Shown: positions 1 to 64,000 of the stretch, piece by piece
How positions within the stretch are numbered: position 1 is the stretch's first letter
How the letters are laid out: each line of letters begins with the position of its first letter
Assembly (NCBI RefSeq): GCF_014298075.1
Contig: NZ_CP060418.1
Coordinates: 4,216,001-4,280,000, forward strand
Length of the DNA stretch: 64,000 bases
Direction of reading: 5' to 3'
Source: Enterobacter sp. JUb54
Lineage (GTDB): Bacteria; Pseudomonadota; Gammaproteobacteria; Enterobacterales; Enterobacteriaceae
The notes under the pieces: model-generated
What the model saw: only the letters and a program-made list of their open reading frames with translations
The model's database searches: none
What the model was told of the DNA's origin: nothing
Position numbers and translations under genes: made by a program

Positions 1-172
1 TCAACAGGGAAGCAAACGAAGGCGTTGTCAGTGAAAAAACGATAACCAGCATCACGCAGATCGCGGGTAAACCGTAACGAGTGGTCAATTGTCCAAGCCA
101 GGTGGCCGCACCGTGTTCATGAAGTGATACGCGTGATTCCAGGGCCGTCGATTTCATTGATGTTTTAGCCAT
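1..172 (-). CDS. Sugar ABC transporter permease, N-terminal fragment (cut by window edge)
   Basis: Only the first 57 or so residues are inside the window. They begin with MAKTSMKSTALESR, followed by a short cytoplasmic stretch and a hydrophobic segment (LPAICVMLVIVFSLTTPSF) that looks like the first membrane helix of a RbsC/XylH-type permease. The ATG at 170-172 lies 13 bases after the stop codon of the two-domain ATPase gene on the same strand, so the two are almost certainly one operon and one inner-membrane importer. The substrate cannot be named from this fragment. A periplasmic binding protein is expected further left, outside the window. Confidence 0.75.
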   Translation of the reverse strand, partial: MAKTSMKSTALESRVSLHEHGAATWLGQLTTRYGLPAICVMLVIVFSLTTPSFASLL

Positions 173-185
173 AACGCACTCCGAC

Positions 186-1706
186 TTAATGTATGGTGCC
201 GCTGCCCGATGCCAGCTCAAGCAATCTGGCAAAGGTGACATCCTGGTTGAGAAGTTCGCCGACGATCTGCCCGCGGTTAAACACCAGCGCCCGGTTACAG
301 ATGTGCGCCACCTCTTCCAGGTCGTTGGAGATGACCAGAATGGCAACGCCGTTTTGCAGCGCCTGATTGAGTAAATCGTAAATTTCTGCGCGTGCGCCTA
401 CGTCAACGCCGGCAGAAGGATCTTCCAGGATGAGCAACGGTGCATTGAGCGAGAGCCAACGCGCCATGACCACTTTTTGCTGGTTGCCGCCCGACAGTGC
501 ACTGATTTCAATATTTATCTGCGCAGGACGCACGTCGAACTGGCGGATTTTCTCCCAGCTCAGTGGCGCTTCGCTTTTTTCGTTATAGCGGGAAAGCAGC
601 GCGTGACCGTGTTTACACGGGTTCATAAACAGGTTTTCACGCACCATCATGCCCGGGATCAGACTTTCATGAAGACGGTCGCCGGCAACAAAAGAGATGC
701 CTGCGGACATCGCCTCCCCTGGTGTTGTCGCCGTAAACGGCACGCCACTTAAGGTGATTTGTCCACTCTCCTGCGGCCTGCAGGCAAACAGTAAACGTCC
801 AATTTCTTCCTGACCGGCGCCACGCAGACCGGCGAGTGCCACCATCTCACCGGCACGCAGCTCGAAGGAGACCGGCCCGGTATCGCCCACTTTGACGTTG
901 TCCATTTTCAACAGCACCGGCGCGGTGGCATCGGGTAAGGCCTGACGCTGATCGTCGCGGAGGCTTTCACCCACAATCAGTTCGACCAGACCACGCAGGC
1001 TATAGCGACCGATATCGCCGCCCCCGGCGTAGCAGCCGTCGCGCATTGCGCACACGGTATCAGCCATCTCCATCACCTCATCCAGGCGGTGGGTGATGTA
1101 AATCATGCCGACCTGTTTCTCGCGCAGGATGTTCATCACGCGGAACAGGTGGCGGACATCGTCAGCAGGCAGTGAGGCTGTCGGTTCATCGAGCACCAGC
1201 ACCGAGGCATCAACGGCCACCGCGCGGGCAATCGCCAGCAGGGATTTTTCGGTGCGGGAAAGGTCAAACACGCGGTCATCCGGGTCGAGCTGAATGCCGA
1301 TATCTTCCAGCGCTTTTTGCGCCTGGCGTTTGGTGGCCGCCCAGTCAATCAGGCCGAAGCGACGGGGGAAACCCATCACCAGCGCCATGTTTTCGGCGAC
1401 GGTCATCCACTCTACCAGGCCTAAATCCTGATGAATAAAGGCGATGGGTTGTTCGTTGCCCTGACGTAACGCGGCGGCGGAATCCACCGGCTGCCCGCGA
1501 AACAGGATCTCTCCGCCATCACGGGAATAAACGCCCGCCAGCACCTTAATCAGCGTCGATTTACCGGCACCGTTTTCTCCCAGCAGCGCTACAACCTGGC
1601 CCGGATAAATATCTAGGCTGACGTTATTGACCGCCACGTTTCCACCAAAGCGCTTGATAATGTGGCGCATGGATAACAACGGAGACAACACTGCTGCTTC
1701 TGCCAT
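186..1706 (-). CDS. Sugar ABC transporter ATPase, two fused nucleotide-binding domains
   Basis: At 506 residues it has the length and duplicated layout of RbsA/XylG/AraG ATPases, which power import of monosaccharides at the inner membrane. The first domain has a standard Walker A (GENGAGKST, residues 43-51) and Walker B (VLVLDEPT, about 169-176), but its signature is LSRTEK (149-154) instead of LSGGQ. The second domain has a degenerate P-loop (GLRGAGQEE, 293-301), an intact signature (LSGGNQQK, 404-411) and an altered Walker B (ILEDPS, about 426-431). One active composite site, as in RbsA, is therefore likely. It is divergent from the IclR regulator yiaJ across a 223-bp gap, so regulation by YiaJ is an inference. 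The substrate is unknown; a pentose or related sugar acid would fit the context. Confidence 0.88.
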   Translation of the reverse strand: MAEAAVLSPLLSMRHIIKRFGGNVAVNNVSLDIYPGQVVALLGENGAGKSTLIKVLAGVYSRDGGEILFRGQPVDSAAALRQGNEQPIAFIHQDLGLVEWMTVAENMALVMGFPRRFGLIDWAATKRQAQKALEDIGIQLDPDDRVFDLSRTEKSLLAIARAVAVDASVLVLDEPTASLPADDVRHLFRVMNILREKQVGMIYITHRLDEVMEMADTVCAMRDGCYAGGGDIGRYSLRGLVELIVGESLRDDQRQALPDATAPVLLKMDNVKVGDTGPVSFELRAGEMVALAGLRGAGQEEIGRLLFACRPQESGQITLSGVPFTATTPGEAMSAGISFVAGDRLHESLIPGMMVRENLFMNPCKHGHALLSRYNEKSEAPLSWEKIRQFDVRPAQINIEISALSGGNQQKVVMARWLSLNAPLLILEDPSAGVDVGARAEIYDLLNQALQNGVAILVISNDLEEVAHICNRALVFNRGQIVGELLNQDVTFARLLELASGSGTIH

Positions 1707-1929
1707 TTAAGGTGACCTCCCGATGCGTGGGAAAGAACGTTTTGCACGCTATAAATTTCACTATGCGAAATCTGATTTCAAATATATCGATCATGATTTG
1801 ACAAAGCAATCGGTGAGGTTGTTTTTGAAATTCAATAAAATCATATAATTACAAAATTTCTGTTCAGATCGTGAAGTGAAACACACTTTGCGCTACCATC
1901 AGAGCGGGTCGAAAAGGGGAGCTGACGCG
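1707..1929. promoter_or_regulatory. Divergent promoter region, sugar ABC operon / yiaJ
   Basis: This AT-rich 223-bp gap separates two divergent genes and must hold both promoters. It contains runs such as AAATTTCACTATGCGAAATCTGATTTC with several short inverted AAAT/ATTT motifs, which would suit an IclR-family operator, but I cannot assign a specific site. The plus-strand end carries the YiaJ ribosome-binding sequence (AAAAGGGGA, about 9 bases before the ATG at 1930). Confidence 0.5.
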
Positions 1930-2748
1930 ATGGACACAAAAGAGAGAGAAATGACGCAAGATAAAGAAAGGCCTGCGGGAAGCCAGAGCCTGTTCCGCGG
2001 GTTGATGCTGATTGAAATCCTCAGTAACTATCCGAACGGTTGCCCGCTGGCGCACCTTTCGGAGCTGGCGGGCTTGAACAAAAGCACCGTCCATCGCCTG
2101 CTGCAGGGGCTCCAGTCCTGTGGCTATGTGACGCCCGCACCCGCGGCCGGTAGCTATCGGCTGACCACCAAGTTCATTGCGGTGGGGCAAAAAGCGCTCT
2201 CCTCACTGAATATCATCCACGTTGCTGCGCCGCACCTTGAGACGCTGAACCTGGTCACCGGCGAGACGGTGAACTTCTCCAGCCGGGAAGATGATCACGC
2301 CATTCTGATTTACAAGCTGGAACCCACCACCGGGATGCTGCGCACGCGGGCCTATATCGGCCAGCATATGCCGCTGTACTGCTCGGCGATGGGCAAGATC
2401 TACATGGCTTTTGGTCACCCTGACTATGTCGAGAGCTACTGGGAAACTCACCAGGATATTATTCAGCCGCTGACCCGAAATACCATCACCGGGCTGCCGG
2501 CGATGCATGATGAGCTGGCGCAGATCCGCGAGCGTAATATGGCGATGGACCGGGAAGAGAACGAGCTGGGCGTCTCCTGCCTGGCGGTGCCGGTGTTCGA
2601 TATCCATCGCCGGGTGCCTTATGCGATCTCTATCTCCCTGTCGACCTCGCGCCTGAAGCAGGTGGGCGAAAAGAACTTGCTGAAACCGCTGCGCGATACC
2701 GCAGAGGCGATTTCCCGTGAGCTGGGTTTTGCCGTAAGAGAAAACTAA
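1930..2748 (+). CDS. yiaJ: IclR-family transcriptional repressor YiaJ (PlaR)
   Basis: The 272-residue protein has an N-terminal winged helix-turn-helix (about residues 17-80, including LAHLSELAGLNKSTVHRLLQ) followed by the IclR ligand-binding domain. I recognise it as YiaJ by near identity to the E. coli protein through SQSLFRGLMLIEILSNYPNG and SSREDDHAILIYKLEP. In E. coli YiaJ represses the yiaK-S operon for 2,3-diketo-L-gulonate use. Here the divergent neighbour is instead a sugar ABC transporter, so the target or effector may differ. The ATG at 1930 is preferred over an in-frame ATG 54 bases upstream because the purine-rich AAGGGGA precedes it and the E. coli protein starts at an equivalent point. 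Confidence 0.9.
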   Translation: MDTKEREMTQDKERPAGSQSLFRGLMLIEILSNYPNGCPLAHLSELAGLNKSTVHRLLQGLQSCGYVTPAPAAGSYRLTTKFIAVGQKALSSLNIIHVAAPHLETLNLVTGETVNFSSREDDHAILIYKLEPTTGMLRTRAYIGQHMPLYCSAMGKIYMAFGHPDYVESYWETHQDIIQPLTRNTITGLPAMHDELAQIRERNMAMDREENELGVSCLAVPVFDIHRRVPYAISISLSTSRLKQVGEKNLLKPLRDTAEAISRELGFAVREN

Positions 2749-2866
2749 GGCAGATGACCAAATTCCGCTGACGTAGCGAAAAAAAGACCGCTGACTCCAT
2801 TCAGGATCAAGGCGCGCAGGAGGATTTTTCTGGCACGCTGCCGTTTTATCCCCAATGGAGCAGTGG

Positions 2867-3355
2867 ATGAACCGTTTTATCATCGCGGATGCGCAGAAGT
2901 GTATTGGCTGCCGTACCTGTGAAGTGGCCTGCGTGGTCTCCCATCAGCACGACCAAAGTTGTTCGACGGTTTCTGCGACTCAGTTTGCGCCGCGCATTCG
3001 CGTGGTGAAAAGCGATGCGCTGTCTACGGCCACCCTGTGCCGGCAATGTGAAGATGCCCCCTGTGCCAATGTCTGTCCGGTTGAGGCTATCCAGCGCGAC
3101 CGTGGGGTCTGGCGCGTCGACCAGCGCCGCTGTATCGGCTGTAAAAGCTGTATGGTGGCTTGCCCGTATGGGGCGATGAGCGTGATGATGACCGGGGAAG
3201 GGGTGCAGGCGTTGAAATGCGATTTATGCAGCCACAGCGAGGCAGGTCCGGCCTGCATGGCGGCCTGTCCGACCCAGGCGCTGCACTGCATGGAACCGAT
3301 CGAGCTGGAAAGACTAAGCGCCGAGCGTCGCCAGCGCATGGCGCTGGCGATGTAG
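2867..3355 (+). CDS. ysaA: Four-cluster ferredoxin-type electron carrier YsaA
   Basis: The 162-residue protein belongs to the HydN/HycB/DmsB-like group of electron-transfer subunits and matches E. coli YsaA. Sixteen cysteines fall in the pattern for four [4Fe-4S] clusters: CIGCRTCEVAC (about residues 12-22), CRQCEDAPCANVC, CIGCKSCMVAC and CDLCSHSEAGPACMAAC. There is no signal peptide, so it is cytoplasmic. The partner oxidoreductase is not encoded nearby, and its role is unknown even in E. coli. The ATG at 2867 is chosen because GGAG at 2857-2860 sits 6 bases before it; an ATG at 2855 has no such site. It is convergent with avtA. Confidence 0.87.
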   Translation: MNRFIIADAQKCIGCRTCEVACVVSHQHDQSCSTVSATQFAPRIRVVKSDALSTATLCRQCEDAPCANVCPVEAIQRDRGVWRVDQRRCIGCKSCMVACPYGAMSVMMTGEGVQALKCDLCSHSEAGPACMAACPTQALHCMEPIELERLSAERRQRMALAM

Positions 3356-3361
3356 CGTATT

Positions 3362-3393
3362 CCCCGGAGGCAGCGCTGGCGCGCCTGCCGGGG
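3362..3393. terminator. Possible bidirectional terminator between ysaA and avtA
   Basis: CCCCGG (3362-3367) and CCGGGG (3388-3393) can pair around a GC-rich interior that can itself fold. It sits in the 49-bp gap between two convergent genes. There is no U-tract on either strand, so this is only a candidate. Confidence 0.3.
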
Positions 3394-3404
3394 CGACGGG
3401 TTGG

Positions 3405-4661
3405 TTACGCGCCCTGTTCACTCCAGGCCCGCTCAATCTCTTCGGCGAGGATTTTCACGCCCGCTTCGATTTTTTCCGGGTCCGGTACGTAGTTCATACG
3501 CATACATTGATGGGTGTGCGGCCAGGGTTTATCCAGCCCCGGGAAGAAATAGTCGCCCGGCACCATCAGCACGCCACGCTTTTTCAAACGCTGATACAGC
3601 AGTTCGGTGGAGATCGGCAGATCTTTAAACCACAGCCAGAGGAAAATCGCCCCTTCCGGTTTATGAATCAGGCAGCGTTCTTCGGAAAGATAGCGGCGAA
3701 TGGTCGCGATCGTCTCCTGTACGCGCTGGTAATAGAACGGCTTAATCACCGTTTCTGACAGCCGCAGCAGGTCATGGCGTTTGATCATTTCACACATCAT
3801 CGCCGGGCCCATTCCGCCTGGCGCCAGGCTGATAATCCCGTTCATATTGCTGATGGCGGTAATGATCTTTTCATTGGCGATGATGATGCCGCAGCGGCTG
3901 CCCGGCAGCCCCAGTTTTGACAGGCTCATGCACAGCACAATATTGGGGTTCCACAGCGGTCTGGCATCGCTGAAGATAATGCCCGGGAACGGCACGCCAT
4001 AGGCGTTATCAATCACCAGCGGCACCCCGTGCTGATGGGCCAGCGCATCGAGCTTGATCAGCTCTTCATCGGTAATGACGTTGCCGGTGGGGTTGGTGGG
4101 GCGAGAGACGCAAATCATGCCGGTCTCTTCGGTTATCTGCAGGTGCTCGAAATCGACGTGATATTTAAACTGGCCTTCCGGCAGCAGCTCGATATTCGGT
4201 CGTGTGGCGACAAACAGATCCTCTTCGAGGCCCGAGTCGGCGTAGCCGATATATTCCGGCGTCAGCGGGAACAGGACTTTACGGGTGGTGCCATCCGCAC
4301 GGCGCCCGGCAAAGAGGTTAAATAAGTAGAAAAATGCACTCTGACTGCCATTTGTTAGTGCAATATTCTGTGGTTCAATCTCCCAGCCCAGTTCGTCCCG
4401 CAGCATCTCCGCCAGCAGAGTCAGCAACTCGCTTTTCCCCTGTGGGCCGTCGTAATTGCAAAGCGCATCAAGGGCTTTGCCGTTGCTCAGCATATCGGCC
4501 AGCAGATTGTTGAAGTAGTCATTCATCTCTGGGATCTGCGCGGGGTTACCGCCGCCCAGCATGATGGCGCCTGGCGTGCGCAGGCCGTCATTGAGGTCTT
4601 CCATCAAGCGGGTAATGCCCGAATGACGGGTGAATTTGTCGCCGAAAAGTGAAAATGTCAT
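3405..4661 (-). CDS. avtA: Valine-pyruvate aminotransferase AvtA (transaminase C)
   Basis: A 418-residue fold-type I PLP aminotransferase that matches E. coli AvtA over its whole length. It interconverts L-valine/2-ketoisovalerate with L-alanine/pyruvate in the cytoplasm, the second route for the last step of valine synthesis and a route to alanine. Visible landmarks are SRPTNPTGN (about 186-194), the cofactor-binding DNAYG (218-222), the Schiff-base lysine in SLSKLGLPGSR (K249) and the substrate-carboxylate arginine near the C-terminus (CMRMNYVPDP). The Shine-Dalgarno signal (AGGA) lies unusually far from the ATG. E. coli avtA responds to alanine and leucine; no site is visible here. Confidence 0.95.
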   Translation of the reverse strand: MTFSLFGDKFTRHSGITRLMEDLNDGLRTPGAIMLGGGNPAQIPEMNDYFNNLLADMLSNGKALDALCNYDGPQGKSELLTLLAEMLRDELGWEIEPQNIALTNGSQSAFFYLFNLFAGRRADGTTRKVLFPLTPEYIGYADSGLEEDLFVATRPNIELLPEGQFKYHVDFEHLQITEETGMICVSRPTNPTGNVITDEELIKLDALAHQHGVPLVIDNAYGVPFPGIIFSDARPLWNPNIVLCMSLSKLGLPGSRCGIIIANEKIITAISNMNGIISLAPGGMGPAMMCEMIKRHDLLRLSETVIKPFYYQRVQETIATIRRYLSEERCLIHKPEGAIFLWLWFKDLPISTELLYQRLKKRGVLMVPGDYFFPGLDKPWPHTHQCMRMNYVPDPEKIEAGVKILAEEIERAWSEQGA

Positions 4662-4797
4662 CGCGGATAATCTATCGGTCTTCCTGGAAAGTGGGTAACC
4701 ATAACGCCAGCGTTAGCGCGGTGCAAATCGGCAGGATCGACAAAGGTATCGCGATTATTCTTTGATTATTTTGTTCTGCAGTTATTTATTCTGTTAA

Positions 4798-4821
4798 GGC
4801 TCCTCCAGGAACGGAGGAGCC
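4798..4821 (-). terminator. Hairpin terminator after malS
   Basis: GGCTCCTCC (4798-4806) and GGAGGAGCC (4813-4821) form a 9-bp perfect stem with a 6-base loop, 14 bases past the malS stop codon. On the minus strand it is followed by TTAACAG, a weak U-tract. It separates malS from avtA. Confidence 0.6.
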
Positions 4822-4834
4822 TCCAGAAGGCGGG

Positions 4835-6868
4835 TTATCGCTGGCCAGCCCACACCACCATGACTTTGTCATCGCCGCTTTCGCGGGTGAAGCCATAGCC
4901 CTGCGGCATCGAGAGGGTGGTCTGTTTACCCATGCCAATCGCCGGGTGGCGGGCGCGGAACTGGCCGAGCTTCTGCCAGTGGCTGACGCTGAGGGCGGCT
5001 TTACCCTCGACATCCTGCCAGTTCATATCGGAACGGGTTCCTTGCAGCGGATCGGACCCGGTAGGGCCAAACGGCCTGGCGGACTCATCGCCGTAGAAGA
5101 TCTGTACCGCTCCTGGCGCCAGCAGCAACAGTTCTGCCGCCGACGAGCCGCCTTCACGGAACAGGCGGGTATCGTGAGAGGAGAGGTAGCTCAGGACGTT
5201 AAAGGTCTGCAGTTTATCCGCCATCTGCTGCCAGGTCAGATCAATCCCGGAGAGACAGCCTGAGGCCTTCGCCGCCTGGTCTTGATAGTCGAAGTTAATC
5301 ATCGCATCAAAACCGTGGCGGTAGTAATCGCTCTGCATCACGCCGTGACCCCAGGCTTCGCCGGTCATCCAGAACGGGGCGTTATCCAGCGCTTTGTCCG
5401 GGTTGGCCTGTTTCCATTCCGCCAGCGCCGCGGTGGCCTGGGTTTTCAGCTGTTGCCACGCGGCCTGTTCCACGTGCTTGGCGGTATCGACGCGGAAACC
5501 GTCGATGCCATAATCACGCACCCACTGACTCAGCCAGTGGGTCAGATAATCGCGCGGCGTGTAGCCGGGGATCGCTTTTGCCGCGGTGTCCGGCTTCTGT
5601 TGATAGAAGTTCGGCAGCCCGGAAGCGGTGGTCGATTCGGTTTTCAGGTCCGGCAGGAAGGCCAGCGACATGGTCAGATCGTCAAAGCCGGGGTTGTCGT
5701 AGTCGCCAATATCGGTGCGGATCCACTTTTTCCCCCACCATTTTTCCCAGCCGGCTTTATCGCTGAAGTTGATGTAGTCGTTAAAACTGTGCCAACTCTG
5801 GCCCGGGCCGGGTTTCCAGTCGGTCCAGTGCTCTCCAAGCGTCTTTTTCAACTCGTTGCCCTGCAGGTACAGCGATCCGAATTTGAACTCCTGCATGTCG
5901 GCGAGCGTGGCGTAGCCGATGTGGTTCATCACCACGTCGAACAGGATGCGAATGCCGCGTTTGTGGGCTTCGTCGACCAGACGGCGTAAATCCGCCTCGG
6001 TGCCCATATTGGCATCCAGTTTGGTCCAGTCCTGGGCGTAGTAGCCGTGGTAAGCGTAATGGGGGAAGTCACCCTTGGTTCCGCCGCCGACCCAGCCGTG
6101 TATTTGCTCCAGCGGCGAGCTTATCCACAGCGCGTTAACGCCTAATGTTTTCAGGTAATCCAGTTTGCTGGTCAGGCCCTGCAGGTCACCGCCGTGGAAG
6201 GTGCCAATTTCCTGCATGCCGTCTTTGTGGCGCCCGTAGCTGTTGTCGTTCGCCGGATTGCCGTTGACAAAGCGATCGGTCAGGACGAAATAGACGGTGG
6301 CGTTATGCCAGTTGAACGGGGCGTCGGCGGCGGTTTTTGCCTGCTCGAGCAGCAGTAAGCCGTTGCTGTTGTGCGCCGGTTGCAGGGTGATTTTGCCGCC
6401 GCTGACCGTGGCGATGTTGCCGCTGTAGAAATCACGGACCTGGCTGCCTTCGGCAAAGGTTTTGCTGACGTCCAGCGTCAGCGGCTTGCCGTCCCATTTC
6501 GGGCACTGGCGCAGCGGCGTGGCCGACGCCGTCACCGGCTCTTTTTCCTCCAGCGAGATCATCAACGTCGGCGTACCGGAACGGGTATCCACCGCCAGAG
6601 TGTACAGACCTTCGCGGAAAACCCGCCACTGTGCAGGGGTACCGTGGCAGGGTTCCATCGACAGCATCTGGTTGAGTTTTATGGCTCCGGCGGGCTGCCA
6701 GCACTGTTGGTCAAAATTAATGTGTAAAGGACGTGTACCCTTCGCCACCTCATTTTGACTGATAAATCGGCCGCTGCCTTCTTCAGTGAAGGCAGGAAAA
6801 TCAGTGGTGGTCCAGGCGGCGAACGCCATCCCAGGCAACAACAGCGACGCAAGCGCAGCGAGTTTCAT
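4835..6868 (-). CDS. malS: Periplasmic alpha-amylase MalS
   Basis: A 677-residue GH13 amylase matching E. coli MalS (676). It cuts maltodextrins of six or more glucose units in the periplasm, mostly releasing maltohexaose for the maltose transporter. The signal peptide is MKLAALASLLLPGMAFA. The three GH13 catalytic acids lie in GFRVDTAKH (Asp nucleophile), MTGEAWGHG (Glu) and SSHDTRLF (Asp). The N-terminal cysteines fit the disulfide-bonded, DsbA-dependent E. coli enzyme. The start at 6868 is chosen because it places the signal peptide first; an upstream in-frame ATG at 6928 would put 20 extra residues before it. The promoter region holds several MalT boxes. Confidence 0.95.
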   Translation of the reverse strand: MKLAALASLLLPGMAFAAWTTTDFPAFTEEGSGRFISQNEVAKGTRPLHINFDQQCWQPAGAIKLNQMLSMEPCHGTPAQWRVFREGLYTLAVDTRSGTPTLMISLEEKEPVTASATPLRQCPKWDGKPLTLDVSKTFAEGSQVRDFYSGNIATVSGGKITLQPAHNSNGLLLLEQAKTAADAPFNWHNATVYFVLTDRFVNGNPANDNSYGRHKDGMQEIGTFHGGDLQGLTSKLDYLKTLGVNALWISSPLEQIHGWVGGGTKGDFPHYAYHGYYAQDWTKLDANMGTEADLRRLVDEAHKRGIRILFDVVMNHIGYATLADMQEFKFGSLYLQGNELKKTLGEHWTDWKPGPGQSWHSFNDYINFSDKAGWEKWWGKKWIRTDIGDYDNPGFDDLTMSLAFLPDLKTESTTASGLPNFYQQKPDTAAKAIPGYTPRDYLTHWLSQWVRDYGIDGFRVDTAKHVEQAAWQQLKTQATAALAEWKQANPDKALDNAPFWMTGEAWGHGVMQSDYYRHGFDAMINFDYQDQAAKASGCLSGIDLTWQQMADKLQTFNVLSYLSSHDTRLFREGGSSAAELLLLAPGAVQIFYGDESARPFGPTGSDPLQGTRSDMNWQDVEGKAALSVSHWQKLGQFRARHPAIGMGKQTTLSMPQGYGFTRESGDDKVMVVWAGQR

Positions 6869-7182
6869 TCCGGAGTCCTGTGAGCGGTTTTTACCTAGTG
6901 TGCCCGGCAAATTCAGGGATGAACTCATCCCGCCGAGGCTTTTGCAGGGATGACGAAAAGGGGTGAGTGACAGAGGTCAAAAAATAGACAAAAAATGAGA
7001 CGGCGCTAGCATTTTCGCACCCTCGTAACGGCACCGAAACCGATTTCAGATGACAGCATTTAGGAATTGGACTATTTCTGTTAGTGCTCTCACTGGGTAT
7101 TTTTGATACTATTCGCGACTCAATTAACGTTTTTTTGCGTAAAACAAGGTGTTGGAATGATTAAATCCGACCAGGAGATCTA
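6869..7182. promoter_or_regulatory. malS-bax divergent intergenic region
   Basis: This 314-bp gap carries the malS promoter on the left, with a candidate minus-strand -10 (TAGGTA, 6892-6897) preceded by MalT boxes, and the bax promoter on the right. The bax half is AT-rich (TTTTTGATACTATTCGC, about 7098-7114). The bax ribosome-binding site is AGGAG (7171-7175), 7 bases before its ATG. No other gene is visible. Confidence 0.6.
6916..6967 (-). promoter_or_regulatory. Cluster of MalT-box-like sites upstream of malS
   Basis: Four copies of a sequence close to the MalT box core GGGGATGAGG occur in 52 bp: GGGATGAA (6916-6923, plus), GGGATGAG (6924-6931, minus strand), GGGATGAC (6947-6954, plus) and GGGGTGAG (6960-6967, plus). 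They begin about 50 bases upstream of the malS start codon, the position expected for an activator. MalT control of malS is established in E. coli; assignment of these individual boxes is inference from motif and position. Confidence 0.6.
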
Positions 7183-8001
7183 ATGATATCGATTCCCATG
7201 CGACGATATGGGGCGGCGATACTCATGTTACTTACCTGCATATTTTCAGGTAGTGTGTTGGCAACAACCCACACGGCAACAACGAGTCATAAAGCCTCAA
7301 AAGTTACAAAAAGTAGTCAAGTTAAGGTAAGCAGTAAACAAGAGTATTCTCGCAATAGTGTAAAGAGCAGTTCACTTCCTGATTTGCGAAAATACCCTTC
7401 CGGGACACCAAGGAAAAAAGCGTTTCTCCGGACAGTAATGCCTTATATTACTAAACAAAATCAGGTGATTACCGCCGATCGCAACTGGCTTGTTACTAAG
7501 CAGTACGACTCGCGCTGGTCACCGACAGAGCGTACACGTCTGAAGGACATTGCGTCACGCTATAAAGTGAAATGGTCCGGTAATACCCGACACATTCCAT
7601 GGAACACGCTGATGGACCGCGTTGATATCATTCCAAACAGTATGGTCGCGACGATGGCGGCAGCGGAAAGTGGTTGGGGCACGTCCAAACTGGCGCGTGT
7701 GAACAACAACCTGTTTGGTATGAAATGTGGCGGCGGTAATTGCCAGGGTGCCATGAAAGGCTATTCGCAGTTTGATTCTGTAGAGCAGTCGGTTCAGGCG
7801 TATGTGACTAACCTGAACACGCACCCGGCTTACAAATCCTTCCGCAAATCCCGCGCGCAGCTGCGTAAAACGGATCAGGAAGTGACGGCCAGCACCATGA
7901 TTCATAAGCTGAAGGGCTATTCGACCAAAGGGTCGAGCTACAACAACTATCTCTTCGCGATGTATCAGGACAATCAGCGCTTAATTGCTGCTCATATGTA
8001 A
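7183..8001 (+). CDS. bax: Bax, exported glucosaminidase-like protein
   Basis: A 272-residue protein matching E. coli Bax (274). It has a signal peptide (residues 1-27, ending VLA), a Ser/Thr/Lys-rich linker (28-62), and a C-terminal domain of the mannosyl-glycoprotein endo-beta-N-acetylglucosaminidase family. Within it, AAAESGWGTSKLA carries the conserved glutamate, and NNNLFGMKC and YSQFDSVEQSVQAYV follow. It is probably a periplasmic peptidoglycan-acting enzyme, though its activity has not been firmly shown in E. coli. Shared position beside malS is conserved in Enterobacteriaceae. The ATG at 7183 is preceded by AGGAG. Confidence 0.9.
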   Translation: MISIPMRRYGAAILMLLTCIFSGSVLATTHTATTSHKASKVTKSSQVKVSSKQEYSRNSVKSSSLPDLRKYPSGTPRKKAFLRTVMPYITKQNQVITADRNWLVTKQYDSRWSPTERTRLKDIASRYKVKWSGNTRHIPWNTLMDRVDIIPNSMVATMAAAESGWGTSKLARVNNNLFGMKCGGGNCQGAMKGYSQFDSVEQSVQAYVTNLNTHPAYKSFRKSRAQLRKTDQEVTASTMIHKLKGYSTKGSSYNNYLFAMYQDNQRLIAAHM

Positions 8002-8004
8002 TTG

Positions 8005-8037
8005 AAAATGCCCGGTGCGCAAGCCCGGGCATTTTTC
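8005..8037 (+). terminator. Rho-independent terminator after bax
   Basis: AAAATGCCCGG (8005-8015) pairs with the CCCGGGCATTTTT that follows, ending at 8035. The stem is GC-rich, has an 8-base loop and is followed by a T-tract, directly after the bax stop codon. The run of A on the other side means it can also serve the converging xylR transcript. Confidence 0.8.
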
Positions 8038-8076
8038 TTTCTGCACTTTTCCCTGCGTCTGTCTCTGCTACATGCC

Positions 8077-9255
8077 CTACATCATCACTTCACTGTGCCG
8101 GTCCCGGTACTCCTTCGGCGTGACGTCGTACTCTTTCTTAAACACCGAATAGAAATATTGCAGCGACGGATAGCCGCACATCTGTGAGATTTCGTTAATC
8201 GACAGCGTGGTGGAGACCAGCAGGCTGCGGGCCTTCTCTAACTTCTCGCTATGAATGATGGTGTGAATGGTATCGCCCACCTCCTCTTTGAAGCGCTTCT
8301 CGAGGTTGGAGCGGGAGATGCCGACGGCATCCAGCACCTGTTCGACCTTAATGCCTTTGCAGGCGTTATTGCGGATGTAGTGCATCGCCTGAATGACCGA
8401 GGGATCGCTCAGCGAGCGGTAGTCCGTTGAGCGGCGCTCGACGACACGCATAGGCGCAACCAGCCGACGCTGCAGCGGCAGCGGCTCATTATCCAGCAGA
8501 CGATGCAGCAGCTTTGCCGCCTGGTAGCCCATCTGGCGGGTTCCCTGGGCCACCGAGGAGAGCGCGACGCGCGACAGGTAGCGGGTCAGCTCTTCGTTAT
8601 CAATCCCAATGACGCACAGCTTCTCCGGCACCGGAATATGCAGCAGTTCGCAGGCCTGTAACACATGGCGGGCGCGGGCGTCGGTCACCGCGATAATGCC
8701 GGTTTGCGGAGGCAGCGTCTGTAGCCAGTCGGCCAGGCGATTCTGGGCGTGCTGCCAGTTCTCCGGCGCGGTCTCCAGTCCCTGATAGACCACGCCGCGA
8801 TATTTCTCTTTCGCGACCAACTGACAGAACGCATGCTCGCGCTCCACCGCCCAGCGCTTGCCGCTGGAGGTCGGCAGGCCGTAGAAGGCGAAACGCTGCA
8901 CGCCTTTTTCTTTCAAATGCAGAAAGGCGCTCTCAACCAGCGCGGCGTTATCCGTCGCGATATAGTGCACCGGAGGATAGTCGTCGGGATGGTGGTAGGA
9001 GCCGCCCACGCCGATAATCGGCACCTCGACCCCCGCGAGCAGTTTTTCAATTTCCGGGTCGTCATAATCGGCAATGACGCCGTCACCCAACCACTCCCTG
9101 ATATTCTCAATTCGCGCCCGAAAATCCTCTTCAATGAAGATGTCCCATTCCTGTTGCGATGCCTGTAAATATTCACCAACCCCTTCGACAACCTGCCGGT
9201 CATAGGCTTTGTTGGCATTGAACAGCAGCGTAATACGGTGGCGCTTTGCAAACAT
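8077..9255 (-). CDS. xylR: Xylose operon activator XylR (AraC family)
   Basis: At 392 residues it equals E. coli XylR in length and is nearly identical in its opening (MFAKRHRITLLFNANKAYDR). The N-terminal two thirds form a LacI-like periplasmic-binding-protein fold that senses D-xylose. The C-terminal 100 or so residues form a double helix-turn-helix AraC domain (VLDAVGISRSNLEKRFKEE and INEISQMCGYPSLQYFYSVF). With xylose bound it activates both xylAB and xylFGH. It is the last gene of the xylFGHR strand, with 124 bp between it and xylH. The start at 9255 is chosen over an in-frame ATG 36 bases upstream by homology. Confidence 0.96.
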   Translation of the reverse strand: MFAKRHRITLLFNANKAYDRQVVEGVGEYLQASQQEWDIFIEEDFRARIENIREWLGDGVIADYDDPEIEKLLAGVEVPIIGVGGSYHHPDDYPPVHYIATDNAALVESAFLHLKEKGVQRFAFYGLPTSSGKRWAVEREHAFCQLVAKEKYRGVVYQGLETAPENWQHAQNRLADWLQTLPPQTGIIAVTDARARHVLQACELLHIPVPEKLCVIGIDNEELTRYLSRVALSSVAQGTRQMGYQAAKLLHRLLDNEPLPLQRRLVAPMRVVERRSTDYRSLSDPSVIQAMHYIRNNACKGIKVEQVLDAVGISRSNLEKRFKEEVGDTIHTIIHSEKLEKARSLLVSTTLSINEISQMCGYPSLQYFYSVFKKEYDVTPKEYRDRHSEVMM

Positions 9256-9379
9256 AGTGTTGTTCCCTGGTCTTTCTGACTGGCCATACAATACCGGCCA
9301 ATGCCCGAATCATGACAAGCGTCTTATGCGCAAATCTGGCGGTAGCGCAAATAATTCGGGCATTATTTTCTTAACGGAC

Positions 9380-10561
9380 CTACCCGCGACGTTTGGTGGC
9401 TGAATCCATCCATACCGCCAGCAGCAAAATGGCGCCTTTGACGATGTACTGCCAGAAGGTCGCGACGTCCATCATGCTCATGCCGTTATCCAGCGCCGAC
9501 ATAATAAAGGCCCCCATGACCGCTCCTGCGACGCTCCCCACGCCGCCGGCCAGGCTGGTACCGCCGATAACGCAGGCGGCGATGGCATCCAGCTCGGCAA
9601 TGTTCCCGGCGGAAGGCGAACCGGCCCCCAGACGCGAGCTCAGAATCAGGCCGGCGATCGCCACCATCAGGCCATTGATAGCAAAGACCGCCAGTTTGGT
9701 GCGCTCGACGCTGATGCCGGACAGACGCGCGGCTTCCAGATTACCGCCAATGGCGTAGATCCGGCGGCCAAACGCGGTGCGGGTCGCCATAAACATGCCT
9801 GCCAGCAGCAGAGCCGCCAGAATCAGCACCGGCGTCGGCACGCCGCGATAATCGTTTAATAACCAGATGGCGCCTAACACGATAACTGCGGTAATGCTCT
9901 GACGCGCCACCGTAGAGGTGGGAGCCGGCGTGGTTAATCCCAACGACTGGCGACGCAGGCGACCGCGCCACTGCCAGACGATAAAGGCCGCCATGCCCAT
10001 CACCCCGATGCCGAAGCCCAGGCCATCGGGCAGATAGCTTTGGCCAATTTGCGACATCGCCGGGCTGGTGGGGGAGACGGTGGTGCCGTTGGTAATGCCG
10101 ATGAGAATACCGCGGAACGCCAGCATCCCGGCGAGGGTCACGATAAACGACGGGACTTTGCGATAGGCAACCCACCAACCGTTCCAGGCACCAAGCAGCA
10201 GCCCCATGACCAGTGTGACCACGATGGTCAGCGGCAGTGGCCAGCCAAGCCAGACGTCAAAAATCGCCGCCGCACCGCCGAGCAAGCCCATCATCGAACC
10301 AACGGAGAGGTCGATCTCTGCGGAAATAATCACGAAGACCATGCCGACCGCCAGAATCCCGGTGATCGCCGTCTGTCGCAGCAGGTTGGAAATATTACGC
10401 GCGCTTAAATAGGCCCCCTCGGTGGCCCAGGTGAAGAACAGCATAATCACCACGATCGCGGCGAGCATGACGAAAACCTGCAGGTTCAGCCCCTTGAATC
10501 CAGGCAGGCCAGCAGGGGCGGGCGGGATAACTTTAATCTCAGACGACGTGTTTTTCGACAT
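9380..10561 (-). CDS. xylH: D-xylose ABC transporter permease XylH
   Basis: A 393-residue inner-membrane permease equal in length to E. coli XylH. About ten hydrophobic segments are visible, beginning with [20 protein letters not shown] after a short cytoplasmic N-terminus. It has the RbsC-family signatures [17 protein letters not shown] and [18 protein letters not shown]. It forms the xylose channel powered by XylG and fed by periplasmic XylF. Its start codon lies 23 bases inside the end of xylG, so translation is probably coupled, as in E. coli. Confidence 0.95.
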
Positions 10562-12080
10562 GGGGTTCGCTCCTCAGCGCGGCTTCCATCACCTGTTCCT
10601 GGGTCAGATCGTGGTTGACTAAATTGGCTTTCAGCTTGCCTTCATGCATCACCAGCACCCGATCGCTTAACCCCAGCACCTCGGGGAGTTCGGAAGAGAT
10701 GACGATGACGGCGATACCCTGCTGCACCAGTTGATTAATCAGTTTGTAGATTTCGTATTTCGCGCCGATATCGATGCCGCGGGTTGGCTCATCGAGGATC
10801 AGAATGCGGGGATTCAGCAGCAGGCAACGGGCCAGAATCGCTTTCTGCTGATTGCCGCCGCTCAGACGACCGATGGCCAGCTCCGACGAGGAGGTTTTGA
10901 TTTTCAGCCGCTGAATGGATTGCTGAATGCAGTGCTGCTCGGCGGCATCATCCAGGCTGCTCAGCGGGCCGGTAAACTGGTCCAGCGCCGCCAGGGTGAT
11001 GTTCTTTCCGACCGCCATCACCGGGACGATGCCATCTTTTTTGCGATCCTCCGGCACCATGGCGATACCGTGGGCGATAGCCTGCTGGCAGTGATGAATA
11101 GCAACCGGTTGTCCGTCGATGAAAATGTCCCCCTGCCAGCGCCCCGGCCAGACGCCAAACAGGCATTGCACGGCCTCGGTGCGCCCGGCACCGACCAGCC
11201 CGGCAATGCCGAGGATCTCGCCTTTATGCAGCGAGAAGGAGACATCGTTGACCCGCTTAATATGGCGATTCACCGGGTGCCATGCGGTTAAATGCTCGAC
11301 GCGTAGAATTTCATCGCCGCGTTCGTGCGGTTCGTTGGGGTAGAGGGCGGTGAGTTCGCGGCCTACCATCATGGTGATCACGTCATCTTCATTCATGCCG
11401 CTGGCGTCGCGGGTGCCGATATGCTGACCGTCGCGAATGACGCAGATGGTGTCGGAGATGGCCTTCACCTCATTCAGCTTGTGGGAGATGTAAATACAGG
11501 CGATCCCGTGATGCTGGAGATCGCGAATAATATTCAGCAGAATCGCCGTTTCCTGCTCGGTTAATGACGCTGTAGGCTCATCGAGAATTAATAAACGGAC
11601 CTGCTTATTGAGCGCTTTAGCAATTTCAACCAACTGCTGCTGACCGAGGCCTAAATCGCCGACGCGGGTGTCGGGTGAAATGGCTAAATTAACCTGGGTC
11701 AGCAATTTCTGACAGCGCAGGGTCATGGTTTCATAATCGAGCAGGCCATGGCGGGATATTTCCGCACCAAGAAAAATATTCTCCAGCACGCTCAGGTGTT
11801 TTACCAGCGCGAGCTCCTGATGAATAATGGCAATGCCTTTGCGTTCGGTGTCACGAATATGATGGGGCGTGATGGTTTCACCGGCAAAAACGATCTCCCC
11901 TTGATAGCTGCCGTGAGGATAAATGCCGCACAAGACTTTCATCAGGGTGGATTTTCCCGAGCCATTTTCACCACATAATGAGACAATTTCCCCGGCATTG
12001 AGCCGCAGGCTGATATTATCCAGCGCTTTGACGGTGCCGAAGGATTTGGTGATGTTTTTCATTTCGAGTAACCAGGTCAT
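10539..12080 (-). CDS. xylG: D-xylose ABC transporter ATPase XylG
   Basis: A 513-residue duplicated ATPase matching E. coli XylG. Domain one has GENGSGKST (about residues 38-46), signature LGLGQQQ and Walker [12 protein letters not shown]. Domain two has a degenerate P-loop (GLVGAGRTE), signature LSGGNQQK and [10 protein letters not shown]. It energises xylose import through XylH. The start at 12080 is chosen because GGAG precedes it and the E. coli protein starts at the same point; a further in-frame ATG at 12140 would add 20 unrelated residues read from the xylF-xylG hairpin. Confidence 0.95.
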
Positions 12081-12119
12081 AGATGCTCCGCATAAGCGAT
12101 ATCCGGCTGGACAGAAATA

Positions 12120-12137
12120 GCGCCCCGGCAGGGGCGC
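12120..12137 (-). repeat. Hairpin between xylF and xylG
   Basis: GCGCCCC (12120-12126) and GGGGCGC (12131-12137) form a 7-bp perfect GC stem with a 4-base loop, 6 bases after the xylF stop. There is no U-tract on the minus strand. Such a hairpin usually protects the 3' end of the binding-protein mRNA so that XylF is made in excess over the membrane components. Confidence 0.6.
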
Positions 12138-12143
12138 CAAAAA

Positions 12144-13136
12144 TTATAATTCGCTCTTTTTGTGGAACCCGTCTTTGATCACCGTTTGTTCGATATTGTC
12201 TTTATTCACTTCAACCGGGGTTAACAGCCGGGCCGGGACATCTTTCAGCCCATTGTTCAGCGTGGTATCGGCCTTCGGTTGCTTATCGTTGCCTAACTCG
12301 ACGGCGATCTCCGCCGCGGTGGTGGCCAGGGTGGTGATCGGTTTGTAGACGGTCATGGTCTGGGTTCCGGCAATAATACGTTTCACGCCGGCAAGGTCGG
12401 CATCCTGACCGGATATCGCCACTTTACCTGCCAGGCCCTGGGCGCTTAATGCCTGAATGGCGCCGCCGGCGGTAGCGTCATTAGACGCGACAACCGCATC
12501 GATTTTGTTATTGTTGGCGGTGAGCGCATTTTCCATAATTTTCAGCGCATTTTCCGGCAGCCAGCCGTCGACCCACTGGTCGCCGACAATTTTAATCTTG
12601 CCTTCATCAATATACGGCTTGAGGACTTTCATCTGCCCGGCTCGGAACAGCTTGGCGTTGTTATCGACCGGAGAGCCGCCCATCAGGAAATAATTCCCCT
12701 GCGGGGTTTTATCAACCAGACTCTGGGCCTGCATTTCGCCAACTTTTTCGTTATCAAATGAAATATAGAAATCGATATCGGCGTTGTTGATCAGGCGGTC
12801 ATAGGCCAGGACTTTAATCCCTTCCTGTTTCGCTTCTTTAATGACATTACTTAATACCTGACCGTTGTAGGGAATAATAACCAGAACATCGACGCCGCGA
12901 TTTATCATATTTTCGATTTGCGACATTTGTGTTTCTTCATTACCATTGGCGGACTGCACAAATACTTTCGCACCTAATGATTCGGCTTTGTTGACAAAAA
13001 TATCACGATCTTTCTGCCAGCGTTCAAGACGGAGATCGTCAATGGCCATACCAATCTTAACTTCTTTAGCCATACCCACCATGCTGGTGAGCAGGAGTGA
13101 AGCACAGAGCGTGAGGCAAAGGTTCTTTATCTTCAT
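12144..13136 (-). CDS. xylF: D-xylose-binding periplasmic protein XylF
   Basis: A 330-residue type I periplasmic sugar-binding protein matching E. coli XylF (330). The signal peptide is MKIKNLCLTLCASLLLTSMVGMA, with mature protein starting KEVKIGMAIDD. Characteristic stretches are IPYNGQVLSNVIKEA, FISFDNEKVGEMQA-like YISFDNEKVGEMQ, and SNDATAGGAIQAL. It captures D-xylose and delivers it to XylGH. It is the first gene of xylFGH, divergent from xylA, and is expected to be induced by XylR with xylose and CRP. Confidence 0.96.
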   Translation of the reverse strand: MKIKNLCLTLCASLLLTSMVGMAKEVKIGMAIDDLRLERWQKDRDIFVNKAESLGAKVFVQSANGNEETQMSQIENMINRGVDVLVIIPYNGQVLSNVIKEAKQEGIKVLAYDRLINNADIDFYISFDNEKVGEMQAQSLVDKTPQGNYFLMGGSPVDNNAKLFRAGQMKVLKPYIDEGKIKIVGDQWVDGWLPENALKIMENALTANNNKIDAVVASNDATAGGAIQALSAQGLAGKVAISGQDADLAGVKRIIAGTQTMTVYKPITTLATTAAEIAVELGNDKQPKADTTLNNGLKDVPARLLTPVEVNKDNIEQTVIKDGFHKKSEL

Positions 13137-13511
13137 AATAATAACGCCTTTTTTGTAGGGTGCAGGATAAGACGAACGGGGTAAAGAAACGGCCTGGTAC
13201 TTAGTAGATTCTTAACAGCCAAAGGACCGCTGGCAATTATCTGTGCTTATTTTGCGGTTACGAAATTTCGTTTGTTTGCTGATTTATGACCACGATCTTA
13301 TTTTTAAAAATGATGGTTTGCGCTATATCATTGATATGTCTCTGAAGGGAAAGTGGCGGTGTGGTTATTAATATCGCGTTATGGGATCTGGCGCACGTTT
13401 GTGGATTCTCTCAATGGTGGTGTGAAATAACGTAATTGAGGAAAGTAAAACAGCGATTCTATATTGAGGTCAGAGATATTACCCGCCGCATCCCTGAATA
13501 TGGAGTTCATT
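13137..13511. promoter_or_regulatory. xylF-xylA divergent control region
   Basis: This 375-bp gap holds both xylose promoters. For xylA: a CRP-like site TGTGGATTCTCTCAAT (13400-13415), then the direct-repeat-like XylR stretch GAAATAACGTAATTGAG plus GAAAGTAAAA (13424-13450), then a -10 TATATT (13460-13465). The sequence closely resembles the mapped E. coli region. For xylF, on the minus strand: an XylR-like stretch across 13246-13271, including the palindrome ACGAAATTTCGT (13260-13271), followed by -10 GATAAT (13236-13241). The site names are inferred from similarity to E. coli and position. The middle, about 13272-13399, shows no further assigned element. Confidence 0.65.
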
Positions 13512-14834
13512 ATGCAGACCTATTTCGATCAACTCGATCGCGTTCGTTATGAAGGCCCGAAAACCACTAACCCGCTGGCATTCCGTCACTACAACCCGGA
13601 CGAGCTGGTGTTGGGCAAACGTATGGAAGAGCATCTGCGGTTTGCCGCCTGCTACTGGCATACGTTCTGCTGGAACGGGGCCGATATGTTTGGCGTGGGC
13701 TCTTTTAACCGTCCGTGGCAGCAGCCGGGCGATGCGCTGGAAATGGCCAAACGTAAAGCCGATGTCGCCTTTGAGTTTTTCCACAAGCTGAACGTCCCCT
13801 ATTACTGCTTCCACGATGTGGACGTCTCTCCGGAAGGCGCCTCGCTGAAAGAGTACCTGGAGAATTTCTCCCGGATGGTGGATGTGCTGGCGGCGAAGCA
13901 GGAACAAAGCGGCGTGAAGCTGCTGTGGGGCACAGCAAACTGCTTCACCAACCCGCGCTACGGTGCCGGGGCTGCGACTAATCCGGATCCGGAAGTCTTT
14001 AGCTGGGCGGCGACTCAGGTCGTGACCGCCATGGATGCGACCCACAAACTGGGCGGGGAAAACTATGTCCTGTGGGGCGGTCGTGAAGGTTACGAAACCC
14101 TGCTGAATACCGACCTGCGCCAGGAACGTGAGCAAATTGGCCGTTTCATGCAGCTGGTGGTTGAACACAAACATAAAATCGGTTTCCAGGGCACGCTGCT
14201 GATTGAACCTAAACCGCAGGAGCCAACCAAGCATCAGTACGATTACGATGCCTCTACCGTCTACGGCTTCCTCAAGCAGTTCGGCCTCGAAAAAGAGATC
14301 AAACTGAACATTGAAGCCAACCACGCGACCCTGGCCGGCCACTCGTTCCACCACGAAATTGCCACCGCCATTGCGCTGGGGCTGTTTGGGTCCGTCGATG
14401 CCAACCGCGGCGACCCGCAGCTGGGTTGGGACACCGACCAGTTCCCGAACAGCGTGGAAGAGAATGCGCTGGTGATGTATGAAATCCTCAAAGCGGGCGG
14501 TTTTACCACCGGCGGGCTGAACTTTGATGCCAAAGTGCGTCGCCAGAGCACCGACAAATACGATCTGTTCTATGGTCATATTGGGGCGATGGATACCATG
14601 GCACTGTCGCTGAAAGTGGCGGCGCGCATGATTGAAGAGGGAGAGCTGGATAAGCGCGTCGCGAAGCGCTACGCCGGCTGGAACGGCGATCTGGGCCAGC
14701 AAATCCTGTCCGGGAAAATGACCCTGACGGAGATCGCCCAGTACGCGGCGCAGCATAATCTGGCGCCGCAGCACCAGAGCGGCCATCAGGAGCAACTGGA
14801 GAATCTGGTTAACTATTATCTCTTTGATAAGTAA
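13512..14834 (+). CDS. xylA: D-xylose isomerase XylA
   Basis: A 440-residue class II xylose isomerase, the same length as in E. coli. It converts D-xylose to D-xylulose in the cytoplasm using two divalent metals. The catalytic histidine is in [10 protein letters not shown] (about H101). Metal and substrate ligands lie in [13 protein letters not shown] (E232, K234), [16 protein letters not shown] and [18 protein letters not shown] (the last with the DxD metal site). The ATG at 13512 is preceded by TGGAG at 13501-13505. It is followed by a hairpin, a repeat element and xylB. Confidence 0.97.
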
Positions 14835-14840
14835 TGATGA

Positions 14841-14859
14841 CGCCCGGCACTGCCGGGCG
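14841..14859 (+). terminator. Hairpin after xylA
   Basis: CGCCCGGC and GCCGGGCG pair around ACT, 6 bases after the xylA stop. The stem is strong but the following TTGCAAT is a poor U-tract, so it may stabilise xylA mRNA or attenuate read-through to xylB rather than terminate fully. Confidence 0.5.
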
Positions 14860-14878
14860 TTGCAATAGCATGCATTCT

Positions 14879-15049
14879 CGCGCCACGCTTAGAGCCGATC
14901 CCATTAGGCTATTTTATTTGCCATTTTGGCCCTGGGCAGTGCTCACCATCCTCACGTACTGCGTGTACGCTCCGGTGGTTCCGCGCTGTCCGTGCCCAAA
15001 CTGGCTGCAACATCTACGCCTACTGGGATAGGCTCTTAGCCGTGGCGCG
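14879..15049. repeat. 171-bp palindromic repeat element (MITE-like) between xylA and xylB
   Basis: The ends are inverted repeats. CGCGCCACG (14879-14887) pairs with CGTGGCGCG (15041-15049), and the pairing continues imperfectly inward for about 30 bp (left TTAGAGCCGATCCCATTAGGC, right GCCTACTGGGATAGGCTC). The interior (GGCCCTGGGCAGTGCT ... GTCCGTGCCCAAACTGGC) is also partly self-complementary. I recall similar sequence between genes in Enterobacter and Klebsiella genomes but cannot name the family. It encodes no credible protein; a 65-codon open frame across it is an artefact. It increases the xylA-xylB spacing to 233 bp. Confidence 0.65.
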
Positions 15050-15067
15050 CGATTAAGGAGAGTCCGT

Positions 15068-16525
15068 ATGTACATCGGGATTGATTTAGGCACTTCGGGC
15101 GTGAAGGCCATTCTGCTCAATGAGCAGGGTGAGCTTCTGGCGTCGCACACCGCGCCCCTCAACGTATCGCGCCCACACCCGCTGTGGTCTGAACAAGACC
15201 CCGAGCAATGGTGGCAGGCGACAGACCACGCCATGCAGGCGTTGGGCGCACAGCACGCGCTGCGCGACGTCAAAGCCATCGGTATTGCCGGGCAGATGCA
15301 CGGCGCCACGTTGCTGGATAAACAACAGCGGGTTCTGCGTCCGGCGATTTTGTGGAATGACGGGCGTAGCGGAGACGAGTGTGCCGAGCTGGAACAGGCC
15401 GTGGGGCGCTCGCGGCAGATTACCGGCAACCTGATGATGCCGGGTTTCACCGCGCCGAAATTACTCTGGGTTCAGCACCATGAGCCTGAGATCTTCCGTC
15501 AGGTCGATAAAGTCCTGCTGCCGAAAGATTATCTCCGTCTGCGGATGACCGGTGATTATGCCAGCGATATGTCAGATGCCGCCGGCACCCTGTGGATGGA
15601 TGTCGAAAAACGCGACTGGAGCGATGAGATGCTCGCCGCCTGCGGCCTGAGCCGCGATAACATGCCCGCGCTGTTTGAGGGCTGTGAGGTGACGGGGACG
15701 CTGCGTGCCGAGGTCGCTCAGGCCTGGAATATGCCGCAGGCGCTGGTGGTGGCTGGCGGCGGCGATAACGCTGCCGGCGCGGTCGGCGTGGGGATGGCGG
15801 ACGCGGGCCAGGCCATGCTCTCTTTGGGAACCTCCGGGGTCTATTTCGCGGTCAGCAACGGCTTTCTTAGCAAACCTGAAAGCGCGGTACACAGTTTTTG
15901 CCACGCCCTGCCGGGTCGCTGGCATTTGATGTCGGTGATGCTGAGCGCTGCTTCCTGCCTGGATTGGGCTGCAAAACTGACCGGCCTTGGCACCGTGCCT
16001 GCGCTGATCGCCGCGGCGGAATCGGCGAATGAGCATAGCGATGCGGTCTGGTTTTTACCCTATCTCTCCGGCGAGCGTACCCCGCACAACAACCCGCACG
16101 CCAAAGGCGTATTTTTCGGCCTGACTCATCAGCATGGCCCGGCGGAGCTGGCGCGCGCGGTGCTGGAAGGCGTGGGTTATGCGCTGGCGGACGGCATGGA
16201 CGTGGTGCATGCCTGCGGCGTGAAACCGGAAAGTATCACCCTGATTGGCGGCGGGGCGCGCAGTCCCTGGTGGCGGCAGATGCTGGCGGATATCAGCGGT
16301 CAGCAGCTTGATTTCCGCACCGGCGGTGACGTCGGGCCAGCCCTTGGGGCCGCTCGTCTGGCGCAGCTGGCGCTGCATAAAGGCGTGGCGTTCTCAGACC
16401 TGCTGCCGCAATTGCCGCTGGAACAGGCGCACCGACCCGACGCCGAACGTTTTGCCCGTTATGCGCCGCGCCGGGAAACCTTCCGGCAGATTTATCAGCA
16501 GCTGTTGCCGCTGATGTCGTCATAA
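15068..16525 (+). CDS. xylB: D-xylulokinase XylB
   Basis: A 485-residue FGGY-family kinase matching E. coli XylB (484). It phosphorylates D-xylulose to xylulose 5-phosphate, which enters the pentose phosphate pathway. The N-terminal phosphate-binding loop is GIDLGTSGVKAILL (about residues 4-17), GQMHGA (76-81) contacts substrate, and the catalytic aspartate is in GGGDNAAGAVG. The C-terminal ATP site includes LIGGGARSPWWRQML. AAGGAG lies 6 bases before the ATG. It ends 10 bp from the convergent wecH gene. Confidence 0.96.
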   Translation: MYIGIDLGTSGVKAILLNEQGELLASHTAPLNVSRPHPLWSEQDPEQWWQATDHAMQALGAQHALRDVKAIGIAGQMHGATLLDKQQRVLRPAILWNDGRSGDECAELEQAVGRSRQITGNLMMPGFTAPKLLWVQHHEPEIFRQVDKVLLPKDYLRLRMTGDYASDMSDAAGTLWMDVEKRDWSDEMLAACGLSRDNMPALFEGCEVTGTLRAEVAQAWNMPQALVVAGGGDNAAGAVGVGMADAGQAMLSLGTSGVYFAVSNGFLSKPESAVHSFCHALPGRWHLMSVMLSAASCLDWAAKLTGLGTVPALIAAAESANEHSDAVWFLPYLSGERTPHNNPHAKGVFFGLTHQHGPAELARAVLEGVGYALADGMDVVHACGVKPESITLIGGGARSPWWRQMLADISGQQLDFRTGGDVGPALGAARLAQLALHKGVAFSDLLPQLPLEQAHRPDAERFARYAPRRETFRQIYQQLLPLMSS

Positions 16526-16535
16526 ATCCGGGGGA

Positions 16536-17531
16536 TTAGCTGACCAGACGTCGGGTATCCAGGCGCTGTAGCAGTATCGACAGCAGCAGGCTGCCCGACA
16601 ACGCCGCACCAAACACCCACAAAATATCCAGCAGCGGCCAGCGGGTCAGCACCAGGCCGCTGGCCCGCAGCGCATGAATGAGCAGGGCATGAAAGCCGTA
16701 GATCCCCAGCGAATGACGGGCAATCAGCGTCAGGAAAGGGATCTGGCACTGGTTCAGCGTGTTTTTCACCAGCGTGAACAGGGCTATCGCGCAGATAAAC
16801 ACCGCCGGTCCACAGTATAAATACCAGGTATCGCCGAAGTCGCCCCGCCACGCCAGCTCGTGCAGAGTCCCGCGTGAAATCCCCCAGACAGCCGTGGCAA
16901 CAAGCCCGGCGCACAGCAGCGTGAGCCATTTTTTCTCCGTCTCCATCATGCCTATTGCCCGGCCCAGCACGCCATACAGGACGTAGTAAAACGTATCGCC
17001 GTTGATGTAGAGGTTGAGCGGCAGCCATTCGATGCCGCCGGCTTTAACCGACACCATGTTGGGGTTCGCCAGCAGGCCGATGACCAGCATCAGGACCAGC
17101 AGCATTTTGGGCGCCACCTGTTTCACCTGCAGCAGCGGAGAGAGCAGGTAAATGACGATGATGGCGAAGAAAAACCACAGGTGATAGAACACCGGTTTTT
17201 GCAGCAGATTCTTCAGCGACAGCAGCACGTTGATGTGGGTGAACAAGGTGATGTAGAGCAGCGACAGCGCGCTATAGAACAGTACACACAGGACGATACG
17301 CAGGAAATGCCGCGGCTGGGCGCTGCGTTCACCGAAAAACAGATAACCTGACATCATGAAAAACAGCGGGACGCTGGCCCGGGACGCGGAGTTAAGCAGG
17401 TTGGCAATATCCCAGTCCAGCAGGTTAATCGTATGGGGATGGGTGATGTACCACGTGGTGCTGTGAATCATCACCACCATCAGGCATGCGATACCGCGCA
17501 AATGTGTAATCCAGCGTATTTTTTCCTGCAT
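16536..17531 (-). CDS. wecH: O-acetyltransferase WecH (YiaH)
   Basis: A 331-residue integral membrane acyltransferase of the acyltransferase-3 family, equal in length to E. coli WecH (formerly YiaH). About ten hydrophobic helices follow the cytoplasmic N-terminus, and the family histidine is in [18 protein letters not shown]. In E. coli it adds O-acetyl groups to the GlcNAc residues of enterobacterial common antigen. The gene stands alone, away from the wec cluster, as it does in E. coli, and is convergent with xylB. Confidence 0.92.
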
Positions 17532-17710
17532 CAGTGCCTCAGTTGCTCCTGCTTAAAGAGAGTCTGACTTCCCTTATCGGAGGGTGTCGCAATGGAATAT
17601 TCCGAGTTTCCCGCAATACTCTTGTCGGGATGTGGAGAGATTCGCACAATGGTCCGGTGATTTCACGTAGCCTGCAAGATAACAATTTGCTAACAAAACG
17701 GTTGGAAAAA

Positions 17711-18016
17711 ATGGTGATGAAATATTTATTTTCTGGTCTGTTAGTGCTCCTGCTTGCGGGCTGCAGCCAGTCGCCAGCTCAGCCGGTGCAAAAAGCGCAG
17801 CGTGCGCGTATTACGCCGCAAATTACCCTTAATATGGAGCAACTGTGCAAGGATCAGGCGGCGAAACGCTATAGTACCGGAACCCGAATGGTGGACGTCA
17901 GCCGTTTCGAGCAGTTCCAGGGGAGCTACGAGCTCTCTGGCCTGACCTCGAAGAATGAGCACTTTATCTGTTCTTTTGACCCAGACGGGCAGTTTTTACA
18001 TCTTTCTATGCGGTAA
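17711..18016 (+). CDS. ysaB: Small lipoprotein YsaB
   Basis: About 101 residues with a lipoprotein signal peptide (MVMKYLFSGLLVLLLAGC, lipobox LLAGC) and a mature domain with conserved LCKDQAAKRYSTG, FEQFQGSYELSG and FICSFDPDGQFLHLSMR. These match E. coli YsaB (99 residues) end to end. The function is unknown. The start at 17711 (MVMKY) corresponds to E. coli MMMKY; a second ATG lies at 17717. A longer open frame reaching back to 17534 has no ribosome-binding site and would bury the signal peptide. It lies just upstream of glyQ. Confidence 0.87.
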   Translation: MVMKYLFSGLLVLLLAGCSQSPAQPVQKAQRARITPQITLNMEQLCKDQAAKRYSTGTRMVDVSRFEQFQGSYELSGLTSKNEHFICSFDPDGQFLHLSMR

Positions 18017-18153
18017 ATCGGGCTCTGATGCCCCATGATGGCGCTAATTTCCGCAATTTTGTTTAAACAACACCGTTTCGTACTGTATATCTCGCATCCA
18101 GCGGGTATACTGATCCCTTCCTTTAAATCCACACGTATCCAGCACGAAATAAT

Positions 18154-19065
18154 ATGCAAAAGTTTGATACCAGGACCTTCCAGGGCCTGATCCTGACCTT
18201 ACAGGATTACTGGGCTCGTCAGGGCTGCACCATTGTTCAACCACTGGACATGGAAGTCGGCGCCGGCACCTCTCACCCGATGACCTGCCTGCGTGCGCTG
18301 GGGCCAGAGCCGATGGCGACCGCCTATGTGCAGCCTTCCCGCCGTCCGACCGACGGTCGCTATGGCGAAAACCCGAACCGCTTACAGCACTATTACCAGT
18401 TCCAGGTGGTCATTAAGCCATCGCCGGACAACATTCAGGAGCTGTACCTTGGGTCTCTGAAAGAGCTGGGTATGGATCCGACCATTCACGATATTCGCTT
18501 CGTGGAAGACAACTGGGAAAACCCGACGCTGGGTGCCTGGGGTCTGGGTTGGGAAGTGTGGCTGAACGGCATGGAAGTGACGCAGTTCACTTACTTCCAA
18601 CAGGTGGGTGGCCTGGAATGCAAACCGGTTACCGGTGAGATCACCTACGGTCTGGAACGTCTGGCAATGTACATTCAGGGCGTAGACAGCGTTTACGACC
18701 TGGTCTGGAGCGACGGCCCGCTGGGTAAAACCACCTACGGCGACGTGTTCCATCAGAACGAAGTCGAGCAATCGACCTACAACTTTGAATACGCGGATGT
18801 CGACTTCCTGTTCTCCTGCTTCGAGCAGTATGAGAAAGAAGCACAGCAGCTGCTGGCGCTGGAAAACCCGCTGCCGCTGCCTGCCTACGAGCGTATTCTG
18901 AAGGCCGCCCATAGCTTCAACCTGCTGGATGCACGTAAAGCCATTTCCGTCACCGAGCGTCAGCGCTATATCCTGCGCATTCGCACCCTGACCAAAGCAG
19001 TGGCGGAAGCTTACTACGCTTCCCGTGAAGCCCTCGGCTTCCCGATGTGCAACAAAAACAAATAA
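18154..19065 (+). CDS. glyQ: Glycyl-tRNA synthetase alpha subunit
   Basis: A 303-residue protein, identical in length to E. coli GlyQ. It supplies the catalytic (class II core) subunit of the alpha2beta2 enzyme that charges tRNA-Gly. Signature stretches are [29 protein letters not shown] and [20 protein letters not shown]. The ribosome-binding site is weak (ACGAAATAAT before the ATG), as in E. coli. It forms an operon with glyS 9 bp downstream. Confidence 0.98.
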
Positions 19066-19074
19066 GAGGCGGCC

Positions 19075-21144
19075 ATGTCTGATAAAACTTTCCTGGTGGA
19101 AATCGGCACCGAAGAGCTGCCACCAAAAGCCCTGCGCAGCCTGGCTGAATCCTTTGCTGCGAATGTTACCGCGGAACTGGATGCTGCTGGCCTCGCCCAC
19201 GGCGCCGTTGAATGGTTTGCTGCACCGCGTCGTCTGGCGCTGAAAGTCGCTAACCTGGCGGCATCTCAGCCGGATCGCGAAGTCGAAAAACGCGGCCCGG
19301 CAGTCTCTGCGGCGTTTGATGCAGAAGGCAAACCGAGCAAAGCGGCCGAAGGCTGGGCGCGTGGCTGCGGGATCACCGTCGACCAGGCCGAGCGTCTGGC
19401 TACCGATAAAGGTGAATGGCTGCTGTATCGTGCGCATGTGACGGGCGAAAGCGCCGAAGCGCTGCTGCCAAACATGGTAGCAACCTCACTCGCGAAACTG
19501 CCGATCCCGAAACTGATGCGTTGGGGCGACTCTGACGTCCACTTCGTCCGTCCGGTCCACACCGTGACGCTGCTGCTGGGTGATAAAGTGATCCCGGCAA
19601 CGATTCTGGGTATCGCTTCCGACCGCGTGATTCGTGGTCACCACTTTATGGGCGAGCCGGAGTTCACCATCGACAATGCCGATCAGTATCCGCAGATTCT
19701 GCTGGAGCGCGGCAAAGTGGTGGCGGATTACGCAACGCGTAAAGCGATGATTAAAGCCGACGCAGAAGCTGCGGCGCAGAAGATTGGTGGTAAAGCCGAT
19801 CTCAGCGAAAGCCTGCTGGAAGAGGTCACCTCGCTGGTCGAGTGGCCGGTAGTCCTGACAGCGAAATTCGAAGAAAAATTCCTCGCGGTACCGTCTGAAG
19901 CGCTGGTTTACACCATGAAAGGTGACCAGAAGTACTTCCCGGTGTATGCCGAGGACGGCAAACTGCTGCCGAACTTTATCTTCGTGGCTAACATCGAATC
20001 TAAAGACCCGCAGCAGATCATCTCCGGTAACGAGAAGGTGGTTCGTCCGCGCCTGGCGGATGCGGAGTTCTTCTTCAATACCGACCGTAAAAAGCGTCTG
20101 GAAGATCATCTGCCGCGTCTGCAGACCGTGCTGTTCCAGCAGCAGCTGGGCACGCTGCGCGACAAAACCGACCGTATTCAGGCCCTGGCGGGCTGGATTG
20201 CCGGTCAGATCGGCGCCGACGTTAACCACGCGACCCGTGCAGGCCTGCTGTCGAAGTGCGACCTGATGACCAATATGGTCTTCGAGTTCACCGATACTCA
20301 GGGCGTCATGGGGATGCACTACGCGCGCCATGATGGCGAAGCCGAAGACGTTGCCGTCGCGCTGAACGAGCAGTATCAGCCGCGCTTTGCCGGTGATGAC
20401 CTGCCGTCCAACCCGGTAGCCTGTGCCGTGGCGATTGCCGACAAGATGGACACCCTGGCGGGTATCTTTGGCATCGGCCAGCATCCTAAAGGTGATAAAG
20501 ACCCGTTTGCGCTGCGTCGTGCCGCGCTGGGCGTGCTGCGCATCATCGTCGAGAAGAACCTGAATCTGGATCTGCAGACGCTGACTGAAGAAGCGGTGCG
20601 TCTGTACGGCGACAAGCTGACCAACGCGAAGGTTGTCGATGATGTTATCGACTTCATGCTCGGTCGTTTCCGCGCCTGGTATCAGGATGAAGGCTACACC
20701 GTTGACACCATTCAGGCGGTACTGGCGCGTCGTCCGACCCGTCCGGCAGATTTCGATGCCCGCATGAAGGCGGTATCGCACTTCCGTACTCTGGAAGCGT
20801 CGTCTGCACTGGCCGCGGCCAACAAGCGTGTTTCCAACATCCTGGCGAAGTCCGACGAAGTTCTGAACGACATCGTTCACGCCTCGGTGCTGAAGGAAGA
20901 TGCTGAGATGAACCTCGCCAGAAACCTGGTCGTACTGCGCGATAAGCTGCAGCCGTACTTTGCCGAAGGTCGTTATCAGGAAGCGCTGATCGAGCTGGCC
21001 GCCCTGCGTGAGCCGGTGGATGAGTTCTTTGAGAACGTGATGGTGAATGCCGAAGATAAAGACGTGCGTATCAACCGTCTGACGCTGCTGTCGAAGCTTC
21101 GCGAGCTGTTCCTGCAGGTTGCGGATATCTCTCTGCTGCAGTAA
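19075..21144 (+). CDS. glyS: Glycyl-tRNA synthetase beta subunit
   Basis: A 689-residue protein, the same length as E. coli GlyS. The beta subunit binds tRNA-Gly and is required for charging. The N-terminus is [20 protein letters not shown]. An HD-like central region is followed by the C-terminal anticodon-binding/DALR-type region ([19 protein letters not shown]). GAGGCGGCC precedes the ATG. A strong terminator follows. Confidence 0.98.
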
Positions 21145-21162
21145 CGGTTGCGTCTGCAAAAC

Positions 21163-21191
21163 AAAAAACCTGCCCGATGGCAGGTTTTTTT
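21163..21191 (+). terminator. Rho-independent terminator after glyS
   Basis: AAAAAACCTGCC, a CGAT loop, then GGCAGGTTTTTTT: a 6-bp GC core extended by A-T pairs and a clear T-tract, 19 bases after the glyS stop. The flanking A run also allows function on the minus strand, for the small genes converging from the right. Confidence 0.88.
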
Positions 21192-21242
21192 ATGCGCTAA
21201 GCGATGGATTAGCTCATCTACGGGCCGTTCGGCCCTTCTGAT

Positions 21243-21431
21243 TTATTGCAGAGTCCCTGCAGTCAGGTTCTCTTTATCAAACGCGTGGCTGACGTTGATG
21301 CGATTCTGATGCACTGAGGTATCAATGTTCGAACCGGCTTCCGGCTGTGCAGGCTGACGCTCTGCGGCCATCACGCCAGAGGAGAGTGAAGCAGCCAGCA
21401 ACAGGGCGGTGATCACGCTGATATTTTTCAT
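21243..21431 (-). CDS. Hypothetical small secreted protein
   Basis: A 62-residue protein I do not recognise. It has a clean signal peptide (MKNISVITALLLAASLSSGVMAA) and a polar mature part of about 39 residues containing GSNIDTSVHQNRINVSHAFD and no cysteine. It is the second gene of a pair on the minus strand, 78 bp after a DUF1471-type gene that also encodes a secreted protein. The start at 21431 is chosen because AAGGA precedes it by 7 bases; two further in-frame ATGs upstream (to 21479) would put charged residues before the signal peptide. The function is unknown; a periplasmic stress peptide is a guess from the neighbour. Confidence 0.6.
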   Translation of the reverse strand: MKNISVITALLLAASLSSGVMAAERQPAQPEAGSNIDTSVHQNRINVSHAFDKENLTAGTLQ

Positions 21432-21509
21432 TCTGTATTCCTTCTTCATCGTGTTGTCGTTGTCGCCTGTCTGGTTCACGTCCGGCGGCCCGGCAAAAAC
21501 GGGGACGAC

Positions 21510-21725
21510 TTATTTGGTCAGTTCGGCAGTCATATGCACGCGGTTGTTAAACTGGGCGCTGGTGATTTTGTATGACGCACCCTGTTCGGCTGCCTGAGCG
21601 GCAATTTTCGCTTCTGCGCGGTCCAGCGTGGAGGCGGTGGTGCTGATACTCTGGGCAAACGCACCGAAAGACATCAGGGAGAGAGCGGAAACTACAGCTA
21701 AAGTTTTGATAGATTTCATGGTCAT
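21510..21725 (-). CDS. DUF1471 (BhsA/McbA-type) small periplasmic protein
   Basis: A 71-residue protein with signal peptide MKSIKTLAVVSALSLMSFGAFA and a mature region typical of the YdgH/BhsA/McbA family: paired helix-type DRAEAKIAAQAAEQGASYKITSAQ and a closing strand. Family members in E. coli are induced by envelope and oxidative stress and influence biofilm formation. Which paralogue this is cannot be told. The ATG has AAGGAAT 5 bases upstream (minus strand). It leads a two-gene unit with the 62-residue secreted protein. E. coli has no such gene between glyS and cspA, so it is accessory here. Confidence 0.78.
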   Translation of the reverse strand: MTMKSIKTLAVVSALSLMSFGAFAQSISTTASTLDRAEAKIAAQAAEQGASYKITSAQFNNRVHMTAELTK

Positions 21726-22097
21726 ATTCCTTAAGTGGTTTTGTGTGTTAGAGCGCGTTGTTGCTCTGATGTGATAAATAATAGGACTATTGACGACTGA
21801 TTAAAATCAGAACAATTTGCTCATCTCTGTCAAAAAATTAGAATGAAAATTGAGCGATAAAAATTAAGCGATATCGACAGTGTTTTGCATCTGCTAGCGG
21901 GGAGAGTTGATTAGCCTGATCACGGTTGTTGGAAAATTAACCTTGTCATAAGGGCGGGGGTATGGCTATTCTATGCCCCGACGAATCCCTCGTCTCACTG
22001 AGAGCACACTGAAATGGACAAACACGCCTGCTGAATTCGGATCCTTGCTAGCGCACTGCGTCAGCAGGGGATGTATTGATTTCATTCAGGAGTGCTT
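21726..22097. promoter_or_regulatory. Intergenic region, DUF1471 gene / ABC-F gene
   Basis: A 372-bp gap between divergent genes, clearly AT-rich at about 21770-21870 where the DUF1471 promoter should lie. The right half (about 21950-22097) leads to the ABC-F gene and contains GCACTGCGTCAGCAGGGG. A 70-codon open frame here lacks a ribosome-binding site. I see no repeat or assigned operator. Confidence 0.4.
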
Positions 22098-23717
22098 ATG
22101 GCCCATTGTGCCCAATCCCCCTCTTTTATTTTGCATCAGGTCACCTGTCAGTTTGCGACGGGAGAAATGCTTTTTGGTCCGCTGAATATCGCGCTGGAGA
22201 GTTCACTCTGCGGTCTGGTCGGGCGAAATGGCGTCGGGAAAACCCGGCTGCTGCGCCTGCTGGCGGGCATAGATTCTCCCTCTGGTGGACATATCGAACG
22301 CGGTACCTCACTGGCCTATGTTGCCCAACAGCCGGCTATCACCTCCAGCACATCGCTGGCTGCCCTGTTGGGCTATGAGTCCATATTTTCTGCTTTGCGG
22401 CGGCTTGAGTGCGGTGAAGGGCTGCCTGATGACGTCGATAGCCTGGAAGGTTTCTGGGATCTACGCGATCGCCTGAGTACGGCGTTTGAAGCTGCTGATC
22501 TGCCAGCGTTTTCCCCCGATCGACTCGCATCTTCACTGAGCGGCGGGGAGCGGGTGAAAGCGTTGCTGTGCGGGGCCTTTCTGTCAGGCGCGGACTATTT
22601 ATTGCTGGACGAGCCAACTAACCATCTGGACAGACAAGGACGCGATTGGTTGTATCAACAGCTTGAACGCTGGCCCGGAGGGGCGCTGATAGCGAGTCAC
22701 GATCGTGCGCTGTTGGCTAACATGCCGCGCATACTTGAACACACGCCCGGCGCGCTGCGCAGCTACGGAGGCAACTACGCCGATTATCAGCAGCAGCGTG
22801 ATGTGGAGCAGCAGGCGGCACGTTCGGCATTGGAACATGCTGCAACCGAGCGCCGTCGTACGCGTATACGGATGCAAAAGGAACATGACGCCAGCCAGCG
22901 ACGCTCTGCTCAGACACTGCGAGTGGTTGATACGCTGAATATCGCCTCCTTTGAGCGGGTGAAATACAAAGGGGCGGCGAAGGAGCGTCCGGGTACAGTG
23001 CATCGCCAGCACCGGGAACAAAATAGCGCACTAAACGCTGCGGTTGCTCAGGCGCGTGAGCGGGTTGAAGAAGAGGCGGCGGTGATGTTTACCTTGCCGG
23101 GGAGTCAGATTTCCGCCGGCAAACAGGTATTAGTCCTCGACGCTTTACAGCTGGCATTTTCTGACACTCTGCCGCTTGACTGGCGGCTTGACGGACCGCT
23201 GCGCGTGGCGTTGCGTGGCCCTAACGGTTGCGGGAAAACCACGCTTCTGAAAACGCTGATGGGTCTGGTGGCACCTTTATCCGGCGAGTGTCGGGTATCG
23301 GTGCATGCGGCCTGGCTGGATCAGAACTTGTCGCAGCTGGATTTGTCGCTGTCGGTCATGGCGCACCTTAATCTTGATGATACGCCGCTGGAGGCGGGCG
23401 CATTACGCAGCCGTCTTGCCCAACTGCAACTGGGGGCGGATAAAATTAATCTGCCGTTGTCGGCATTGAGCGGCGGCGAGCGATTAAAAGCCGCGCTGGC
23501 CTGTGTGCTGTGGCGGCGTGAAGCGGCGCAGCTTCTGTTGTTAGATGAGCCAACTAACCATCTTGATTTAGTGTCCACCCGGGCTATTGAGTCGGCATTA
23601 GCGGCGTTTCCTGGGGCGATGATTGTCGTGTCGCATGACGATGATTTTCTCCAGGGATTGCGGCTGACCCACTCGCTGGAGTGGCGCATGGAAGGCTGGC
23701 ATTTTTCAGCGCTGTGA
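22098..23717 (+). CDS. ABC-F family ATPase (soluble, duplicated)
   Basis: A 539-residue protein with two full ABC cassettes and no membrane segments. Cassette one has GRNGVGKT (about residues 38-45), LSGGERVKA and LLLDEPTNHLD. An alpha-helical, Arg/Gln-rich linker (about 230-310) follows. Cassette two has GPNGCGKTT, LSGGERLKA and LLLLDEPTNHLD. This is the ABC-F plan: ribosome-acting ATPases such as EttA, Uup, YbiT and YheS, or antibiotic-resistance proteins. It is not an obvious orthologue of the four E. coli members and its target is unknown. ATG 22098 with GGAG at 22089-22092 is preferred over an in-frame GTG at 22092. It is an accessory gene between glyS and cspA. Confidence 0.82.
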   Translation: MAHCAQSPSFILHQVTCQFATGEMLFGPLNIALESSLCGLVGRNGVGKTRLLRLLAGIDSPSGGHIERGTSLAYVAQQPAITSSTSLAALLGYESIFSALRRLECGEGLPDDVDSLEGFWDLRDRLSTAFEAADLPAFSPDRLASSLSGGERVKALLCGAFLSGADYLLLDEPTNHLDRQGRDWLYQQLERWPGGALIASHDRALLANMPRILEHTPGALRSYGGNYADYQQQRDVEQQAARSALEHAATERRRTRIRMQKEHDASQRRSAQTLRVVDTLNIASFERVKYKGAAKERPGTVHRQHREQNSALNAAVAQARERVEEEAAVMFTLPGSQISAGKQVLVLDALQLAFSDTLPLDWRLDGPLRVALRGPNGCGKTTLLKTLMGLVAPLSGECRVSVHAAWLDQNLSQLDLSLSVMAHLNLDDTPLEAGALRSRLAQLQLGADKINLPLSALSGGERLKAALACVLWRREAAQLLLLDEPTNHLDLVSTRAIESALAAFPGAMIVVSHDDDFLQGLRLTHSLEWRMEGWHFSAL

Positions 23718-23721
23718 AGAC

Positions 23722-23752
23722 AAAAAAACCGCCCTCTGTGAAGACGGCGGTT
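23722..23752 (-). terminator. Second terminator reading on the minus strand, beyond cspA
   Basis: AACCGCC (23727-23733) and GGCGGTT (23746-23752) form a 7-bp stem. On the minus strand it is followed by seven U. It lies 5 bases past the stop codon of the plus-strand ABC-F gene and would stop cspA transcripts before they run antisense into it. On the plus strand it lacks a U-tract. Confidence 0.6.
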
Positions 23753-23766
23753 GTTGATCTACAGAT

Positions 23767-23795
23767 AAAAAAATCCCCGCCGTGAGGCAGGGATC
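23767..23795 (-). terminator. Rho-independent terminator of cspA
   Basis: On the minus strand ATCCCTGCC, TCAC loop, GGCGGGGAT and then a run of seven T: a 9-bp stem with one G-U pair, 25 bases after the cspA stop. Confidence 0.85.
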
Positions 23796-23819
23796 TTGAA
23801 TTCTGAGCTTAATTTAAGC

Positions 23820-24032
23820 TTACAGGCTGGTTACGTTACCAGCTGCCGGGCCTTTAGCGCCGCTTTCGATGGTGAAGGAAACTTTCTGACCTTCATCCAG
23901 AGATTTGTAGCCATCGTTCATGATAGCGGAGAAGTGTACGAACACGTCTTTAGAACCGTCATCAGGAGTGATGAAGCCGAAGCCTTTGTCAGCGTTGAAC
24001 CATTTTACGATACCAGTCATTTTACCGGACAT
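23820..24032 (-). CDS. cspA: Major cold-shock protein CspA
   Basis: A 70-residue single cold-shock domain that matches E. coli CspA nearly residue for residue; Met replaces Gln in [15 protein letters not shown]1 (KGFGFITP) and RNP2 (VFVHFSAI) are intact. It is an RNA chaperone that melts secondary structure after a temperature drop. The order here, next to yiaG with a long leader carrying a cold box, identifies it as cspA rather than another csp paralogue. Its start is preceded by AAGGTA on the minus strand. Confidence 0.97.
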
Positions 24033-24187
24033 AGCGAAATACCTTTAAATAATAAATGAACCTTTCGGCGATAAGGTCTGGACTACAGATTTGAAGCTAT
24101 AAAGGGAAAGTTCACTACCGGGGTATCTATGATAACCGCTCAAGGACTACTCTATACCAATGCTCTGTGGTCTGTACATCAAACCTG
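24033..24187 (-). promoter_or_regulatory. cspA 5' leader (thermosensor) with cold box
   Basis: About 155 bases of untranslated leader precede cspA, similar in length to the E. coli leader (about 159). The cold box is TGATGTACAGA (minus strand, 24171-24181), one base different from the E. coli TGACGTACAGA. Other conserved pieces include GATACCCC, CTTCAAATCTGTA and ATCGCCGAAAGG just before the start. In E. coli this leader refolds with temperature, raising mRNA stability and translation in the cold. The transcription start near 24188 is inferred. Confidence 0.8.
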
Positions 24188-24236
24188 CGAGCATTAACTC
24201 ATTTTTGCGTAGCGATAGCAAACCTTTTTTTCACAC

Positions 24237-24265
24237 AAATAAAAACGGTCCCGTATCAGGACCGT
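24237..24265 (-). terminator. Rho-independent terminator of yiaG
   Basis: On the minus strand ACGGTCC, a 7-base loop, GGACCGT then TTTTTATTTG. It lies 29 bases after the yiaG stop and upstream of the cspA promoter. Confidence 0.8.
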
Positions 24266-24293
24266 AGTCAGACCCTCACTTCATTATAGAACT

Positions 24294-24584
24294 TTAGTCG
24301 AGAAGTTGCCTTGAAAGCTGAGGGTTTGCCTGAATCAGGCGCATTAATTTGAGCTCGGTGGAAGAGGGTTTCACCCGTCTTGATTCCCACTCCTGTACCA
24401 TCGCCACGCTGACGCCCATGGCATTGGCAAAATCATCAATTTGCAGGCCGCTGCCTTGACGAAGCCGCTCAAACTCGCTGAATGCGGTCTGCTTCCTGGG
24501 CTGGGCGTTAGTCGGCGAAATATCTTTAAAAACAATTTGTTCCAGGCTGCTAAGCAGTTCAAACACGGGATCTTTATATTCCAT
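24294..24584 (-). CDS. yiaG: HTH-type regulator YiaG
   Basis: A 96-residue protein matching E. coli YiaG. It has an N-terminal region of about 40 residues and a C-terminal Cro/CI-type helix-turn-helix (LQIDDFANAMGVSVAMVQEWESRRVKPSS, quoted as landmarks about residues 53-75), similar to HigA/MqsA-type antitoxin DNA-binding domains. No toxin gene is adjacent, so it is probably an orphan regulator. Targets are unknown. AAAAGGAG lies 7 bases before the ATG. Confidence 0.88.
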   Translation of the reverse strand: MEYKDPVFELLSSLEQIVFKDISPTNAQPRKQTAFSEFERLRQGSGLQIDDFANAMGVSVAMVQEWESRRVKPSSTELKLMRLIQANPQLSRQLLD

Positions 24585-24795
24585 TGAGAACTCCTTTTAT
24601 CACACAGCAAAAGGGTAGATTTATTTAGCCTATTAAGAATAGTCAGAAAAAAGGCAAATAATGATCACGTGGGTGATTATGTGCATGCAGGCTATCGTTT
24701 GAGCGGCGATACGCAGAGGAAAACGGCAGGTAAGGTGATGATTAATCATCAGTCGATCGGCTATGGAAAATTTTTGTAAACGCTGATGAAAACGG

Positions 24796-24823
24796 TCAGG
24801 CCAGCGGCTTCCCGCTGGCCTGA
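24796..24823 (-). terminator. Terminator of the aromatic-acid transporter gene
   Basis: TCAGGCCAGCGG and CCGCTGGCCTGA form a 12-bp perfect stem with a 4-base loop, directly after the stop codon of the minus-strand MFS gene, followed there by ACCGTTTTC. Confidence 0.75.
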
Positions 24824-24826
24824 GGA

Positions 24827-26185
24827 TCAGGCTTTTTGCATGCTTTTTGCCTGGGTCTGAGGCGATGCCTGTTGCTGCTTGCTCATCTTATATTTCACCA
24901 GCAGCGCACCGGCAGATAAGAACGCCGGAATCGACAGCAGGGTGAAAATGGTCTCGAAGGAGAGCTGAGCCTGCATCAGGAACGCACCGCTGAAGGCACC
25001 AAGGATGCCGCCAAATCGGCCGATACCCAGCATCCATGCCACGCCGGTCGCCCGACCTTGGGTCGGATAAAATCCGGCGGCCAGGGCGGGCATTGAGGAT
25101 TGCGCGCCGTTCATGATGCTGCCGGCAATAAACACCATCACCCCCATCAAGACCAGGCTGCTGGTAGAGAAGCCCACGAGGCAGACGAAAATACCGGTCA
25201 ACAGCCAGCCCACAGCCACCACTTTATTGGGGTTTATCTTGTCCATCAGCGCGCCGAGGATCAGTACCCCGATACCGCCGCCCAGCGGGAACAACGCGGT
25301 GATGATTGATGCCTGGCTCATCGATGCGCCGGTTTCGCGAATCAGCAGCGGCAGCCAGCTGGTCAGTAAATAGAAGATGAGCAGCCCCATAAAGTAGGTC
25401 ATGCACAGCATCACGGTCCCGACGATGTAGCGCGGCGAGAAAATCACCGCCAGCGCCGATTTCTCTTTCACCTGGTCGGCTTCATGCAGCGTAAAGTCAA
25501 CCTGCTCCGGCAGCGGCGCGATACGCCGGAGAATCGCCGCAATACGTGGCGCTGGCTGGCGTTTGACGACCATATAGCGCGCCGACTCCGGCAATAAGAA
25601 CACCAGCGCCACCGCCAGCAGCAGCGGCATGACGCCGCCGAGGATCAACACGCTTTGCCAGCCGTAATGGGGGATCATCCAGGCCGAGAGAAAGCCGCCC
25701 AGCGATGAACCCATCGGGAAGCCGACGAACATCAGGTTCACTAGCAACGCGCGACGGCGTTCAGGGGCATATTCGCTCAACAGCGTGGCCGCGTTAGGCA
25801 TCGCGGCGCCAAGTCCCAGGCCGGTCAAAAAGCGCAGCAGCGCCAGCTGGTTGAGGCTGGTGGCGAAGGCGGTCAACAGACTAAAGCTGCCGAAAACCAC
25901 AATCGACATGAGCAGGACTTTCTTGCGACCAATGCGGTCAGCCAGCGGGCCGGCGGTCAGCGCACCAACCGCCAGACCGACCAGCGCGGCGCTCATCACC
26001 GGGCCTAAGGCGGATTTCTCCACGCCCCATTCCTGCACCAGGTCAGAGGCAATAAAACCGATAATGGCGGTATCGAACCCGTCCAGCGCGACGGTGATAA
26101 AGCATAAGGCCAGAATCATCCACTGATATCTGGTAAACGGATGTTCATTAATAAAAGCCTGAATATCGATGGTTGTCTTATTCAT
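24827..26185 (-). CDS. Aromatic acid:H+ symporter (MFS, AAHS family; PcaK/MhpT-like)
   Basis: A 452-residue MFS permease with twelve hydrophobic helices. Helix 1 carries the AAHS acid motif (FITVALDGFDTAIIGFIA), loop 2-3 carries GPLADRIGRKKVLL, and helix 8 onward includes GALMDKINPNKVVA. These features are shared with PcaK (4-hydroxybenzoate/protocatechuate), BenK and MhpT, which take up aromatic acids with protons. Which acid it carries cannot be decided from sequence. The gene stands alone with no catabolic neighbours. Its upstream region has boxes like the PcaR operator, which favours a protocatechuate-pathway substrate. AGGA lies 7 bases before the ATG. It is absent from the equivalent E. 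coli position. Confidence 0.85.
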   Translation of the reverse strand: MNKTTIDIQAFINEHPFTRYQWMILALCFITVALDGFDTAIIGFIASDLVQEWGVEKSALGPVMSAALVGLAVGALTAGPLADRIGRKKVLLMSIVVFGSFSLLTAFATSLNQLALLRFLTGLGLGAAMPNAATLLSEYAPERRRALLVNLMFVGFPMGSSLGGFLSAWMIPHYGWQSVLILGGVMPLLLAVALVFLLPESARYMVVKRQPAPRIAAILRRIAPLPEQVDFTLHEADQVKEKSALAVIFSPRYIVGTVMLCMTYFMGLLIFYLLTSWLPLLIRETGASMSQASIITALFPLGGGIGVLILGALMDKINPNKVVAVGWLLTGIFVCLVGFSTSSLVLMGVMVFIAGSIMNGAQSSMPALAAGFYPTQGRATGVAWMLGIGRFGGILGAFSGAFLMQAQLSFETIFTLLSIPAFLSAGALLVKYKMSKQQQASPQTQAKSMQKA

Positions 26186-26617
26186 ACGGCATTCCTGGCA
26201 GCCAGAGCGGGGCAGGGTGATGACTCACTCCCTCGCTGTCGTTGAGATAATTTGTGCGATAATCGAACGAGTTGCCGTTAATCGCTCGTTTATCAAATCA
26301 CCGAACGCCTACCCAGGCAACGCAGGCACGCCAGGAAGCGTGCGATTATCGTTCGCTTTCGCCGTCGGGCAGAAAGTGTGTTTTTTAAATATTAGTTAAA
26401 TCATGAAGTTGTTGTTTTTTAGCGACCGATGAATGATGGCGGTAATTGTGATGGGCTTAACATACGCCAGCCTCTGGCGATAAAACGCCGGGAACCGTGC
26501 TTTTCCTGCGGAGATTGTCAGGAAAGAGTATCCTGCCGGGCCGACCTGGACTATCCTTGTCAGCGTCTGGCACGTGTGTGTCTGTGTGCGCTTTTTTTGG
26601 CTGAAAGGAGTAAAAAA
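26186..26617. promoter_or_regulatory. Intergenic region, aromatic transporter / yiaF
   Basis: A 432-bp gap between divergent genes. The left part (26254-26354) holds PcaR-like operator boxes. The right part leads to yiaF, whose ribosome-binding site AAGGAG is at 26605-26610. An open frame extends yiaF upstream to 26429 but it has no start signal and would place 63 residues before a lipoprotein signal peptide, so the stretch is treated as untranslated. Confidence 0.5.
26254..26354 (-). promoter_or_regulatory. PcaR/PcaU-like operator boxes
   Basis: On the minus strand, 26254-26268 reads GTTCGATTATCGCAC, which is 14 of 15 identical to the Pseudomonas PcaR consensus GTTCGATAATCGCAC as I remember it. 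A second copy at 26340-26354 reads GAACGATAATCGCAC (13 of 15). A weaker third copy is at 26273-26287 on the plus strand (10 of 15). They lie 69-169 bases upstream of the aromatic-acid transporter start, which is the expected place for an IclR-family regulator of protocatechuate genes. The regulator itself is not in the window. Confidence 0.55.
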
Positions 26618-27328
26618 ATGGCGACAGGAAAGTCCTGCTCTCGCTGGTTTGCGGCTATTGCGGCCTTATTGATGGTGGTTAGCCTGAGTGGGTGTTTTGA
26701 TAAAGAAGGCGATCAGCGCAAAGCGTTTATCGATTTCCTGCAAAATACGGCAATGCGTAGCGGCGAACGTCTGCCGACGCTGACTGCCGATCAGAAAAAA
26801 CAGTTCGGTCCTTTTGTCTCCGATTACGCGGTGATTTACGGCTATTCACAGCAGGTAAGTCAGGCGATGGATGCAGGTCTGCGTCCGGTCGTAGATAGCG
26901 TGGGCGCGATTCGCGTTCCCCAGGATTATGTGACTCAGCGTGAACCGCTGCGCCAGGCAAACGGTGCGCTGGGCGTGCTGAGCCAGCAGCTGGAAAATGC
27001 AAAAATGCAGGCCGATGGCGCACATAGCGCGCTGAAGCAGGGTGACGATCTGAAGCCGGTCTTTGACCAGGTTTACAATAAAGTCGTGACCACTCCGGCC
27101 AATGCATTGCAGCCGCTGATCCCTGCCGCGCAGGTCTTCACGCAGCAGCTGGTACAGGTGGGTGATTTCATCGCTCAGCAAAATACTCAGGTGAGCTTCG
27201 TGGCGAACGGGATCCAGTTCCCGACGTCGCAGCAGGCCAGCCAGTACAACACCCTGATTGGCCCGCTGGCTGCCCAGCATCAGGCTTTCAACCAGGCGTG
27301 GACGGCGGCAGTTAACGCAACGCGTTAA
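26618..27328 (+). CDS. yiaF: YiaF, DUF3053 lipoprotein
   Basis: A 236-residue protein matching E. coli YiaF. The signal peptide ends in a lipobox (MVVSLSGCFD, cysteine at about residue 24). The mature part is the helical DUF3053 domain, with conserved KRAFIDFLQN-like RKAFIDFLQNTAMRSGERLP and QQNTQVSFVANGIQFPTSQQ. It is likely anchored to a membrane facing the periplasm; the function is unknown. The ATG at 26618 is chosen for its AAGGAG 7 bases upstream and because the signal peptide then starts the protein. Confidence 0.9.
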   Translation: MATGKSCSRWFAAIAALLMVVSLSGCFDKEGDQRKAFIDFLQNTAMRSGERLPTLTADQKKQFGPFVSDYAVIYGYSQQVSQAMDAGLRPVVDSVGAIRVPQDYVTQREPLRQANGALGVLSQQLENAKMQADGAHSALKQGDDLKPVFDQVYNKVVTTPANALQPLIPAAQVFTQQLVQVGDFIAQQNTQVSFVANGIQFPTSQQASQYNTLIGPLAAQHQAFNQAWTAAVNATR

Positions 27329-27413
27329 TCGGTTTGCCACCCCGGGTCTGGCTCTGAGGCCGACCCGGGAGACTGCCCGGCCGTATGCTGCCGGGTAGTA
27401 TCAGCTTATCCCT

Positions 27414-28385
27414 TCACTTTACCTGCGGGTTAACGCAGTTTTTGTCCACCTGACCATTCAGCGCATCAATCAGGTTATCTACCGCACAGGCCGCCATGTT
27501 GTAGCGGGTCTCATGGGTAGCGGAACCGATATGCGGCAGCGCGACGACATTCGGCAGACTCAGCAACGGAGAGTCTTTCGCCAGCGGTTCCTGCTCGAAA
27601 ACATCAAGCCCCGCCGCGTGGATTTCGCCTTGCTGTAATGCTGCGATCAGCGCCTGTTCATCAACGACCGGACCGCGTCCGGCATTAATAAAGATGGCGG
27701 AGGACTTCATTAGGGCAAATTTGTCGGCGTTGAACAGATGATGCGTTTCCGCGGTCAACGGCAGGATCAGGCAGACCACATCGGCTTCCTGCAGCAGCGT
27801 ATCCAGATCGCAGTAACGCGCGTTGAAGCGCTCCTCCGCCTGTGGATGTCGGCTGCGGGCATTGTACAGAATCGGCATGCCGAAACCGGCGTGCGCCCGT
27901 TGTGCCAGCGCCATCCCAATGCGGCCCATGCCGACGATCCCCAGCGTTTTGTGGTGCACATCGGTGCCGAACCAATCCGGACCAATGCTTTTGGTCCACT
28001 CCCCGGCTTTCACGCGATTCGCCACTTCGACGACGCGACGCGACGTGCTTAACACCAGCGCCATCACCGTATCGGCCACCGTTTCGGTGAGCACGGTCGG
28101 CGTATGCATCAGAAGCACCTTACGCGCGTTCAGCGCCGCAACATCGAAGTTGTCGTAGCCGACGGAGATGGTTGAGGTAGCACGAAGCCTGGGCATTTTC
28201 TCCAGTAACGCGGCATCAACTTTTTCGCTCGATCCCAGCAGCCCTACCGCGTTGGCAAAGGCATCGGCGTGCTGCTGGATAGTGTCGTGGCTCAGATTCT
28301 TAACCTGAGTCACGGTAAAGTGTTTTTCCAGACGTTGTAGCAGGTCGTCGGGAAGCGTTTTGTAGAGAATAACGGACGGCTTCAT
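27414..28385 (-). CDS. ghrB: Glyoxylate/hydroxypyruvate reductase B; 2-ketogluconate reductase
   Basis: A 323-residue D-2-hydroxyacid dehydrogenase matching E. coli GhrB (YiaE, TkrA; 324). The NAD(P)-binding motif is [13 protein letters not shown]. The catalytic triad is visible as Arg in [10 protein letters not shown], Glu in [10 protein letters not shown] and His in LPHIGSAT. It reduces hydroxypyruvate, glyoxylate and 2-keto-D-gluconate. It lies 23 bp downstream of a 2-ketogluconate transporter and kinase gene, so it probably serves here as the KguD step, reducing 2-ketogluconate 6-phosphate to 6-phosphogluconate. That role is inferred from context. Confidence 0.92.
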
Positions 28386-28408
28386 GCGGATCTCCCTGGT
28401 GATAAAGG

Positions 28409-29689
28409 TCAGGCGTGTCGAGCGCCAAGCGGAAGTTTTTGATGATTAGCAGGCTTAACAATTAAAGTAAGCCATACCGAGACGAAAAGCGCCACCCCCA
28501 TGAAAATGTATGAGGCGGACGGGCTGCCGGTGCTGCCGTTCAGGTAACCCACGAACCACGAGCCAAAGAACGAACCTAACGCACCCATGCTGTTAATCAG
28601 CGCCATCGCGCCGCCGGCGACGTTACGTGGCAGCATTTCCGGGATAATGGCGAAGAACGGGCCATAAGGGGCATACATCGCTGCACCGGCAATCACCAGC
28701 AGGGTATATGAAGCCCAGAAATGGTTGGCGCCGACCGCCCAGGAACCGATAAAGGCCAGCCCGCCAATCAGCAGCAGCGGCCAGACGAACAGTTTACGGT
28801 TTTGCATTTTATCGGACGCCCATGACACTACGATCATCGCGACAGTTGCGGCCAGGTACGGTACGGAAGAGAGCCAGCCCACTTCCACCATGCCCATATT
28901 GACACCGCCGCTGCGGATAATCGACGGCAGCCACAGGACGAAACCGTACACCCCGATGCTCCAGGCAAAATACTGCATGCACAGCAGAATAACGTTACGT
29001 GAACGGAAGGCTTCGCCGTAGTTACGCACGGCTTTGATGCCCTGCTGTTCGCTTTCCAGTTGCGCCTGCAGCGCCGCTTTTTCGCTTTCAGCAAGCCAGT
29101 TGACCTGTGACGGTTTGTCTTTTACCAGCACCCACCAGCAGAAGGCCCAAAGCACCGCTGGGACGCCTTCAATAATGAACATTTCACGCCAGCCGAAGGA
29201 CTGAATCAGGTAGCCGGATACCACCGACATCCACAGTACCGTGACCGGGTTCCCCAGAATTAAGAAGGTATTGGCCCGCGAGCGTTCAGATTTGGTAAAC
29301 CAGTTACTGATGTAAATCAGCATGGCCGGCATCACTGCCGCTTCGACGACGCCCAGAATAAAGCGGATAGCCGCCAGCGCCGGAATATTGTGTACCATGC
29401 CGGTCAGCGAGGCGCAGGCACCCCACAGAATCAGACAGATAAAAATCAGTTTGCGCACGCTGCGGCGCTCGGCGTAAATCGCCCCCGGGATCTGGAAGAA
29501 GAAATAGCCGAGGAAGAAAAGCGCCCCCAGGAGCGACGACACCCCTTTGGTAATGCCTAAATCTTCAGTAATGCCCGCTGCCGAAGCAAAACTGAAGTTT
29601 GCGCGGTCGAGGTACGCCAGGCTGTACGTGATAAACACGATAGGCATGATGTACCACCAACGTTTTGCTGCATTGGTTGAGCTGTTCAT
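28409..29689 (-). CDS. kguT: 2-Ketogluconate transporter KguT-like (MFS, ACS family)
   Basis: A 426-residue permease of the anion:cation symporter family with twelve hydrophobic helices. Typical features are [14 protein letters not shown] in helix 1, [14 protein letters not shown] in loop 2-3 and [23 protein letters not shown]. Relatives carry sugar acids (glucarate, galactonate, 2-ketogluconate). Its place between a ketosugar kinase and ghrB, with an isomerase and a PtxS-like regulator upstream, matches the Pseudomonas kguE-kguK-kguT-kguD operon and supports the 2-ketogluconate assignment. A gap of 83 bp separates it from kguK. Confidence 0.78.
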
Positions 29690-29772
29690 AGGCTTGCCTC
29701 TAAAGTTGAGGTTTATGATGCCGCCGCTGTATGTAGGGTACAGAAGAGGCTGTTATGGTTCGCCAGCCTGGG

Positions 29773-30741
29773 CTATTCGCCCAGCGCCTCGCGAGTCGGT
29801 AATCCTTCGCTATCGCCCTGGACCTGAATCGCCAGCGCGCCGATGCGGTTCCCGCGTTGCACCGCATGATGCAGCGCGTGACCTTCCAGCAGGGCGCTGA
29901 TCACCCCGACGGCAAAACCATCGCCAGCGCCCACGGTATCAACCACGTTGTCGACGGTGACGGCGGCGACCGCCCCTTGCTCACCCGCGGCGGTTTTAAA
30001 CCAGGCGCCGTCGGAGCCGGTTTTAATAATCACCGCCTGCACGCCGCGCGTCAGATAGAAATCTGCGATACCTTCCGGGGTCTGCTGGCCGGTGAGGATC
30101 ATCCCTTCTTTCAGGCCCGGCAGAACCCAATCGGCCTGGAAGGCCAGCTGGTTAAGCTTCTCGACCATGTCGGCCTCACTCTTCCACAGCACCGGGCGCA
30201 GGTTAGGATCGAAAGAGATCGTTTTCCCCTGGGCTTTCATGGTGCTGGCCGCATGATCCAGCAGGGTATATGAGCTTTCTGACAGTGCCGCCGCCACGCC
30301 GCTGAGGTGCAGATGGCGGGCGCTGGCGAAGTAATCGGCGTGGAAATCATCCGTCGAGAGGTGGCTGGCGGCGGAGCCTTTACGGAAGTACTCCACAATG
30401 GGATCGGTTCCATTTTCGACTTTTGATTTCAGCTGGAAGCCGGTTGCGTAACGGCTGTCTTCGCTAACGCCGCGCGCATCAATGCCCTCTTTTGCCAGTG
30501 AACGCAGGACAAAACGGCCGAAGCTGTCCTTGCCGACGCGGCTGACCCAGCCCACTTTCAGCCCCAGACGAGCCAGACCGGTGGCGACGTTTAACTCCGC
30601 CCCTGCCACGCGTTTGATAAAGTGCTCGACGTCGGCCAGATCGCCGGTTTGCGTGGCGACAAACATGGCCATCGCTTCGCCAATGGTGATGACATCTAAT
30701 GGGGTTTGCGTGTTCGAGCTTTCTATCACCTTGTTTTCCAT
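29773..30741 (-). CDS. kguK: 2-Ketogluconate kinase KguK-like (PfkB family)
   Basis: A 322-residue ribokinase/PfkB-family sugar kinase. Signature one is AGAELNVATGLARLG (about residues 48-62). Signature two contains DTVGAGDGFAVGVI with the catalytic aspartate. It is expected to phosphorylate 2-keto-D-gluconate at C6 in the cytoplasm. A closely related possibility is 2-keto-3-deoxygluconate kinase (KdgK); the surrounding kguE/kguT/ghrB genes and PtxS-like regulator favour KguK. Its ATG comes 3 bases after the kguE stop with GGAG just before, so the two are translationally coupled. Confidence 0.78.
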   Translation of the reverse strand: MENKVIESSNTQTPLDVITIGEAMAMFVATQTGDLADVEHFIKRVAGAELNVATGLARLGLKVGWVSRVGKDSFGRFVLRSLAKEGIDARGVSEDSRYATGFQLKSKVENGTDPIVEYFRKGSAASHLSTDDFHADYFASARHLHLSGVAAALSESSYTLLDHAASTMKAQGKTISFDPNLRPVLWKSEADMVEKLNQLAFQADWVLPGLKEGMILTGQQTPEGIADFYLTRGVQAVIIKTGSDGAWFKTAAGEQGAVAAVTVDNVVDTVGAGDGFAVGVISALLEGHALHHAVQRGNRIGALAIQVQGDSEGLPTREALGE

Positions 30742-30744
30742 GGC

Positions 30745-31494
30745 TTACTCCTCGCGTAGCAAATTGACGTAGCGGCGGGTCACGGCCGTCAGATCGTGGC
30801 CAACCAGCGGAAATTCGATACCGCGCGGGGCATCGGCGGGCAGGTTATCGAGCAGGGCCAGCCAGCGCGTCGGCGCTTCATCAGGGGGAACGGCGCGATA
30901 GTTTTCCAGGTGAGGTTCTGCGGCTTTGACATGGATATAGCTGACGGTGGGCGCCAGATGGCGGGCGGCCTCTTCGGGCGAATCGCCAACCCACAGCCAG
31001 TTCCCCATATCGAAGGTCAGGGTCACCGGCAGCTGTTTCACCCGGCAGGCGGACTGAAAGCGCAGCATCGGCGCCAGCTGGCCGCAGTCGGTCTGGTCGT
31101 TTTCCACCACCAGCGCCATGCCGCTCTCCTGCAAAGTGTGGCGCAGCGTTTCCAGATCCTGGTGATGGGTGAAGTGGCCCAGCGACAGTTTCAACCACAG
31201 GGCGTTGAGGGTTTGCGCCTCCTGCAGCAGCGCCGGCAGGCGCGGGTTGAGGGCGCCATTGGCTTCAAACAGGGCTTCCGGCGCGGAATAGCAGGCTAAC
31301 AGGCTATGGCGCTCGATGTCCGCCGCCAGCGCGGGCAGCTGATTGAGCTCGTCCGCGCTGAATAATTCACGGCGGATTTCCACGCCGTCGGCGCCGGAGC
31401 CGGCGATAAACGGCAGTACGGCGGATTGCCCACCCAGTTCCTTAATGCGATCGTGACCATAGGCGGCGGTCACGACAATAATCTTTCTGGCCAT
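30745..31494 (-). CDS. kguE: KguE-like sugar phosphate isomerase/epimerase
   Basis: A 249-residue TIM-barrel protein of the AP-endonuclease-2/xylose-isomerase-like superfamily. Candidate metal-site residues lie in ADGVEIRRELF, MALVVENDQTD (Glu) and TLTFDMGNWLWVGDSPEE. KguE is the first gene of the Pseudomonas 2-ketogluconate operon and its exact reaction is still unclear. The ATG at 31494 is chosen because GGGAG lies 8 bases upstream. A further ATG at 31557 would read through the operator and promoter. Confidence 0.75.
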   Translation of the reverse strand: MARKIIVVTAAYGHDRIKELGGQSAVLPFIAGSGADGVEIRRELFSADELNQLPALAADIERHSLLACYSAPEALFEANGALNPRLPALLQEAQTLNALWLKLSLGHFTHHQDLETLRHTLQESGMALVVENDQTDCGQLAPMLRFQSACRVKQLPVTLTFDMGNWLWVGDSPEEAARHLAPTVSYIHVKAAEPHLENYRAVPPDEAPTRWLALLDNLPADAPRGIEFPLVGHDLTAVTRRYVNLLREE

Positions 31495-31528
31495 CTGACA
31501 AACTCCCGGTAGCACTGTAGCGAATCTT

Positions 31529-31557
31529 TCTATAACGCTAGATGGTACCGGTTCCAA
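31529..31557 (-). promoter_or_regulatory. kgu operon promoter with PtxS-type operator
   Basis: On the minus strand there is a -35 TTGGAA (31552-31557), a 17-base spacer and a -10 TATAGA (31529-31534). A near-perfect palindrome, TGGAACCGGTACCA on that strand (31543-31556), covers the end of the -35 and the spacer. It has the CCGG-centred form of LacI-family operators and agrees at 11 of 14 positions with the Pseudomonas PtxS site TGAAACCGGTTTCA as I remember it. Occupancy here would block RNA polymerase. Confidence 0.68.
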
Positions 31558-31604
31558 AGGAAAGCGAAGGATGTCTGATTTATGATCACCATCACGAAGG
31601 ATGA

Positions 31605-32621
31605 TTAGCGGGAGGTGGAGCCGCGCACGATCAGCTCGCCGGAAAATACCCGCTCGCAGACAGGATCGTTGCTGCCTTCAATACGCCGAACCACCTGTTC
31701 AACGGCGGCATAGCCAATCTGCCACGTGGGTTGTTTCAGGGTAGTGATGCCCACGCCAGCCAGCTCCGCCCACTCCAGCTCATCGAAACCGAGCAGGCCA
31801 ATATCGCTGCCCCAAATCAGGTCGACCCGTTTGAGTGCGCGCGCAATCTGCAGCGTCAGCGCGCCGTTGGCGGAAATCAGCGCCTTGCGCATGCCGCGAT
31901 GCCGGGAGTAGAACTGGCGCAGCACCGTATCCAGCATCGCGCCGTCGTTAAGCTGGACTTCGGCGTTCTCCGCGACGATGCCGGTGTGGCGCTGGATCGT
32001 GGCGCGAAACGCGCTCAGGCGCTCGCGGCGGGTGTTCACCGAACCCAGCGGTTCACTCAGGAACAGCAGGGCCTCGAAGCCTTTCTCTACCAGATGCTCT
32101 GTCGCCGTAGTCGCGGCCTGGGTGTTGTCCAGACCGACGACGTCACAGGCGAAATCAGGAATTTTGCGGTCGATAAGCACCATCGGCAGCGCCGACTGTT
32201 GCAGGCGATTCAGCCCCTCTTCACGCATCCCCACCGCATTGACGACGATACCTTCAACCTGATAGCTGCGCAGCAGGTCGAGATAGTGCAGCTCCTGGTC
32301 GAGCTGGTTGTTGGTATTACACACCAGCAGGGTAAAGCCTTTCTCCCGGCAGGCGGCTTCGATACCGCTGAGGACATTGACGGAGTAGGGGTTGGTGATG
32401 TCGGCGATAATCAGGCCAATAAGCCGGGTCCGGCCATGCTTCAGCCCGCGCGCCATCAGGCTGGGGTGATAGTTGAGTTCAGCAATTGCGGCTTCAATTC
32501 TGGCCAGCAGGTCATCGGAAAGCAGGTGTTTTTCGCCATTGAGATAGCGTGAAATACTGGTTTTTCCGGTCTTTGCGGCTTTCGCCACATCGCTAATAGT
32601 TGCTCGCGCCGCTTTCGCCAT
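31605..32621 (-). CDS. LacI-family repressor, PtxS-like, of the 2-ketogluconate operon
   Basis: A 338-residue LacI/GalR regulator. The N-terminal helix-turn-helix (ATISDVAKAAKTGKTSISRYL, about residues 7-27) and hinge (MARGLKHGRTRLIG) are followed by a periplasmic-binding-protein-like effector domain ending with PTWQIGYAAVEQVVRRIEG. It lies upstream of, and in the same direction as, kguE-kguK-kguT-ghrB, and a palindromic operator sits between them. In Pseudomonas the homologous PtxS releases its operator on binding 2-ketogluconate. The assignment is from context and operator; a GntR(gluconate)-type LacI regulator is the alternative. Confidence 0.78.
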   Translation of the reverse strand: MAKAARATISDVAKAAKTGKTSISRYLNGEKHLLSDDLLARIEAAIAELNYHPSLMARGLKHGRTRLIGLIIADITNPYSVNVLSGIEAACREKGFTLLVCNTNNQLDQELHYLDLLRSYQVEGIVVNAVGMREEGLNRLQQSALPMVLIDRKIPDFACDVVGLDNTQAATTATEHLVEKGFEALLFLSEPLGSVNTRRERLSAFRATIQRHTGIVAENAEVQLNDGAMLDTVLRQFYSRHRGMRKALISANGALTLQIARALKRVDLIWGSDIGLLGFDELEWAELAGVGITTLKQPTWQIGYAAVEQVVRRIEGSNDPVCERVFSGELIVRGSTSR

Positions 32622-32685
32622 GATGGCATCCTTTGCTGAAATCTGGAGAACACCTTAGCGCGAAAATTGGCTATATCAAGCATTT

Positions 32686-32713
32686 TGCCCGGCAGGTGAG
32701 CGTTGCCGGGCGG
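32686..32713. repeat. REP-like hairpin upstream of the LacI-family gene
   Basis: GCCCGGCA (about 32686-32693) and TGCCGGGC (about 32705-32712) form an 8-bp perfect stem around GGTGAGCGT. There is no T-tract on either strand. It lies between yiaD's end and the regulator's start and may be a single REP-type unit or a yiaD 3' stabiliser. Confidence 0.4.
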
Positions 32714-32746
32714 AGGAAACCGCAATCGGTGCAATGACCGGCGGGA

Positions 32747-33409
32747 TTACTGGAGCGGGCTGAGGGTGATTTCCACGCGACGGTTCTGCGCTTTGCCTTC
32801 TGCCGTACTGTTGCTGGCAATCGGGTTCGCCGGGCCCAGTCCGCTGGTGCGGATACGGTTTGCGGAAACGCCCTGGGTGATCAACGCGCTGGCGACGCTG
32901 TCGGCACGTTGCTGTGACAGACGCATATTCAGATCCTGACCGCCGGTGCTGTCGGTATAGCCCACGACGTTCACCGCGGTTTTTTCATACTCTTTCAGAA
33001 CCATTGCCACGCCGGTCAGGGTGTTGGCGCCGGCAGGTTTCAGGTTGGCGCTGCTGCTGTCGAAAGTGACGTTATTCGGCATGTTCAGCACGATGTTATC
33101 GCCATTTCGCGTCACGCTGACCCCGGTTCCCTGCATTTTCTCGCGCAGTTTTGCTTCCTGCACATCCATGTAATAACCGATACCGCCGCCCAGCGCCGCC
33201 CCGGCTGCTGCGCCAATCAACGCACCTTTACCGCGATCTTTTTTCGACGAGGAGAGGGCGCCTACGCCCGCGCCGACCAGTGAGCCGATGCCGGCACCGA
33301 TCCCGGATTTGCCCGCTTCGCGTTCGCCGGTGTACGGGTTAGTGGTACAGCCAGAAATGGCCAGGGTGCCGCTAACTACCGCCGCAATCATGAGTACGCT
33401 TTTTTTCAT
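32747..33409 (-). CDS. yiaD: Outer-membrane lipoprotein YiaD (OmpA-like C-terminus)
   Basis: A 220-residue protein matching E. coli YiaD (219). A lipoprotein signal (LAISGC, cysteine about residue 21) is followed by a glycine-zipper region (GIGAGIGSLVGAGVGAL and GALIGAAAGAALGGGIGYY) and a C-terminal OmpA peptidoglycan-binding domain (VNVVGYTDSTGGQDLNMRLS, SQQRADSVASAL, RRVEITL). It likely bridges membrane and cell wall. In E. coli it was found as a multicopy suppressor of a bamB-related folding defect. The gene is monocistronic and divergent from bisC. Confidence 0.92.
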   Translation of the reverse strand: MKKSVLMIAAVVSGTLAISGCTTNPYTGEREAGKSGIGAGIGSLVGAGVGALSSSKKDRGKGALIGAAAGAALGGGIGYYMDVQEAKLREKMQGTGVSVTRNGDNIVLNMPNNVTFDSSSANLKPAGANTLTGVAMVLKEYEKTAVNVVGYTDSTGGQDLNMRLSQQRADSVASALITQGVSANRIRTSGLGPANPIASNSTAEGKAQNRRVEITLSPLQ

Positions 33410-33576
33410 GTTATTTCCTTAATCCTTTTTATTCTTTGTCACAGCGCGCGTGACGGTTGATTATGACGCCCAAAAGCGTAGAAAATTCCCCGGATAACAT
33501 CTCTTTTTGTAAATAACATTGAACGGTCGCGTAACAGACCGTCACCACACCTGCATTCGCTGACCAGGAGCCTGCT

Positions 33577-35907
33577 TTGCCAACCTCATCTGCAACCGAA
33601 ACCATCTTAACCGCAGCCCACTGGGGGCCAATGCTGGTTGAAACGGATGGAGAAAATGTCCTCTCGTCTCGCGGCGCGCTGGAGACCTCTTTCGCCAACT
33701 CGCTGCAAACCGCCGTGCGCGAGCAAGTGCATAGCAAAACCCGCGTGCGCTATCCGATGGTACGGAAAGGTTTTCTGGACTCGCCGGAGCACCCGCAGGG
33801 TGTTCGTGGCCAGGATGAGTTTGTCCGGGTGAGCTGGCAGCAGGCGCTGGATCTTATCCATACCCAGCACCGACGGATCCGGGAAAGTTACGGGCCCGCA
33901 TCGATTTTTGCCGGTTCCTACGGCTGGCGCTCTAACGGCGTCCTGCACAAAGCGGCGACGTTATTGCAACGCTATATGAGCCTGGCGGGGGGATACACCG
34001 GCCACCTGGGTGACTATTCCACCGGGGCGGCGCAGGCGATTATGCCGTATGTCGTGGGTGGCAATGAGGTGTATCAGCAGCAAACCAGCTGGCCGATGGT
34101 GCTGGAGCACAGCGATGTGGTGGTGCTGTGGAGCGCCAACCCGCTGAATACGCTAAAAATTGCCTGGAACGCTTCCGATGAGCAGGGGATCGAATGGTTT
34201 GACCGGCTGCGCAAAAGCGGCAAGCGGGTGATCTGTATCGATCCGATGCGATCGGAAACCGTGGATTTCTTCGGCCAGGACGGCGAGTGGATCGCGCCCC
34301 ATATGGGCACGGACGTGGCGATGATGCTGGGGATCGCCCATACGCTGGTGGAAAACGGCTGGCAGGACACGGCGTTTCTTGCGCGCTACACCAGCGGCTA
34401 TGACATTTTCGCCCGCTACCTGACCGGCGAGAGCGACGGCACACCGAAAAGTGCCGAGTGGGCCGCCGATATCTGCGGCGTTAGCGCAGCTAAGATCCGT
34501 GAACTGGCGGCGTTATTCCACGAAAATACCACCATGCTGATGTCCGGCTGGGGAATGCAGCGCCAGCAGTACGGTGAGCAAAAACACTGGATGCTGGTGA
34601 CTCTCGCCGCGATGCTGGGGCAGATTGGTACCCCTGGCGGTGGCTTCGGGCTTTCTTACCATTTTTCCAATGGCGGCAACCCCACCCGACGGGCGGCGGT
34701 GCTGGCATCGATGCAGGGCAGCGTGGCGGGCGGCACTGACGCCGTTGATAAAATCCCGGTGGCGCGTATCGTCGAAGCGCTGGAAAACCCCGGCGCCGCG
34801 TATCAGCATAACGGGATGGACCGCCACTTCCCGGATATCCGTTTCGTCTGGTGGGCGGGCGGCGCCAACTTTACCCATCACCAGGATACCAACCGCCTGA
34901 TCCAGGCGTGGCAGAAGCCGGAGCTTATCGTGATTTCCGAATGCTTCTGGACCGCCGCCGCTCGTCATGCCGATATCGTTTTGCCGGCGACTACCTCGTT
35001 TGAACGTCACGATCTGACGATGACCGGGGATTACAGCAACCAGCATCTGGTCCCGATGAAGCGCGTGGTGGCGCCGCGCGATGAGGCGCGGGATGATTTT
35101 GACGTCTTTGCCGATCTCAGCGAGCGGTGGGAAGCCGGGGGCCGTGAGCGCTTTACGGAAGGGAAAAGTGATCTACAGTGGCTGGAGAGTTTCTACCAGA
35201 TTGCGGCGCAACGCGGGGCGAGCCAGCAGGTCACCCTGCCGCCGTTTGAGCAATTCTGGCAGGCTAACCAGCTGATAGAGATGCCGGAGAACCCGGAGAA
35301 TGCGCGCTTTGCCCGCTTCGCCGACTTCCGCGCCGACCCGCAGGCCCATCCGTTGAAAACCGCCAGCGGAAAAATTGAGATCCACTCCCCGACGATTGCC
35401 GGTTTTGCCTATCCCGACTGTCCGCCACACCCGATGTGGCTGGCACCGGATGAGTGGCACGGTAACGCGCAGGCCGGGCAGCTGCAGGTTCTCTCGGCGC
35501 ACCCGGCGCATCGTCTGCACAGCCAGCTTAACCACACATCGCTACGTGAACGTTACGCCGTTGCCGGCCGTGAACCGCTGACCATACACCCGCAGGATGC
35601 GCAGGCGCGCAATATTGCCGACGGTGATGTGGTGCGGGTCTGGAACGCGCGGGGCCAGGTGCTGGCCGGCGCGGTGGTGACCGACGGCATTCGTCCGGGC
35701 GTTATCTGCCTGCACGAAGGCGCCTGGCCTGATATTGACCCGCAGGCGGGCATCTGCAAAAACGGCGCGGTGAACATGCTGACCAAAGATATCCCGACCT
35801 CGCGGCTGGGCAACGGCTGCGCCGGAAATACGGCGCTGGCGTGGCTGGAGAAATATGATGGTCCCGCGCTGACGCTTACAGCGTTTGATCCGCCGGCCAA
35901 TGCATAA
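33577..35907 (+). CDS. bisC: Biotin sulfoxide reductase BisC
   Basis: A 776-residue molybdopterin enzyme of the DMSO reductase family, matching E. coli BisC (777). It reduces biotin sulfoxide, and in E. coli free methionine-S-sulfoxide, in the cytoplasm. The molybdenum-ligand serine is in [11 protein letters not shown]. Pterin-binding stretches include [25 protein letters not shown] and [14 protein letters not shown]. There is no N-terminal iron-sulfur motif and no twin-arginine signal, which separates it from periplasmic TorA/DmsA types. The start appears to be TTG at 33577, with AGGAG 6 bases upstream. Its 3' end overlaps the convergent yiaC gene by 32 bases. Confidence 0.93.
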
Positions 35908-36316
35908 TCCAGGTCGGCTGTAAGGTATCATCCTGCCATGCGCAGTCTTCTATCCGGAAGCCTTGCGCATGGTAGAAATTCACCGCCTCAACGTTTTTCT
36001 GATACACCTCCAGACTTAGCCAGAGGTAATGCTGTTTGACCTCCTCCAGCAGCGCGCTGCCGATGCCCCGCCGAATGGCATCCGGGGCGACGAACAGCGC
36101 ACCGATAAAGCGGGCTTCCATGACGCTGACAAACCCTTTGACCACGCCATGCTCTTCCCACACCCAGCTGCTGGCGGCGGGCAGATAGACATCGCGCACT
36201 ACCGCGAGACTCTCATGCCAGTATGCTTCACGGATAAACGGATGCGCATGAATGGTGCTTTCCAGCCACAGGGTGAGCAGCGGAGCGGTATCGTTAGCGT
36301 CCCACTTGCGGATCAT
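35876..36316 (-). CDS. yiaC: GNAT acetyltransferase YiaC
   Basis: A 146-residue GNAT-fold protein, the same length as E. coli YiaC, which has been shown to acetylate protein lysines. The acetyl-CoA loop is [17 protein letters not shown] (about residues 77-93), followed by [18 protein letters not shown] and the closing PTWIMHWP. The second of two adjacent ATGs (36314-36316) is chosen because it is 5 bases from GGAGG and matches the E. coli start; the first would be at 36319. The gene starts inside the 3' end of tag and runs with it as an operon. Confidence 0.9.
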
Positions 36317-36875
36317 CATCGCCTCCCGGGTAGCAGAAGCAGCTCGTCACGTGATCGTTGACCAGACCGCAGGCCTGCATGAAGGAGTAGCAGATTGTGG
36401 AGCCGACAAACTTAAAGCCGCGTTTTTTCAGCGCCTTTGAGAGCGCATCGGAAGCTGGGGTCGTGGTCGGGATTTCCGCCAGGGTGGCGGCATGGGAAAT
36501 TTGTGGCTGATTGTCGACGAAAGACCAGACAAAATCGTTGAAAGGCTCGCCACTTTGCTCCATTTCCAGGAAAGCGCGCGCGTTGCCAATAATAGCCTGA
36601 ATTTTCCCACGATGACGAATAATACCGGCATCCAGCACCAGCCGTTCAATATCGGCGTTGTCCATGGCTGCGACGCGAACGGGGTCGAAATGATGAAAGG
36701 CCTGGCGATAATTTTCGCGTTTTTTCAGGACCGTTATCCACGACAGCCCGGCCTGCTGGCCCTCAAGGCAGATCATTTCAAACAGTTTATGGGCATCTCT
36801 TTGCGCAACGCCCCACTCGGTATCATGATAATCGATATAAAGCGGGTCCTGGCTTACCCATCCGCAACGTTGCAT
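36294..36875 (-). CDS. tag: 3-Methyladenine DNA glycosylase I (Tag)
   Basis: A 193-residue protein matching E. coli Tag (187) with a slightly longer C-terminus ([13 protein letters not shown]). It removes 3-methyladenine from alkylated DNA in base excision repair. The zinc ligands of the E. coli enzyme are present: Cys4 (MQRC), His17 (YHDTEWG), His175 (NDHV) and Cys179. The catalytic glutamate lies in GQQAGLSW and its vicinity (CLEGQQAG). The ATG has GGGAGAG upstream. The gene overlaps yiaC by 23 bases. Confidence 0.95.
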   Translation of the reverse strand: MQRCGWVSQDPLYIDYHDTEWGVAQRDAHKLFEMICLEGQQAGLSWITVLKKRENYRQAFHHFDPVRVAAMDNADIERLVLDAGIIRHRGKIQAIIGNARAFLEMEQSGEPFNDFVWSFVDNQPQISHAATLAEIPTTTPASDALSKALKKRGFKFVGSTICYSFMQACGLVNDHVTSCFCYPGGDDDPQVGR

Positions 36876-36965
36876 GTCTCTCTCCCTTTAGCAATAAAAC
36901 TTACGCGTTCACCTTGACGGCTGAAAGATAAAGATAATAGTTAATACAGGGATACCACTCTCAAA

Positions 36966-37050
36966 TATACCCGCCATTATTCAGGTTGCATGTGCATTGG
37001 CAGCATTCGCTCGTCCAGTCACATTATTCCGGGTATTCACGGGAAGCCGA
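36966..37050 (-). repeat. Degenerate/partial ERIC element upstream of yhjY
   Basis: Reading the plus strand, TATACCCGCCATTATTCAGG (36966-36985), TTGCATGTGCATTGGCAGC, TCGCTCGTCCAGTCAC and GGTATTCACGGG follow the order and spacing of one half of the enterobacterial ERIC consensus (TATACCCGTCAT..., TGCGTTGGCTGC, CAGTCACTTA, GGATTCAC). The central stem is shortened and the far end has decayed, so the right boundary is approximate. Confidence 0.6.
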
Positions 37051-37104
37051 TCCCATAAAAACACAGCAATAATACTGGTTTGGCTCTTCTCTGGAGTCGC
37101 ATTA

Positions 37105-37749
37105 ATGATAATAAAGAAAAGCTATGGCATTCGGGGGCGCTTGCTTCCGGCGTGTGTGGCCGTCTGGGCCTCATTGGTTACTGGTGCGTATGCCTGGCAA
37201 CAGGAATATATCGCTAACGATACTAAAAGTAATACCTCTGAGCGCTATACGTGGGATAGCGATCACCAACCACGTTATGAAGATATTCTGGCTGAGCGGA
37301 TGAATGCCTCCGGCGATCTTCCCGGCATGGCATTGAATCAGGCCGTCGCACCGCCGGACAGCAGCCACGGGATGAGCGTGGGCTGGAATTTTGCCCTGGC
37401 CAACGGCGTGACCTCCGGGCCGGTGGCGAGCTTGCGTAGCGATGTGGTATCGACCCCGCCGGCGCGTCGGGCGACCGACAATCCATGGGTCAATACGCTC
37501 GGCTGGCGTATGGACTACCAGGAGCTGTGGGGCGTGCACCCGTGGGCGCAGGTGAGCTATAACCAACCGCTGTCGTCGGAACAGATTGGGCCAAACCGCG
37601 GGCAGGATGCCGCCTGGCGCGATGTGACCTTTGGGGCAGACATGTCGCTCAATTCACACCTTGCGGCATGGGCGGCATTATCCCAGGCGGAAAATCCGAC
37701 GACGGGCGCAAATTATCTCTACGTGATGGGTGTCAGCGCTAACTTTTAG
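37105..37749 (+). CDS. yhjY: YhjY, autotransporter beta-domain-like outer membrane protein
   Basis: A 214-residue protein like E. coli YhjY (about 230). After a short basic N-terminus comes a hydrophobic signal region (LLPACVAVWASLVTGAYAW) and a mature part with amphipathic beta strands ending in Phe (LYVMGVSANF), typical of an outer-membrane barrel. The match to YhjY is clear in GIRGRLLPACV and YTWDSDHQPRYEDILAERMN. At this length it cannot form a complete 12-strand barrel, and the function is unknown. The ATG at 37105 has GGAG 8 bases upstream; a longer open frame back to 36997 reads through the ERIC remnant. Confidence 0.8.
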   Translation: MIIKKSYGIRGRLLPACVAVWASLVTGAYAWQQEYIANDTKSNTSERYTWDSDHQPRYEDILAERMNASGDLPGMALNQAVAPPDSSHGMSVGWNFALANGVTSGPVASLRSDVVSTPPARRATDNPWVNTLGWRMDYQELWGVHPWAQVSYNQPLSSEQIGPNRGQDAAWRDVTFGADMSLNSHLAAWAALSQAENPTTGANYLYVMGVSANF

Positions 37750-37889
37750 CGTTTTTGTAGCATCCTGGAAACGTAGTTGTTACCTAAAAAATACAGTAAT
37801 GGCGCAGGGTTGTAAGATAGTAAACACTAACATATTGCCGATGTTTTCATGCGCCATCGCTTTTCCAATGTCATTCATTCCTGCCTGCA

Positions 37890-37920
37890 TGCATTTCATT
37901 CCATGCTGATGGCATTTCAT
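37890..37920 (+). promoter_or_regulatory. YpdB-type direct repeat upstream of yhjX
   Basis: TGCATTTCAT (37890-37899), 11 bases, then GGCATTTCAT (37911-37920). This is the arrangement described for E. coli, where the response regulator YpdB binds two GGCATTTCAT repeats separated by 11 bp in the yhjX promoter; only the first base of the first copy differs. It ends 69 bases before the yhjX start. Induction of yhjX by extracellular pyruvate through YpdA/YpdB is therefore likely conserved. Confidence 0.85.
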
Positions 37921-37989
37921 GCCTTTTTTAACCTGGCGGTCAGGGGACTTCGCTATTGTGGCGGCAGTTAATTCTTCAGGATATCTGCT

Positions 37990-39192
37990 ATGAACGCTGC
38001 AAACAGTCAATATACCCGCTGGCTTACGCTAGCCGGCACGATCGTTACACAATTCGCGCTGGGATCGGTTTATACATGGAGTTTGTTCAACAGTTCCCTT
38101 TCCGCAAAACTGGATGAACCGGTCAGCCAGGTGGCTTTCTCCTTCGGTCTGTTAAGTCTCGGTCTGGCGCTATCCTCTTCCGTTGCCGGTAAATTACAGG
38201 AACGTTTTGGCGTCAAACGCGTCACGATGGCGTCCGGGATTTTGCTGGGCCTCGGCTTTTTCCTCACCGCCCACTCCAACAGCCTGTTAATGCTGTGGCT
38301 GAGCGCGGGTCTGCTGGTGGGTCTGGCGGACGGCGCGGGCTACCTGCTGACGCTCTCCAACTGCGTGAAATGGTTCCCGGAACGTAAGGGGCTGATTTCT
38401 GCCTTCTCCATTGGTTCTTACGGTCTCGGCAGCCTTGGCTTTAAGTTTATTGATACCCATCTGCTGGCTACCGTCGGGCTGGAGAAAACCTTCATTATCT
38501 GGGGTGCCATCGTCCTGGTGATGATTGTCTTCGGTGCGACATTAATGAAAGATGCGCCAGAACATACCGCGACTTCCCACAACGGCGTGGTGGAAAATGA
38601 CTTCACGCTGGCTGAGTCGATGCGTAAACCGCAGTACTGGATGTTAGCTGTGATGTTCCTGACCGCCTGCATGAGTGGTCTGTATGTGATTGGCGTGGCG
38701 AAAGATATCGCTCAGGGGATGGTACATCTGGATGTCGCAACGGCGGCGAATGCGGTCACCGTTATCTCTATCGCTAACCTGAGCGGACGTCTGGTGCTGG
38801 GCATCCTGTCGGATAAAATCTCCCGCATCCGCGTGATTACGATTGGTCAGGTGGTATCCCTGATTGGGATGGCGGCGCTGCTGTTCGCTCCGTTGAACGC
38901 GATGACCTTCTTTGCCGCTATCGCCTGTGTGGCCTTCAACTTCGGCGGCACCATTACCGTGTTCCCATCGTTGATTAGCGAATTCTTCGGTCTGAACAAC
39001 CTGGCGAAAAACTACGGTGTGATTTACCTCGGCTTCGGTATCGGCAGTATCTGCGGGTCGCTGATTGCCTCGCTGTTCGGCGGGTTCTATGTCACCTTCT
39101 GCGTTATATTCGCGCTACTGATTATTTCGCTGGCGCTGTCCACCACCATTCGCCAACCGAAAGGCGAGGTTTATAGCGAAGCGCACGCCTGA
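37990..39192 (+). CDS. yhjX: MFS transporter YhjX (pyruvate-induced)
   Basis: A 400-residue permease with twelve helices matching E. coli YhjX (402), of the oxalate/formate antiporter family. Conserved stretches are TQFALGSVYTWSLFNSSL, ADGAGYLLTLSNCVKWFPERKG and FNFGGTITVFPSLISEFFG. In E. coli it is the only strong target of YpdA/YpdB and is induced by pyruvate; a transport role for pyruvate or a related acid is inferred from that. GGATATCTGCT precedes the ATG. The YpdB repeat lies just upstream. Confidence 0.93.
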   Translation: MNAANSQYTRWLTLAGTIVTQFALGSVYTWSLFNSSLSAKLDEPVSQVAFSFGLLSLGLALSSSVAGKLQERFGVKRVTMASGILLGLGFFLTAHSNSLLMLWLSAGLLVGLADGAGYLLTLSNCVKWFPERKGLISAFSIGSYGLGSLGFKFIDTHLLATVGLEKTFIIWGAIVLVMIVFGATLMKDAPEHTATSHNGVVENDFTLAESMRKPQYWMLAVMFLTACMSGLYVIGVAKDIAQGMVHLDVATAANAVTVISIANLSGRLVLGILSDKISRIRVITIGQVVSLIGMAALLFAPLNAMTFFAAIACVAFNFGGTITVFPSLISEFFGLNNLAKNYGVIYLGFGIGSICGSLIASLFGGFYVTFCVIFALLIISLALSTTIRQPKGEVYSEAHA

Positions 39193-39244
39193 AGGCACGG
39201 CCATCCCGGCTTGAAGCGCTAGCCTCCTAAGCAAATTGTGCCAG

Positions 39245-39277
39245 TCCAACCAAATGTTTTGTAAATGTTTGGTTGGA
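39245..39277 (+). terminator. Inverted repeat after yhjX
   Basis: TCCAACCAAA (39245-39254) and TTTGGTTGGA (39268-39277) pair over 10 bp around a 13-base loop, about 53 bases after the yhjX stop. There is no T-tract, so it may terminate weakly, protect the yhjX mRNA end, or be a protein site for eptB. Confidence 0.45.
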
Positions 39278-39291
39278 TCACATTCCCTCCC

Positions 39292-39318
39292 GGTACTTTT
39301 TCCTCTCTCTGTGGTCTA
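39292..39318 (+). promoter_or_regulatory. Possible sigma-E promoter of eptB
   Basis: GGTACTTTT (from 39292) resembles the sigma-E -35 GGAACTT, and GTCTA (39314-39318), 15 bases on, resembles its -10. eptB is known to be under sigma-E control in E. coli. The -35 has one important mismatch, so the call is tentative. Confidence 0.4.
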
Positions 39319-39343
39319 CTTAGCGCGCTTTAAAGAGGTTTCT

Positions 39344-39470
39344 TATACTCTCCGTCCTTCAAATGACCTTATTGTTGACTGCGCTCGCATGTTTCAGTCA
39401 CTGACTTAAGTCAGTTCCGGAGGATTCGCGAGCCCGTCGCCGCAAGGCATCTCGAATGGGTTTGAGTAGT
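39344..39470 (-). repeat. ERIC element (127 bp) upstream of eptB
   Basis: From TATACTCTCCGTCCTTCAAA (39344-39363) through GACTGCGCTCGCATG, AGTCACTGACTTAAGTCAGT, GGATTCGCGAGCCCG, CCGCAAGGC and CTCGAA (39451-39456), the order of blocks follows the enterobacterial ERIC consensus on the opposite strand. The centre forms a strong stem (CTGACTTAAGTCAG). The length, about 127 bp, is that of a complete ERIC. It would be transcribed as a large hairpin within the eptB leader. Confidence 0.78.
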
Positions 39471-39557
39471 TAAACAACCTGAACGCACCCCATTAACCTG
39501 CCCACTTATATTGCGTAAGCAAGGCGGTTTTATCTCTTCTTTTTCCAGGTTTCATGC

Positions 39558-41249
39558 ATGAAATATATTAGAACGATGACACAGCAGAAGCTCAGTTTTT
39601 GGCTGGCGCTGTACATCGGCTGGTTTATGAACGTCGCTGTGCTTTACCGTCGGCTTGATGGTTATGCGCAGGAGTTTACCCTCTGGAAAGGGCTTTCCGG
39701 GATTGTGGAATTGGTTGCAACCGTACTGGTGACGTTTTTCCTGCTGCGTCTGCTGTCGCTGCTGGGCAGACGTGTCTGGCGAATATTAGCCACACTGGTC
39801 GTGATTTTCTCTGCCGCCGCCAGCTATTACATGACCTTCCTGAACGTGGTCATTGGTTACGGCATTATTGCGTCGGTCATGACGACAGATATCGACCTTT
39901 CTCAGGAAGTGGTGGGCTGGTATCTGATTCTATGGATGGTGCTGGTCAGCGCGCCTCCGCTCCTGCTGATCTGGAATAACCGCTGTCGCCATACGCTGCT
40001 GCGGCAAATTCGCACGCCGGGCCAGCGGCTGAAAAATATTACTATCGTGGTGCTGGCCGGGTTAATGGTCTGGGGCCCGATTCGCCTGCTGGAAGTGCGG
40101 CAGAAGAACGTTGAGCGCAGTTCCGAGGTTGATATGCCAAGCTACGGCGGGGTCATTGCCAACTCGTATCTGCCGTCGAACTGGCTTTCTGCACTGGGGC
40201 TGTATGCCTGGGCGCAGGTGGATGAATCCTCCGACAACAAGTCGTTAATCAATCCGGCAAAAAAATTCACCTATGTGGCCCCAGAAGGGCTGGATGATAC
40301 CTACGTGGTGTTCATTATCGGCGAGACGACCCGCTGGGATCATATGGGGATTTTAGGCTACAACCGGGATACCACCCCGAAGCTGGCGCAGGAGAAAAAC
40401 CTGGTCGCCTTCCGCGGTTATTCCTGTGATACGGCCACCAAACTCTCTCTGCGCTGCATGTTCGTACGGGAAGGCGGGGCGGATGATAACCCACAGCGGA
40501 CGCTGAAAGAGCAAAACGTGTTCTCGGTTCTGCATCAGATGGGCTTTAGCGGCGATCTGTACGCGATGCAGAGCGAGATGTGGTTCTACAGTAATACCAT
40601 GGTGAACAATATTGCCTATCGCGAGCAGATTGGCGCCGAGCCGCGTAACCGTGGCAAGAGCGTGGATGACATGCTGCTGGTGGATGAGGTTCAGCGCTCG
40701 CTGGCGAAGAATACCCGTGGTAAGCATCTGATTATTCTGCACACGAAAGGGTCGCACTTTAACTACACCCAGCGTTATCCGCGCAGTTTTGCCAAATGGC
40801 AGCCGGAGTGCGTGGGCGTGGATAACAAGTGCTCCAAGGCCGAGCTGATTAACTCGTACGATAATACCGTGACCTATGTCGATCACTTTATCGTGAGCGT
40901 GCTGGATCAGCTGCGGGATAAGAAGGCGATTGTGTTCTATGCCGCCGATCACGGTGAGTCGATCAACGAGCGCGAGCACCTGCACGGTACGCCGCGTAAG
41001 ATGGCGCCGCCGGAGCAGTTCCGCGTGCCGATGATGGTATGGATGTCGGATAAGTATCTGGAATCACCTGACCATGCAGCCTCTTTCGCCCACCTGAAAG
41101 AGCAGGCGGCGATGAAGGTACCGCGTCGTCATGTGGAGCTGTATGACACTATTATGGGATGCCTTGGTTATACTTCGCCGGACGGCGGGATTAACCAGCA
41201 TAACAACTGGTGCCACGTTCCTGATGCCTCTGCGGCGCCGAAGAAATAG
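39558..41249 (+). CDS. eptB: Phosphoethanolamine transferase EptB
   Basis: A 563-residue inner-membrane enzyme matching E. coli EptB (YhjW). Five hydrophobic helices (to about residue 190) precede a periplasmic sulfatase-like domain. The metal site is built from GETTRWDHMG and AADHGESINE, and the nucleophile threonine is in SCDTATKLSLRC. It transfers phosphoethanolamine from phosphatidylethanolamine to the outer Kdo of lipopolysaccharide. In E. coli it is controlled by sigma-E, calcium and the MgrR sRNA. The codon before the chosen start gives MKYIRTMTQQ; an internal ATG 18 bases on is an alternative. Confidence 0.93.
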   Translation: MKYIRTMTQQKLSFWLALYIGWFMNVAVLYRRLDGYAQEFTLWKGLSGIVELVATVLVTFFLLRLLSLLGRRVWRILATLVVIFSAAASYYMTFLNVVIGYGIIASVMTTDIDLSQEVVGWYLILWMVLVSAPPLLLIWNNRCRHTLLRQIRTPGQRLKNITIVVLAGLMVWGPIRLLEVRQKNVERSSEVDMPSYGGVIANSYLPSNWLSALGLYAWAQVDESSDNKSLINPAKKFTYVAPEGLDDTYVVFIIGETTRWDHMGILGYNRDTTPKLAQEKNLVAFRGYSCDTATKLSLRCMFVREGGADDNPQRTLKEQNVFSVLHQMGFSGDLYAMQSEMWFYSNTMVNNIAYREQIGAEPRNRGKSVDDMLLVDEVQRSLAKNTRGKHLIILHTKGSHFNYTQRYPRSFAKWQPECVGVDNKCSKAELINSYDNTVTYVDHFIVSVLDQLRDKKAIVFYAADHGESINEREHLHGTPRKMAPPEQFRVPMMVWMSDKYLESPDHAASFAHLKEQAAMKVPRRHVELYDTIMGCLGYTSPDGGINQHNNWCHVPDASAAPKK

Positions 41250-41339
41250 CCGGGTGGCGAGTTTCTCGCCGCTTGAGTGATTTTTTCATAATAAGCCATT
41301 GACGGGTGTGTATCTCAGCAGTAAGATGCGCCCCGCATT
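41250..41339 (+). promoter_or_regulatory. proK promoter region
   Basis: TTGACG (-35, 41299-41304), 17 bases, TAAGAT (-10, 41322-41327), followed by the GC-rich discriminator GCGCCCC typical of stable-RNA promoters under stringent control. The expected start, near 41334, gives a 5' leader of only about 6 bases before the tRNA. Confidence 0.75.
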
Positions 41340-41416
<77 letters not shown>

Positions 41417-41423
41417 AATTTAA

Positions 41424-41450
41424 AAGCCTGCTCAACGAGCGGGCTTTTTT
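41424..41450 (+). terminator. Rho-independent terminator after proK
   Basis: AAGCCTGCTC, AAC loop, GAGCGGGCTT then TTTT: a 10-bp stem with one G-T pair, starting 7 bases after the tRNA. Confidence 0.88.
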
Positions 41451-42228
41451 GCATCTGTAGCCTGACACCAGCATCTGGCTTCAGCGCGCTCCCGGTAGCC
41501 CGGCCGAGCAGCGCGACGCCGGGACTGCCTCACAGCCCGTTAACCAAAGTTACCAAAAAACCATTAATCCCCGTTTTCAAGCGCCTGTTAACCATTTTGT
41601 GACATCTTCCATTGTATTTTTTTATCTCTGGTTAGTTCTTATTTCGCGAAGCTTATGGATAACTTCAGCATTTTCCGCTGTGCGTTTTAACGTTCGCGCT
41701 ATTAATCGCTCACATATTGGCCACATCGCAATAAATTTTCACCATTTACCAGAATTGCTTATCACTAGATGTTGCAAGGTATTAAGACGGTTGTGCTGCC
41801 AAATTGCCGGTAGCATAAATTTCTCTGCTGAAAATGCCGGCATGAAGTTTTTTTAATCTTTGCCTGCGGATTCTCACCCCGGATGTAAAACCAGGTTGGC
41901 TGTATTGACGTTTACGCATTCTGTTGACAGATTGTAGGGCATGAGGGGCATTTCATGGAGAATCCGCACTGCAACTCAGTCGTTTTTGTGAAAGGAATCC
42001 CCATCTCTCTCTACGCCTTCGGGCACCACCGACCGGACCGGGTATATTCTAAATAGTTCGAGCTGCGGGAACGCGGCAAGCTTGAGAATCTCCAGACGCA
42101 CAGATAATGATGTGATTGAGGTTAGCAAGCGTAGCCAACGCATTCGTAGCCCGAAATATGACGAATAAAAATAAATAAAGGCCTGGCGGATATATGCAAA
42201 ACAACATCATCACATTTGGAGCAGAAGA
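41451..42228 (+). promoter_or_regulatory. Upstream and leader region of dppA
   Basis: Nearly 780 bp without a credible gene. 41451-41930 is mixed and partly AT-rich, and an 85-codon open frame at 41599-41856 has neither ribosome-binding site nor recognisable product. A -10 TATATT at 42043-42048 predicts a dppA start near 42055 and a leader of about 174 bases, close to the roughly 165 bases known in E. coli. An ERIC element fills 42041-42167. The last 40 bases (GCAAAACAACATCATCACA, then GGAG) are the CA-rich segment that the GcvB sRNA pairs with in E. coli to repress dppA. Confidence 0.6.
42041..42167 (+). repeat. ERIC element in the dppA leader
   Basis: TTCGAGCTGCGGGAACGCGG, then GCGGCAAG (42073-42080), GAATCTCCAG (42086-42095), GTGATTGAGGTTAGC, AGCCAACGCA (42133-42142) and GAAATATGACG follow the ERIC consensus block by block, over about 127 bp. 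The opening GGTATATTC supplies the apparent dppA -10 sequence, so the repeat may have shaped this promoter. The central stem is less perfect than in the copy upstream of eptB. Confidence 0.72.
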
Positions 42229-43836
42229 ATGAGTATTTCCTTGAAAAAGTCAGGGATGCTGAAGCTTGGTCTGAGCCTGGTCGCCCTGACTGTTGCCGCA
42301 AGCGTTCAGGCGAAAACCCTGGTTTATTGTTCTGAAGGTTCGCCGGAAGGATTTAACCCACAGCTTTTCACCTCTGGTACCACCTATGACGCCAGCTCGG
42401 TGCCAATCTACAACCGCCTGGTCGAATTCAAAACCGGTACCACCGAAGTTATTCCTGGCCTGGCCGAAAAGTGGGAAGTCAGCGCTGACGGAAAAACCTA
42501 TACCTTCCACCTGCGTCAGGGCGTGAAGTGGCAGGACAACAAAGACTTTAAACCGACCCGTGACCTGAACGCCGATGACATCGTGTTCTCGTTCGATCGC
42601 CAGAAAAATGCCCAAAACCCGTACCATAAAGTATCTGGCGGTAGCTACGAATACTTCGAAGGCATGGGCCTGCCGGACCTGATTAGCGAAGTGAAGAAGG
42701 TGGATGATAAGACCGTCCAGTTCGTTCTGACTCGCCCGGAAGCTCCGTTCCTCGCAGACCTGGCGATGGACTTCGCCTCTATTCTGTCCAAAGAATATGC
42801 TGACAACATGCTGAAAGCCGGCACGCCGGAAAAAGTGGATCTGAACCCAATCGGTACCGGTCCGTTCCAACTGCTGCAGTACCAGAAAGACTCCCGTATT
42901 CTCTATAAAGCCTTCCCGGGCTACTGGGGCACCAAGCCGCAGATCGATCGTCTGGTCTTCTCTATCACGCCTGATGCTTCCGTGCGCTACGCCAAACTGC
43001 AGAAAAATGAGTGCCAGGTGATGCCGTACCCGAACCCGGCCGACATTGCGCGCATGAAGGAAGATAAGAGCATTAACCTGATGGAGCAGCCGGGCCTGAA
43101 CGTCGGTTACCTGTCGTTCAACACCGAGAAAAAACCGCTGGATAACGTGAAGATCCGCCAGGCGCTGACCTACGCGGTGAACAAAGAAGCGATTATCAAA
43201 GCCGTTTATCAGGGTGCCGGTCAGTCCGCGAAAAACCTGATTCCGCCGACCATGTGGGGCTATAACGACGACGTTAAAGACTACACATACGATCCGGAAA
43301 AAGCGAAAGCGCTGCTGAAAGAAGCCGGAATGGAAAAAGGGTTCTCGATCGACCTGTGGGCTATGCCGGTACAGCGTCCGTATAACCCGAACGCACGCCG
43401 TATGGCTGAGATGATCCAGGCCGACTGGGCCAAAGTTGGCGTCCAGGCGAAGATCGTGACCTACGAGTGGGGCGAATACCTCAAGCGTGCGAAAGCCGGT
43501 GAACACCAGACCGTCATGATGGGCTGGACCGGTGATAACGGGGATCCGGATAACTTCTTCGCGACCCTGTTCAGCTGCGCGGCGGCAAAAGATGGCTCTA
43601 ACTACTCTCGCTGGTGCTACAAGCCGTTTGAAGATCTGATTCAGCCGGCACGTGCTACCGACGACCACAACAAGCGTATCGAGCTGTACAAACAGGCGCA
43701 GGTAGTGATGCATGACCAGGCTCCGGCTCTGATCATCGCGCACTCCACTGTGTATGAGCCGGTGCGTAAAGAAGTCAAAGGCTACGTGGTCGATCCATTA
43801 GGTAAACACCACTTCGATAACGTCTCTATCGAATAA
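42229..43836 (+). CDS. dppA: Dipeptide-binding periplasmic protein DppA
   Basis: A 535-residue extracytoplasmic binding protein, the same length as E. coli DppA. The signal peptide (to about residue 28, ending SVQA) is followed by KTLVYCSEGSPEGFNPQLF, RLVEFKTGTTEVIPGLAEKW and the family 5 signature region. It binds dipeptides, and in E. coli also haem and delta-aminolevulinate, and delivers them to DppBCDF. GGAG lies 7 bases before the ATG. GcvB pairing in the leader is expected. A hairpin separates it from dppB. Confidence 0.97.
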   Translation: MSISLKKSGMLKLGLSLVALTVAASVQAKTLVYCSEGSPEGFNPQLFTSGTTYDASSVPIYNRLVEFKTGTTEVIPGLAEKWEVSADGKTYTFHLRQGVKWQDNKDFKPTRDLNADDIVFSFDRQKNAQNPYHKVSGGSYEYFEGMGLPDLISEVKKVDDKTVQFVLTRPEAPFLADLAMDFASILSKEYADNMLKAGTPEKVDLNPIGTGPFQLLQYQKDSRILYKAFPGYWGTKPQIDRLVFSITPDASVRYAKLQKNECQVMPYPNPADIARMKEDKSINLMEQPGLNVGYLSFNTEKKPLDNVKIRQALTYAVNKEAIIKAVYQGAGQSAKNLIPPTMWGYNDDVKDYTYDPEKAKALLKEAGMEKGFSIDLWAMPVQRPYNPNARRMAEMIQADWAKVGVQAKIVTYEWGEYLKRAKAGEHQTVMMGWTGDNGDPDNFFATLFSCAAAKDGSNYSRWCYKPFEDLIQPARATDDHNKRIELYKQAQVVMHDQAPALIIAHSTVYEPVRKEVKGYVVDPLGKHHFDNVSIE

Positions 43837-43850
43837 TAACAGCGTGTTTC

Positions 43851-43875
43851 CCCTCTCCCCGCCTTGGGGAGAGGG
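43851..43875 (+). repeat. Hairpin between dppA and dppB
   Basis: CCCTCTCCCC (43851-43860) and GGGGAGAGGG (43866-43875) form a 10-bp perfect stem with a 5-base loop, 14 bases after the dppA stop. There is no T-tract, so its likely role is to protect the dppA 3' end and give more DppA than the membrane subunits. Confidence 0.65.
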
Positions 43876-43943
43876 AACTGACATTTGTGAGCAATACAGA
43901 CGCCCCGTCACCAGGCGGGTCGTCACTAGAGAGAATCCGGGTT

Positions 43944-44963
43944 ATGTTGCAGTTCATTCTCCGACGTTTGGGACTTGTCATCCCGACATTTATCGGTATT
44001 ACCCTTCTCACCTTTGCTTTCGTCCATATGATCCCCGGTGACCCGGTGATGATTATGGCGGGCGAACGTGGTATTTCCCCTGAACGTCATGCTCAGCTGC
44101 TGGCTGAAATGGGCCTTGATAAGCCGATGTGGCAGCAGTATGTCCACTATATCTGGGGCGTCCTGCATGGCGATTTAGGCATTTCGCTGAAAAGCCGTAT
44201 TCCCGTGTGGCAGGAGTTCGTGCCGCGCTTTAAAGCGACGATGGAACTGGGCGTCTGTGCGATGATTTTCGCCGTCGCCGTCGGTATCCCGGTAGGGGTG
44301 CTGGCTGCGGTAAAACGCGGTTCTATCTTCGATCACACCTCCGTGGGCCTCGCGCTGACCGGCTATTCCATGCCTATCTTCTGGTGGGGCATGATGCTGA
44401 TTATGCTGGTCTCGGTGCAGCTGAACCTGACGCCGGTTTCCGGGCGAATCAGCGACACGGTATTCCTCGACGATACGCTGCCACTCACCGGCTTTATGCT
44501 GATCGACACCGCTATCTGGGGTGAACCCGGCGACTTTATCGACGCGGTGATGCACATGATCCTGCCTGCCGTAGTGCTGGGCACTATCCCGCTGGCGGTG
44601 ATCGTCCGTATGACGCGCTCGTCGATGCTGGAAGTGCTGGGCGAGGATTACATTCGTACCGCGCGCGCTAAGGGTCTGACCCGCATGCGCGTAATTGTGG
44701 TCCATGCGCTGCGCAACGCCATGCTGCCGGTAGTGACGGTGATCGGTTTACAGGTGGGGACGCTGCTGGCGGGCGCCATCCTGACCGAGACTATCTTCTC
44801 CTGGCCGGGCTTAGGGCGCTGGCTGATCGATGCGCTGCAACGCCGTGATTACCCGGTGGTGCAGAGTGGGGTACTGCTGGTCGCGACGATGATTATCCTC
44901 GTCAATTTGCTGGTCGACCTGCTGTACGGCGTGGTGAACCCGCGTATTCGGCATAAGAAGTAA
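43944..44963 (+). CDS. dppB: Dipeptide ABC transporter permease DppB
   Basis: A 339-residue permease, exactly the E. coli length, with six hydrophobic helices. It starts MLQFILRRLGLVIPTFIGIT and carries the EAA motif region (EVLGEDYIRTARAKGLTRMR). With DppC it forms the dipeptide channel in the inner membrane. The ATG at 43944 is chosen by homology; an upstream in-frame start at 43887 would add 19 unrelated residues read from the end of the intergenic hairpin region. Confidence 0.96.
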   Translation: MLQFILRRLGLVIPTFIGITLLTFAFVHMIPGDPVMIMAGERGISPERHAQLLAEMGLDKPMWQQYVHYIWGVLHGDLGISLKSRIPVWQEFVPRFKATMELGVCAMIFAVAVGIPVGVLAAVKRGSIFDHTSVGLALTGYSMPIFWWGMMLIMLVSVQLNLTPVSGRISDTVFLDDTLPLTGFMLIDTAIWGEPGDFIDAVMHMILPAVVLGTIPLAVIVRMTRSSMLEVLGEDYIRTARAKGLTRMRVIVVHALRNAMLPVVTVIGLQVGTLLAGAILTETIFSWPGLGRWLIDALQRRDYPVVQSGVLLVATMIILVNLLVDLLYGVVNPRIRHKK

Positions 44964-44972
44964 GGGGCCATC

Positions 44973-45875
44973 ATGTCACAAGTTACTGAAAATAAAGTTG
45001 TCGCCGCACCGGTGCCAATGACCCCGATGAAGGAGTTCTGGCACTATTTCAAACGCAATAAAGGGGCGGTCGTTGGCCTGGTCTACGTGGCGATCATGAT
45101 TATTATCGCCGTGTTCGCGAACGTGCTGGCACCCTACAACCCGGCGGATCAGTTCCGCGACGTGCTGCTGGCTCCGCCAGCCTGGCAGGAAGGGGGAAGC
45201 TTTGCGCACCTGCTGGGCACCGATGATGTCGGCCGCGATATTCTGTCGCGACTGATGTACGGCGCCCGTTTATCGCTGCTGGTGGGCTGTTTGGTGGTGG
45301 TGCTGTCGCTGATCCTCGGCGTGGTGCTTGGCCTGGTGGCCGGCTACTTCGGCGGCGTCATTGACTCCATCATTATGCGTATCGTCGATATTATGCTGGC
45401 GCTGCCAAGCCTGCTGCTGGCGCTGGTACTGGTGGCCATCTTCGGCCCGTCGATTGTGAACGCCTCAATAGCGCTGACCTTTGTCGCCTTGCCGCACTAC
45501 GTGCGTCTGACGCGCGCGGCGGTGCTGGTGGAAGTGAACCGTGATTACGTGACGGCTTCGCGGGTTGCGGGCGCGGGCGCCATGCGTCAGATGTTCATCA
45601 ATATTCTGCCTAACTGTCTGGCGCCGCTGATCGTTCAGGCGTCGCTGGGCTTCTCTAACGCCATTCTCGATATGGCCGCTCTTGGCTTCCTTGGCATGGG
45701 TGCGCAGCCGCCGACACCGGAGTGGGGCACGATGCTCTCCGACGTGTTGCAGTTCGCGCAGAGTGCCTGGTGGGTGGTCACCTTCCCGGGGGTAGCCATT
45801 CTGCTCACGGTGCTGGCATTTAACCTGATGGGTGACGGTCTGCGTGACGCGCTCGATCCCAAACTGAAGCAGTAA
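44973..45875 (+). CDS. dppC: Dipeptide ABC transporter permease DppC
   Basis: A 300-residue permease like E. coli DppC. The N-terminal cytoplasmic segment ([20 protein letters not shown]) precedes six hydrophobic helices. The periplasmic [21 protein letters not shown] and the EAA motif ([20 protein letters not shown]) are typical of OppC-type permeases. It pairs with DppB. The gap to dppB is 9 bp, and GGGGCC precedes the ATG. Confidence 0.96.
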
Positions 45876-45885
45876 GAGGTTCGAG

Positions 45886-46869
45886 ATGGCGTTATTGAAT
45901 GTAGATAAATTATCGGTGCACTTCGGTGACGAAGGCACCCCGTTTCGCGCGGTAGACCGCGTGAGCTACAGCGTTAACCAGGGCGAAGTCGTCGGGATTG
46001 TCGGCGAGTCGGGTTCCGGTAAATCGGTCAGCTCGCTGGCGATTATGGGCCTGATTGATTACCCCGGCCGCGTAATGGCGGATAAGCTGGAGTTTAATGG
46101 TCGCGATCTGAAACGTATTTCAGAAAAAGAGCGCCGCCAGCTGGTGGGTGCAGAAGTGGCGATGATCTTCCAGGACCCGATGACCAGCCTTAACCCGTGC
46201 TACACCGTCGGCTTCCAGATCATGGAAGCCATTAAGGTGCACCAGGGCGGCAATAAGAAAACCCGCATCCAGCGGGCGATCGACCTGCTGACGCTGGTGG
46301 GCATTCCGGACCCGGCATCGCGGCTTGATGTCTATCCGCACCAGCTCTCCGGCGGGATGAGCCAGCGCGTGATGATTGCCATGGCGATTGCCTGTCGGCC
46401 AAAGCTGTTGATTGCCGATGAGCCAACCACGGCGCTGGACGTGACGATTCAGGCGCAGATCATTGAGCTGCTGCTGGAGCTGCAGCAAAAAGAGAATATG
46501 GCGCTGGTGCTGATCACGCACGATCTGGCGCTGGTGGCTGAGGCGGCACACAAGATTATTGTGATGTATGCCGGTCAGGTCGTCGAAGCGGGCGATGCGA
46601 AAGATATCTTCCGCGCCCCGCGGCATCCGTATACCCAGGCATTGCTGCGTGCGCTGCCGGAGTTTGCTCAGGATAAAGCGCGGCTGGCCTCTCTGCCTGG
46701 TGTGGTCCCTGGGAAATATGACCGTCCTGACGGCTGTCTGTTAAACCCGCGCTGCCCGTACGCCACCGACCGGTGCCGCAGCGAGGAGCCGACGCTGAAC
46801 CACGTTGACGGCGGCCGTCAGTCGAAATGTCACTACCCACTGGATGATGCCGGGAGGCCTACGCTATGA
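45886..46869 (+). CDS. dppD: Dipeptide ABC transporter ATPase DppD
   Basis: A 327-residue ATPase like E. coli DppD. Walker [12 protein letters not shown] (about residues 40-50), signature [14 protein letters not shown], Walker [13 protein letters not shown] and the switch histidine in LITHDLALV are intact. The C-terminal extension has the Opp/Dpp cysteine motif ([14 protein letters not shown]), which binds an iron-sulfur cluster or metal in some relatives. Its end overlaps the dppF start by ATGA. Confidence 0.96.
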
Positions 46870-47879
46870 GTACCCATGAGGCCACCACGCAACAGCTTTT
46901 GTTGCAGGCCATCGACCTGAAAAAATATTACCCGGTGAAGAAGGGGCTGTTCGCGCCTGAGCGCCTGGTGAAAGCGCTGGACGGCGTCTCATTCACCCTC
47001 GAACGCGGGAAAACGCTGGCGGTGGTGGGGGAATCCGGCTGCGGTAAATCGACGCTGGGCCGCCTGCTGACGATGATTGAAATCCCGACCGGGGGTGAGC
47101 TTTACTACCAGGGACAAGACCTGCTTAAGCACGATCCGCATGCGCAAAAGCTGCGTCGTCAGAAAATCCAGATCGTCTTCCAGAACCCCTACGGGTCGTT
47201 AAACCCGCGTAAAAAAGTGGGGCAGATTCTTGAAGAACCGCTGCAGATCAATACCACGCTGAACAAAGAGCAGCGCCGGGAGAAAGCGTTGGCAATGATG
47301 GCGAAAGTGGGGCTCAAAACCGAGCACTACGATCGCTATCCGCATATGTTCTCTGGCGGTCAGCGCCAGCGTATCGCCATTGCCCGCGGGCTGATGCTGG
47401 ACCCGGACGTGGTGATTGCTGACGAACCGGTTTCCGCGCTGGATGTCTCGGTGCGCGCGCAGGTGTTAAACCTGATGATGGACCTGCAGCAGGATATGGG
47501 GCTGTCCTACGTGTTCATCTCCCATGACCTGTCGGTGGTCGAGCACATTGCCGATGAAGTGATGGTGATGTACCTCGGACGCTGCGTGGAGAAGGGCACC
47601 AAGGATCAGATCTTCAACAACCCGCAGCACCCGTACACTCAGGCGCTGCTGTCGGCGACGCCGCGTCTGAACCCGGACGATCGTCGCGAGCGTATTAAGC
47701 TGACCGGCGAGCTGCCGAGCCCGCTGAACCCGCCGCCGGGTTGTGCATTCAACGCCCGCTGCCGTCGTCGCTTCGGCCCATGCACCCAGCTCCAGCCGCA
47801 GCTGAAGGACTACGGCGGCCAACTGGTGGCCTGCTTTGCCGTTGACCAGGACGAAAACCCGGAAAAACACCCCGCCTGA
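46866..47879 (+). CDS. dppF: Dipeptide ABC transporter ATPase DppF
   Basis: A 337-residue ATPase like E. coli DppF. Walker [13 protein letters not shown], signature [14 protein letters not shown], Walker [13 protein letters not shown] and [11 protein letters not shown] are intact. The C-terminus holds the [14 protein letters not shown] cysteine motif. It forms the motor with DppD. The gene begins within the last codons of dppD and ends the operon; a GC-rich hairpin follows. Confidence 0.96.
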
Positions 47880-47887
47880 TCGTTTGC

Positions 47888-47910
47888 GCCGCTGTCGATG
47901 AGACAGCGGC
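47888..47910 (+). terminator. Hairpin after dppF
   Basis: GCCGCTGTC and GACAGCGGC, a 9-bp perfect stem with a GATGA loop, 8 bases after the dppF stop. It lacks a T-tract. Confidence 0.5.
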
Positions 47911-48045
47911 CGCAATTGCACAACCCGCCTGATATTTTGTCACTTAAATAAGCAGTTTGACCTATTTATATAACGATGAAAAAAGATATAAAATCTATTC
48001 CAGTCGCGCTAATAGTTATTTTTTTACTTCATTATTATTAATAAT

Positions 48046-48070
48046 AACCAGATAAAATCCTGGTTTTTTT
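48046..48070 (+). terminator. Terminator-like hairpin with T-tract upstream of bcsO
   Basis: AACCAG, an 8-base loop, CTGGTT and then five more T. The stem is short (6 bp). It could end dppF read-through or attenuate a long bcs leader transcript. Confidence 0.5.
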
Positions 48071-48333
48071 GGTAATCAGGTAGTTTCAGGTTTTGCCTAC
48101 AGATACCTCCTAAAAAATGGAGCTATCATTTAGTATAAGAAATGGTAGGGTAATCCCAAAGCTATCAATAAATTACACCGCCTTGACCAATATCCCTATA
48201 CAAAGTCATTGTATTGTTGGTCATGCTGATCAACTTAAGCTAATGAAAACAATAAAATAAACTATGCTCTAAAGACGTAGTGTCAAAATAATAACAGATT
48301 AAATATTATGTATTTAAAATCATGAGGTTATCC

Positions 48334-48897
48334 ATGAACCATTATGATGATTTGCAGCGCTTCAAGGAAAAGACTCGTACGCAAAGTCTACATTTCAAGG
48401 ACCTCTCATCACAGGCACCCACCCGGGAACAGGGCGATTGGATTATTCTCAATCAGCTAACCCCTGGGGAAGAGAAAGAAACGTCTCTGGCGATGGGGGG
48501 ATCGGTATCACTACCCATACCACAACCCGTGCCAGCGGATATGTTCCATTGGGTGGAAGCAGAACCTGTGCCATCTCCTGCGCCGACGCCTGTGGTAGAG
48601 CAGGCGGCTACGCTCCCGACGCCTGAGCCGCTTGTATCCCCGGTGATTGCTGCTGCGCCTGTTGAACCGCCACCGCTGGTGACGCCAACGGCACCGCCGG
48701 TCATGGCGGAACCCGCTCCGGCCATTGCCGCAGCACCGGCACCTGCACCGCGAATGGCGCCGCGTCCGGCGGTAACACCGACGCAGACCAACGACGGCTT
48801 TGCTCATTTATTTGCGGCAAAAGCCGCTGAACCGGCGGCAAAAAATAAAGATCAGCCGCTGAAATCACTTTTAGAAAGGATTGCGACATGCCGTTGA
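48334..48897 (+). CDS. bcsO: Cellulose biosynthesis protein BcsO
   Basis: A 187-residue Pro/Ala-rich protein, the usual first gene of BcsD-type cellulose operons in enterobacteria. A charged N-terminal segment (MNHYDDLQRFKEKTRTQSLH) is followed by a long low-complexity stretch rich in Pro, Ala, Val and Glu (about residues 60-150) and a short conserved tail (HLFAAK ... KSLLERIATCR). There is no signal peptide. The molecular role is not established. ATG 48334 with GAGG at 48324-48327 is chosen over an in-frame ATG at 48322. It overlaps bcsQ by 10 bases. Confidence 0.8.
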   Translation: MNHYDDLQRFKEKTRTQSLHFKDLSSQAPTREQGDWIILNQLTPGEEKETSLAMGGSVSLPIPQPVPADMFHWVEAEPVPSPAPTPVVEQAATLPTPEPLVSPVIAAAPVEPPPLVTPTAPPVMAEPAPAIAAAPAPAPRMAPRPAVTPTQTNDGFAHLFAAKAAEPAAKNKDQPLKSLLERIATCR

Positions 48898-49691
48898 TCT
48901 GCGTGTGTTCTCCAAAAGGCGGCGTAGGAAAAACGACCCTCGCGGCTAATCTTGCCTATTCCCTGGCGCGCGCGGGTAGCAAAGTTCTGGTGGTCGATTT
49001 TGACGTTCAGAATGCGTTGCGCCTGCATTTTGGCGTCCCGCTGAGCGATGAACGCGGCTATGTCGCGAAAGCGCTGGAACTTCATGACTGGAGCCAGTGC
49101 GTACTCAGTGCTGGCAGCAATATTTTTGTCCTGCCATATGGCGATGTCAGCGAGGCGCAGCATCAGGCGTTTGATCAACACCTGGCCACTGACCCTCACT
49201 TTCTGACCCGGGGCCTGGCGGCGTTATTGAATTATCCCGGGCTGATTATCATCGCCGACCTGCCGCCTGGCCCGTCGCCAGCGCTCACGGCGCTGACGTC
49301 GCTGGCGGATCTCCACCTGGTGCCGCTGCTGGCGGATACCGCATCGATGTCGACCCTGTCGCACGTGGAAAAACAGCGTCTGACGGGCAGTAAGTTAAAC
49401 AACAAACTCGGGCATTATTTTGTGCTGAATCAGAGTGATAATCGTCGCCAGGTCAGCCGCGACGTGACCGCGCTGATGGAGGACAAACTGGGCGATCGGT
49501 TGCTGGGCATCATCCACCGTGACGAAAGCGTGGTGGAGGCGAATGCGTCCCAGAAGTCGGTTCTCGACTTTAGCTCCTCCTCTGCAGCCGCCTTTGATAT
49601 TGAAATCATTGCAAAAAAAATCTCTGCGCTGTTGGGTATCAAAATTGGCGACGGCACGGTGCACAGCCAGCCTCGCATGTCAGGGCTTTAA
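48888..49691 (+). CDS. bcsQ: Cellulose biosynthesis ATPase BcsQ (ParA/MinD-like)
   Basis: A 267-residue SIMIBI-class ATPase. The deviant Walker A is CSPKGGVGKTTLAANLAY (residues 7-24) and further motifs are VDFDVQNALRLHFG and IIIADLPPGPSPALTAL. In E. coli BcsQ (YhjQ) localises cellulose synthesis to the cell pole and is required for secretion; with BcsR it joins the inner-membrane Bcs complex. This copy belongs to the BcsD-type operon; a second bcsQ probably lies right of the window beside bcsE. It starts within the end of bcsO. Confidence 0.9.
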   Translation: MPLICVCSPKGGVGKTTLAANLAYSLARAGSKVLVVDFDVQNALRLHFGVPLSDERGYVAKALELHDWSQCVLSAGSNIFVLPYGDVSEAQHQAFDQHLATDPHFLTRGLAALLNYPGLIIIADLPPGPSPALTALTSLADLHLVPLLADTASMSTLSHVEKQRLTGSKLNNKLGHYFVLNQSDNRRQVSRDVTALMEDKLGDRLLGIIHRDESVVEANASQKSVLDFSSSSAAAFDIEIIAKKISALLGIKIGDGTVHSQPRMSGL

Positions 49692-49710
49692 CTTATTGCA
49701 GGGCTGCTGA

Positions 49711-51822
49711 ATGAAAAAGTCTCTTTTCTGGTTGCTGGTACTGGTGCTATCGCCCGTTGCCGTTCTGGTGGTTATTACGCCGATGGACAGCCAAAAGCAG
49801 TATCTTTTTGGTCTGTTGAGTATCGGTATTCTGTTTTTCATGGGGTTTAGCAAAAAACGCAGCATCTCGGTCATTATGGTCGTGACTTCGCTGCTGATGT
49901 CGACCCGTTATATGTATTTCCGCTTGACGCAAACCCTGCATTTTAACTCCGGTATCGAGACGGTTCTGGGGATGGGACTGTTTCTGGCGGAAGTCTATAT
50001 CTGGGTGATGCTGCTGCTGAACTACCTGCAAACGGTCTGGCCGCTTAAGCGCGAGATCGTCCCGCTGCCGGATGATATGAGCACCTGGCCGACGGTCGAT
50101 ATCTATATTCCTAGCTATAACGAACCGCTGGACGTGGTCCGTGATACCGTGCTGGCTGCGCAGTGTATTGATTACCCTGCGGATAAGATGAAAATTTATC
50201 TCCTGGATGATGGTAAACGCAACGAGTTTGCGGTGTTCGCCGCCGATGTCGGGGTGGGATATATCACCCGAAACGACAATAAGCACGCCAAAGCGGGCAA
50301 CCTGAACCATGCGATGACCCTCACCAAGGGCGAGCTGATTTGCGTCTTCGACTGCGATCACGTGGCTACCCGCGTGTTCCTGCAGGCGACCGTCGGCGGT
50401 TTCCTCAAGGATCCGATGCTGGCGCTGGTCCAGACGCCGCACTACTTTTACTCGCCGGACCCGTTTGAACGTAACCTCTCGGTGGGACGCAATATTCCCA
50501 ATGAAGGGATGTTGTTCTACGGCCCGATTCAGCAGGGCAACGACAACTGGAACGCGACCTTTTTCTGCGGCTCCTGCGCGGTGATCCGCCGGAAAGCGCT
50601 GGAAGATATCGGTGGATTTGCGGTTGAAACCGTCACCGAAGATGCGCACACCGCGCTGAAATTCCAGCGTCTGGGCTGGAAATCATCGTTTCTCGATATT
50701 CCGCTGGCGGCAGGTTTAGCGACCGAACGTCTGGTGGTACACGTGATTCAGCGAACCCGCTGGGCGCGCGGCATGACCCAGATTTTCCGCCTCGATAACC
50801 CACTATTGGGACGGGGGCTGACTATCCAGCAGCGCTTGTGCTACCTCAGCGCCATGCTCTACTACCAGTTTGCGTTACCGAGGGTGGTGTTCGTCACCGC
50901 GCCGTTAGCCTACCTGTTGTTTAACCTGAATATTATCTACTCCTCGGCGAGCCTGATCGTGTCGTATGCCTTGCCGCACCTGTTCCTCGCGATCTACGTC
51001 GGTTCGCGGATGAACGGCCGCTATCGCTACAGCTTCTGGGGTGAAATCTACGACATCGTGCTGGCCTTCCACCTGGTGCTGCCGACGCTGGTGACGATGA
51101 TTTTCCCGAAACGCGGCAAGTTCAACGTGACCGATAAAGGCGGGCTGCTGGATGTCGGTTACTTCGACTTTACCGTCGTCAGGCCGCATCTGGTGGTGGC
51201 CTGTTTGCTGGGCGTCGGCGTCATTGTCGGTATCGTTCGCGCCATTGGACATGACTACTTCGGTTCTGACCCCAACGTTATCGCCCTGAACGTGGGCTGG
51301 GGACTCTACAGCCTGATCTTCCTGCTGGCAGCGATTGCCGTGGCGCGCGAAACCCGGCAGGTACGTAAGACTATCCGTATCGATGTGGATATTCCGGTGC
51401 TGATTCACTACGCCAGCGGCGTGGTTTCACGTAGCCATACCGCTGACCTGTCGATGGGCGGCTGTCGTATTGCGGTGCCCGATGACCGCCATCTGCAGGA
51501 CGATATCGAAGAGATTGAACTGATTTTGCAATCCGGGGCCATTTGTATTCCGGCAGAGCAGGTGACCGCCGACCAGCAATTTATTCGTCTCAAGTTTGAT
51601 GAAAATATCCCGCTATCGCTGCGCCGCGAGCTGGTGCGTGTGGTGCTGGCGCGTGCGGATGCCTGGATCAACCCGCCGCGTCCGCAGGACAACCCGTTCC
51701 GCTCGTTCGTGACCATCTTGCGCTGCGTCTTTGAACTGTTCTGGCTGTCCTGGAAAACCCGCGGCGCCCGCCGTCGGCAGAAACCTGTTGCGAGCCCCGC
51801 GCAGGAGGATGGCCAACTATGA
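49711..51822 (+). CDS. bcsA: Cellulose synthase catalytic subunit BcsA
   Basis: A 703-residue GT2 glycosyltransferase that joins UDP-glucose into beta-1,4-glucan and threads it through the inner membrane. The catalytic motifs are DDGK, FDCDH (DxD), VTEDAHT (TED) and QRTRWARG (QxxRW). Several helices surround the GT domain. The C-terminal PilZ domain has RQVRKTIR and DLSMGG, the c-di-GMP site, so activity should require c-di-GMP. It is shorter than the E. coli type II enzyme (872) and close to the 754-residue Komagataeibacter enzyme, in keeping with a BcsD-type operon. It overlaps bcsB by ATGA. Confidence 0.96.
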   Translation: MKKSLFWLLVLVLSPVAVLVVITPMDSQKQYLFGLLSIGILFFMGFSKKRSISVIMVVTSLLMSTRYMYFRLTQTLHFNSGIETVLGMGLFLAEVYIWVMLLLNYLQTVWPLKREIVPLPDDMSTWPTVDIYIPSYNEPLDVVRDTVLAAQCIDYPADKMKIYLLDDGKRNEFAVFAADVGVGYITRNDNKHAKAGNLNHAMTLTKGELICVFDCDHVATRVFLQATVGGFLKDPMLALVQTPHYFYSPDPFERNLSVGRNIPNEGMLFYGPIQQGNDNWNATFFCGSCAVIRRKALEDIGGFAVETVTEDAHTALKFQRLGWKSSFLDIPLAAGLATERLVVHVIQRTRWARGMTQIFRLDNPLLGRGLTIQQRLCYLSAMLYYQFALPRVVFVTAPLAYLLFNLNIIYSSASLIVSYALPHLFLAIYVGSRMNGRYRYSFWGEIYDIVLAFHLVLPTLVTMIFPKRGKFNVTDKGGLLDVGYFDFTVVRPHLVVACLLGVGVIVGIVRAIGHDYFGSDPNVIALNVGWGLYSLIFLLAAIAVARETRQVRKTIRIDVDIPVLIHYASGVVSRSHTADLSMGGCRIAVPDDRHLQDDIEEIELILQSGAICIPAEQVTADQQFIRLKFDENIPLSLRRELVRVVLARADAWINPPRPQDNPFRSFVTILRCVFELFWLSWKTRGARRRQKPVASPAQEDGQL

Positions 51823-54287
51823 AGCGATTGACCACGCTTGCGCTGTTGGCCGGGATCTTTTCCGTGCCTGCGCTGCACGGTGAAGAGACGCCTGCCGAAC
51901 CGACGGCGACGCTGAACTTCCCGCTGCCGGGCGCTGCTGTCGACGGAACGACCGCCGACAATGCCGCGACGACCCCGGACCCGACGGCAACGCCAGAATC
52001 GACCTCTGCAGGCGCACCCGCGCCAGCAACTGACGCGACGACGGCCGACGACGCCACAACCGCAGCGGATCCGGCGGCAGCCTCGCTGCCTGATCTACCG
52101 CCGCCGGTTAACACCCCTGCGCCGGTGGCCGTACCGTTAACGCCGGTCGTTAGCGGCACGCTTAATCTGGCGCAAATGGGGATGCCGGACGGCATTATCC
52201 TCAGCGGCGGGCAACGTCAGGGGGGCGCGGATTTTACGCTGCCTTCTGACCAGGTCGTGACCCATGCTGAACTGATGCTGGACGTGCGGGTGTCACCAGA
52301 AATGGCGACCCGTAATGCCACCCTGCAGCTGATGCTTAACGGCCAGCCGCTGGGCACGGTGCCGCTGGGTACCGACGGGGCCGATATTTCCCACTACCAG
52401 CTGGATATTCCGGCGGCGCTGATGGTTTCCAGCAATAACCTGAGCTTTAAGGTGAATGATGGCGACAACATGCAGTGCCTGCTCAATAGCCAGGATACAT
52501 CGGGCGTCACCATTCTCGCGGCGTCGCGCTTCAGCTGGGAAAGCCAGCCGCTGAATCTGAGCAATGATTTAAGCCATTTCCCGCGGCCGTTCTTTGACAA
52601 CATGCAGATGACCCCTGCAGATATCGCCGTGGCCTTCCCGGAAAACGCCGGCGCGGATGTTTATAGCGCCGCGGCGTTAATCTCCTCCTGGCTGGGGATT
52701 CAGGCGGACTATCGCGGTATCTCCTTCAATGCGCTGCGCGATCGTTTACCGGAGCGCCACGGCATTATTATCGGTCATCCGGGCGATCAGGTGGGCGGGA
52801 TCACCCTGCCGCAAACCGACAAACCGCTGCTGAAGATTGTTGATAACCCGGGCAACCCGACCTACAAACTGCTGTTGATCGTCGGGCAAAACGATGCAGC
52901 ATTGCGCGCCGCGGCCTGGCGTCTGACCCGTGGCAACATTGCCCCGCAGACCGCCAGCCTGAGCGTGGATCCGCAGGCGATCCCGGTCGGCAAACCGTAT
53001 GATGCGCCGCGCTGGATCCCCACCGATCGGCCGGTAAAAATCAGCGAGCTGCTGCGTAAAGACCAAAGTATGACAGTCAACGGCGTCTGGCATGAGCCGC
53101 TGCGGGTGGCATTCCGCGCGGCACCGGATCTGTACCTCTGGGATGGCGAAACTATTCCGCTGCAGATTGGCTACCGCTTCCCGTCGGAAAACTGGATCAA
53201 CGAAGATAAGTCGTTATTGAGCGTCACGCTCAACAACACCTTCCTGCACAATTTACCGCTGAACAAGCAAGGGCCGCTGGAGAAACTGTGGCGCCGCCTG
53301 GGGGGCGATGCCCGTCAGGAGCAGTTTACCATCCCGCTGGCGCCGTACCTGATCTACGGGGATAACCAGCTGTCGCTCTATTTTAACGTGGTGCCGAAAG
53401 ACAACGCGCCCTGTGCGGTGGTGATGAATAACAACATCAAGAGCCGCATTACCGATGATTCATGGATTGATTTAAGCAATACGCGCCATTTCTCGCTATT
53501 GCCAAACCTCTCCTATTTCGTCGGGGCGTCGTTCCCGTTCTCACGCCTCGCGGACTACTCGCAAACCGTGTTGCTGATGGCAGAAAAACCGTCAGAAACC
53601 CAGGTGGCAACGCTGCTCAACCTGGCGGCCCGTTCGGGGAATGCGACCGGAACGGCGCTGGCGAACAACCGGGTGGTGCTGGGCGTTCCGAGCGGTGGGG
53701 CGGGCCTGCAGTATCTGCGCGAACGCGATGTCCTCGCGGTCAGCGGCCTCGATCAGAAAACATTTAACCAAAGCCTGCTGGCGGACTCGCCCTATTATCA
53801 GGCGGATAACCAGCTGGGCGTGCGCGAGTCGGGGCTGGGAGAAAAAGTGCAGCGTTGGCTGAGCGGCGACTGGACGTCCGCCAGCGTCGACGCCGATCGC
53901 TATCTCTCTTCCAGCAACGCCTGGCGCGGCTTTATTAGCTACCGCTCGCCGTGGAGCTCTCAGCGCACGGTGGTGGTGGCGATGGCCAGCAACGATGACC
54001 AACTGGCAAGACTGAAAGTCGACCTCGATTCACCGCGCATCAACGCCGGTATCCGGGGCGATACGGCAATCATCACCAGCGACAATGGCGTGCGCAGCTT
54101 CCAGGTCAACACGCCTTTCCCGAGCGGTCAGATGCCGTGGTACATGATCGCGGTGTGGTATGCCAGCCAGCACTCTGGACTGCTGGCATTGCTGGGACTG
54201 TTCGCCACCTCGATGATTGGTCTGGCGCTCACCGCAATGTTTAAACGCCATGCTCGCAAGCGTCTGAATTCGGGGGAAAGCCAATGA
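51819..54287 (+). CDS. bcsB: Cellulose synthase periplasmic subunit BcsB
   Basis: An 822-residue protein with a signal peptide (MKRLTTLALLAGIFSVPALHG), an unusually long Ala/Thr/Pro/Asp-rich linker (about residues 22-110), the two carbohydrate-binding/flavodoxin-like repeats of BcsB, and a C-terminal membrane anchor (SGLLALLGLFATSMIGLALTAMF) followed by a basic tail. It guides the glucan across the periplasm and its anchor helix completes the BcsA channel. It overlaps bcsA and bcsC by four bases each, so the three are translationally coupled. Confidence 0.94.
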   Translation: MKRLTTLALLAGIFSVPALHGEETPAEPTATLNFPLPGAAVDGTTADNAATTPDPTATPESTSAGAPAPATDATTADDATTAADPAAASLPDLPPPVNTPAPVAVPLTPVVSGTLNLAQMGMPDGIILSGGQRQGGADFTLPSDQVVTHAELMLDVRVSPEMATRNATLQLMLNGQPLGTVPLGTDGADISHYQLDIPAALMVSSNNLSFKVNDGDNMQCLLNSQDTSGVTILAASRFSWESQPLNLSNDLSHFPRPFFDNMQMTPADIAVAFPENAGADVYSAAALISSWLGIQADYRGISFNALRDRLPERHGIIIGHPGDQVGGITLPQTDKPLLKIVDNPGNPTYKLLLIVGQNDAALRAAAWRLTRGNIAPQTASLSVDPQAIPVGKPYDAPRWIPTDRPVKISELLRKDQSMTVNGVWHEPLRVAFRAAPDLYLWDGETIPLQIGYRFPSENWINEDKSLLSVTLNNTFLHNLPLNKQGPLEKLWRRLGGDARQEQFTIPLAPYLIYGDNQLSLYFNVVPKDNAPCAVVMNNNIKSRITDDSWIDLSNTRHFSLLPNLSYFVGASFPFSRLADYSQTVLLMAEKPSETQVATLLNLAARSGNATGTALANNRVVLGVPSGGAGLQYLRERDVLAVSGLDQKTFNQSLLADSPYYQADNQLGVRESGLGEKVQRWLSGDWTSASVDADRYLSSSNAWRGFISYRSPWSSQRTVVVAMASNDDQLARLKVDLDSPRINAGIRGDTAIITSDNGVRSFQVNTPFPSGQMPWYMIAVWYASQHSGLLALLGLFATSMIGLALTAMFKRHARKRLNSGESQ

Positions 54288-57200
54288 AAAGAGTGATTAA
54301 AATGAATCGCCGGTCGACCCGTAAATTATCCACCCTTTGCCTGTCAGGCGCGCTGACATTTGGCGCACTCGGTGATGCCCTCGCCGCCGGCAATGATGCC
54401 GCGCTGCAGGCGCTGTTTGCCCAGGCAAACTACTGGCATGAAAAATCGCACGATGAGCTGGCGAAGGAGTCGCTGCAAAAAGTGCTGCTGGTCGATGCCA
54501 ATAACACTCAGGCCATGTACCTGATGGCGCTGTGGTCGCAGCAGGGCGGGAATCTTCAGGAGGCAGCGCAGTGGCGCGCCCGGCTGGCGAAGGTCTCGCC
54601 TGATAGCCCCAATCTGCAGGAGCTGGATAACGCCAGGAAAATGGCCAAGGTCCCGCAGGGGCAGCTCAGCCTCGCAAGACAGCAGGCGCGCAGCGGCAAT
54701 ATTCCGGCGGCATTAACGACCTGGCGGGGCATGTTTAATGGCAATACCCCGCCATCAAGCCTGGCTGCCGAATATTACATGACCATGGCCAGCGACAAAT
54801 CGCTCTACCCGCAGGCGGTCGGCGAACTGCGTCAGTACGTGGCGCAGCATCCGCAGGAGAACGCCGCCCGCGTGGCGTTAGGCAAAGCGCTGACCTGGCG
54901 GGAGGACACCCGCCGGGAAGGGATCTCGATGCTGGAATCGATGGCCAGCGGCAGCAAAGAGGCCGACAGCGGCCTGCGTCAGGCGCTGCTGTGGCTGGGG
55001 CCGCAGGCTGGCGATGAAGCGATGTACGATACCTGGATGCAGCGTCACCCGCAGGATACTGAAGTCCAGAATTACTACCGTCAGCGGATCAGCGGTCAGG
55101 CGCGCGGTCAGGGGTTTGTTAACCTCAATAGCGGCAATACCACCGCCGCGAAAGAGCAGTTTGAACAGGTGCTCCAGACCAACCCGCAGGATGCCGATGC
55201 GCTGGCCGGGATGGGCTATATCGCGCAACGTAACGGGGACTTTCAGGCCGCGTCGCAATATTTAAGTCGGGCCGCGGATCTTGGCGGCGCTGACTCAGCC
55301 GCCCGCCGCGAGCAGGCGGCTGATGCCTTATTCTACGGCCAACTGGCGCAGGCGCAGCAGGCCTACAAACAGGGCAACATCAGCCAGGCGCTGGCGCTGT
55401 CCGCGCCGCTGGCTCAGCAGAGCGGCACGCGTGGCGCGTCGGCAAAACTGTTCCGTGCCGATGTGTTGCGCCATAACAAAGACCTTCCTCAGGCGGAGCA
55501 AACCCTGCGCTCGCTGCTCAACGACCAGCCGCAAAACGGCCCGGCGCGCGAGAACCTGTACTACGTCCTGCGGGAGCAGAATAAATCGGCGGAGGCGCAG
55601 GAGATGCTGCGCACGCTGCCGGCCAGCATGCAGCAGAAGCTGCAGCCTCGCGTGGTGACCGGGATGCCGGGAGATTCACTGCGTCGTCAGGCACAAGAGC
55701 AGGCCAACAGCGGTAACGTCACGGCGGCAATCGCGACCTTGCGTCAGGGGGTATCCCGTTACCCGGACGATGCCTGGATGCGTCTGGATCTCGCCCGGCT
55801 GTTGCAAAACTCGGGCAATGAGAGCGAAGCCGCGTCGACCATGGCGGCTGCTTATCGGCCTGGCGCCAGCAGCAATTCGCTGTACGCCGCCGCGCTGTTT
55901 GCCAGTGAAAACGGTGCCTGGCAGCAGGCGCAGACGCTGCTGGGGCGGATCCCCGCCGCCAGTCAGACCAGCCAGATGCGCGATTTACGCCAGCGGGTGA
56001 ACTACAACCTGCAGCTGGTGACCGCGCAGAACTACCTGGCGCAAGGGAATACAGTCGCGGCATCGAATACCCTGAGAGCGATGGCCGCGACGCCGCCAAA
56101 ATCACCGGCGGACGTCGGCAAGCTGGCGCGCATGCTGGCCCAGAGCGGCGATGTCTCCGGGGCCGTCACGCTGGTGCGCAATAATATCAGCGGCGGTATC
56201 ACCGGCAATGCCGGCGATTATGCCGATCAGGTCTCGGTGCTCAATCAGGCGGGGCTGACCAACGAAGCCCAGGCACTGTTGACCAACCCGCAGCTGCAGG
56301 CCACCAGTACGCCGACGCAGCTGGCGAGCATCCGCAACGGCTACGTGATCAACGAAGCGGACCGGCTGCGCGAACAGGGCAACTATGCCGGGGCTTACGA
56401 CAAACTGATGGGGGCGATGCAAAGCGACCCGCAAAATACCGACCTGATGTTCGCCATGGCGCGACTCTATCAGAGCGGAAAAATGAACAAAGAAGCGGGC
56501 GTGGTCTATGACTATCTGATGACCCGCGACACGCCGGACCAGGCGGCGCGTACCGGCGCGATTGACGTTGCGCTATCGGAAGGCAACAACGACCGGGCCG
56601 AACAGCTGGCTGGCGGACTGCGTCCGGATAACTCGCCGGATCGCCTGGTACTGCTGGCGCGCGTGGCGGAATCGCAGGGACACCACCAGCAGGCGATGAC
56701 CTATCTGCGCAGCGCGCGCGGCAAGCTGCTGGGGCTGCAGAGCAGCAACAGCGCTCAGACGCCAACCGTTGGCGGCGTGCTGGCGGCGGATAACCCCTTT
56801 GTGGGCGTCTCCCGCACCACCACCCCGACGCGGACGGCATCGGCTTATGGACAGTATATGCCGTGGCAGGTCGCCCAGGTGTCGACCGGACCCGGCACGA
56901 CCCTGCCGGGGATCCAGCGTCCCGACCTGCCGGTAGAGACCGCGCAAACCCGTACGCTGCGTCAGGTAGACAGCATGATGGAAGCGTTACAGGAAAAAAC
57001 CGGCACCTGGCTGCAGGGCGGCATGGAAGTGCGCGGGCGTGATGGCGAATCCGGTACCAGTAAGCTGACGGAGATGAAAACTCCGCTGACGTGGTCCTCA
57101 TCGCCGTTTGGCGACTCGCGTTTTGACTTTACCGTCACGCCGATCATGCTGAATGCCGGCACCGCCACCGGCGATGCCTGGCGGCGATACGGTGCGAACC

Positions 57201-58336
57201 CGCTCTCCAATGCGGTTTCCAATATGATCTCCACCGCCACCAGCGAGCAGGCGGCGATTGCCGCGATGACCGATACGGAAAAGGAAACCTATTTTGCCAG
57301 CAATCCTGGGGCTGAGGCATTAAGTACTCTGGGGACGCTGAACGCCTCCGACTTTAACGCCACCACCAGCAGCGGGATGGAGAATCTGGCGAAACTCGGT
57401 ACCTACGATTCCGGCCAGGTGGCCAGCTATCTGGCGTCATCCAGCCTGAAACCGAACGTCGATCAGGCCAGCGGCTCAACGGATTCCCAGAAGGCTAATG
57501 GCGTTGAGCTGGCCATGGCCCTGAGCGGCGATAATTATCGTGTCGATATTGGCAGCACCCCGCTGGGCCAGGATCTTAATACCGTGGTCGGGGGCGTGAA
57601 ATGGTCGCCGAAGCTGACCAACTACCTGTCGCTGATCTTCACCGGCGAGCGCCGCTCATTGACCGATAGCCTGCTCTCCTACGTCGGCCTGAAAGACTCC
57701 TACTCCGGAAAAACCTGGGGGCAGGTGACCAAAAACGGCGGCACCCTGCAGCTGAGCTATGACGATGGCGATGCCGGTTTCTATGTGGGCGGCGGCGGCT
57801 ACAGCTACATTGGCTCCAACGTCGCCAGCAACACCAGCGTTAACGCTAACGCCGGGGTCTATCTGCGGCCTTATCACGATGATTATCGCCAGCTGCAGGC
57901 CGGGTTGAGTATGAGCTATATGGACTACTCGAAAAACCTCAGCTACTTCACTTATGGTCAGGGCGGCTACTTCAGCCCGCAGAACTACGTGAGCGTCTCG
58001 CTGCCGGTTAACCTGACCGAGAAGTATGACAACTGGACGATGAAGCTGGGCGGGTCAGTGGGTTATCAATCCTACAGCCAGGATAAGAGCGCCTACTTCC
58101 CGACCAACTCTGAATGGCAGCAAACTCTGGAGACCGCGGTCAGCAACGGCTTTGCGAAGGAAGCTTACTATTCGGCGACCTCGAAGAACGGCATTGGCTA
58201 TACGCTGCGCGCCGGGGCCGATTACAAAGTGAACAAGCAGATGACGCTGGGCGGCCAGATTGGCTACGACACCTTCGGTGACTATAACGAGAGCACCGCG
58301 GGTCTCTATATCCGCTATATGTTGGGAGACAACTGA
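54284..58336 (+). CDS. bcsC: Cellulose export porin BcsC
   Basis: A 1350-residue outer-membrane exporter. After a signal peptide (to about residue 35, ending ALAAG) comes a TPR array of roughly 18 helical repeats (about 40-830; for example ANYWHEKSHDELAKESLQKVL and LAGMGYIAQRNGDFQAASQYL), then a linker and a C-terminal BcsC barrel domain (about 980-1350) ending GLYIRYMLGDN. The TPRs bind peptidoglycan and the Bcs complex in the periplasm, and the barrel releases the glucan. The length is larger than E. coli BcsC (1157). Confidence 0.94.
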   Translation: MKRVIKMNRRSTRKLSTLCLSGALTFGALGDALAAGNDAALQALFAQANYWHEKSHDELAKESLQKVLLVDANNTQAMYLMALWSQQGGNLQEAAQWRARLAKVSPDSPNLQELDNARKMAKVPQGQLSLARQQARSGNIPAALTTWRGMFNGNTPPSSLAAEYYMTMASDKSLYPQAVGELRQYVAQHPQENAARVALGKALTWREDTRREGISMLESMASGSKEADSGLRQALLWLGPQAGDEAMYDTWMQRHPQDTEVQNYYRQRISGQARGQGFVNLNSGNTTAAKEQFEQVLQTNPQDADALAGMGYIAQRNGDFQAASQYLSRAADLGGADSAARREQAADALFYGQLAQAQQAYKQGNISQALALSAPLAQQSGTRGASAKLFRADVLRHNKDLPQAEQTLRSLLNDQPQNGPARENLYYVLREQNKSAEAQEMLRTLPASMQQKLQPRVVTGMPGDSLRRQAQEQANSGNVTAAIATLRQGVSRYPDDAWMRLDLARLLQNSGNESEAASTMAAAYRPGASSNSLYAAALFASENGAWQQAQTLLGRIPAASQTSQMRDLRQRVNYNLQLVTAQNYLAQGNTVAASNTLRAMAATPPKSPADVGKLARMLAQSGDVSGAVTLVRNNISGGITGNAGDYADQVSVLNQAGLTNEAQALLTNPQLQATSTPTQLASIRNGYVINEADRLREQGNYAGAYDKLMGAMQSDPQNTDLMFAMARLYQSGKMNKEAGVVYDYLMTRDTPDQAARTGAIDVALSEGNNDRAEQLAGGLRPDNSPDRLVLLARVAESQGHHQQAMTYLRSARGKLLGLQSSNSAQTPTVGGVLAADNPFVGVSRTTTPTRTASAYGQYMPWQVAQVSTGPGTTLPGIQRPDLPVETAQTRTLRQVDSMMEALQEKTGTWLQGGMEVRGRDGESGTSKLTEMKTPLTWSSSPFGDSRFDFTVTPIMLNAGTATGDAWRRYGANPLSNAVSNMISTATSEQAAIAAMTDTEKETYFASNPGAEALSTLGTLNASDFNATTSSGMENLAKLGTYDSGQVASYLASSSLKPNVDQASGSTDSQKANGVELAMALSGDNYRVDIGSTPLGQDLNTVVGGVKWSPKLTNYLSLIFTGERRSLTDSLLSYVGLKDSYSGKTWGQVTKNGGTLQLSYDDGDAGFYVGGGGYSYIGSNVASNTSVNANAGVYLRPYHDDYRQLQAGLSMSYMDYSKNLSYFTYGQGGYFSPQNYVSVSLPVNLTEKYDNWTMKLGGSVGYQSYSQDKSAYFPTNSEWQQTLETAVSNGFAKEAYYSATSKNGIGYTLRAGADYKVNKQMTLGGQIGYDTFGDYNESTAGLYIRYMLGDN

Positions 58337-58338
58337 TC

Positions 58339-58812
58339 ATGACAGAGAATAACAACGCGGAAGTCATGACCTGGTTTCAACAGCAGCAGACGCCAGCCGG
58401 ATGGTTTGACCTGCTGCTGATCATGGTCGATGGCATGTTGAACAACGCCGGGGAGCTGGAAAGTCAGCCCTTCTTACGCCAGATGGGGGAGATGCTGGCG
58501 GATCGCTACCCGCTGCCCGAGTCGGAAACCGTGGGCCAGCTGGAAGCCAATATCAACCAGTGGCTGAGCCGCTTCAAGTGGGGCGTGGTCAGCGTCGATG
58601 TGGGTGACGACGGGTTACGACTGCGCCATCGCGCGCTGCCGGTGAGTCGCGATGACGCGCACCGGGTGCGCTGGTGTAATGCATTTTGTGCCATACTCGA
58701 GGGGCTTTATTCTCGCTGGCTACAGGGGCAGGGCGGCAGTACGCACGTGGTGTTGCAACGTGAAAGACTGTTCTCGGTCTCGGATGTTCAGTTCCTCTAC
58801 TTCCATCCATAA
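58339..58812 (+). CDS. bcsD: Cellulose synthase accessory protein BcsD
   Basis: A 157-residue protein of the BcsD/AxcesD family. It matches the family length (about 156) and starts 2 bases after the bcsC stop. In Komagataeibacter BcsD forms a periplasmic octameric ring that lines up glucan chains for crystalline cellulose. No signal peptide is visible here (MTENNNAEVMTWFQQQQTP), in keeping with recent evidence that enterobacterial BcsD can act in the cytoplasm. It marks this operon as type I, in contrast to the bcsE/F/G type II genes nearby. Confidence 0.88.
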   Translation: MTENNNAEVMTWFQQQQTPAGWFDLLLIMVDGMLNNAGELESQPFLRQMGEMLADRYPLPESETVGQLEANINQWLSRFKWGVVSVDVGDDGLRLRHRALPVSRDDAHRVRWCNAFCAILEGLYSRWLQGQGGSTHVVLQRERLFSVSDVQFLYFHP

Positions 58813-58823
58813 CGGGTGACCTT

Positions 58824-59822
58824 ATGTCTTTGCGTGCAGTAATAGCGGTCATAGTGGCGATGATGGTGCTTCCTCGTGCGTGGGCTGATGACGCGTGGCA
58901 AAGCTATAAATCACGCTTTATGATGGCCGACGGGCGAATCGTTGATACCGGCAACGGGAGTATTTCTCATACCGAAGGACAGGGGTTCGCGATGCTGCTG
59001 GCGGTGGCGAAAAACGATCGTCCCGCCTTCGACAAGCTGTGGCAATGGACCGATAAAACGCTGCGCAATAAAGACAATGGCCTGTTTTACTGGCGCTATA
59101 ACCCCGTCGCGCCGAACCCGATCGCGGATAAGAACGACGCCACCGATGGCGATACCATGATTGCCTGGGCGCTGCTGCGCGCCCAGAAGCAGTGGGGCGA
59201 CAAGTCCTACGGTGCGGCTTCCGACGCGATTACTGCGGCACTGCTGAAAAATACGGTGGTGACCTTCGCCGGTTATCAGGTGATGCTGCCTGGTGCGAAA
59301 GGCTTCAACCTCAACGATCATCTTAATATTAACCCGTCCTACTTTATCTTCCCGGCCTGGCAGGCGTTTGCCGAGCACACCCATCTGACCGCCTGGCGCA
59401 AGCTGCAAAGCGATGGTCTGACGCTGCTGGGGAAAATGGGCTGGGGTAAATCAAAACTGCCTACCGACTGGGTCGCGCTGAAAGCGGACGGCAGGATGGA
59501 GCCGGCGAAAGAGTGGCCACCACGCATGAGCTATGACGCGATTCGCATCCCGCTGTATCTCTCCTGGGCTGATCCGCGCAGCGCCCTGCTGACGCCATGG
59601 AAAAACTGGTTCAACAGCTATCCGCGTCTGCAGACGCCGGCCTGGATCAACGTCAGCAACGACAACGTTCCGTCATGGTTTATGACCGGCGGCCTGCTGG
59701 CGGTGCGCGACCTGACTATGGGGGAGCCGCAGGGTGACCCGCAAATCACCGCGCAGGATGATTACTACTCCGCCAGCCTGAAACTGCTGGTCTGGCTGGC
59801 CAGCCACGACCAGTCGCGTTAG
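58824..59822 (+). CDS. bcsZ: Periplasmic endo-beta-1,4-glucanase BcsZ (GH8)
   Basis: A 332-residue family 8 glycosidase with a signal peptide (MSLRAVIAVIVAMMVLPRAWA). The catalytic acid is in SHTEGQGFAMLLAV (Glu) and the base in RMSYDAIRIPLYLSW (Asp). BcsZ trims the emerging glucan and influences cellulose yield and fibre form. It is the last gene of bcsOQABCDZ, 11 bp after bcsD. E. coli places bcsZ between bcsB and bcsC, so this order differs from the type II operon. Confidence 0.94.
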   Translation: MSLRAVIAVIVAMMVLPRAWADDAWQSYKSRFMMADGRIVDTGNGSISHTEGQGFAMLLAVAKNDRPAFDKLWQWTDKTLRNKDNGLFYWRYNPVAPNPIADKNDATDGDTMIAWALLRAQKQWGDKSYGAASDAITAALLKNTVVTFAGYQVMLPGAKGFNLNDHLNINPSYFIFPAWQAFAEHTHLTAWRKLQSDGLTLLGKMGWGKSKLPTDWVALKADGRMEPAKEWPPRMSYDAIRIPLYLSWADPRSALLTPWKNWFNSYPRLQTPAWINVSNDNVPSWFMTGGLLAVRDLTMGEPQGDPQITAQDDYYSASLKLLVWLASHDQSR

Positions 59823-59843
59823 CCGTCGGACGCCTCGCCAGGA

Positions 59844-60623
59844 TCAATGCGGAATAATTTCGCCCTGGCGTAGCGTCAGGACTTCAACGCCGTCGGCGGT
59901 GACGGCCACGGTGTGCTCCCACTGCGCGGACAATTTCTTATCGCGGGTCACCACGGTCCAGCCGTCCTTTTTGACCTTAATCCGGCTGTCGCCCTGGTTG
60001 ACCATCGGTTCGATGGTAAAGACCATCCCCTCTTTCAGAACGGTGCCTTCGCCCGGTTTTCCGTAGTGCAGTACCTGCGGGTCTTCATGCATCTCCTGCC
60101 CGATCCCGTGGCCACAATACTCTCGCACCACGCTGTAGCCATGGCTTTCAACATGGCTCTGAATCGCGTGGCCGATATCCCCAAGGGTCGCGCCGGGTTT
60201 GACGGCGTGAATGCCTTTCCACATCGCCTCGTAGGTTTTCTTCACCAGCCGACGGGCCAGCGGGGAGACTTCGCCAATCAGATACATTTTGCTGGAGTCA
60301 GCGATCATCCCCTCTTTTTCCAGCGTGATATCGACGTTAACAATGGCCCCGGATTTCAGGTGCTCCGCCTCTTTCGGTATCCCGTGACAGACCACCTCAT
60401 TGATGGAGGTGTTCAGCACATACGGAAAATCGTACTGCCCTTTGCTGGCGGGGCGGGAGTGCAGCTGATTAACGATAAAATCTTCCACCCGATCGTTAAT
60501 CGCCATGGTGGTGACGCCGGGCTGGATAAAGGCATCCAGCATGTCAAATACCGAGGCTAACAGCTCCCCGGCGTGGCGCTGCCTGGCAAGCTCATCGGCG
60601 GTTTTAATGCGAATTGATGGCAT
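59844..60623 (-). CDS. map: Type I methionine aminopeptidase, probable second copy
   Basis: A 259-residue enzyme close to E. coli Map (264). It removes the initiator methionine from proteins with a small second residue. The substrate histidine is in VCHGIP; the five metal ligands are Asp in NVDIT, Asp in IADSSKMY, His in GHGIG, Glu in FTIEPM and Glu in QWEHTVAV. All are present, so it should be active. Housekeeping map lies beside rpsB in Enterobacteriaceae, so this is probably an additional copy. Its start overlaps the upstream ParD-like gene by 20 bases, a toxin-antitoxin-like layout. It converges with bcsZ. Confidence 0.9.
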   Translation of the reverse strand: MPSIRIKTADELARQRHAGELLASVFDMLDAFIQPGVTTMAINDRVEDFIVNQLHSRPASKGQYDFPYVLNTSINEVVCHGIPKEAEHLKSGAIVNVDITLEKEGMIADSSKMYLIGEVSPLARRLVKKTYEAMWKGIHAVKPGATLGDIGHAIQSHVESHGYSVVREYCGHGIGQEMHEDPQVLHYGKPGEGTVLKEGMVFTIEPMVNQGDSRIKVKKDGWTVVTRDKKLSAQWEHTVAVTADGVEVLTLRQGEIIPH

Positions 60624-60822
60624 TGATCACCTCCAGCAAACGGTCGGAACCGGATTTCAGCATCATCATCTTAATTTGTTGATGGTTCAGCTCCGGATAG
60701 AGCTCGCTCATCATGCCCAGACGGATCCAGTATTCCGCCTGCGCGTTCACCGAACGTGACATGGCCTTGCTGGCATCGCGAATGTCGTCGTGCAGCAGGT
60801 CAGTGATTTTTACAATGCCCAT
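60604..60822 (-). CDS. ParD-like antitoxin-family protein
   Basis: A 72-residue protein resembling the ParD-like family (formerly DUF3423). The N-terminal MGIVKITDLLHDDIRDASKA and SVNAQAEYWIRLG suggest a ribbon-helix-helix-type fold and a dimer, followed by a helical tail. Members are annotated as type II antitoxins, but the gene that follows here is a methionine aminopeptidase rather than a ParE toxin. GGAA lies 7 bases before the ATG. The promoter overlaps an inverted repeat, as expected for autoregulation. DNA binding and antitoxin activity are untested. Confidence 0.75.
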   Translation of the reverse strand: MGIVKITDLLHDDIRDASKAMSRSVNAQAEYWIRLGMMSELYPELNHQQIKMMMLKSGSDRLLEVINAINSH

Positions 60823-61037
60823 ATATATGTTCCGTAATGATTCATATATACATCGTATATTTTGAAACGACGGCTGTCACGGCGTTTTTGCCCGCATCAA
60901 CGGCGAAGGGAACCGCGCAGAAGACCGCAAAGCCGCGGGGACAGGGCAGAACAAGGGGCTGGATAAGGGGAAGAACGGAGAAGAACCGGGGGGCGAAAGC
61001 GCGGCCGCAGGGTTTCCCTCTGCGGCCGCGAGTCAGG
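60823..61037 (-). promoter_or_regulatory. Promoter region of parD-like/map and 3' region of bcsG
   Basis: On the minus strand GTGACA (60875-60880), 17 bases, TACGAT (60852-60857) forms a good sigma-70 promoter, with a start near 60845 and a leader of about 23 bases. The near-perfect palindrome ATATACATCGTATAT (60846-60860) covers the -10 and could be an autoregulatory operator. 60890-61000 is purine-rich without visible structure. Confidence 0.55.
61001..61029 (-). terminator. GC-rich hairpin after bcsG
   Basis: GCGGCCGCAG (61001-61010) and CTGCGGCCGC (61020-61029), a 10-bp perfect stem with a 9-base loop, begins 8 bases past the bcsG stop on the minus strand. There is no strong U-tract; it is likely the 3' end of bcsEFG mRNA. 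Confidence 0.6.
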
Positions 61038-62714
61038 TTATTGCGGGTACGGTACCCAGCTTCCGCCGTTCAGCTGAACGTACGGTTTACCCTGGTACTG
61101 CATGACAATGGCGTTGGCGTTTTCTGACACCGGCGCGCTTTGCGGCAGGCCGGCGGTGTACTGCTGCCAGTCAACGTTATCTTCGGTGAACATCTTGCCA
61201 TCCAGCGCGCGAACCACCAGTTCAGACACTGCCAGGTAGCTGCTCGGCTGGTCAATGATGACCGGCGCGCCCTGGTGCGGTGCCTTCATGCCGAAGAATT
61301 TCACCGCGGTTGGCACGTTGGTGATCGACGGGCTTGGGATGTCGCGCAGGCCAGACACCTGCATTTTGTCACCCTTCAGCGCACCGCCGTGCTCCGGAAC
61401 CACCACAACCATCACTTTACGGCCCGATTTTTCCAGCTCGGTAAAGAAGTTATCCAGCTCGTCGAACAGCTTCTGCGCACGTACTTTGTAGTCCGCCGTC
61501 TTGCTCTGACCCGGGAAGTGGTTGCCGTCGTGGAGCGGCAGAATGTTGTAGAAGGTAGCGCTTCGGGCCGCGTCGCCCTCTTTGTTCTCTTTTTCCAGCC
61601 AGCGGTTCAGGGTGGCTAAGTCGTCATACACCGGCGAACCGTCGAAGGCCTGCAGGCTTACCGGCAGCCCGGTTTGATCCATCAGCGGGCTTTGCATGCC
61701 GCCTAAGCTGCGCAGCTCTTTCAGGAAGTCGCCGAACAGACCGTTATGGCCGAGCATCAGCTGCTGGGTAAAGCCGAGTTTTGCCAGGTTTTCGAACAGG
61801 TAGCAGTCGCTCCCCGACGGTTGATACAGGTTCGAGTGTGACAGCTGACCGCAGCTGGCGCGCAGCAGACGTACCGCCGCCGGGCCGCTGTAGGAGGTCG
61901 CCGAGTTGAAGTTTTTGAACACAATATCAAAGTGCTTCCACAGCGGATGGTCCATCAGCCCCGCCGCTTCAATATCCGACCACGACAGCGAACAAATATT
62001 GATTACCAGCAGGTCAAACGGTTGGGCATCCGCCGGCAGCTGTTCCGGGAACGGCGTTTTGCGTTTCTGTTCCGCAGCATAGAAGGTGTTCAGCCAGTTG
62101 GTTAAATTGGCGGAGGTTGGCGGTTCGGTCTGCGCCGGAATATCGCCGTTGGCCGCCGTCGTGCTGGCGGCTGAAGCGGCGTTATTGTTGGTCCGCGCGG
62201 TGGTGGCGGCCGCAGTTGTCGGCTGGCCGGCAGGCCACAGCGTAAAGGCCGGGAGCAGCGGACTGATGGTCAGCCAGATCATAATGGCGGAGACCAATAC
62301 CGTGACGCGCAACCACTGCCTGATGAACAGCCACAGCACCAGCAGCAGGAAGAAGGCGCCGACCATATTCCAGTTAATAAAGCGGGTCACCAGGTCCCAG
62401 ATGTAATCGGCGCTGAAGCCTGCTAACTGTGAACCCTGACTAAAGATACTTTCCGGTCCCGGCAGCCAGGTATCATGCCAGAACAGCCCAATGCCGAGGG
62501 GAATGGCAATCCAGTGGCGCAGGCGGTGGAGCTTGTACTTTGGCAGGGGTACCAGCAAAAAGGCGAGGAACACCAGGTTTAACATCGGGTGAAAGTTAAG
62601 ATACCCCGCCCAAAGCAGCGCAAACTTTACCAGAAAGTAAAAATTCCAACCGGCCAGGCCGCGCCAGTACTGCCAGAGCGGAAGCGGCGTAGCGTTAGTT
62701 TTTTCATTCGTCAT
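61038..62714 (-). CDS. bcsG: Cellulose phosphoethanolamine transferase BcsG
   Basis: A 558-residue inner-membrane enzyme matching E. coli BcsG (559). Four to five hydrophobic helices (to about residue 165) are followed by an Ala/Thr-rich linker and a periplasmic alkaline-phosphatase-fold domain. The catalytic serine is in [14 protein letters not shown], and [11 protein letters not shown] carries metal ligands. It transfers phosphoethanolamine from phospholipid to C6 of glucose units in cellulose, which strengthens curli-cellulose biofilm. Its start overlaps bcsF by four bases. Confidence 0.95.
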
Positions 62715-62908
62715 TTATTCAGTTTGCCTTGCTGAGTTGTTGCTTCCCGGCGTAAGACGCCAGCCGGTTTGACATAACGGGGTTTAAAGAACATCAACCG
62801 TAAGGTGGTGCGAATACGGCGTTGGTAATGGCGCGTCAGGTATCCCAACGGGAAAAAAAGCAGGGCGCATAGTACGACCAGCTGAATAATATCACTGATG
62901 GACATCAT
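62711..62908 (-). CDS. bcsF: Cellulose biosynthesis membrane protein BcsF
   Basis: A 65-residue protein like E. coli BcsF (63). One hydrophobic helix ([21 protein letters not shown]) is followed by a basic tail ([12 protein letters not shown]). It holds BcsE to the inner-membrane synthase and BcsG. It overlaps both bcsE (ATGA, 62905-62908) and bcsG (62711-62714). Confidence 0.9.
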
Positions 62909-64000
62909 GACGTTTTCTCCCTGTCAGTGGACAGACGATGCGGTTCAGGGAACCGTCGCCAGTGGCGTCCATCATGGGTGGCATTGATGGTGACATTTTT
63001 CTCGACCGAGATCGGCAACGGCGTATTCCATTGAGATGGATCGATTCCGCGCATCAACAGAATTTCGGCGGTGATCTGTTTATCTTCGAACCAAACCATA
63101 CGGTTAGAGAAGATATCGCCGGTGGGCAACGGGAAAATATGGTTTAACGCGGTGTCGAGGTCATTCACGCGACAAAACGACAGAAAAAGCACTAATCGGT
63201 TATTACCGATGGTCATGATATCGCCCATACGATTCGGGCGACACAGCGTTAACGCCTGCTCGACCCGCAGGCCCGGCGCCGGACGTAACGCCACCATCAC
63301 CCCTTTGCTGTCTTCAGGCAGCATGGTGTTCGTCATGATGTTGTGCACCGCCGTGCAGAAATCGCCCCACTTCTGGAAACCGCGCAGATTGAGCGGCTGG
63401 CTCCAGCTCAGCAGGGTGTCAAACTCTTCTGGAATATGGCGGGTGAATTTTTGCTTCTGCACGCTTTCTATTAAGGTCAGGCAGCGGGAAAGCGGGGCGC
63501 TGGAGGGGATCACCATATTCGCGCCGCTGCTTAACAGCAGCCGTTCATCGGTGGTGCGCAGGCTTGGCGTCTGCTCGCGTACGACAATTTTCAAGGCGCT
63601 GCCGCGCTGCTTACGCAAGATATGGATATAGCGGCCCAGTTGCTCAATCTGTTCGTTTTGGGTGATGGAGAACAGCAGGGTGGCCGCCTGTGATTTGCGT
63701 GCGGCATTAAAGACGGCATCGTTGGTATCAAACAGCGTCCAGTACTCGGACAGCGCAGGCGCACCTTCCAGCACCCGCAGGTTGCTCAGTACCACCTTCT
63801 CATCGCTGCGCGGTTGCACCAGCGTCTCTTCATCTTGCGCCAGGTGCCAGCCGTCGTCGCCGTGTAAAACCGTCAGCTGCTGCTGCGCGCTCATTCCCTT
63901 TTCGCTGCCCCAGAAAGCAATATCAAATAAAAAACTATCGCCCTGGTAGCGCAGGCTGGCGAGCCCGGAAAGCGACCGGTATTCATTTAGCAGGGGGGAA
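62905..64000 (-). CDS. bcsE: c-di-GMP-binding cellulose regulator BcsE (5' end outside window)
   Basis: About 365 C-terminal residues are present; the frame stays open to the window edge and E. coli BcsE is 523 long, so about 160 residues are missing. An internal ATG at 63894 is not the real start, because upstream codons continue with [16 protein letters not shown], matching E. coli. The degenerate GGDEF-like part (GIL domain) includes [20 protein letters not shown], with the RxxD-type c-di-GMP site (CRPNRMGD region). BcsE binds c-di-GMP and raises cellulose output of the type II system. It leads bcsEFG; the divergent bcsRQABZC is expected to the right. Confidence 0.93.

Follow-up and report, generated by a model that had tools for sequence, protein, structure and literature searches.

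A 144-bp palindromic repeat with IS5-type ends in the xylA-xylB intergenic region of Enterobacter sp. JUb54

The palindrome that separates xylA from xylB in Enterobacter sp. JUb54 very probably contains a 144-bp MITE with IS5-type ends, one of a family found in enterobacteria, which would have been put at an intergenic TTA in trans by an ISPrst3-like transposase. Mobilization in trans is the most likely explanation because the ends and the duplication are shared with an IS5-family insertion sequence (IS) of about 870 bp. Dispersed copies, an empty site, a target-site duplication and matching IS ends were all observed when the window, the 64,000-nucleotide stretch of DNA analysed here (contig NZ_CP060418.1, positions 4,216,001 to 4,280,000), was compared with its own genome and others. 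The transposase of the ISPrst3-like IS would act in trans, and the MITE would insert at the TTA within the 6-nt loop of the xylA-xylB hairpin, doubling that triplet. Multicopy in Klebsiella and relatives and without genes, the element is of an ordinary kind, and the link to IS5 is its modestly new part. An unannotated, operon-splitting palindrome would thus be accounted for, and a widespread enterobacterial repeat would gain a concrete candidate transposase and a target rule, making the mobility of the family testable with one donor plasmid.

Boundaries of the insert and its empty site

The first-pass annotation, made from the letters alone, had described positions 14879-15049 of the window as a 171-bp palindromic element with perfect 9-bp arms that lengthens the xylA-xylB distance to 233 bp. 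The arms (CGCGCCACG/CGTGGCGCG) and the distance are as described, and the palindrome was borne out by folding, since the region is predicted to form a single long hairpin of -92.1 kcal/mol, compared with -55.1 kcal/mol (sd 4.0) in 200 dinucleotide shuffles (z -9.37), none of which was equally stable. The ends of the element had to be moved inwards. When 20 loci were aligned, their common part started near GAGCC and stopped near GGCTC, within the 9-bp arms, and the 171 bp include the host stem and spacer bases in addition to the element itself (Table 1).

Empty sites consisting of exactly CGCGCCACGCTTAGCCGTGGCGCG, that is, the flanks of our own locus with one TTA, were found in 4 of 90 xylA-xylB gaps (K. 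oxytoca, L060; K. michiganensis, L061; L143, from genome G015; and L144, from genome G013). Our own locus has the letters of CGCGCCACGCTTAGCCGTGGCGCG interrupted by 144 bp and another TTA. Because the empty sites hold the same letters without the 144 bp and the second TTA, the outer 9-bp arms are, by this comparison, the stem of a pre-existing host hairpin and not the ends of the element; likewise the inner 144 bp are read as the mobile insert, sitting in the 6-nt loop of that hairpin, and the outer 9-bp stem as a local structure. When a palindrome inserts into a hairpin loop, the two can pass for one larger palindrome, which is a trap for annotation by eye.

The element was absent from 89 of the 90 gaps, our own locus (L135) being the sole carrier. 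These gaps (86 distinct sequences) come from 80 named loci and from loci of the genus search, with some genomes counted twice; among the 98 loci L055-L152, six were without xyl genes, and L139 and L145 were left out on account of strand. A blastn comparison of a 501-base locus query with 20 genomes of the genus, our own included, gave two pieces overlapping by 3-5 bases in relatives such as G018, G011, G017 and G008 (in G018, query bases 1-192 and 337-501 match, with an overlap of 3 bases), and the pieces abut there in L139 and L145 too, outside the 90 gaps. A mechanical frame of 178 aa on the minus strand (14914-15450) crosses the element and is mostly antisense to xylB. The true start of xylA is probably an ATG further inside the frame given in Table 1.

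Table 1. Features of the xylA-xylB region, in positions of the window
Feature	Position	Strand	Basis
xylA (xylose isomerase)	13464..14834	+	Open frame; C-terminal part aligns beside xylB in the 90 gaps; gene name from the first-pass annotation
First intergenic stem-loop, GACGCCCGGC...GCCGGGCGTT	14839..14861	+	RNA fold of the gap; similar stem-loops by eye in many relatives' gaps
Host hairpin, left arm CGCGCCACG	14879..14887	+	Unchanged in L060, L061, L143 and L144, the empty sites
Target-site duplication, left TTA	14889..14891	+	One TTA in empty sites; flanks match in 57 of 74 sites
Mobile element (putative MITE), 144 bp	14892..15035	+	Copy boundaries, alignment
Left terminal inverted repeat GAGCCGATCCCATTAGG (family consensus GAGCCTATCCCATTAGG, with a single change between them)	14892..14908	+	Copy boundaries, comparison with IS ends
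Right terminal inverted repeat CCTACTGGGATAGGCTC	15019..15035	+	Copy boundaries, comparison with IS ends
Target-site duplication, right TTA	15036..15038	+	One TTA in empty sites; flanks match in 57 of 74 sites
Host hairpin, right arm CGTGGCGCG	15041..15049	+	Same letters in the empty sites
xylB ribosome-binding stretch AAGGAGAG, unbroken by the insertion	15055..15062	+	Sequence; AAGGAG-type stretch likewise placed in many relatives' empty gaps
xylB (xylulokinase)	15068..16525	+	Open frame; 80 loci encode relatives with 79-92% identity; gene name from the first-pass annotation

Copies, target sites and hairpin of the family

Other copies in the genome and target-site duplications, for which the first-pass annotation had advised looking, were both found. 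The JUb54 genome (5.30 Mb, one contig) holds 12 complete or nearly complete copies, our own locus included, which match 119-191 of 191 query bases with 80-100% identity, and 22 further shorter or weaker matches to the 191-base query were obtained down to E = 10. Among relatives, 27 of 60 genomes (own included) and 8 of 41 genera showed a match, as did all 20 genomes of the genus. Of 5426 complete E. coli genomes, 5375 matched, with a median of 5 places among genomes with any, and 522 had a place covering at least 80% of the 191 query bases, some of which belong to the window flanks. For example, E. coli K-12 has a copy between glrK/qseE and qseG, flanked on each side by TTA. Matches to the same query were present in 162 of 72,556 plasmid records, and 24 of 50,697 phage records matched, some of which go by the name of Salmonella genomes and measure 290-690 kb. 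A Yersinia P2-like phage carries a partial copy (120 of 191 query bases) between gpL (head completion) and gpM (terminase); only parts of the gpL/gpM flanks matched in related phages, and an empty site was not obtained from them.

For the analysis of insertion sites, 80 extra copies with flanks from 16 relatives were taken as near-full-length places among the matches listed, a choice that favours intact copies, and together with the 12 copies of our own genome these 92 gave 74 distinct sites once those with similar flanks had been merged. Identical 3-bp flanks were seen in 57 of these 74 sites of near-full-length copies among the matches listed (31 TAA, 25 TTA and 1 TTT), leaving 17 sites without matching flanks. 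TWA was present on both sides in 58 sites, of which 56 were matched, compared with 29.3 expected, and none of 100,000 re-pairings was equally good. The modal element length was 145 bp (47 of 74 sites), and the consensus terminal inverted repeats carry GAGCCTATCCCA at either end, for a total of about 17 bp including a mismatch.

The duplicated triplet overlapped a stop codon in 16 of 70 sites and lay inside a called frame in 8 of 70, according to crude ORF calling (at least 100 codons) that wrongly placed our own site inside a frame. Stop overlap was found in 12 of the 55 sites with matched duplications. As the control, non-coding TWA triplets from the same flanks gave 52 of 829. The excess was significant against all non-coding TWA triplets (Fisher p 9e-4 to 4e-7), and was not seen against other TWA triplets within 60 nt of a gene 3′ end (p 0.05 to 0.21). 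In the sites sampled, these data show an insertion bias towards gene 3′ ends, with the stop codon itself unproven as the target. A preference for hairpin loops was also considered and is unsupported, with flank stems of at least 6 in 5 of 74 sites and about 3.1 expected from flank re-pairing. Since no loop preference is supported, placement in the loop at xylAB, whose 9-bp stem is the longest seen, may be chance.

Several individual copies differ from the modal form. A long subtype of about 205 bp (L239, 1504-1708) has about 60 additional bases (CGCCCTTCAGGGCGGCC...) close to its tip, and was also observed in our own genome at C1:2379641-2379826 (L013, L017); its 17-base motif CGCCCTTCAGGGCGGCC occurs 9 times in four genomes of the genus (own 1, G006 4, G007 4, G014 0). 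Another own copy (C1:4830227-4830367, L009) shows the GC-rich hairpin CCCCCTCCCATGCGGGAGGGGG in place of the left end. An efflux RND permease gene on plasmid pCFR-4109 has a copy at its 3′ end (L022, 3001-3152); the annotated frame ends inside the terminal repeat, so that the element appears to provide the final codons of the gene together with its stop. Copies of the same identity and beside a gene of the same name recur on many Klebsiella and Citrobacter plasmids among the matches listed. In five own-genome copies (L004, L005, L006, L010 and L012) the TAA or TTA flank lies on the stop codon of a neighbouring frame, and in L004 on those of two convergent frames.

Conservation of the hairpin was evaluated in 69 copies of 143-146 bp from the 74 distinct sites, with 5 omitted for length. 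With a structure taken from these sequences' own consensus and thereby favoured, and with related copies that are not independent, 94.0% of cells paired over a full-length hairpin, and pairing fell to 32-40% when the partner was slid along. Changes on both sides were found in 13 of 53 pairs (7.5 in shuffles) and in 114 cells (34.9 in shuffles), and none of 500 shuffles was as high for either measure. Further pair types were no more numerous than in shuffles (46 versus 46.3; 332 of 500). RNAalifold returned a weaker structure from the same alignment (25 pairs, -17.1 kcal/mol, two ends unpaired), which still contains the inner helices where compensation is clearest (columns 55/89, 56/88 and 57/87). 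The covariation thus tested suggests that compensatory changes among copies maintain the hairpin, a pattern that hairpin-templated correction could produce equally as well as selection. As for structural RNA families, Xanthomonas sX9 was the only one to appear, below threshold (26.3 bits; gathering score 44), and nothing reached its gathering score.

Candidate partner IS and known repeats

An exact search of four genomes of the genus for TWAGAGCCTRTCCCA as an end pattern revealed a single inverted pair, in G007, with its members about 870 bp apart and spanning a PF13340 match. This copy (L253, 867 bp) is degenerate, and is the only one with such ends seen in the genus. Its open pieces scored above the cut-off for PF01609 (37.3 versus 23 bits), and below it for NF033580 (63.8 and 58 versus 110) and PF13340 (33 versus 34.3). 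The plasmid collection had 103 records matching the L253-type IS, 50 of them over at least 80% of its length, and an IS5-family transposase was annotated in 21 of 30 plasmid records among the matches listed, two of which name ISPrst3. Matches were also detected in 11 of 198 genomes of the family, and the coding part of L283 had a match in 199 of the 5426 E. coli genomes, with 197 records reaching at least 99%. Nine IS copies were inspected (L253 and L283-L290); TAA/TAA or TTA/TTA flanks were present in six (L284, L285, L287, L288, L289 and L290) and unmatched flanks in three (L253, L283 and L286). Six of the eight plasmid copies (L283-L288) carry an annotated IS5-family transposase.

The nine copies resemble the MITE in the outer 12 bases, GA[G/A]CCTATCCCA, followed by ..AGG with small variations, and in the TAA/TTA duplication. 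They differ from it in their length of about 870 bp and in having a transposase gene, and the likeness is limited to the outer 17 bases or so. Because it stops there, descent of the MITE from the IS by simple internal deletion is not shown by these sequences. The properties observed are those of a MITE: a non-coding element of 144 bp, too short for a transposase, with inverted repeats, a constant 3-bp duplication, multiple dispersed copies and ends in common with autonomous ISPrst3-like IS5-family elements. A transposase gene, which marks an IS5-family element proper, belongs to the presumed partner and not to the MITE.

We infer an ISPrst3-like IS as the transposase source, none having been detected in the genome today: at the thresholds used, JUb54 had no match to NF033580, PF13340 or the IS DNA. 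Since neither a cognate transposase nor a RAYT matched in this genome, its copies look orphaned and their current mobility is doubtful. Some NF033580 match was found in 10 of 20 genomes of the genus, four of them above the cut-off. The exact ends were present in none of the loci checked among the IS5-family copies of G018 (15 PF13340 matches), and a 45-base end query against plasmids revealed MITE copies and many Borreliella matches resembling chance, and no partner IS. Of the related full-length elements that the first-pass annotation had anticipated, the transposase-encoding one with the same ends was thus found, and a RAYT was not seen in our own genome.

As a name for the family, the best candidate is the RSA repeat (also BEE95), which we take to be probably the same element. 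RSA is a palindromic, intergenic repeat dispersed in E. coli and other enterobacteria, of about 152 bp and with about 6 copies in E. coli K-12. In comparison, our element with both duplications measures about 150 bp, and matching E. coli genomes have a median of 5 places, one of them glrK/qseE-qseG in K-12. Our literature search, with most subscription papers outside it, found no paper linking RSA to a TWA duplication, IS5-type ends or ISPrst3. ERIC differs from the element in sequence and target, and REP/BIME repeats are RAYT-linked and are not known to have IS5-type ends. ERIC (IRU, RU-1) is described as an enterobacterial, intergenic, imperfect palindrome considered MITE-like, and is set apart by its length of 127 bp (PMC2759123, PMC2267715), as are by theirs the small enterobacterial repeats RU-2 (168 bp) and RU-3 (103 bp) of Delihas 2007 (PMC2759123). 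REP/BIME share the palindromic, extragenic character and differ in having units of 21-65 nt, according to PMC3751351, where a reference title gives BEE95 elements as RSA sequences.

The first-pass annotation had proposed a non-autonomous mobile or a REP-derived element. The former is upheld by dispersed copies, empty sites and the duplication, and by the existence of an element that shares the ends and encodes a transposase. A REP/BIME-type element with a RAYT (TnpA_REP) as its transposase would also be palindromic, intergenic and repeated, and one family copy (L179) lies in flanks that look BIME-like by eye; we nevertheless regard it as extremely improbable, as the element is not a RAYT-linked unit of 21-65 nt, having about 145 bp, a 3-bp TWA duplication and IS5-type terminal repeats, and as no Y1_Tnp/RAYT (PF01797) match was obtained in JUb54 with a search whose E. 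coli control was positive. The 3-bp duplications and the missing RAYT match lead us to reject a REP-derived origin.

Host hairpin and xyl expression

The GCGCCACG...CGTGGCGC hairpin was found in 20 of 90 gaps, and many of the remaining gaps have another stem-loop. A fold of -10 kcal/mol or lower was predicted in 85 of the 86 distinct xylA-xylB gaps (loci L055-L152), a count taken with no shuffled control, and the letters differ widely between genera. That nearly all gaps fold despite such divergence suggests an intercistronic hairpin conserved in position. The predicted fold of the gap changes from -42.6 kcal/mol when empty (flanks joined) to -117.8 kcal/mol when occupied, with the host stem unchanged, and since the palindromic element sits in the hairpin loop, the xylA-xylB mRNA is predicted to have one very long hairpin replacing a short one. 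With regard to the uncoupling of isomerase and kinase levels that the first-pass annotation had put forward as a possibility, a consensus scan of 14800-15120 detected no terminator-like and no outward promoter-like site. Because the insertion leaves the host stem, both frames and the ribosome-binding stretch of xylB undamaged and adds no terminator-like site, the effect on xylA/xylB expression is most likely small, with a modest change or none in xylB. Slowed decay or stabilization of the upstream xylA part, or RNase III cutting, would be possible.

Two other explanations assign the palindrome a role in the operon. A conserved, non-mobile local regulatory structure would agree with the folding of 85 of 86 distinct gaps, and the host hairpin that surrounds the element fits this description; for the 144-bp insert this reading can be given next to no credence, since the insert fills 1 of 90 gaps and is multicopy elsewhere, and the empty sites refute it. 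The first-pass annotation had named a single copy conserved at this exact site as the pattern that would argue for local regulation, and the opposite was observed. Co-option of the MITE, in which the long transcript hairpin would alter the xylA:xylB ratio via upstream stabilization or RNase III cleavage, is considered unlikely. It is favoured by the gain in predicted gap energy with the host stem retained, by the compensatory changes that preserve the palindrome among copies, and by precedents in a review (PMC10969869), where Correia elements are cut by RNase III and ERIC has RNase E effects. On the other hand, upkeep of the hairpin is a family-wide trait of mobile copies and not specific to xylAB, the xylAB site is filled in only 1 of 90 gaps, and the RNAalifold consensus is much weaker, with its ends unpaired. 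No study of the xylA-xylB stem-loop was found by the literature search, most subscription papers being outside its reach.

For a mobile MITE with an ISPrst3-like partner a broader proposal can be made, though only tentatively. A decades-old orphan repeat family of enterobacteria, probably RSA, would be a MITE driven by ISPrst3-like IS5 transposases; compensatory change would actively keep its palindrome since the structure matters, either in mRNA or as a substrate for transposition. The TWA target would let it settle harmlessly at gene ends, often on a TAA stop, or in hairpin loops.

Another insert was observed in the same intergenic region of a relative. The 193-bp xylA-xylB gap of Citrobacter sp. 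18056 (L078, about 2315-2440) contains a different insert of about 125 bp (CCGTCATACTTCAAGCTGCA...TTATTTAGGGTAT), which is apparently an independent insertion into this gap.
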